From: an uncultured bacterium
GTDB taxonomy: Bacteria; Patescibacteriota; Gracilibacteria; Absconditabacterales; Absconditicoccaceae
DNA: 35,138 bases
Direction: 5' to 3'
Assembly (NCBI GenBank): GCA_937872535.1
Contig: CALMTC010000013.1
Coordinates: 1-35,138 of the forward strand
In this document: one piece after another, positions 1-35,138 of the stretch
Numbering within the stretch: position 1 is the first letter of the stretch
Layout: each line of letters opens with the position of its first letter
The notes under the pieces: model-generated
What the model saw: only the letters and a program-made list of their open reading frames with translations
Told to the model about the DNA's origin: nothing
Databases searched by the model: none
Made by a program: the position numbers and the translations under genes

Positions 1-105
1 CTTACCTCTTCATTATCTTATCCACTAAGTGTAAACTTTTCGCTGCAACAGCACACAAGACGAAAAAAATATATTAACAAGTAAGTAAAAATTCTTGTAT
101 TGAGA

Positions 106-133
106 TTGAAATCGATTGTGAGTTGGGTACAAT
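106..133 (+). promoter_or_regulatory. Probable sigma-70 promoter
   Basis: TTGAAA at 106-111 and TACAAT at 128-133 are separated by 16 bases and lie about 30 bases before the first start codon. Nothing else is seen in bases 1-105 except one DnaA-box-like TTATCCACT near the left edge, which is too little to call. Confidence 0.45.
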
Positions 134-163
134 CAAATAAATTTAAATCTTTTCAGATCATAA

Positions 164-592
164 ATGACCACTCTTTTTATGATAGCTGCGTTTTTATTGG
201 GAGGATTATTGGGCTATACGATCTTTTATTTTCAGTATGCTAATAGACACATCGTTAACGAGATGAGAGCAAATCTTAAGTTATACAAAAAAGAAATTGA
301 ATCAATGAGTGCCGATGCCCAAGAACATATGCAACAAAATATATTACTCAAACAAAAAGTTACGGAGCTATATGAGAAAAATGATGATTTGTCGAAAGTC
401 GTGTCGGAGTTAAGTAGATACTACTATCACATGAAAGTAGGATCGGAAAAAATCAACGAGTTAGCCAAGATTATGCAAACACCAGATGGTGATATCGAAG
501 AAAAAGTGGCAAAACTAGTTGGAGGAACGCCATTGATCGCAGCTTCGCATCCAGAAAAAAATGTGAATACATCAGGAAAAAAATTTTTTTAA
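164..592 (+). CDS. Membrane-anchored coiled-coil protein, function unknown
   Basis: This 142-residue protein begins with one hydrophobic segment (about residues 4-25, rich in Phe, Leu, Gly and Ile). A charged helical region of coiled-coil character follows (about 30-110), then a short polar tail. The shape fits an inner-membrane anchor holding a cytoplasmic or extracytoplasmic coiled coil, but no family motif is recognised. All its glycines use GGN codons, so it contains no UGA and needs no recoding to read through. The start is the first ATG after a plausible promoter. It is followed after 7 bases by a tiny open frame and then by a methyltransferase gene. The gene is confidently real; its function is not known. 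Confidence 0.75.
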   Translation: MTTLFMIAAFLLGGLLGYTIFYFQYANRHIVNEMRANLKLYKKEIESMSADAQEHMQQNILLKQKVTELYEKNDDLSKVVSELSRYYYHMKVGSEKINELAKIMQTPDGDIEEKVAKLVGGTPLIAASHPEKNVNTSGKKFF

Positions 593-599
593 GTAAACA

Positions 600-680
600 A
601 TGAATAGATCCCAAAGATTATGAAAGAAATTTTTAGGGGCTATGAAGAGAGAACATGAGGAAATAATAAATAAAAAATAA
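600..680 (+). CDS. Possible small basic peptide (26 residues)
   Basis: A short frame starts 7 bases after the preceding stop and ends with TAA. It contains one UGA, read as Gly. The product is strongly charged (many Lys, Arg and Glu) with no membrane segment. The only support is its close spacing to the upstream gene, so it may be chance. The rest of 593-736 holds nothing else recognisable. Confidence 0.25.
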
Positions 681-736
681 TATTCTGGTAAAATCGCAAT
701 ATGAAATATTTGAATTTTAGTCACTAATTCAAGAAA

Positions 737-1351
737 GTGTCGTACACTAAAACTAAGATACCAGTTCTGTCTCCACAGGAATGATTCGATGTGATGAGTA
801 AGGAAGTCAAGAAATTCTGGTCGTATCGAGATCAGATTGATCAATGAACTTGGAAAAAATATCTTCCAAGGTCTGCTACGGATCAAAAAATTCTGGATAT
901 TGGTTCAGGAGCAGGAAGGGCGTACAAGCATCTGCCGGATTATCTCAAAAAGTGATATGAAGCATGGGACATCTCTCCAAAAATGTTAAAAGAGCTCCCA
1001 TCAACGGTGAAGTCAAAGGTATTCGATGTAACGCAGCCTCGAGACGAGCCAGCAGAGAGCTTTGATTTTGTATTGTCTCTGTACACATTGGAATATATTG
1101 AAGATGTGGATTGGATTGCTTCTCAGATCTATAAAATTCTCAAACCATGATGAAAACGACTTGCAGTCCATGTCCCTCAGCGCCGTGAGGATAAGGTCCT
1201 TGTAAAAGGTAAGACATTGAGAATAGAAAATCACTATCATAGGTTTGAAGAAATAGAAGAAATTGTCGAAAAAAACTTTTTTGGAGTAGTAGAGACGCCG
1301 TTATATGATGGGTCTACGATCTTTGCTAAGACATACTGCTTCCAGAAATAA
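737..1351 (+). CDS. Class I SAM-dependent methyltransferase
   Basis: Read with UGA = Gly this gives about 204 residues. Motif I (ILDIGSGAGRAY) is in the N-terminal third, and an acidic position after beta-2 (AWDIS) follows. A motif IV-like segment (FDFVLSLYTLEYIED) precedes the motif V-like LKPGGKRLAVHVP, whose two adjacent glycines are both UGA. This is the Rossmann-like methyltransferase fold (Methyltransf_11 type); the substrate cannot be told. The start is uncertain. GTG at 737 gives an N-terminus containing KIPVLSPQEGFDV, which looks like real protein, while ATG at 794 would give 185 residues. A sigma-factor gene starts 19 bases downstream, so the two may be co-transcribed. Confidence 0.8.
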
Positions 1352-1370
1352 ATTTAAAAGATATTGTGTA

Positions 1371-1946
1371 ATGCAACATTTTACTAAGGAGTTCATAGAA
1401 CTTCTCGCCAAAAAAGATTCTTTTGCCTTCAATCAGTTTTATTTAGAGACTACTGATCGTTTTTTTCGTCATCTCAAATATCAGTATCGTATGCCAGAAC
1501 AAGATGCGATGGATGTTCTTTCAGACTTGTATGTTAAATGTCGAAATACTTTTGATAGATATGATAGCTCCTATTCTTTTGAAAGTTTTGTATGGATGAT
1601 TTTTAGAAATGTGATAAACGATTTTCTCAAGAAAAAGAAAGATAGTTTTTTTTCAGATCTCAATCGAACTAATTCTGCAGAAGATGAAAATATAGCATTT
1701 GAAGATACGATAGAATCTGTAGAGGCATCGTCGCTTGATCTTCTTGAGAAAGATTATCAGTATGATCGTATTCAGCAGTCTTTATCTCATTTGCCAGTCT
1801 CTTATAGAGAAGTTCTTTTTTTGAAATTTGCAGAGTGACATTCAAATAGTGAGATTGCGACGATTACTTGAGATTCAGAGGATAATGTGAGGAAAAAACT
1901 TTCAAGGGGTATCAAAAGGCTCAAAGAACAGCTAGAAAATACATAA
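1371..1946 (+). CDS. RNA polymerase sigma factor, sigma-70/ECF-like
   Basis: This 191-residue protein has region 2-like sequence at about residues 20-85 (YRMPEQDAMDVLSDLYVKC, then SFESFVWMIFRNVINDFLKK). An acidic linker follows. Region 4 with a helix-turn-helix lies at about 130-185 (LSHLPVSYREVLFLKFAEG, then HSNSEIATITGDSEDNVRKK). Length and layout match ECF-type sigma factors, which bind core RNA polymerase and direct it to a limited promoter set. Two glycines in region 4 are UGA. Without recoding the gene would lose its DNA-binding domain. ATG 1371 was chosen because an earlier in-frame ATG (1305) lies inside the preceding gene. No anti-sigma gene is visible beside it. Confidence 0.88.
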
Positions 1947-2079
1947 TTTGAAATTATTATTACAAAAATGTCAATCTTAATCAAAGGTCTTTTCTCTGGC
2001 TTCCGCTAAATGTGGCTCCAAAACTATTGTTTCTCTGATGCTAAAAAAGAATAAAAAAAACAAAAAAAGAAAGAAACAT

Positions 2080-2107
2080 TTGAAAAACAATAGTTGTAGT
2101 GTATTAT
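2080..2107 (+). promoter_or_regulatory. Promoter of the HU gene
   Basis: TTGAAA at 2080-2085 and TATTAT at 2102-2107 are 16 bases apart, about 37 bases before the HU start codon. The leader is A-rich and lacks a Shine-Dalgarno sequence. Confidence 0.5.
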
Positions 2108-2143
2108 GACACTGTTTTTATCTTTAACTTACTAAAAACAACT

Positions 2144-2419
2144 ATGACAAAAACAGCATTGGTTGCTCACTTGGCTACAAAATTAGGTGTTACTAAAAAA
2201 ATGTCTAACGACATGGTAAATGTATTCGTAGACGCTGTAATCGCTTCAGTTAAAAAAACTGGAGAAGTTAGAATCCAAGGTTTTGGTACATTCAAAGCTT
2301 CTAAAAGAGACGCTAGAATGGGTGTTAATCCAAGAAATCCATCTCAAAAAATCAAAATTCCTGCTATGAGAATTCCTACATTCAAAGCTGGAGCTGATTT
2401 CAAAAAAGCTGTTAGATAA
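2144..2419 (+). CDS. hup: HU/IHF family nucleoid DNA-binding protein
   Basis: This 91-residue protein is the standard HU length. The N-terminal helical dimerisation part begins MTKTALVAHLATKLGV. The beta-arm region carries the conserved RIQGFGTFKASKRDAR and the GVNPRNP tip, with the Pro that inserts between DNA bases. HU dimers bend and compact DNA and assist replication and recombination. ATG 2144 matches the family N-terminus; a frame continuing upstream to 2099 adds a non-family extension. All glycines use GGT or GGA and none uses UGA, as might be expected for a highly expressed gene. The gene stands alone between its own promoter and a strong hairpin terminator. Confidence 0.95.
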   Translation: MTKTALVAHLATKLGVTKKMSNDMVNVFVDAVIASVKKTGEVRIQGFGTFKASKRDARMGVNPRNPSQKIKIPAMRIPTFKAGADFKKAVR

Positions 2420-2435
2420 TACTAAAAAATTAAGT

Positions 2436-2463
2436 GGAAATGCTCGCTTCGGCGGGCTTTTCC
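2436..2463 (+). terminator. Rho-independent terminator of the HU gene
   Basis: The stem GCTCGC/GCGGGC closes on a TTCG tetraloop, is flanked by complementary GGAAA/TTTTCC, and is followed by a short T run. It lies 17 bases after the HU stop. Confidence 0.8.
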
Positions 2464-2487
2464 GATAAATAATAAATAATATTATTA

Positions 2488-2722
2488 TAAAAAAGCTTAT
2501 AAGAATTTTTCTCAGTAAACACTGAACACAACCGGGTCTTTTGGTGGAGAAACCAAACTGTGTCAATAAAATTCGAGAAAGTTTCTGTATGTAAAAGAGG
2601 TATAGTCCAAGAAAATAGCCCATTTCGTTGTATTTCTTCCAAATGACGGTTATCTATTGTACTCCCTACTCCCGCTATTTACGACCAAGAAACGATCAAA
2701 AAAGCTTTTACAACTAAAGGAT
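2488..2722 (+). ncRNA. Candidate structured RNA, unidentified
   Basis: The 2464-2824 gap has stop codons in every + frame, so it is not coding there. It is less AT-rich than its flanks and can fold. AAAAGCTT (2491-2498) pairs with AAGCTTTT (2702-2709) as an 8-bp closing stem. Inside, TCAGT/ACTGA forms a tetraloop hairpin (2512-2525). ACACA/TGTGT (2526-2530, 2559-2563) encloses TTTGGT/ACCAAA (2540-2545, 2552-2557). A hairpin with a T run follows at about 2723-2754. RNase P RNA, tmRNA and SRP RNA were compared from memory and none matches well. Strand and identity are inferred. Confidence 0.35.
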
Positions 2723-2754
2723 AGTGCTTCTTCGCTCGAAGCTCTATTTTTTTT
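2723..2754 (+). terminator. Possible terminator on the + strand
   Basis: GCTTC (2726-2730) pairs with GAAGC (2738-2742), and an eight-T run follows (2747-2754). The stem is short. No + strand protein gene precedes it closely, which supports a non-coding transcript at 2488-2722. RecJ transcripts on the other strand end nearby. Confidence 0.35.
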
Positions 2755-2824
2755 ATAAAAAAATCTGTTTGAGATTAAGCAGACCAGCAGATCAGTTTTT
2801 TCAACAATTACCAGAAAAAAAGTA

Positions 2825-4480
2825 TTAGAAAATGCCCTGTATATCAATAAAAACTCAGCCATTGAAAGTATCTTTTTTAAGCTTCCCAGCCAGCGAGATT
2901 TTTTGTCAGATTTGGAAGTTTTCCAGAAGACCACCTTTTGATCGATGCATAGCCTGAAACTCAGTTCCATCATAGAAAAATTGAAATTTGAGATGGCCGT
3001 TACCTCTGGAGCCAACCTTATTGACTGTAAGGATAGTTGCATTTTCTATGAAAAAAAGTGGCTCTTCATTGCCCTGTCCAAATGGTTCTAGCTTCATCAA
3101 ATTATCCAGCGTGAGAGAACTAATTTCTTGAGGATAAAGTTTGGTATCAATCTTCATAATTTTTTCGAGATTAAGCTCTTGCAGGAGATTTTTACAGTAT
3201 GTTCTCATCGAATTGAGCAAAGTATCCACATTTTCCAGCTTCACAGTCAATCAGCCAGCTTGCTTATGACCTCAGTACCTTTCAAGCAAATCACCGTGAG
3301 CAATCAGCATATCGATCACGCTAAAATATTCAGGTCCTCTCAGACTAGCTACAGCTACACCTTTTTCTGGGCAAAGTGAAAGGACTATCGAAGGTTTATT
3401 GTTTTTTTCTGTAATTCTACCAGACACAATCCCGATAATCCCCTCATGAAATTCTTCAGAGTGCGCAGTCAATAAAAAATCATCGTGACAGAGCATCTTT
3501 TCAGCAAGTTTAGAAGCTTGATCTTGTAGTTTTTTTCTTTCAGTATTGATCGATTCTATCATATCGAGATGTTCACGCTGTTTTTCTCAGGTATGAAGCA
3601 GAGTATATAGACTTTTGTAAGGACTGACAATTCTCCCACCAGCATTGATCCTCGGCCCAATAATATAGCCAATATGAAACGAATTGATGTCGTCTTTGAT
3701 CCCTAGATAGTCGATAAAACTGATGAGCGATTCAGGAATATCAGATTTTTGATTGAGTAATTTGAGCCCTTGTTTGACCATCACTCTATTTTCATCGACG
3801 AGAGGCACACAATCCGCTACTGTCGCAATCGCCACTACTGGTAAAAAATAATTAAAAATTTTTTTTCTCTGCTCAATGTCATGATTTTCAGCTTCAAGGT
3901 AACCATTAAGTAATTTAAAAGCTACTCCTGCTCCACAAATTCATTTAAAATTATAATCTGGTGATACCTGAGGATTAACTACTGCACAGGCTTCTGGGAT
4001 TGTTTCTAGGTTTTTATGATGATCGGTGATAACTAAATCAATTCAGATTTCTTTGGCATGAAGAGCTTCATTGATTGAAGTAATCCCATTATCAACAGTA
4101 ATAACAAGATCGACAGATTTTTCTTTCATCTCATCCAGATGAAAACTTTTTAATCAGTAGCCATCTTCAAGTCTATTAGGAAACATGATGCTAATATTTT
4201 CGTATTTCAAAAATTTTCTAAAAAAAGTATACAGCATAAAACTCGAAGTAATCCCATCAACATCATAATCTCCAAAAATCATGATTTTTTCTTGTTTGGT
4301 GAGAGCTTGCTTGATTCTATCAATTGCCTTATTCATATCAGCCAGTTTAAAGGGGCTGATTCGATATTTTTTCATTGTAGGATTGAGAAATTCTTCAACA
4401 TCATCTTCGACAGATCTGACTTTGAGAAGCCTTTCGATAAGAGATAGACCCGGATCTTCAAAAAGAATGCTATAGTTCAT
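2825..4480 (-). CDS. recJ: Single-stranded-DNA-specific exonuclease RecJ
   Basis: The protein has 551 residues, close to the usual RecJ length. The DHH phosphoesterase domain shows motif I FGDYDVDG (about residues 69-76), motif II VDNGIT (about 129-134), motif III TDHH (about 152-155) and VATVADCVPL further on. The metal-binding GPRINAGGRI and HEGIIGIVSGRI motifs follow. The DHHA1 part carries LLERYGGHKQAGGLTV, and the protein ends in an OB-like tail. RecJ degrades single-stranded DNA 5' to 3' in recombination and mismatch repair. Several UGA codons are read as Gly, including within YGGHKQAGG. The first UAA in frame is at 2825. The gene is divergent from a possible nuclease gene and close to xseA, which encodes another single-strand exonuclease. 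Confidence 0.97.
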
Positions 4481-4510
4481 GGCTTCATTATCTCATCTCA
4501 TAAATAATTC

Positions 4511-4538
4511 ACTATACTCCGACGGAGGTCTCTTGCAA
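4511..4538 (-). promoter_or_regulatory. recJ promoter with a palindrome in its spacer
   Basis: On the minus strand TTGCAA (4533-4538) and TATAGT (4511-4516) are 16 bases apart, about 30 bases before the recJ start. The spacer holds the perfect dyad CTCCGaCGGAG (4517-4527), placed where a repressor or MerR-type activator could act. The dyad is seen; its role as an operator is inferred. Confidence 0.45.
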
Positions 4539-4706
4539 GTATTTTAAGTTGACTTTTAAAAAAATCTCAGAAAATCAGACTAGAGTAAGTTTAAAAACTG
4601 AGAGATTTTATGATGAGAGATGAAAGAGATGTAAATGAAATAAAAATAATGATAAAAAATGATAGTCTGATAACAAAAACAAAGTGCAAAAAAATATGAC
4701 ACAAAA

Positions 4707-4735
4707 TTGACAAAATACTAAAAAAAACATAGAAT
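4707..4735 (+). promoter_or_regulatory. Promoter for the 4767 gene
   Basis: TTGACA (4707-4712) and TAGAAT (4730-4735) have a 17-base spacer and lie 31 bases before the start codon. This is close to the sigma-70 consensus. The rest of 4539-4706 is AT-rich with no other clear signal. Confidence 0.6.
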
Positions 4736-4766
4736 TAATGAGATTTATGTTCTTAAAAAATCAGGA

Positions 4767-5810
4767 ATGGTATGAAGAAAGATAAATGAAAATAGTACAA
4801 CAAATTCTACGAGTACTGAGACTCTGAAGGAATTTGTAAAACAGAGCAAAAAAGATCTCATCCAGTTTGAACATAGTAGAGGAATATATGAGCTTTTAAT
4901 CGATCAGGGATGAACTTTTTTGCCAGAAGGCGATAAATATCTCAAAGAGCTTGTGGATAAGCAAGTAGACAGTAAAAAATTAAATTGAGTGCAAGAAGAA
5001 CAAAAAAATGTTTTGAGAGAAAAACAGTGATTTTCTCTTTATAGTTTGATGGCTTTGGTGATTGATAATAATAAAAAGTTAGCTGAATTAGTCTATCCCA
5101 AGATTTTGAATAAGCAAGTATCAGAATGAAATCTTTCAGAAGAAGAAAAAAAAAGTTTTGAGATTATTCAAGATTATCTAGTATCTCAAATAAGTTTACA
5201 TAGCCTTGATGATTCCTTTTTGCGTGAAGATCAGCAAATTTTACCAGTGATTGCGAGGGCTGATAAAGTGTATAAAAATATTCAAGTAAAAAATAAAGAA
5301 AACGAGGTAGATCAAAATGATAATCAAGTGATGTTGATCTATTTAAGAGAATTATTTTCAGCTCTTTATATCGAAAAAAAACTAGCAGAAAAAAATAAGT
5401 ATGTAAAAAGTAAGTCTATTGACAATAAAGCCTGAAATACAGTGGAGTCTGGGAAACCAAAAGAGATGGGAGAACTCATAAATAGCAGTATTTTAGCTGG
5501 AAAAGAGGTTAAGTGTTTCAAAGCACCCTATTGGATGGACAACCAGCGAGGTATCGATCTGATCTTGTGTGTAAAAATGTGAAAAAATACGCAAGTTCTT
5601 TTACTGGATACTAAATTTAGACTGCAAGACGCGATTTCTGAGCCACCAGCTCCCAGAACTATCTCTGAAAAACAGAAAAAGGTAATTGAAGAGCTTGTAG
5701 AAAAGAACTATGATAAAGACTGAGTTATCACAGTAGCTGGTAAAACTCTAGTAGTCACAATGGATGTGAAGGAAATTAGTAATTTTGCTAAGCAAATGAT
5801 AGTGGGCTAA
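4767..5810 (+). CDS. Uncharacterised protein with possible PD-(D/E)xK nuclease core
   Basis: This 347-residue soluble protein is read through several UGA glycines. The N-terminal two thirds are charged and helical with no recognised family. The C-terminal part contains RGIDLIL (about 260-266) and, after a short hydrophilic stretch, QVLLLDTKFR (about 275-284). This gives the order hydrophobic-Asp263 ... Asp280-x-Lys282 on predicted beta strands, as in PD-(D/E)xK nucleases. A basic region and a C-terminal helix follow. The nuclease idea rests on this pattern plus neighbours (recJ, xseA). It could equally be an unrelated fold. It has its own near-consensus promoter. Confidence 0.75.
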
Positions 5811-5822
5811 TGAAAGAAAATA

Positions 5823-5850
5823 TTGACATTTAGTTTTAAATTGTTATAAA
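5823..5850 (+). promoter_or_regulatory. Promoter of the 5865 gene
   Basis: TTGACA (5823-5828) and TATAAA (5845-5850) have a 16-base spacer, 14 bases before the ATG. The 5' leader would be very short, possibly fewer than 10 bases, with no ribosome-binding site. Confidence 0.6.
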
Positions 5851-5864
5851 TAAAAAAACAAAAC

Positions 5865-6101
5865 ATGGAAAAAAACGGAGAAGTAGACAAGAAGATATCG
5901 ATTGACTCAGCGATTGATGAGGTAATTCAATCTCGTTGTCACGAGTTAAATGAAGACGAAAAACAGAGCCTTAAGAAGGTTCTTATGAAAAAAATTATTA
6001 AACTAGTTGACTCTTTTTTTGAGGAAAACCCCGACAGTAATTCTGCTAGAGAGTCTATCAATAAAGCAATAACTGAAGAACTTGAAGGGCTTCTTGAATA
6101 G
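5865..6101 (+). CDS. Small acidic helical protein, function unknown
   Basis: A 78-residue protein rich in Glu, Lys and Ser, predicted to be largely helical. A middle segment (KKVLMKKIIKLVDSFFEE) may be amphipathic. It has no signal peptide, membrane segment or known motif. It contains no UGA codon. A near-consensus promoter stands directly upstream and a strong terminator directly downstream, so it is a single-gene transcription unit. Being a short independent unit without UGA suggests it may be well expressed, but its role is unknown. Confidence 0.75.
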   Translation: MEKNGEVDKKISIDSAIDEVIQSRCHELNEDEKQSLKKVLMKKIIKLVDSFFEENPDSNSARESINKAITEELEGLLE

Positions 6102-6118
6102 ATAGATAAACCCAAAAA

Positions 6119-6152
6119 CCCCCGTTTCTTTTTTTGAGGAAACGGGTTTTTA
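6119..6152 (+). terminator. Strong rho-independent terminator
   Basis: CCCGTTTC (6121-6128) pairs with GAAACGGG (6139-6146), and a T run follows. It begins about 18 bases after the stop of the 5865 gene. Confidence 0.9.
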
Positions 6153-6250
6153 TATAAAAAAATTCCAAAAATATTTTACAGAAAAAAAGAGTAGCACTCA
6201 GAAAAAAGTTTATTATAACCAGAAATGTTTTTACATTCACCAGATAAAAA

Positions 6251-7429
6251 ATGTTATTTTCTTATAAATTATCCGAGGTGATTTCCATTGTAGAAAAGTG
6301 ATTCAAGGAACTTTTTTGAGGGTTCGTTTTTTGGTTTGAAGCGGAGCTGCAGAGGGTAAATGTGGTCGGGAAAAATGTCTACTGTGAGCTGATAGAATTA
6401 CAATCAGATGGCTCAGTAAAAGCAAAAGTAAAGGGCATCATTTTTGATCGTTCGCTCCTGAGCGATTTTTTAGAAGCGACGAAGTTAGAAAATATCGACG
6501 CTCTCAAGGGAAAAAAATTATTGATGCAGTGAAAAATAAATTTCCACCCAGAGTATGGCTTAGGAATTGTGATCAAAGATTTTTCGGTCGAGTATACGAT
6601 CTGACAGCTCAAAAAACAACAAGATGACATCATCGAGCGTCTTCAGAAACTTGGCATCGCCCAAGCTAATAAGATGAAAGAAATCGGTTTCCCTCCCTAT
6701 ACAGTGGCTGTCATTAGCTCAGAAAAAGCCCAATGATTAAAAGATTTTTCATCTATTCTTCAGCAAAGTGGCTATCTAGTAACAGAAAAATTATATCCAG
6801 CTATGATTCACGGTAACGAAGCTATAGAATCAGTAAATAAAGCTTTTTCTCAAATCGAAATAGATATAAAAGCTGGTCAAAAAATAGATCTGATTGCAAT
6901 TGTGAGATGAGGAGGGGAGGAAAGTGGTATTCTCTGGCAAAATGACTTCTCTCTTGCCCAGCAGATCTGTCAATCCTCAGTTCCCGTAATGCTTGCCGTG
7001 GGTCACACGAGCGATCAGTCGGTTCTCGACCAGCTAGTTCGCTTTCCAGCCAAGACACCAAGTGATGCAGCACACATTCTCATCCAGATTCTCGATGACT
7101 ATGCCAATCGTATTCTCTCACTTTCTCTTCAAATCAGTTCTGCTACAACCCAAAAACTTTCTCTTCTCAGTGAAAAACTTTCTTTTTTAACTCAAAATAT
7201 TCAATTTCTGGCTACTGCAAAACTAAAAAAAATTAAAGAAAATATCGATCAACGAACAGCAACCATCGCCAACTTTCAACCAGAAAAAATGCTCCTTCGC
7301 GGTTATTCGCTTCTTTTCATGTCTGATGGTTCTCTCGTCACTTCTACCAAACTAAAAACTCTTTCTTCTGGTGACTCTCTCTCGATCAAAACCTATGATA
7401 AAACTATCAAAGTCACTATTTCTGAATAA
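6251..7429 (+). CDS. xseA: Exodeoxyribonuclease VII large subunit
   Basis: The protein has 392 residues, slightly short for XseA. The N-terminal OB-fold region starts MLFSYKLSEVISIVEKGF and includes the family-typical FWFEAELQRVN and KLLMQGKINFHPEYGLGIVI. The central catalytic part has FPPYTVAVISSEKAQG (about residues 147-162), IAIVRGGGEES and SVPVMLAVGHTSDQSVLD. A C-terminal coiled-coil region follows, then the usual GYSLL and SGDSLSIK tail. With the small subunit XseB it degrades single-stranded DNA. Several family glycines, including one in RGGG, are UGA. No xseB is recognised here, though it is small and easily missed. Confidence 0.95.
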
Positions 7430-7475
7430 ATATTTTCGAAAAAAATTGAGGGAAAGCAGATCGCTAGCAATCCAC

Positions 7476-7618
7476 GCCGTTTATATTCCGCAGGATCCAA
7501 TAAAAGAAACACAGACGAAGGAGAAAAGACTTAAGAATTCGACTGGGTCCCTCAGGGGAGGAGAATTCTTCGTCAGCCAGCCTTAATCGAAATAATCGAG
7601 CGTATGACTATAAACGGC
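7476..7618 (+). ncRNA. Candidate structured RNA, unidentified
   Basis: Between xseA and the next gene (7430-7814) this core is clearly richer in G+C than its surroundings. It is enclosed by a perfect 10-bp stem, GCCGTTTATA (7476-7485) with TATAAACGGC (7609-7618). Inside, AAGAATTC (7533-7540) pairs with GAATTCTT (7563-7570), and ACGAAG with CTTCGT offers an alternative pairing. All + frames have stops within it. A stable conserved RNA is a reasonable reading. Upstream GGGAAAGC and downstream GACAGAA faintly recall RNase P RNA core elements, but the match is too weak to name. Strand is inferred. The rest of the gap (7619-7814) has no clear gene. Confidence 0.4.
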
Positions 7619-7814
7619 TAGACCTTTTAAGGTGAGAAAATATTTTCAATATAGGACAAGAAAAGAAAGTACTACCGGTCCAGCGAGGACAGAAAAAGAT
7701 TAGTGAATTTCACATTGACCAGAAGAAAAAATTTAATGTATCTTTCAAGTTTTGTATTTGAATTTCCTCCCCAAAAAACTATCTACAAGTATGATTTATT
7801 TTTTCATCATTAAG

Positions 7815-9938
7815 ATGAAATATACAAAAAAAATAATTGTAGTTTTTTTCCTTGCTATGGCACTAGTTTCAATGACCAAAGCAGATGAGACAAGAGATGC
7901 TGCTCAAGCTCTACGAGAAAAAAAAATTATTTCTCAGAGTCCTGAAAAAATAGTGTATGAACAAGTTATTCAGAGGAGAGAAGCAGCAGTTATTATGAAA
8001 AGATATGCTGTTTCAGAGTGAAAAGCTCTGGATCAGAAGTGCTCTTTATGGAGTGATACGACCAAATTAGTAGAGAAAAATGAACTTTTAGAAGCATGTA
8101 AAATCTGACTTTTCAAACAGGCAGCCAAGTTTAATCCTTACCAAAATTTCACAAGAGGACAGCTTATTATGGTCCTGGCTAGATTTCTCAATAACAATCC
8201 AACAATGGAGCTCGATGCTGCCTATGACGACCTCCTAGCCAGAAAAATTATCACTGTCGATGACAGGACAATGTCTACGAGAAACGCCATGAGAAGTGAG
8301 GTATATTTGATGCTCTATAGATTAAAAAAAACTCCATCTTCTCATGTATTTCAGCAAATTGTGAAACTATATTCCTATCAAACTGATTCAGTATTTGGGA
8401 CTATTTCAGTAGTAGGTTATGGAAGTGCTGTTCTTATTGAAAAAAATAAAATTCTGACAAACGCTCATGTTGTACTTGATGAAGATGGTAATCCTCTCAA
8501 ACATTTTGAGTATTGTGTTTCTGAATCATTTACTAAAAAACCAATCTGTGGATTAGTAGCAAAGCTTTTATATTATGATACAGAAATAGATTTAGCGCTG
8601 CTCCAGATTGAAGGAGATATGCCATGAAGTAATCCAGTTCAATTATCTTCGACCTCTCAGTTCTCTATAGGAGATAAAATCACAGTTTATTGATATCCAG
8701 CCAATGGAGGAGGGACAATTACTTTGACGCAATGAGTGATAGGAGGTTTTGAAGATCCTTTTTATAAAATAGATGCTAATCTTGATGGTGGAAATTCAGG
8801 ATGATGAGGTTTTGATTCAGAAGGTAAATTAGTTGGTATTCCTACATTTGTTTCAGAGTGATATAGCACATTGGGTTACATGGTTCCAGTAAATAAAATT
8901 CGTGATTTTTTAGATAAGAAAGGAGTGATTAAGGAGATTTTGTTACCAGTGAACAGTCTCTTTAAACAATATGTAGCCAAAGTAGCAGAAAGAGTTAAGC
9001 AAAATACTATTGTACACGATGAGTTGGTTTGAAAAATAGCTCAATGATTTGAAATATCTGATATCCAAGCAAGTCAAACAGAAACTACGACAAATAGTTA
9101 TCCAGAACGCTATGATCTAGTATCAAAAAATAAAAATACAACTATTTCTATTGGAATTACCACAGTGAATAAAGATCGAAACTCAGCTAAAGTGCGAGAA
9201 AATCTTATAGCGAGTGCGAAAAAGACTTATCTCCAAGTTTCAACAGGAGAATTCGCAACAGGTAATACTGTGTGGTATACAGTGACATGAAGATGAAGTG
9301 ATCGAGATAAAAAAAGTATGCGGCTTTATTATTTTGAAAAAACACCAGGTAAAACAATGTTTTTTGTTGAAATTATGTGATCGACAGATTATATGACAGA
9401 TCGAGAAAATGCTAAAAAAACTGTAGAATCTATCTCTCGTAAGAAAAATTTCTCAACTGATGACCAGGTAAATAAAGTATTGTGACCAATTACTATCCAA
9501 GATTTTCAGTGATTCTCAAGTGAGCTTATCTTTAACAATGCGTGATTAGGGCTCCAATTAACCTTAGATGAAAAGACCAGTGGAATTATCGAAATTGTTG
9601 ATCATAGTTATTCTGTAGAAGAAAGTAATTATTCGCGAAAAGACTATGCAGATGCGATTGAAAAACAGCTAGAATACTATGAAGAAAAACAACTAAATAT
9701 AGTGAAAAATAGTAAGTGAGTAATTTGGCTCATGATAAAAATTGAAGAAGATGGCAAGACGAGTTACTCGTTTTCAAATATTTCAAAAGCACCAAATGAC
9801 TCAAAGTGGCGTATTACTCAGGTTAGATTTAATTGAGATTCTAGTAATGAAGAGAAAATACTAAAATTCGTTGATGGTATTTCAATCAATGGTTCTATGC
9901 TGTTTAATCTTGATGTGACACCAATTCCATTGAAATAA
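7815..9938 (+). CDS. Exported trypsin-like serine protease with SLH-like repeats
   Basis: This 707-residue protein has a signal peptide (lysine-rich start, hydrophobic 8-20, cleavage near TKA-DE). Three weak S-layer-homology-like repeats follow at about 25-66, 90-126 and 135-172; the middle one has the best match, FNPYQNFTRGQLIMVLARFL. A chymotrypsin/DegP-fold domain has the full triad: His218 in LTNAHVV, Asp259 in TEIDLALL, and Ser328 in DGGNSGGGGF. Two glycines after Ser328 are UGA codons. About 350 residues of unrecognised, probably beta-rich C-terminal sequence follow. The SLH parts could tether it to the cell envelope, where it may process surface or prey proteins. ATG 7815 starts the signal peptide; an in-frame start at 7752 would spoil it. 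Confidence 0.9.
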
Positions 9939-10008
9939 ACTCGACCACCATGAAAATTTGTAAAAATATCTGAAAATTTTTTTATCTGGTTATCTCCAAA
10001 TTAAAACA

Positions 10009-11046
10009 ATGCCAAAAAATGCAAAAAAAATAATTATCACGGGTTGACTTGGCTATATTGGCTCTCATACTGCCGTAGTTTTTCAGCAAGCAGGATATGA
10101 GGTGGTTATTATCGATAACTGTTCCAATGCAAAAATTGATGTTCTGGATAAAATAGAACAAATTACCTGAATAAAACCAGCATATCACAACGCTGACATC
10201 AGAGTAATTTGAGAGCTAGAAAAGGTCCTGAGAGAACATCAAGACGCAGCAGGAGTGATTCATTTTGCTGGTAAAAAAGCAGTAGGTGAGAGCTGCGAGT
10301 TCCCTTTCAGATACTACTCAAATAATGTCAAAGGATCGATTCATCTTCTCCAAACTATGGACAAATACGGTATCAAGAATATTGTTTTTTCTTCAAGCAG
10401 TACAGTCTACGATACGGAAAAAAATATGCCACCATATGTAGAAACAGATCAGCTTCGTACTATCAATCCTTATGGAAATACGAAATTAATGATCGAAAGA
10501 ATTTTAAGTGATTTAGCTCAGTACAGATATTTTAGATGTATCTCTTTGAGGTATTTTAACCCAATCGGAGCTCATCATACTGGGCTCATTTGAGAAAATC
10601 CCAAAGGAACACCAAGTAATTTACTTCCTTACATTTTCAAGGTATTATCGGGAGAGTTTGGAAAGGTAAAAGTCTTTGGAAAAGACTATACAACCAAAGA
10701 TGGAACATGAGTAAGGGACTATATCCATGTCATGGATGTGGCTGAAGCTCATCTGAATGCGTACGAAAAAATGTATGATTTAGAAACTCAAAAAGACGGC
10801 TGATTTCATGAGATTTTCAATATTGGTACAGGAGAGTGAACTTCAGTTCTCGAGCTCATCGAGCTGGTCGAAAAAGTAACTGATAAAAATGTCTACTATG
10901 ATATCGTCGACAGAAGGCCTTGAGATTGCGCAGTCAGCATCGCCAATCCATCAAAAGCAGAAAAAATTCTAGGTCGAAAAGCCAATAGAACTATGCGACA
11001 AGCCATCCAAGATTGACGAAATTTCGTTTCAAAAAAACCTGAATAA
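10009..11046 (+). CDS. galE: UDP-glucose 4-epimerase
   Basis: This 345-residue extended short-chain dehydrogenase has an NAD-binding loop TGGLGYIGSH at residues 11-20, where the third residue of the motif is a UGA codon. The catalytic Ser is in FSSSSTVY (about 128-134), with Tyr155 and Lys159 in YGNTK. Family-typical LRYFNPIGAH, RDYIHVMDVAEAH, FNIGTGEGTSVLEL and RRPGD follow. It interconverts UDP-glucose and UDP-galactose (or the N-acetyl forms) to supply precursors for glycan synthesis. It opens the surface-glycan locus and is followed after 46 bases by a glycosyltransferase. About nine of its glycines are encoded by UGA. Substrate range cannot be read from sequence. Confidence 0.95.
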
Positions 11047-11092
11047 TTCTAAAAACTCTAGAAAAAATTTTATCTCTGGTTTCAATTTCCAA

Positions 11093-12184
11093 ATGTCACT
11101 ATTTCAATTTATAGTCATTATAGCCAGCGTTGTATTCATTATTTTTGCAATAGATCTTTTCCAGAGAAAAAAATTTAATGTTATGCATTTTTTAGTATTT
11201 GCAGGCTGATGAAGTTTAGTTGCTTGGTTTTGATATGATGTTTCTGTACTCAATAAATTTGGAGCATTTTTTTGAATAGCAAGAGGAGCTGATCTGCTTG
11301 TTTATCTCACTCTTATAGCATTGTGATATTTTTATATCGAGCTTCTCAACTCTCTCACCAAGCAAAAGTTTCATTTTTCGAGATTAGTCTCAGCCCAAGC
11401 TATTGAATCTGTCAGTAGCCAGATGAAAGATTTTGATGATACGAATAAGAATGAAAAAGATGAATTTGTATTTTTAGTAAGAGGATATAATGAATCAAAC
11501 TCTATCGGAGCTGTGATAGATAGTATTATCGCAGAATGATTTTCTAAGATTATCGTAGTAAATGATGGTTCGATTGATGAAACTGCTGATGTAGTGAATC
11601 AGAAAATCGCCCACCATAAAAATCAGAGGATAATTTTAGCCTCTCATCTTATCAATAGATGAGGTTGAGCTGCTAATAAAACAGGCTTTCAGCTCATAAA
11701 AAAATATGAAAAAAAATTAAACGCCAAACGAGTAGTGGGGTTTGATGCTGATGGACAGATGAATATTTCAGATATGAAAAATTTTATCTCTGCAATCCAC
11801 ACAGATCCTACATGATCGGTTGATGTTTATCTTGGTTCCAGATTCGTAGAAGGTGGCTGAAGTCAAAATATGCCACGATTGAGAAGAGTGGTTCTCCGAG
11901 GATCAAAGATAGTCACTTATATCTTCAATCGTGTCCGAGTCAGCGATCCTCACAACGGCTTTAGAGTCTATTCGTTCGATGCTTTCAAAAAAATTCGTCT
12001 GACTTCCGACGGGATGGCCTACGCCAATGAGATCAATGACGAACTGAGAAAAAATCATCTTTCGTTCAAAGAAATTCCAGTTCTTATTACCTACACAGCC
12101 CACTCTCTCTGAAAGGGTCAAAAAAACTCAAATGCTTTCAAGATACTTGGCGAACTGATCTATAAAAAATTATTTTTTAAGTAA
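11093..12184 (+). CDS. DUF2304-like membrane domain fused to GT2 glycosyltransferase
   Basis: A 363-residue protein. Residues 1-100 hold about three hydrophobic segments resembling DUF2304, a small membrane protein often encoded next to GT2 enzymes. The rest is a GT-A fold glycosyltransferase: FLVRGYNESNSIGAVIDSII, VVNDGSIDETADVV, a DxD-type FDADGQMN, YLGSRFVEGG and the acceptor-side DPHNGFRVYS. Enzymes of this group typically move a sugar from a nucleotide to polyprenyl phosphate or a glycan at the membrane. The fusion would fix the partnership in one chain. Many glycines, including GGG in the membrane part, use UGA. Confidence 0.85.
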
Positions 12185-12194
12185 AAGATTCATC

Positions 12195-12226
12195 ATTGCG
12201 AATAGAACGGAGTGATATGTCGCAAT
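12195..12226. repeat. Inverted repeat in intergenic gap
   Basis: ATTGCGA (12195-12201) and TCGCAAT (12220-12226) form a perfect 7-bp inverted repeat with an 18-base loop, 11 bases after the preceding stop. No T run follows, so an operator or mRNA element is as likely as a terminator. Confidence 0.4.
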
Positions 12227-12287
12227 CCATTCTCAAATAAAATTTGATTTCTGCAAAAATATTTTATTAAAATGAGAAAATTCTCTA

Positions 12288-13364
12288 ATGAAAAAAAATA
12301 GTTTAATTCTGCTTATTGCTCTTTTGTTTTCAGCTCCTACATTTGCTTATGAAAATCAGGGTTTCTCGACATACAAAGAAGATCGAGAGTGAAAAATTTC
12401 TTTCACTTGTACGCAACAATGTGTTATTTTGTTATGAGACAAATCCCAAAGCGACTATGTGAAAATAGATTGACTCTTGCAGTGAGACGCTCAGATCGCT
12501 TATGGTTTCGCTATCGGTCAAAATGTGACTCCAGCTTGATCTTTCCCTCTCCAAGGAAATGCACACATTTCTCAGAAATTTTTATTTTCTGATTTTCCCT
12601 ATATCTCCCAAATCCCTTCAGATGCCAAATTGCTTTTATTGATCCAGTGATCAGCCCAAGGAAACTGAATTTCTTTGTCAGCAGGTAAGATGAATTTTGG
12701 TGAAAAGATAAAAAACTGAATCTCCCAGGCCATGACTTATAAGCCATATGCCCCTACAACTATCAATTTTCTAGACTGGCCTATGTGGAACGGAAAATAT
12801 ATAAATGAAGTATTTTTCTGGTGGATGGTAGGTTGATTACTTGTCTGTTATTTGTTATATGCAACCACCAAAAAAGAAGAAAAAAGAAAAAAAATGATAA
12901 GATATGGAGTCGGAATACTGGTATTTTTCTGGATATTTTTTGATTTTTTTTCTACAATGAATCAGACTAAAATATATGAAGATATAGTCTCCAAGACAGA
13001 TAAAATGCAAAATGGAAGAGTAGGTAAGACCAGCGATTTTTATCAATTTCTGGATTTCATAAGAAATACTATTCCAAAAGGAGAAAAAGGCTTTTTCGTA
13101 GCACCATACCCTTTTGATTTCGAGGGAAGGTATCATTCTTATCCTCATTTAAGAATAGGTACATTGACATGATCACAAGTAGTTATTGTTTATAATCCAT
13201 ATGGACAGCAAAATCCTTTCAATTTCGTAGATCCTACCTACAATCAGACTGGAGGAGTACTCGTAGGAAGTGGTTGGTCTGTGAATATTGAAAAAGAAAT
13301 TATATGGAAACCATATGCAAAGATTTATTTTATTAGACAGAGTGATGTGAATACTACTAAATAG
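12288..13364 (+). CDS. Exported membrane protein, function unknown
   Basis: A 358-residue protein. It has a signal peptide (KKN start, hydrophobic 5-20, Ala-Tyr cleavage region) and an extracytoplasmic domain of about 150 residues including a CTQQC pair. A transmembrane segment follows (about residue 180-193: FFWWMVGGLLVCYLLYA), then a basic KKEEKRKK cytoplasmic loop. After a second membrane segment there is another outside domain with the aromatic-rich FFVAPYPFDFEGRYHSYPHL. No family is recognised. It overlaps the next membrane-protein gene by 20 bases, so the two are translated together. The position in the glycan locus suggests a role in glycan assembly or attachment, which is inference only. 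Confidence 0.75.
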
Positions 13365-14763
13365 TCTCCTTGTTCTTTTTGTCTGAAGCTGATTTATCGA
13401 GCTTGCTTGAGAGAATAAGGAAATATCATTATTTGAAAAAATACGATACTCATTTCTTATCGGGTTATCTATCACTGTGACATCTTTATTTATTGAGGGA
13501 CTTCTCTTTGGAAGGTTTTTTCATATACTTGCTCTCATAGTTACTTCAGTCTTACGAGTTATAGTACTGTTAAAAAATAAAAATATCCTTTTAAGATGGC
13601 GATTTGAGTCTAAAAATACAGTAATCTTGATAAGAGAATTATTTATTAGACTCTCTTTAGTGAAAAAAATAATTATCTGAATCATTTTGATTTATCTTAT
13701 CGTAAAGATAGTCATCTCATTCCAAATTAATACCTCTATGATAACATATGATGAAGATGCGGTGATAGGACGAGATATGAAAACAAAAGTGATTTACATA
13801 AATGATTCATTAGTGCTTGATAAATCCAATTCAGAATTTTTTGGAACAGCAGCAGATAGAAATATAGTAGCTCCTTTGATTGATATTAGTTTTTTACAAT
13901 ATGGTAGCTATCAATCTATAGAGTGACTCACAAATATTGTCAGTCCTATTATGTACGCGTTATTTGTCCTTTTCCTTTTTTGAATCTTCTATAAAAGAGA
14001 TCTATTTTTGGCGATAATCGGAATGTATCTTTTTACATCAATTCCATTTTCATTTATTCATTCATTTGCTTCTTATTTGAATCTCTTTTTTGGTTTCATT
14101 TTTTTCGCCTTGGTGTATATGATCTACCAGTATATAGTCAGGAGAAATAGTATTTTTCTATGGTACTCAATCTGATTTGCTCCACTTTTCATGGTGAGAA
14201 ATGAGGGGCTTATTCTTGCCATTGTGATGTTGGTGACAACGATTGTCTTTGCTTATATTTCTAGAATGTCACTCAAGAGAGATAGAAAAAGTCGGATAGC
14301 ATTGCTAATCAGTTTCTTTGGCTTCTTCATAATACAAAAAATTCTAGAAAGATTTGCTCCTATGAAAGCAAACTCCACAGAAAGTTTTCTGTGAACCGAT
14401 TCTTTCTCTAATATTATAACAAGTCTTGGTACAAAAAATATCGTATTAGCTCCGTTGCAACAAATTTTTTTTCATTCGGATTTTAATATTTTTTATCTGG
14501 TGCTTGCGATAGGTTTGTGCGTATATGTAGTGTCACGAAACAGAGAAGATACAAATAAATATCTTCTTTATCCTATTGTAATTTTTACGCTTATGTTTAT
14601 GATGTTTGTGACAATATTATTTGCAAATGTTATAAATCTTTGATTGCTGTCACATTTTTCTTTTATTAGATATGGTCTTGTTTTGGTTCCTTTGGGAGTT
14701 TATATTTTGATGGAAATAATAATAAGCTATAAAGATTTTTTTAATTCTAGTGTGCAAGAGTAA
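13345..14763 (+). CDS. Polytopic membrane protein, GT-C/Wzy-like candidate
   Basis: A 472-residue protein with about ten to twelve hydrophobic segments. An extracytoplasmic loop after the third or fourth segment contains acidic TYDEDAVIGRDMK, recalling the catalytic acidic loop of GT-C glycosyltransferases that use polyprenyl-linked donors (PMT/GT39/ArnT-like). It could alternatively be an O-antigen-polymerase-like protein. The frame stays open from ATG 13345 only with UGA = Gly. The start overlaps the previous gene's end, and the stop TAA shares its last A with the next gene's ATG. Very tight packing supports one operon. Confidence 0.7.
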
Positions 14764-15494
14764 TGAATAAGGAAATAGAAATCAATTATGAGGATTATCG
14801 AGATTGCTCTGAGTCCCATAGATATCATCCATCTGTTATGTTTAGAAATGCTTTTATTTTGAGACAAATTAGAAAGTATAACCCTAAAAAACTCATAGAT
14901 TTATGATGCTGAGACGGATATCTGATTGCAACAATTCACAAAGAATTTCCTGGAATTGAGCTTTCTTGAATGGATTACTCGCATAAGGTGATAGAAAAAA
15001 ATAGTGGAAAATATGACTTTGCAAAATTTCATCGATGAGATCTGGGGAGTAAAGAATTCTCATATCAAGGGACATATGATATGGTGATTTGTAGCGAGGT
15101 AATTGAGCATATTCCCGATCGAAAGGCAGTAATAGATAATTGTATCTCTCTAGTAAAACCATTATGAAAACTAGTTCTTACAACACAAGCATGAACAAGA
15201 TATAAATCAGATATTGAAAACGGTCATTTGAAACACTTTACATTAAAAGAACTTGAAGGAGAAGCAGTGAAAGCTGGTATGGGAGTAGTTCTATCGATAA
15301 GAAGATGATTTCCATTTTATGATATGCAAAAATATGTTCATAGTCTTTTTTATAAGACGGCTACATGTGTTCAAAAATCGGAGATGAATATCCTAAAATA
15401 TGCTTTATTTTACATTGTATATTGGCTCTTTTTACTCTCACCGAAATCTTATAATCTATGAAATCAGATCTTTATAGTAAATACAAAGAAGTAG
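14763..15494 (+). CDS. Class I SAM-dependent methyltransferase with C-terminal membrane segment
   Basis: A 243-residue protein with motif I LIDLGCGDGYLI (both core glycines UGA), an acidic post-motif residue in GMDYS, and a motif IV-like YDMVICSEVIEHIPD. A typical Methyltransf_11/23 VKPLGKLVLTT follows. Near the C-terminus a hydrophobic stretch (LFYIVYWLFLL) may attach it to the membrane. A glycan or lipid-linked sugar is the likely acceptor given the neighbours, but this cannot be read from sequence. It overlaps both the previous and following genes. Confidence 0.85.
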
Positions 15495-15859
15495 AAAGTT
15501 TTTTGAAATTTCTGATAGGTTGAGGTATTGCATTTGTATGAAATGCAATAATAATATTTCTTTTTACTGATTATTATAAATTCCCGTTTATTGTCTGATT
15601 AGGGTTCGTTTATCTGTTTAATATAACTGTGATCTATTCGATACAAAAACATCTTATATTTTGAGTGCAGCCAAAGAAAAATGCTTTTCTACAATTTAAC
15701 ATTCTTGTATTTATATTAATTGTGTTGAATTATATTTTTGTTCCTCTTGCAAGAAACTACGGAAATATTAATTATTCATTATGATTTATGATTGTGACGA
15801 TGGGAATCACAGTGATCAATTATTGTGTGCAGAAATATATTATATTTAATGATAAATAA
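15458..15859 (+). CDS. GtrA-family membrane protein
   Basis: A 133-residue protein with four predicted membrane segments. The opening FLKFLIGGGIAFVGNAIIIF and the later NYCVQKYIIF match the GtrA family pattern. Such proteins are thought to help flip or present polyprenyl-phosphate-linked sugars, and pair with dolichol-phosphate-sugar-synthase-like glycosyltransferases. One is encoded 6 bases downstream. The start lies 37 bases inside the previous gene. Confidence 0.85.
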
Positions 15860-15865
15860 CGCATA

Positions 15866-17008
15866 ATGAAAAAAAAAATTACAGTCGTAATACCAGCACT
15901 TAATGAAGGGAAAGTAGTAAAATATGCAGTAGAGCGTGTTTTTGAAGCGTATAAAAAGTACTCATTAGATTGAGAGTGTCTTATTATGGATAGTTCAACA
16001 GATGGAGGAATAACGAAGAAAACAGCAGAACAATACGGAGCAAGAGTTATATCTATCCCAAAACAAGGATTGGGGAAAGCATATATTGATAGTTTGGAGC
16101 ATATACAATGAAATTATGTGATTATGTGAGATGCTGATGGTACTTACGATTTTATGGAAATGGATAGATTAATTGATAAATTAGATAAAGGATATGATTT
16201 TGTAATGGGTACGAGATTAAAATGAAATATTCACCCATGAGCAATGCCATGGAAGAATAGATACATCTGAACGCCTATTCTCACCTTTTTCATTAATTTA
16301 TTCTTTAATGCAAAAATATCTGATTGTAATAGTGGGCTCAGAGCTATTACGCTGGACGCATTCAAAAAAATAAAGCTCGAATCTCGATGACGAGAGTATG
16401 CATCTGAAATGATAGTGAAAGCGAAATTAACACATCTGAAAATGTGTGAGGTGCCCATAAGTCTGCTTGCAGATCGCGAAGGAAGAATGCCACATCTTCC
16501 AGCATATGCTGCATGACGAGCAAACTTAAAATATATTATACTATTAGCTTCTGAATTTGTCTTTATTAAAATAGGATTTATCATTTCCTTATTTTGATTG
16601 TTCATTCTCTTGTCTCAACTCTTTGGAACAATTACAATTGGGGTTTTTACATTTGGCACATTCTACTTATTCTTATGAGTTCTTTTTTGCAATATTTGAT
16701 TTTCTATTCTTCAAATGGGTGTGCTGACACAAAATTTCTCATATCTAAATCAATTTAGAACAACACACATCAGCAAACGAATTGAGAAAAAATTTACTTT
16801 TGAAAAGGGAATAATACTTTGAGTGTCGCTGTTTTCTATATGATTTCTCATAGATTTAACTATATTTATTGCCTGGCGAAAAACAGGTCAAATCAACATA
16901 GAATCATTCAGAATTTGACTTTATGCGCTATTTTTTATTATAACATCCATTCAGATCATCTACTTTAGCTTCATTTACTATCTCTTTAATAAATATAAGA
17001 ATCATTAA
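15866..17008 (+). CDS. Dolichol-phosphate mannosyltransferase-like GT2 with membrane tail
   Basis: A 380-residue protein. The GT-A domain (about 1-230) shows VVIPALNEGKVV, a DxD-type MGDADGTYD, MGTRLKG, and DCNSGLRAI as in DPM1/DPG-synthase-like enzymes. Four hydrophobic segments follow (about 230-375). Such enzymes load a sugar from a nucleotide donor onto polyprenyl phosphate. Together with the GtrA protein just upstream this is the usual two-component sugar-lipid system. Glycines in conserved motifs are partly UGA. The stop TAA overlaps the next gene's ATG. Confidence 0.9.
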
Positions 17009-17946
17009 TGAAAATATTGATTACAGGAGTTGCCTGATTTGTAGGGAGTAATTTGCTCAAAAAATTGCTTGATGAAGGGCATCAAGTTATTTGAATTGAT
17101 AACTTTACATTAGGGAAAAGAGAATATCTCTTACCATTTTGAAATAATGAGAAATTTTTATTTCACGAAGTAGATCTTCTACAGTTAGAATCTATTAAAC
17201 CGATATTTACATGAATAGAGCTTGTCTTTCATCTGGCTGCCAATAGTGATATTTCAAAGGGGGCTCAAATAACAGACATTGACCTTAGTTTGGGAACGAT
17301 AGCAACATATAATGTTCTTGAAGCAATGAGAATTAATGAAGTGAAAAAGATTATATTTGCTTCAAGTAGCGCGGTTTACGGAATAGCAAAAAAAATTCCT
17401 ACTGCTGAAGATGACGGGCCAATGCTTCCTATTTCTCTCTATGGTGCAAGTAAATTGGCATGTGAATGACTTATTGGAGCCTTTTGTCATAATTATCAGA
17501 TGCAAGGATGGATCTATAGATTTGGTAATGTTATAGGTAGAAATTCAACTCATGGAGCAGCCTATGATTTCGTTAAAAAACTAAGAATAGATCCACAAAA
17601 GTTATTGATTCTAGGGGATTGAAAACAAGCAAAACCATATATTCATGTTGATGATTTGATTAAAGGAATGTTAATAGGTTTTGAGAAAACAAATGAAGAA
17701 CTCAATTATTTTAACTTATCGACACAGGGCAATACAAATGTTACTACCATAGCTCAATCTATCATCAAACATATGAATCTTAATAATGTGGAACTAAACT
17801 ATACTGGCTGATCTCAAGGGCGAAGAGGAGATGTTCCTCAAGTTCAGCTCGATCCGACAAAGATAGAAAAACTTTGACGAAAACCTCTTTATAACTCAGA
17901 GGAAGCAGTGATTCAATGAACCAAGGAAATAGTTCAGCAAGTATAA
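17008..17946 (+). CDS. NAD-dependent sugar epimerase/dehydratase
   Basis: A 312-residue extended SDR protein with cofactor loop ITGVAGFVGSN (residues 5-15; the Gly before Phe is UGA). It also has HLAANSDI, the serine motif FASSSAVYG, and YGASK with catalytic Tyr and Lys. The later RFGNVIG, PYIHVDDLI and RRGDVPQVQLD are typical of GalE/WbpP-like NDP-sugar epimerases. It probably makes a nucleotide sugar for the glycan; the sugar is unknown. It ends the first + strand run and is convergent with a NUDIX gene. Confidence 0.9.
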
Positions 17947-17973
17947 AAAAACCGATGTATCATAATACATCGG
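17943..17973 (-). terminator. Terminator of the NUDIX gene
   Basis: On the minus strand the perfect 9-bp stem CCGATGTAT/ATACATCGG (17965-17973 with 17952-17960) is followed by a run of seven T. Direction favours the NUDIX gene. The candidate UGA stop of that gene (17960-17962) lies at the edge of the loop. Confidence 0.8.
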
Positions 17974-18523
17974 CTGTAGTAGTTGGAAAATTACTTTTCA
18001 GATAACCCAGATGAATAAGAGCTCTAAGAACAACAATATTATCTATGCTTGATGTTCCCTCTAAGACCATCCTATAGTATTCCTCTAATGGAATTTCTAT
18101 GACCTCAATAAACTCAGTGGGATCGAGGACTTGTTTTGTGAATGGTTTACATCCCAAAGCCAGAAAACAATAGCGTTTGCGAACCTCATAGGGGTCATGA
18201 TAATGGGAACCAATAAATTCCAGTTTTTCAAAGCTATAACCAGTTTCCTGAGTTAACTCAGCTATTGCAGCCTCTTCAGGAGTCTGTCCCGATTCGATAT
18301 CCCCACCTGGTGGGTCATATATAACTTTTTCAGGACCTGGTCTATACTGTTTAGTAATGACAGTAGTAAGATTCTTTGTAAGCATAAAAATAGTTACAAA
18401 GTTCTTTTTTTCAATAATTGTGAAAAGGTTATTGTTGCCATTAGGTAACCTAAAAGTCTTGTGGTTAATGAATAAGTTTCCTGCTTTCTCAATTCTTTCC
18501 GAGATTTTTTTCCAAACTTGCAT
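17960..18523 (-). CDS. NUDIX hydrolase, ADP-ribose pyrophosphatase-like, apparently ending at UGA
   Basis: A 187-residue protein. It has KQYRPGPEKVIYDPPGGDIE and the NUDIX box region GGDIESGQTPEEAAIAELTQETGY. This differs from the consensus Gx5Ex7REUxEExGU at three places (first E to Q, R to A, first E of EE to Q). It would hydrolyse a nucleoside diphosphate linked to another moiety, perhaps ADP-ribose or an NDP-sugar. All eleven glycines use GGN and none UGA. The family-length frame stops at UGA. If that were Gly, the frame would run 60 more codons through its own terminator and antisense to the epimerase gene. It has its own promoter and terminator and interrupts the glycan operon, so it was probably acquired from a standard-code donor. 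Confidence 0.85.
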   Translation of the reverse strand: MQVWKKISERIEKAGNLFINHKTFRLPNGNNNLFTIIEKKNFVTIFMLTKNLTTVITKQYRPGPEKVIYDPPGGDIESGQTPEEAAIAELTQETGYSFEKLEFIGSHYHDPYEVRKRYCFLALGCKPFTKQVLDPTEFIEVIEIPLEEYYRMVLEGTSSIDNIVVLRALIHLGYLKSNFPTTTADVL

Positions 18524-18549
18524 ATGGTAAGATTTTTGATTGTACTATA

Positions 18550-18578
18550 AATATATATATAAAAACACTTGAAGTCAA
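18550..18578 (-). promoter_or_regulatory. Promoter of the NUDIX gene
   Basis: On the minus strand TTGACT (18573-18578) and TATATT (18550-18555) are 17 bases apart. The promoter ends 27 bases before the start codon. Confidence 0.6.
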
Positions 18579-18604
18579 CATTTATTTGTATATTGTTGCA
18601 CTAG

Positions 18605-18656
18605 ATTTTATATAAAGGTCTGGAAATTTTATATAAAGGTCTGGAAATTTTATATG
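18605..18656 (+). repeat. 21-bp tandem repeat, two full copies plus a partial
   Basis: ATTTTATATAAAGGTCTGGAA occurs at 18605-18625 and, identically, at 18626-18646, and its first nine bases recur at 18647-18655. A TATAAT hexamer (18661-18666) follows 8 bases before the hddC start. The repeats lie between the NUDIX promoter and hddC and could be binding sites for a regulator of either. Confidence 0.85.
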
Positions 18657-18674
18657 AATATATAATAAAAATAA

Positions 18675-19379
18675 ATGCAAATTGTGATACTAGCGTGATG
18701 ACTTGGTACGAGACTAAGACCTATTACTGAGACAATCCCAAAACCAATGGTCGAAGTAAATAATAAGCCATTTTTGGAATATCAGATTCTTATGCTGAAA
18801 AAGTACTGATTCAAAAAAATTCTAATGTTAATCGGTTATAAGGGAGAAATGATTGAGAACTATTTTCAAGATGGAGAAAAATACTGAGTAAAGATAGAAT
18901 ACTCCTACGAAGGAGATGAGCTTCTTTGAACATGATGAGCTATTAGAAATGCATACTCAAAACTTGAAGATAACTTTATTGTCATCAATGGTGATACCTA
19001 TCTTGATTATGATTATCATCATATGATAGATCTTTATCAAAAAAGTGATCTTGCCTGATACTTTACAGTACTCAATAATGTTAAGTATGATAAAAGTAAT
19101 CCAAATCTTAATAATAATCTACGAGTAGAGAATGGTCTCGTAAAAGACTACATAAAAGGTATTAATGATCCTAAGTTCAAATATTCTGATTCTGGTGTCT
19201 ATTTGCTTCACAAAAAAATATTAGAAACAGTCGTGCCTCATCAAAAACAATCTCTTGAATCTGATGTTTTGATGCCACGAATCAAAAAGTGACTTATAGG
19301 GGCATTTGAAGTAAACGCTCTATTCTATGACATTGGTACCTTTGAGAGATTAGAATTATTTAAAAATGTAATAGTATAA
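18675..19379 (+). CDS. hddC: D-glycero-D-manno-heptose 1-phosphate guanylyltransferase-like
   Basis: A 234-residue nucleotidyltransferase. The N-terminal signature VILAGGLGTRLRP uses UGA for both glycines of AGG. KPMVEVNNKPFLEYQI, ELLGTGGAIRN and the metal-site VINGDTYLDYD follow. The fold is that of sugar-1-phosphate nucleotidyltransferases; by itself it could be a glucose- or mannose-1-phosphate enzyme. The HddC assignment rests on the next three genes, which supply exactly the preceding steps to D-glycero-alpha-D-manno-heptose 1-phosphate. It would make GDP-heptose. It is followed after 2 bases by the kinase gene. Confidence 0.85.
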
Positions 19380-19381
19380 AC

Positions 19382-20362
19382 ATGTTAGCAAGTCGTACAC
19401 CATTTAGAGTAAGTTTTACGGGCGGAGGGAGTGATCTTGCCTCATTTTATCGTGAAAATGGTTGAGCAGTAGTAAGTACTTCAATAGATAAAGGAGTGCT
19501 AATAACGGCAGATAGAAGATTTGATGATAAAATAAGATTATGATATTCGAAACTAGAGTTAGTGGATTCAATAGAAGAACTCAATCATCTCAGAGCAAAA
19601 GAAATATTGAAACTGCTTAGCTTAGATAAGTCATTGGAACTTAATTCTCATTGACAAGTGACAGCACATTGATCATGAATGGGGGCTTCTTCTTCATTCA
19701 CTGTATGAATGCTTAATGTATTGCATGCACTCAAGGGAGAAAAAATAACGCCAGAGAAACTTGCTCAAGAAGCATGTATGATTGAGATTGAAAAATGTGG
19801 AGAACCGATTGGAAAACAAGACCAATATATCGCTGCATATGGAGGACTGAATCTTATCGAGTTTCATCAGGATGATTCCGTATCGGTTAAAGCAATAGAT
19901 TGTTTAGATCAAACAAAGAAAGATCTAGAAGAAAATTTGATAATGTTGTATACATGAATCACAAGAAGTGCATCTGATATTCTTCAAAAACAAAATCAAA
20001 ATCTGGTTTCCAATAAAGAAAAATCCATTATCATGAAACATATGGTTCAACTTACATATGAACTTCAAAAAGAATTGGAAAACAACAATCTTGATAACTT
20101 TTGAGCCATTCTGCATGAAAATCGAGAACTTAAGAAGCAAATGGCAGGATGAATATCTAGTGGTCAGATTGATGAATGGTATATGAAAGCATTGAGAGCA
20201 GGAGCTACAGGAGGAAAGTTACTGGGAGCATGAGGGGGTGGTTTCTTGTTGTTCTATGCACCAAAAGAAAAACATGATGACATAAAAAAGGCTCTATCAG
20301 ATCTTAAGGAACTAGAATTTAGACTCGATGAAAGAGGAAGTAGAGTGACTGAAATAGTATAA
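19382..20362 (+). CDS. hddA: D-glycero-alpha-D-manno-heptose 7-phosphate kinase, GHMP family
   Basis: A 326-residue GHMP kinase beginning LASRTPFRVSFTGGGSDL, as in HddA. The ATP-binding loop HGSGMGASSSFTVG (three glycines UGA) is at about 96-109. The C-terminal motif is GGKLLGAGGGGFLLFY. HddA phosphorylates D-glycero-D-manno-heptose 7-phosphate at C1 in the GDP-heptose branch. Close relatives include fucokinase-like enzymes, but the gmhA and gmhB neighbours support the heptose role. Conserved EKCGEPIGKQDQYIAAYGG is intact. Confidence 0.9.
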
Positions 20363-20388
20363 CATTTACCCATTCAAAAATAATAAAG

Positions 20389-21015
20389 ATGGAAAAATAC
20401 AATTCTTATGAATCTCTTTCTTTAGAAGAAAAGAAAGTAAGTCTCTCAGACTATTATAAAAGATTGCAACAAGCAATTCTTGAGCTGCCGTTTAATGATC
20501 TGCAAAAAGCACTCGATATGATCGAAGATGCATATAAAAATCACAAAAAATTCTTTATAATAGGTAATGGAGGAAGTCATGCTACTGCTTCGCATTTTGT
20601 GGCAGATATGACTAAGACAATTTTTGGAAAGTCACCTATAGAAGGCATAAAAAGACATCCATTTGTTGTAGAGTGTTTATCAGACAATGTACCGACTCTT
20701 ACGGCGGTAGGAAACGATCTGCCCAATGGTTATAATGAGATATTTTCTCTACCATTATATGCAAAAGCTTCAGAAGGAGACCTTTTATTGGTGATAACAG
20801 GAAGCGGTAATTCAGGAAATATAGTAAGAGCCCTGGAAGTAGCAAAAGAAATGAATCTTCAAACAATATGATTCCTTTGATTTGATGGGTGAGCTGCAAA
20901 AGATATGGTTGACCATTCTGTTATTGTAGACTCTAAGGATTATGGAATAATTGAAGATATGCATTCATCATATATGCATGCCATTACGGATTATTTTAAG
21001 AAATCTATCAAATAA
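20389..21015 (+). CDS. gmhA: Sedoheptulose 7-phosphate isomerase
   Basis: A 208-residue SIS-domain protein. Typical GmhA segments are FFIIGNGGSHATASHFVADM (about 56-75) and LTAVGNDLPNGYNEIFSLPL. LLLVITGSGNSGNIVRALEVA follows, and then the C-terminal EDMHSSYMHAITDYF with its metal-binding His. It converts sedoheptulose 7-phosphate to D-glycero-D-manno-heptose 7-phosphate, the first committed step. Three of its C-terminal glycines are UGA. It sits between the kinase and phosphatase genes of the same pathway with gaps of 26 and 5 bases. Confidence 0.93.
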
Positions 21016-21020
21016 TCTCG

Positions 21021-21515
21021 ATGAGAAAAACATTATTTCTCGATAGAGATTGAGTTATTAATAAAAAAGCACCTGAAGGAGAATATGTTTATTCTTTAGA
21101 TAAATTTCAACGAAACGATAAAGCTCAAGAACTTATAAGATTATGTAAAGAAAATTTCTGGCTCGTTATAGTAGTGACAAATCAGCAAGGAATCTGAAAG
21201 GGATTGTACTCTTATAATGATGTAGAAAAAATTCACGATAAAATACAATATGATCTTTGAGTACATAAGATTGATGGGTTTTTTGTATGTCCTCATCTTA
21301 TAATGGATAATTGTGCTTGTAGGAAACCAAAACCTGGTATGATTTACAATGCATTGGATAAATTTTCTTCCATTGATAAGCAGTCAGCGCTATTGATTGG
21401 AGATAGCACTACAGATATTGAGGCTGCAAAGGCAGCAGGTATAAAGTCTATAAAAATAGATTCTGATTGATTATCAGAGCATTTTGAATATATATGCACT
21501 ATGCTTAAAATCTAA
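21021..21515 (+). CDS. gmhB: D-glycero-D-manno-heptose 1,7-bisphosphate phosphatase
   Basis: A 164-residue HAD-superfamily phosphatase of HisB-N/GmhB type. The nucleophile motif is LFLDRDGVIN (Asp8, Asp10; the Gly is UGA). VVTNQQGIGKG is motif II. A zinc-binding cluster lies at CPHLIMDNCACRKPKPGM and LLIGDSTTDIEAAKAAG is motif IV. GmhB removes the C7 phosphate to leave heptose 1-phosphate for the guanylyltransferase. Length and cluster match the family. It is the last of the four heptose genes. Confidence 0.92.
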
Positions 21516-21525
21516 AGAAACTACC

Positions 21526-22650
21526 ATGACAATTCTTTTTATCCTAGATCATTTTAAACCTTACATCTGATGAGCTGAGGTTCTTTTTGATAATCTCTCA
21601 AAATGACTTCATAAAAAAGGTATCAAAACAATCATATTGACGACGAGATTTTCAAAAGATCTTCCTGAATTTGAGAAAGTTTCTGAATTATGTGAGATTC
21701 ACAGAGTAGGTTCCAATCGCTATAATTTCATGCGATCATGCCTAAGAAAAGGTATTTCTCTGGCAAGAAAATCAGATCTTATACATACGACAACATATAA
21801 TGCTGCAATTCCAGCAAGTCTCATAGCGTGGTTAACTCAAAAGAAAGTAGTGATTACAGTTCATGAAATTTTTAGTAAATTACGATATCGTTTTGTAGGT
21901 CGAAAAGGATTGTTCTATAATTTTTTTGAACGACTTATTTTTCAATTTCATTTTGATAAATATATTTGTGTTTCCAATTATACTAAAAATTGTATGAGGG
22001 TAGGAATGGGAATAGATGACAGTAAATTAAAGACTATATATAATGGGATTGATTATGATCTCCGAAATAAAAACAATTTTGAATCTGATCTTGTCAATGA
22101 TATGCGCAAACAATACTTAGGTAGCAAGTCTTTCCTTGGATTGTTTTTCGGAAGACCTGGAATCTCTAAAGGTTTACCTTATTTTCTTCAATCAATACCT
22201 TTAATAAAAGATAAAATTCCTGATTTTAAAGCAATGCTTATTGTGGGTAAAGATGATAAAAAGAGACTTGATGCAATGAATAAACTGATCAATGAACTTC
22301 AAATTGAAGACAATATTACTATGATCTTACCTGTGCCTTATAGTGAACTTTGATACCATATTTTAGCGTCTGATTTTGTGGTTGTTCCGTCATTGGCTGA
22401 ATGATTCTGATTTGCTGCGGCTGAAGTATCTGCATTAGAAAAAGAACTTGTTGTAACTAATATTGGCTCTTTGCCAGAAGTTGTAAGTGGTAAAATTAAC
22501 TTTATTGAACCATCGAATCCTGTTGATATGGCAAACAAGATAATGAAGTTTTATAAGAAAGAATATACTATTATTCCAGCAAAGAAATTTTTGTGGAACG
22601 ATACTGTAGAATATCTTTTAGAAACTTATCAAGAAATAGTATGAAAATAG
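21526..22650 (+). CDS. GT4-family glycosyltransferase
   Basis: A 374-residue GT-B enzyme. The N-terminal domain has HFKPYIGGAEVLFDNLSKGL, whose two adjacent glycines are UGA. The C-terminal donor-binding domain has FFGRPGISKGLPYFLQSI and the signature PSLAEGFGFAAAEVSALEKE. This is the Glycos_transf_1/GT4 pattern. It probably adds a sugar, plausibly heptose, from a nucleotide donor to the growing glycan. Its end overlaps the next GT4 gene by 10 bases. Confidence 0.9.
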
Positions 22651-23816
22651 CAATGTTGTCAGAATGATGGGATCCTGTACTATGAGGAGGGCAGGTATAC
22701 GCACAATATCTTTGTGAATTTTTGGTCAAACAGCATGGTTGTTCCATCGATCTCTTTACAAGAAAACTTACAGGAACGGACGGTAAAAGATATGAGCAGA
22801 CTGAAGAAAAAAAAAATTTAAATCGAAGAGTAATAAGAGTAGGACCTACTAGTAATTATTTTTCAATATTTTATAGAGTCGTAGCACTGTTTAATACAGT
22901 TATTACTGTGCGAAAATACGCAAAAAAAGAAAAGTATGATATTATCCATGCGCATGCTCTTCTGGCTTGAATTCCTGCTAAAATAGTCTGATGGCTCCTA
23001 GGAATTCCTGTCGTATATACCGTTCATGGAACGATGCATCTTGATACCAATAAAAAGGGGCTACTATACTATGCAGAAAAATTCTTAGTCACACAAATAG
23101 CCTATGATTGTGAGATTTCAGTATCTCATAAAGTTCTTAACTATTCCAATGTAAACAAAAATATCGTTATTATTTATCCAGGTATTGATCAGAAAAGGTT
23201 TGAAAGAATATCTTCTAATGAAAAATATCCATGAAGAAACTTTCTTTTTGTGGGTAGATATGATCGACAAAAATGATTGGAATTTCTGATTGAAGGAATA
23301 AACTTAATCCCAAAAAAACTTCTGAAAGAAAAAAACTTTCATCTCAATCTGGTAGGGGAGTGAAACTTGAGATCAAAGCTCGACCAGATGATCAGTGACT
23401 ATTGACTAAAAGATTATATAATGCTCAAAGAAAGAATGGATTTTGAAAGTCTGGTCAAAGAATATAAAAAAAACTCTGTCTTCATCTTGCCATCTTTAGC
23501 AGAAGGTCAACCAGTAGTAGTATTCGAAGCATTTGTTTGCTGATTGCCTGTTGTGGCAACGGATGTTGGAGACAATAAATATTTTATAAAAGATCATAAA
23601 AACGGTTTGCTAATATCACCATGAAAACCTCAAGAAATTAAAAAAGCCATAGAAATAATGCTTGAAAAAGACGATCTTGAGCTTGAAAAAATGGGTCAGA
23701 TGTGATACAATACAGCAATGCCTGATTATAAGCGAGAAAATGTAGTGGATAAGATTTTTATTGAATATTGTAAGCTTATTCAGATAAAAACTTGAGAAGG
23801 GGAGAAAAATAAATAA
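22641..23816 (+). CDS. GT4-family glycosyltransferase
   Basis: A 391-residue GT-B protein. The opening is KIAMLSEGWDPVLGGGQVYA, followed by DIIHAHALLAGIPAKIVGWL and VVYTVHGTMH. The donor domain has FLFVGRYDRQKGLEFLIEGI, LNLVGEGNL and PSLAEGQPVVVFEAFVCGLP. Many conserved glycines are UGA, including that of the GRYDRQKG loop. Its sugar is not predictable. It forms a translationally coupled pair with the preceding GT4 gene. Confidence 0.9.
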
Positions 23817-23857
23817 AAATGGGCTCATATATTTATATATACATAAAAACAATAAAT

Positions 23858-24511
23858 ATGAAATTTACAGGAGAAAGAATCGAAAAAAAACAACGAAAAT
23901 TTGAACATAGGTTTGCTGATCATTTAGAGAGATATGAATTTGCAAAACCATTTATAAAAGAAAAGATAGTCTTGGATGTTGCATGTGGGACAGGTTATGG
24001 CACACATATTCTTTCACAAGTAGCAAAAGATATCTCATGACTTGATGTAGACCCTCAGACAGTAAAAGTAGCCAAAGAAAAATATCATGCTCCGAATCTA
24101 CATTATTTCTTGGGAGATGGTAAAAAGCTTCCTTTCGAAGACAATCAATTTGATACTGTTATTTCTTTTGAAACTATTGAGCATATTGTCGAGTATGAAC
24201 AATTTCTTAAAGAGATCAAAAGGGTATTAAAAGGAGATGGGACATTGATTATATCTACCCCTAACTTTCTCGGAGAAATTGTGAAAAATACCTACCATGT
24301 ATCGAATTTTACCTTTAAGGATTTTGTAGATACAATAAAAAATCACTTTAATATAAATGAAATCCTTTATCAGGGGAAGCACTTCTATCCTATCCCATGA
24401 AGAGGTCTCCTAGAAGCCTTTCTAGGTATCAAAAAGGATGTTAAAATTTATAATCAAAAACCATCTTTTGAACATCATGTCACAATAATTAAAGCAACTA
24501 ATAAAAAATAA
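23858..24511 (+). CDS. Class I SAM-dependent methyltransferase
   Basis: A 217-residue protein with motif I VLDVACGTGYGTHIL, GLDVDPQTV, a motif IV-like FDTVISFETIEHI and the later DGTLIISTPN. This is the Methyltransf_11 type common in polysaccharide loci, where such enzymes methylate sugars or glycan ends. ATG 23858 fits the usual N-terminus KFTGERI; an earlier in-frame ATG at 23819 adds a low-complexity Ile/Tyr stretch. It ends only 5 bases before a convergent gene, with no visible terminator between them. Confidence 0.88.
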
Positions 24512-24516
24512 AGTAA

Positions 24517-25614
24517 TTATTTTCTTGATGGTAATAATAGAATTCTGCTGTAAGTAAAAAAAAGAAAATTAACTATTTTAATTGCACGAGAAAAATATCT
24601 ACTTGCTGGATTATAATAAAGATCATCAGTAAGCTTATAGGATAATTGAGCTAAGAAATACTTTTCTGTTACCTTGCATTCATGTTTAATATATTTTCTT
24701 AGAGTTAAGATTTCTCTATAGTTTTTTATTACTCGGAATCGAGCAAATAGTTTTGCTTTTAATCTAAGAATTGGAGAATTAAGTAAGAGATGAGATAGCT
24801 CTTTAAATAAAAATAATGGGAGTAGGCGCAAGTAAGTTATTGGTGAATAAAATATCAAAAAATTAACAATTTGATTCTTTGTGCCATGGAAAAGTTTAAA
24901 AAAAGAAGGTTTCTTACCAAAACTTCAGGATCAAAAATGGGAAACAAATGAATCAAGAACATAAGCAAGTTTATATCATTTTTTTAAAATTAAAAACGAT
25001 AAAAAAACATCTTCACCATAGGCAAAATAAGAAGTTGGGAATGGTTTAGATAAAATATTTTTTTTATACAAAAAACAACATCCTGATAATCATGAAGTAT
25101 ATGCTATATTTCTTTGAAATTGGTCTTTGGGGATAGAGCTTAATGCTGTTTCTCAAAGATATGTAGAAATAAAGATCTTTTTGTCGTTAAAAACAGTATT
25201 TTTAATGCTATCTTCATATCAACGATCTAAGATAATGCTTGCTACTCAACCTAAATGGTCGTCATTATTGATAGCTTGTATGAGTTTAATAAGCCAATCT
25301 GACGGCACTGTCGTATCATTATTTAACAGACAAACAAACTCGCTGGTTTTACTAGCATTTCTATGTCAAATATTATTTCCTTCAGCGAATCAGGCATTAA
25401 ATCAAGCTGGGACTATCCTGATAATTCATTCAATAATTTTATCATGAAAAATCTTTTCTACTTCCTCAAGAGATCAATCTGAAGAAGCGTTGTCTACGAA
25501 AATAATTTCAAAATTCTGGTAAGTTTGAGCAAGAAGTGATTCAATACAAGCTTGATTAAACTGCTTACCATTATAATTGACTAAAATGATAGAAACCAAT
25601 CATCATTTTTGCAT
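24517..25614 (-). CDS. GT2-family glycosyltransferase
   Basis: A 365-residue protein starting MQKGGLVSIILVNYNGKQFN. The GT-A domain has IIFVDNASSDGSLEEV, the rhamnosyltransferase-like AGFNAGFAEGNNIG, LLNNDTTVP as the DxD-type site, and AYGEDVFLSFLI. The C-terminal part (about 220-365) is basic and rich in hydrophobic residues, perhaps membrane-associated. The AGFNAGFAEGNN pattern is typical of rhamnosyl- and galactofuranosyl-type GT2 enzymes. UGA supplies several glycines in this motif. Confidence 0.9.
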
Positions 25615-25642
25615 AAGAATATTAGCTTCTGATAATAAAGTT

Positions 25643-26611
25643 TTAATAAGCAATCAAGACAGTATCTGCAAATGGGTGGAAACAATTCCATTTTCTAACG
25701 GTGAATTTATATCATAATCCCCAAGACTTTAACATTTCAATGATTTCGAAAAAATCTTTTCCCCTATGGTAGAGGGAAATAATAAGAACAGGTCTATCTT
25801 TTTGAATAGTCTTCTGGGCTCCTAATATGCTTTCGTACTCAAATCACTCAATATCTCGTTTAATCATTCAAACATTTAAATTCTGCTTTTCTGCATAAGA
25901 ATCAATAGTAGTTATCTCTATTGTCTGATCTCATTCACCGATTTTTGCTCCTGCTCAACCATCAGAAATAGTTGTCGTGATGTTTTGATCGCCGACTCAG
26001 AGTTTTACGGGTAAAATTTGAGTTTGTAAATGATTATATTCAATATTTTCTATCAATTTTTGATAATTACTATTTTCTGGTTCAAAAGCATGGATAGTGC
26101 TATTTATATATTTATTTGCGAATGGAATTGCCGTATCTCCAATAAAAGCTCAACAGTCAAGAATTGCCTTTCATCAAAGATCTGTAAAAACTGAGTCAAG
26201 AGTACTTAAATAGTAATCATTTGTGAGATAAAGATAATCGAAATTTTTGAAATATTTTCCATGATTACTAAGGACATAGGTAGCGAACTTTTTTTGATCA
26301 GCTACGAGACGGTCATCATAAAGACTCTGATAAGGAATAAAGTTATTATATGCAATAGTTTTTATATTGATGATGGATTTTTCAGCTATTCTTTTTCATT
26401 CATCATCAAGGGAGCACAAAAACTGGTCAATAACTTTTTCATCACAGATATACTTATGAAAAGATATGACTCGAGCTTCAGACATACTATCTCTATATCG
26501 ATAGTTGAGGCATTGAGGTAGGAAATTTTTAAGAGAAATAAGTCAGTAATGAAATTTTTTTATGAAATTATATCAGTGAGAAACGAGTAAGATGTAGATA
26601 TACAGAAGCAT
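25643..26611 (-). CDS. FkbM-family methyltransferase
   Basis: A 322-residue protein. A helical N-terminal part of about 130 residues is not recognised. The FkbM domain follows with AILDCGAFIGDTAIPFANKY, IHAFEPENSNYQKL, an ITTIDSYAEKQNLN linker and the family-typical GMIKRDIEGFEYESILGAQ. FkbM-type enzymes O-methylate sugars or small metabolites. Start ATG 26611 was chosen because the upstream translation (MLLYIYILLVSHG) is continuous with the body; a shorter start lies at an internal Met before SEARV. It is adjacent to a second FkbM gene. Confidence 0.88.
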
Positions 26612-26640
26612 GGTTTAGGCAGAAAAATTAAAGGTAGAAA

Positions 26641-27480
26641 CTATTTTTTTGCATGAATAATAATGTCCTGGAATTTATTAGTTTCAAATACTCTATAGTT
26701 AGTAGTATTTATTGCGTAAAAGAATCCCCATTTCTTAAAGATAGACAATATTTCAGGTAGGTTTGACTCTTGTCAATTAATATTGTGGTGATACTCTAAA
26801 ATAATTTCACTAATGAGTGGGAAAGTTCATTTCTTATCTAAATCAAATATAACATTGTCTTCGGATCATTCTATATCAATCTTGAGAATATCTACATGAT
26901 TGTTAATTAGTTTAGATAGAATCTCACTTTTAACCTTTGTTTTTTTATATTGTCATGACCTATTTTCTAATGTTCCAGTGCTGAAAGATGGTTCATCTGT
27001 ATCAAAAAAATCTATTTCTCAATCTTGATCTGATAGAGCAATATTAAATGCTTCTATATTATTTAAAGAATTATTGGTAATGTTCTCGGTAAATATAGAA
27101 AAAGCTTTTGCATTAGGTTCAAACGATATAATTTTAGCATTGGGATAACGATGAGCAAAAAATATACTTGTCATTCAAGTATTGGCACCACAATCTATAA
27201 TAAGCTTGGGATCTTTTTGATAAAGTGAAAAATATTCATTTCTATAAAAAATTTCCATAAAAAGAGAAAAAACTGTTAATCAATTAAAAGACTTAATTTT
27301 CAATCAATCAATTGAAATATAATCTAATCAAAATAGAACATTGAAAAATAGTGATTTTATATAAATATATATTATATATGCTTTTCTTTTGATTGTGTAA
27401 TCTGTCATAAGAAGGTATGGAAGATCAATGAAAAAGAAATAAATTCCAATAAAAAAAGTTTTTAAAGTTCTCATAGTCAT
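26641..27480 (-). CDS. FkbM-family methyltransferase (second copy)
   Basis: A 279-residue protein. An N-terminal hydrophobic helix (about 5-25) is followed by the FkbM domain: LIIDCGANTGMTSIFFAHRY, IISFEPNAKAF, and VDILKIDIEGSEDNVIF. The end is a typical WGFFYAINTTNYRVFE tail. It is shorter than, and clearly diverged from, its neighbour, so it is not a recent duplicate. It probably methylates a different position or sugar in the same glycan. Confidence 0.88.
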
Positions 27481-27489
27481 AAAAATAAT

Positions 27490-28410
27490 TTAATAAATCT
27501 TTCTAAAAATAAGATAACCTGCTGCTCATACTAAATATCAAAGTCATCTCGCTATCATAATAAGAGGGACATAGAAGAGATGTGATACAAAATGCTCTTG
27601 GATGGATCTTTTGATTCATATAAAGAGCAAAAAAGCGACGATCAATGAGAATATAGAACATAGTATTTCATACCGATTCATTACTGTCCAGCCTACTCAA
27701 ATGAGCCCAATGAGAAAGAAACTTAAGGCAATGAGATATAATTGATATTTTTTGATATAAATCAGGATATCTCAGCTTTTTATCAATGAAGCTCAAACCC
27801 ATCTGCTATGGTGATATATTTCTCAAAGTAATTCAGGATTATTATGATAAGCAATCGAAGTCGGCACCGATAAGGCTGTAAAATGCTGAGATAAATTATC
27901 ATCACTATATCATCTTGTGGTATCAAAGCCACCTACCTCCTGAAACTTACTTTTTAAGATCGCTCTGAAAATCCCGCCTCTTTTTTGTTTGTCGTCGTAT
28001 TGTAATCTAATAAGACTAAATGCTCTAGCGATAGGATTATTTCTATTAGCGACATACTCTCGTCCATGAGCAGTTCAGATTTCTTTGTGATTTTCAATTG
28101 GACCAATAAGCTCTTCCAGATATTTTTGATCAAACATCATATCGGCATCCACAAAAACCAAGATATCTGATTTTGTTTCATTTGCTCATCGATTTCTAGC
28201 TTTCCCAGGACCTCAACGATGTTGTTTAAGAACCAAGAGATGCAAAAACTTTGTACGATAACTCTCAGCAATCTCGACACTATTATCTGTGCTTCCATCA
28301 TCAACAATAATAAGTTCAAAATCTTGTATTGTCTGATGAAGGAGACTATCAAGACATCTTCAAAGGTACTTTGACTCATTATACATTGGAATTACTATTG
28401 AACATCTCAT
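27490..28410 (-). CDS. GT2-family glycosyltransferase with C-terminal membrane segments
   Basis: A 306-residue protein. CSIVIPMYNESKYLGRCLDS opens the GT-A domain. LIIVDDGSTDNSVEIAE follows, then GPGKARNRGANETKSDIL and the metal site VFVDADMMF. GGFDTTRGYSDDNLSQHF contains the acceptor-side acidic residues. Two or three hydrophobic segments close the protein (about 225-300). It likely transfers a sugar at the cytoplasmic face of the membrane. It is packed 9 bases from the FkbM gene downstream. Confidence 0.9.
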
Positions 28411-28417
28411 TGTTTAT

Positions 28418-29752
28418 TTAAAATGCGTAATGGAGTAAATAATATTTCAATCTGGAAAATAGTGACTTTAAGATGATGAGATATCATACGATAACAAAAA
28501 CCACTATACTCAAAAATAGTGAAATCAGAGTTTTTATCAATCTGAAACGCGTACTATTTTTCCAAAAAGAGATAAAAACCTGGTCTCAATCAATCTGATA
28601 CTCATCAATCGAAAAAATAAAAGGAGCATTCATAAAAAGAGAATAGAGCGGATTATATCGTCATCAAATCAAAACTCATTTCTGAAAAAAATTTTTATTC
28701 TGGTTTGAAAATGATATCCAGCTATGATCTACTTTTGAAAATAAAGGTGCACGAGAAAAATAAAAAAGTTCTTGAGTTTTGGCAGAAATTTCAGTTTTTT
28801 TCAATGAGAAAGGAGTCACATCATCAGGGATAGGATCTATCAAATCTTTTGTCTGCTGAATACGAGCTTTTGAGTTCCCCAGACTATAGCGATGGAGAAG
28901 AAAGTCTTTGATAGCCAGTCAAACTATTTTGAGTACATTAAGATTTCTGGCAAAGAGCAACTTTGAAAATCAGTACCAGATATACATAAATGCGATGACT
29001 AGTATTCCGAAAGAAAAAGTTTTTTGGAACGTATAGAGTTGGTTTCTGAGTGAAAAATAAGCCCACCAGATTTTTCAGTTATTTTTTTTGAGATAGGGGT
29101 GAAGATAATCATAGGGTAGGACTAACTTTTCATAAGAGTAACGGATCGCGTTTTTTTCAATTCTAGCGCCTCGCTCTATATCTTCGCCTCTAAAAAAATA
29201 TCTCGGATCAATGATACCAGTTTTTTCTAAAAATCAGCAAGGATAACAAGCTATTTGAACATATCGAGACTGCTCTCCGCCAGTATTTTTACAGGCATTG
29301 ATAAATCAAATCGTATCAAGTCTCATTGCTTTTTGAAATGCAGAAAACACACCAGGAGATGCCAAAAGAATATCGTCTTCGAGCATTGTCAGATAAGAAT
29401 ATCAATTATTCAGGATATATTCTTGGCCAAAAGCATAGCCACCAGCTGATCATAAATTTTCCTTTGGTGTCAAAATAATAATATTTTCAAACTGAGCAAC
29501 ATAATCTTGAAGTTGTTGACTAACAACGTTATCTGTTGACTGATCCACTATAATATAATCAAAAAATTTATTTTCTGGATCACTCAAAAAATAATCAATG
29601 GTAGTCTTTATAGTATGGAAGGAATTGAAACAAAGGCTCAAAACAGAAAAAACTTTTTCAGAATGATGCGGAGATATGAATGTCTGATCAAGATAGTCAG
29701 ACCAATTTTTTCGTCTTACAACTCAGTTTTTTTCTGAGATAGAATATGTCAT
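28418..29752 (-). CDS. GT2-like glycosyltransferase, galactofuranosyl/rhamnosyl-transferase type
   Basis: A 444-residue protein. After about 35 residues the GT-A domain begins (VLSLCFNSFHTIKTTIDYFL), with IIVDQSTDN, the characteristic ENLGSAGGYAFGQEYIL and the acidic MLEDDILLASPG. RYFFRGEDIERGARIEKN resembles GlfT2-type sites. The region after about residue 230 holds two hydrophobic segments (about 245-265 and near 415-435) that anchor it to the membrane. Donor and acceptor are unknown. Confidence 0.82.
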
Positions 29753-29758
29753 CAGTAA

Positions 29759-31282
29759 TTATTTTACAGCTCTAAAATATTTTAGTTCTCAGTACAAAAG
29801 TTTTACACTCGACCAATTGATGATAAAAAGAAGTAAAAAGGTTACTATTCCATACCCCATTAAAAGTCATAATTCTGGTCGAAATCATTGACAGAGAGAA
29901 AAAAAGAATGATTTGCTATATGAAAAAATTCCTCAAAGAATAACCAGAATAAAAACATTTTTGAAAAAAAAAGTTCGATCAAAAGAAAATGTCTGGAAAC
30001 GATAAACAGAATGTAAACTCATAAAAAAAGTTACCAGCCAACCAGTAATAGTCCCTACTATTACAGCCAAAATACCCAATCGAGATAGGGTGGAAATAGT
30101 AATCAAAATATTGCTAACCACTCAAATAATCACGATAAGGGTCCTTTGTTTAGCTAGTCAAAAGCCATTCATCAAATAGTAATTGATAGAATGAAGAGTG
30201 TTGAAGACAATAAATGGTCAAATAAACTGTAACAGATAGCCAGAATAAAAATATGCTTTTCAGAAAAAAAGTGCAGCAATTTCTGGTCAAAAACAAAGAT
30301 AAAATAAGCCTATTGTCATGCTAAAGACTGAAAAATATTTATATAAGATCGAAAGAAGTATTTTGAGTTTATCGAAGTTTTTTTGAACAATAAGATCTGC
30401 ACTAATGGCAGGGAGAAAATTTAAAATAGGAAAAACCACAAAGACGTAAATTGTTATCAGATTAAGAAAATTGGCATAATATCAGGATTGAGTCGGTCCC
30501 AAAAAATAGATAACAATTTGTTGATCGATATGTCCAGATACTGCGAGAAAATTAACTCACAAAAAAACCCACAAGCCATATGATAGCCATTTTTTGATGA
30601 TACTTTTTGAGAAAAAAATTCCAGCTTTTGTTTCCTTGAGATAACCAGTAAAGTAGAGTGTAAAGCCAGTTATTATAGCCAACGCTAATCATCCCAACCA
30701 GCAAAAAGTATAAGAAAGAAGTGTGAGGGAGCCGCTGCTAAAAAGAAAAAGAGTAAAAAGTGTAATTGAGAGGACTCTTACAAATTCTATCAGATTAGCA
30801 TACAGGACATTTTGGAAAGCATAAAATGCTGAGCTAAAAAGTTGAATAAAGTTGATTCCCAAGAAATACCAAGCAAAAAGCGTAATAATTTCTGAGCCAT
30901 GAGTAAAATGGAAATAGTTTTGTGCTAATCGATCGCTTGTAAAAAAAATAACACTTCAAAAAATGAGCGCGGAAATAAACTGTAAAATGGCGGTAAAAAA
31001 AAGAAGAGAATTAGCTGATTTATGATCAGTCTTTGCTCTATATTGCGGTAAAAAATACTGCAGAGACTCAGTCAATCAAAGGTCGTTGTAAACAGAAAAA
31101 AGAGTAACAAGACTCAAAAGTGAGAAAAAAAATCAGTACTCTTCGACACTTACTGAGCGCGATAATAATATTCTGGAAAAATATCAAAGTGGGCCAATGA
31201 GAAAAGAAAAAAAATAAGCCACAAGTCAATTTATAATCAGCTTTTTTGCGAGAATTTCTTGTGGTGGTTTCGCTTCACTCAT
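29759..31282 (-). CDS. Wzx-type polysaccharide flippase
   Basis: A 507-residue polytopic protein with about twelve to fourteen membrane helices. The opening LIINGLVAYFFSFLIGPLGY and RSVSVEEYGFFFSLLSLVTL match the polysaccharide biosynthesis protein family (MOP superfamily). So do GHIDQQIVIYFLGPTQSGYY and PFIVFNTLHSINYYLMNGFG. It would flip a polyprenyl-diphosphate-linked glycan to the outer face. It lies 29 bases downstream of gyrA and co-directional, so gyrA and the - strand glycan genes might share a transcript. Many glycines are UGA. Confidence 0.92.
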
Positions 31283-31311
31283 TTCTTCTCATAAACTCTA
31301 AAAAAAATTCT

Positions 31312-33783
<2,472 letters not shown>

Positions 33784-33803
33784 AATTTTTTATACAACAA
33801 TAA

Positions 33804-33833
33804 ATCATATCCCCAGAAGTTTACTTTTTTCAA
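33804..33833 (-). promoter_or_regulatory. Promoter of gyrA
   Basis: On the minus strand TTGAAA (33828-33833) and TATGAT (33804-33809) are 18 bases apart, about 20 bases before the gyrA start. Confidence 0.45.
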
Positions 33834-34011
33834 TCAACCAATCAAGAGAAGCTAAAAATTCCTTTTACTAAGCGTTTTTTGAGAAACATTTATCTTCTAG
33901 AAATTTTTTTAAGCAATTCAGTTAAAAAAAAGAATCTAAAAAATTCTGCTTGCACAACTTATAATTTCAAAACACAAAAAAAGTAAATTCAAAATCTAAA
34001 AAAAATTTTCA

Positions 34012-34335
34012 TTCTGCGAAATATAAAAAATAAATTTATGAAAATGAATTTTTTCTAATCAAAAAGCTACTTTTGAGAGAATGAGAAAAAATAATACAAA
34101 AATCTTATAAGAAAAAATTTTCTGAAAAACATAAAATATAAATTTTTGAGAGCGAAAATAATGATGTTTAAAAGCTGGATTTGAGAGTATTGAAAAAAAT
34201 ATTTATAAAGAACTAAAAAATTTTTTCTTCTGCAAAAAATAAAATGAAAATTATTGTAAAATGAATTTAATGGCTTAGAGAGCTGATTTTTAGAGATTAA
34301 GAAAAAAATAAAAAATGAAAATAAAAATAAAAAAA
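34012..34335. repeat. Three diverged 108-bp tandem repeats in a long AT-rich gap
   Basis: Units start at 34012, 34120 and 34228, each with TTCTG, exactly 108 bases apart. They align without gaps: AGCT falls at the same offset (about 54-57) in all three, followed by a shared (T)GAGAGnnTnAgAAAAAA-like block. Identity is partial but the spacing is exact. The surrounding gap 33834-34562 is very AT-rich with many stops in all frames and no supported gene. Possible roles are an origin-like region, an untranslated RNA or a decayed repeat. Confidence 0.65.
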
Positions 34336-34562
34336 ATGACGAAAAAAATAATACGACAAATATTTTTCATAATAATGCAATAATTTTTTCAAAAAAGGAG
34401 AAGGAAAGAAGAAGAGAAATGCCTCTTGTGAATTGCTGTTTTGAAGGTATATGAAAAAATAAAAAAATGTATGAAAAAAAAATGAAAACGATTGCATTAC
34501 TCTTTTCAATGACTAATTTGGAGATGCAAAAGATTTTACTTTTGAATAAAAAACCTAAAAAA

Positions 34563-34832
34563 ATGGCTCGATTAACTACAACAAAAGCTCCTGCTAAAAC
34601 AGTTGCTGCAAAAAAACCAGCTGCTAAAAAAGCAACAGTAAAAAAAGCTGTAGCAAAAAAACCAGCTGCTAAAAAAGCAACAGTGAAAAAAGCTGTAGCT
34701 AAGAAACCAGTTGCTAAAAAGACTACAGTAAAAAAAGCTGTAGCTAAGAAACCAGCTGCTAAAAAGACTACAGTAAAAAAAGCTGTGGCTAAGAAACCAG
34801 CTGCTAAAAAAGTTGTAGCGAAGAAAAAATAA
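34563..34832 (+). CDS. Lysine/alanine-rich histone H1-like DNA-binding protein
   Basis: An 89-residue, extremely basic, low-complexity protein made almost wholly of Lys, Ala, Val, Thr and Pro, with the pattern KKPAAKKATVKKAVA repeated. It contains no glycine, hence no UGA. The composition resembles eukaryotic histone H1 tails and bacterial Hc1/AlgP-type proteins, which bind and condense DNA. ATG 34563 (MARLTTTKAPA) is preferred; an in-frame extension to 34467 adds a dissimilar hydrophobic stretch. It is transcribed alone and ends at a strong terminator. With HU in the same window it suggests a role in nucleoid compaction. Confidence 0.85.
   Translation: MARLTTTKAPAKTVAAKKPAAKKATVKKAVAKKPAAKKATVKKAVAKKPVAKKTTVKKAVAKKPAAKKTTVKKAVAKKPAAKKVVAKKK
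34608..34787 (+). repeat. Four tandem 45-bp coding repeats
   Basis: Four consecutive 45-base units each encode a 15-residue AKKPxAKKxTVKKAV block, with a partial fifth after them. Differences are mostly synonymous or conservative (Ala/Thr, Ala/Val). Copy number is likely to vary between strains. Confidence 0.9.
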
Positions 34833-34853
34833 ATTTTTCCTTAGCTCACTTTT

Positions 34854-34882
34854 AAAAAAACACTCTTCGGAGTGTTTTTTTT
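34854..34882 (+). terminator. Rho-independent terminator
   Basis: CACTC (34861-34865) and GAGTG (34870-34874) close a TTCG loop. The stem is flanked by an A run before and a T run after, so it may act in both directions. It lies 28 bases after the stop of the histone-like gene. Confidence 0.9.
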
Positions 34883-34961
34883 AACGAAAATTATTCTCCA
34901 CCACCACAAAAATTTCTAAAGCTTATCGGAATAATTCTTTTTGTATTGCCATTTTTCTAGA

Positions 34962-35138
34962 CTATTTTTTTCTTTCTATGATAGTATCAAAAACTACTTC
35001 AAGTAAATCGAACCAGCCATCTTGATTGCTCTCTGGACGTTTTCAGTGTCATTGTCAAAAGAGAACATTAGCTACTGCTGTCCAAGCATTGCCAAGTATT
35101 TTGATTTTTTGTCTCTGAGAACTAGTATAGTTTTTAAG
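34962..35138 (-). CDS. C-terminal end of an unidentified gene, cut by the window edge
   Basis: The frame is open from the right edge to TAG at 34962-34964, giving 58 residues. It passes three UGA codons as Gly and reads like real protein (SSQRQKIKILGNAWTAVANV, later SNQDGWFDLLEVVFDTII). The QRQK...LGNAWT stretch faintly recalls the end of DNA cytosine-5 methyltransferases, but not enough to assign. The gene starts outside the window. Confidence 0.5.

Follow-up and report, generated by a model that had tools for sequence, protein, structure and literature searches.

A diverged three-unit 108-bp tandem repeat upstream of an HC2/histone H1-like gene: a candidate promoter/leader array

The gap between gyrA and an HC2/histone H1-like gene contains three consecutive units of a 108-bp sequence; the 5′ end of the unit corresponds to a motif found throughout the genome, located shortly before the start codons of many genes. 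The arrangement is best read as the outcome of an ancient tandem triplication of a segment carrying a promoter and a 5′-leader, pointing at the HC2-like gene. As a candidate promoter/leader array, it has about an even chance of having kept some activity.

The window analysed is an entire contig (C13; 35,138 bases) of a 1.25-Mb draft genome (G000). In the reading of its open reading frames, the long genes appear only if TGA is taken as a glycine codon (genetic code 25). The gap of interest (33784–34562) has a GC content of only 20%, and is flanked by the divergent gyrA (31312–33783, minus strand; 823 aa, 20 TGA codons; Pfam PF00521, E 1e-160) and by the HC2-like gene (34563–34832, plus strand; 89 aa; PF07382, E 2.8e-12), confirming the location between gyrA and a DNA-compacting protein given in a preliminary description of this DNA. 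The HC2-like gene, the first plus-strand gene downstream of the array, starts some 230 bp from the end of the third unit. The second-best named relative of the GyrA protein came from a Candidatus Absconditabacterales metagenome-assembled genome. A match to the HC2-like protein was found in three of 49 genomes of the family, G000 included. The neighbours of gyrA vary among relatives, and none of those checked had the same gyrA/HC2-like gap.

Self-alignment delimited unit A (34012–34119), unit B (34120–34227) and unit C (34228–34335, with an A-rich tail that aligns poorly), all on the plus strand and each starting with TTCTG, at the positions and with the period proposed earlier. When all lags from 15 to 399 in the gap were scored without gaps, a lag of 108 gave the highest self-match score (23.8) and 216 the second (23.1), the third being 13.4. 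Shuffled AT-rich controls, named beforehand as the observation that could refute the repeat, did not do so: none of 200 dinucleotide shuffles of the gap attained 23.8. In Markov simulations of order 2, 3 and 4 (700 each), the single-lag maximum was attained in 4, 6 and 41 cases, respectively (0.6–6%), while the joint score at a lag and at twice that lag was attained in none of the 2100. The three units are thus confirmed as a true tandem repeat. Their ungapped identity is 62% (A–B), 56% (B–C) and 63% (A–C), with 49 of the 108 columns invariant, in agreement with the earlier view of a diverged repeat that has kept its length. With so little identity left, the repeat must be considered old, and it falls below the threshold of Tandem Repeats Finder.

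The claim that the units keep an exact length without indels does not stand throughout: the 108-bp spacing is exact where TTCTG, the AGCT core or the TTTNAGAG block is concerned. The A/T tract preceding TTCTG differs in length from copy to copy (its first T lies at 34006, 34118 and 34221, i.e. at spacings of 112 and 103), and alignment fails over the last 10 or so columns. Small indels therefore probably arose and cancelled one another, the absence of indels being partly a net effect. The third copy of the block formed by AGCTG, TTTNAGAG and an A-rich stretch lies at 34281–34307 (plus strand, unit C), and the 3′ half probably has a fourth, degenerate copy (AGCTG, TTTTGAGAG and AAAAAATA) at 34431–34467 (plus strand). 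The genome-wide search proposed for the unit returned just the three copies: a sequence-only model recovered those of the array, the next best hit being weak (E 0.017), so that a dispersed element was discarded.

When the 40 gaps of 200 bp or more present in about 375 kb of G000 were compared, that containing the array was one of the few with a clear self-repeat; another, at C11:150095, was judged by eye to be a tRNA gene pair. Short, strong self-repeats were also present in gaps at C16:121265–121553 (lag 131), C11:54535–54815 (lag 32) and C11:197956–198281 (lag 89). Elsewhere in the window, a perfect 21-bp tandem repeat (ATTTTATATAAAGGTCTGGAA; 2.4 copies) occupies positions 18605–18655, in a divergent gap before a gene starting at 18675.

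The 5′ end of the unit corresponds to the motif A6T4-5-N-ATTCTG-NN-AAA, which had 138 matches in G000 versus 9 for the reversed pattern; a related pattern taken from the unit 5′ end, AAAATTTTNNTTCTGCNAAA, had 113 versus 5. The reversed patterns take base composition into account only within a given genome. When the gap was used as the query of a DNA search, it had short matches elsewhere in the genome that had A6T5-TTCTGC in common and adjoined gene starts. The motif lies about 8–24 nt upstream of the start codons of many unrelated genes (for example, at L139:14197–14216 and L146:7274–7310). In about 375 kb of sequence, some 90% of it coding, 27 of 42 matches were intergenic, and those near a gene were followed, 13–21 nt later, by a same-strand ATG. 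A de novo search of 190 upstream regions ranked the motif first, starting near −26 to −29, with the T-tract/TCTG signal reaching its maximum at −20 to −10. Since genes were called simply as ORFs beginning with ATG, some of these distances may be off. A clear copy was present in about 10–15% of the genes having an upstream gap. Since the genes that bear it, such as those for ribosome recycling factor, pyruvate kinase and a pyrimidine-nucleoside-phosphorylase-like enzyme, are functionally unrelated, the motif looks like a general start signal rather than the mark of one regulon. When 48 other family genomes were compared, almost all had it near the control level, the partial exceptions being G025 (26 versus 1) and, to a lesser degree, G024, G002, G039 and G040. 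No description of an A6T5-ATTCTG motif was found in the literature searched.

Within the array, the start-proximal motif is present at the start of unit A as AAAAAATTTTCATTCTGCGAAA (34000–34021, plus strand), an exact match to the genome pattern identified by pattern search, and at the start of unit C as AAAAATTTTTTCTTCTGCAAAA (34216–34237, plus strand); the match to AAAATTTTNNTTCTGCNAAA is exact at 34002 and has one mismatch at 34218. The copy at unit B (34110–34129, plus strand) is weaker, its A/T tract being shortened. A further weak match (34528–34545, plus strand) lies 23 nt before the ATG of the HC2-like gene. Allowing up to three mismatches, the gap has three motif matches, a number equalled in about 3% of shuffles; allowing up to two, it has two, which none of 300 shuffles equalled. 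An ATG at the usual distance was found in unit C only (34244, 16 nt after TTCTG), where it opens a frame of eight codons.

Also conserved in each unit is the TTTNAGAG block, which precedes the next TTCTG by about 47 nt and thus occupies the place expected of a −35 box. The sequence TTGAGA occurs at 34073 and 34181, exactly 108 bp apart, and gives rise to two promoter-like arrangements on the plus strand: TTGAGA-16-TACAAA in unit A (34073–34100), 20 nt before the TTCTG of unit B, and TTGAGA-17-TATAAA in unit B (34181–34209), 19 nt before that of unit C. No good promoter was present upstream of unit A. As consensus matches, these hexamers (scores of 9–10 out of 12) are not above background, equalling both shuffles and the upstream regions of other genes; such matches are expected by chance in AT-rich DNA, and the argument for a promoter is therefore one of layout, not of score. 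Across G000, TTGAC is concentrated about −55 to −80 before starts, where an ordinary −35 box is to be expected. Among the motif genes, the four having the best promoters of the TTGACA type (C11:147308, C16:15940, C11:43857 and C16:64928) show TCTG 13–29 nt beyond the −10 box, and the 19–20 nt separating the end of the −10 region from TTCTG at the two unit junctions reproduces that layout. From the position of TCTG in these four genes, the motif would not itself be a −10 box; the ATTCTG element most likely belongs to the very beginning of the transcript.

These observations can be accommodated by a model in which a segment of about 108 bp, carrying one plus-strand gene-start module, was triplicated head-to-tail long ago, probably by unequal exchange or slippage. 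In this module, a TTGAGA block resembling a −35 box would be followed by an A+T-rich −10 region and, some 20 nt further on, by the A6T5-ATTCTG leader element; the TTGAGA block would be, or would once have been, a −35 box. Today the copies might serve the HC2-like gene redundantly, as tandem promoters/leaders, or might be on their way to becoming relics; in the former case, the array may still provide several starts for that gene (start at 34563).

An array with some remaining activity and a pure relic would have one and the same past, and only their activity today would set them apart. Under the relic reading, to which we give a lower but appreciable probability, a neutral tandem duplication occurred in a relaxed AT-rich gap, included a gene-start motif by chance, and has been drifting since. 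The low identity between units, their unalignable tails, the damage to one of the motif copies, the absence of the unit elsewhere in the genome and the low GC content of the gap all agree with this. Against it, the invariant G/C positions are gathered in three blocks (TTCTG, AGCT and NAGAG) whose internal spacing has remained unchanged despite heavy substitution. The binding array suggested in the preliminary description can still be entertained as such, as a series of spaced operator or nucleoid-protein sites controlling both gyrA and the HC2-like gene, although we consider it unlikely, since the evidence favours repeated promoter/leader modules. In its favour, three small blocks recur at an exact 108-bp spacing between two DNA-topology genes, and the A/T tracts are weakly phased at 10.4 bp (P about 0.07). 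Against it, 108 bp does not correspond to an integral number of 10.5-bp turns, TTCTG belongs to the start-associated motif of many unrelated genes, and the AGCTG..TTTTGAGAG block, also tried as a second dispersed element and rejected, was no commoner than its reversed control in 375 kb with the array set aside.

A coding past of the units, whether as a repeat within a protein gene or as a small gene that was triplicated, appears very improbable. The period does equal 36 codons (108 = 3 × 36), and the minus strand contains a 164-codon stop-free stretch (33786–34562, code 25) of a length seen in just 0.4% of dinucleotide shuffles. Nevertheless, the differences between units are spread evenly over the three codon phases (41, 42 and 45), every frame is interrupted by TAA or TAG in at least one unit, and the units have no start codon in common. 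The stop-free stretch, lacking codon-phase support, is probably an effect of its T-rich strand. A repetitive or structured RNA, also suggested earlier, was discarded: fold z-scores ranged from −1.6 to +1.2, the consensus fold amounted to only −1.7 kcal/mol on the plus strand and to nothing on the minus strand, the analysis of the three units found neither a shared fold nor covariation on either strand, and the array had no match in Rfam. The idea of an origin-related region fared no better. In the 35 kb of the draft genome that make up the window, GC skew follows gene direction, and the cumulative skew shows no switch at the array, being near its maximum there rather than at a minimum.

Most bacteria have GATCACCTCCTTT at the 3′ end of their 16S rRNA. 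In G000 this end reads GACCACCATTCTAACTT, with the tail GACCACCATTCTAAC, and lacks the CCTCC anti-Shine-Dalgarno sequence (C19:54233–54284, minus strand; L189). Among the 12 family genomes in which the 3′ end was caught, G000 included, CCTCC is kept in one (G033); the other tails differ, reading CCATTC, CCATCA, CCTTTC, CCTCTC or CCACCC. Shine-Dalgarno tetramers were not enriched before G000 starts. Genomes of Absconditabacteria (SR1) have been listed as poor in Shine-Dalgarno sequences and lacking CCUCC (PMC10783764). Direct pairing of ATTCTGG with the 16S tail was considered and rejected: by eye it would involve only 3–4 bp, UGG(U)/(A)CCA, and in the units TTCTG is followed by C or A. The Rfam SSU model (RF00177) had no match in G000 despite the 16S 3′ end on contig C19, possibly due to a broken or interrupted 16S gene or to a filter effect.

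As a candidate start signal, the ATTCTG element may help ribosomes to find starts, although this is speculation. A more elaborate proposal would combine a lineage-specific A6T5-ATTCTG leader, acting as a start signal in a bacterium that reads TGA as glycine and whose 16S rRNA lacks CCTCC, with tandem copies that have their own promoters, so that a chromosome-compacting protein would be controlled by an array with several starts; we regard this combination as a long shot. Taken alone, the array is one diverged duplication of a promoter region. It matters mainly for exposing a strong, genome-specific motif just upstream of start codons in a lineage whose anti-Shine-Dalgarno sequence is eroded, which opens to testing the way translation starts are marked in these bacteria.

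Three known arrangements offer comparisons. Like tandem sigma-70 promoters, the array consists of head-to-tail copies facing one gene, and in every copy a −35-like block is accompanied by an A+T-rich −10 region and by a leader; unlike them, its copies recognisably derive from one duplicated 108-bp unit, and its promoters are putative, with consensus matches at chance level. It shares with minisatellite-like intergenic duplications the presence of three non-coding tandem units of constant length, but these are old, being only 56–63% alike, and carry a genome-wide, functional-looking motif. Finally, the absence of CCTCC from the G000 16S rRNA and the lack of enrichment in Shine-Dalgarno tetramers recall the Shine-Dalgarno-independent start regions of bacteria without a CCUCC anti-Shine-Dalgarno sequence, whereas the ATTCTG motif sets G000 apart, since it is near background in almost all the family members tested.
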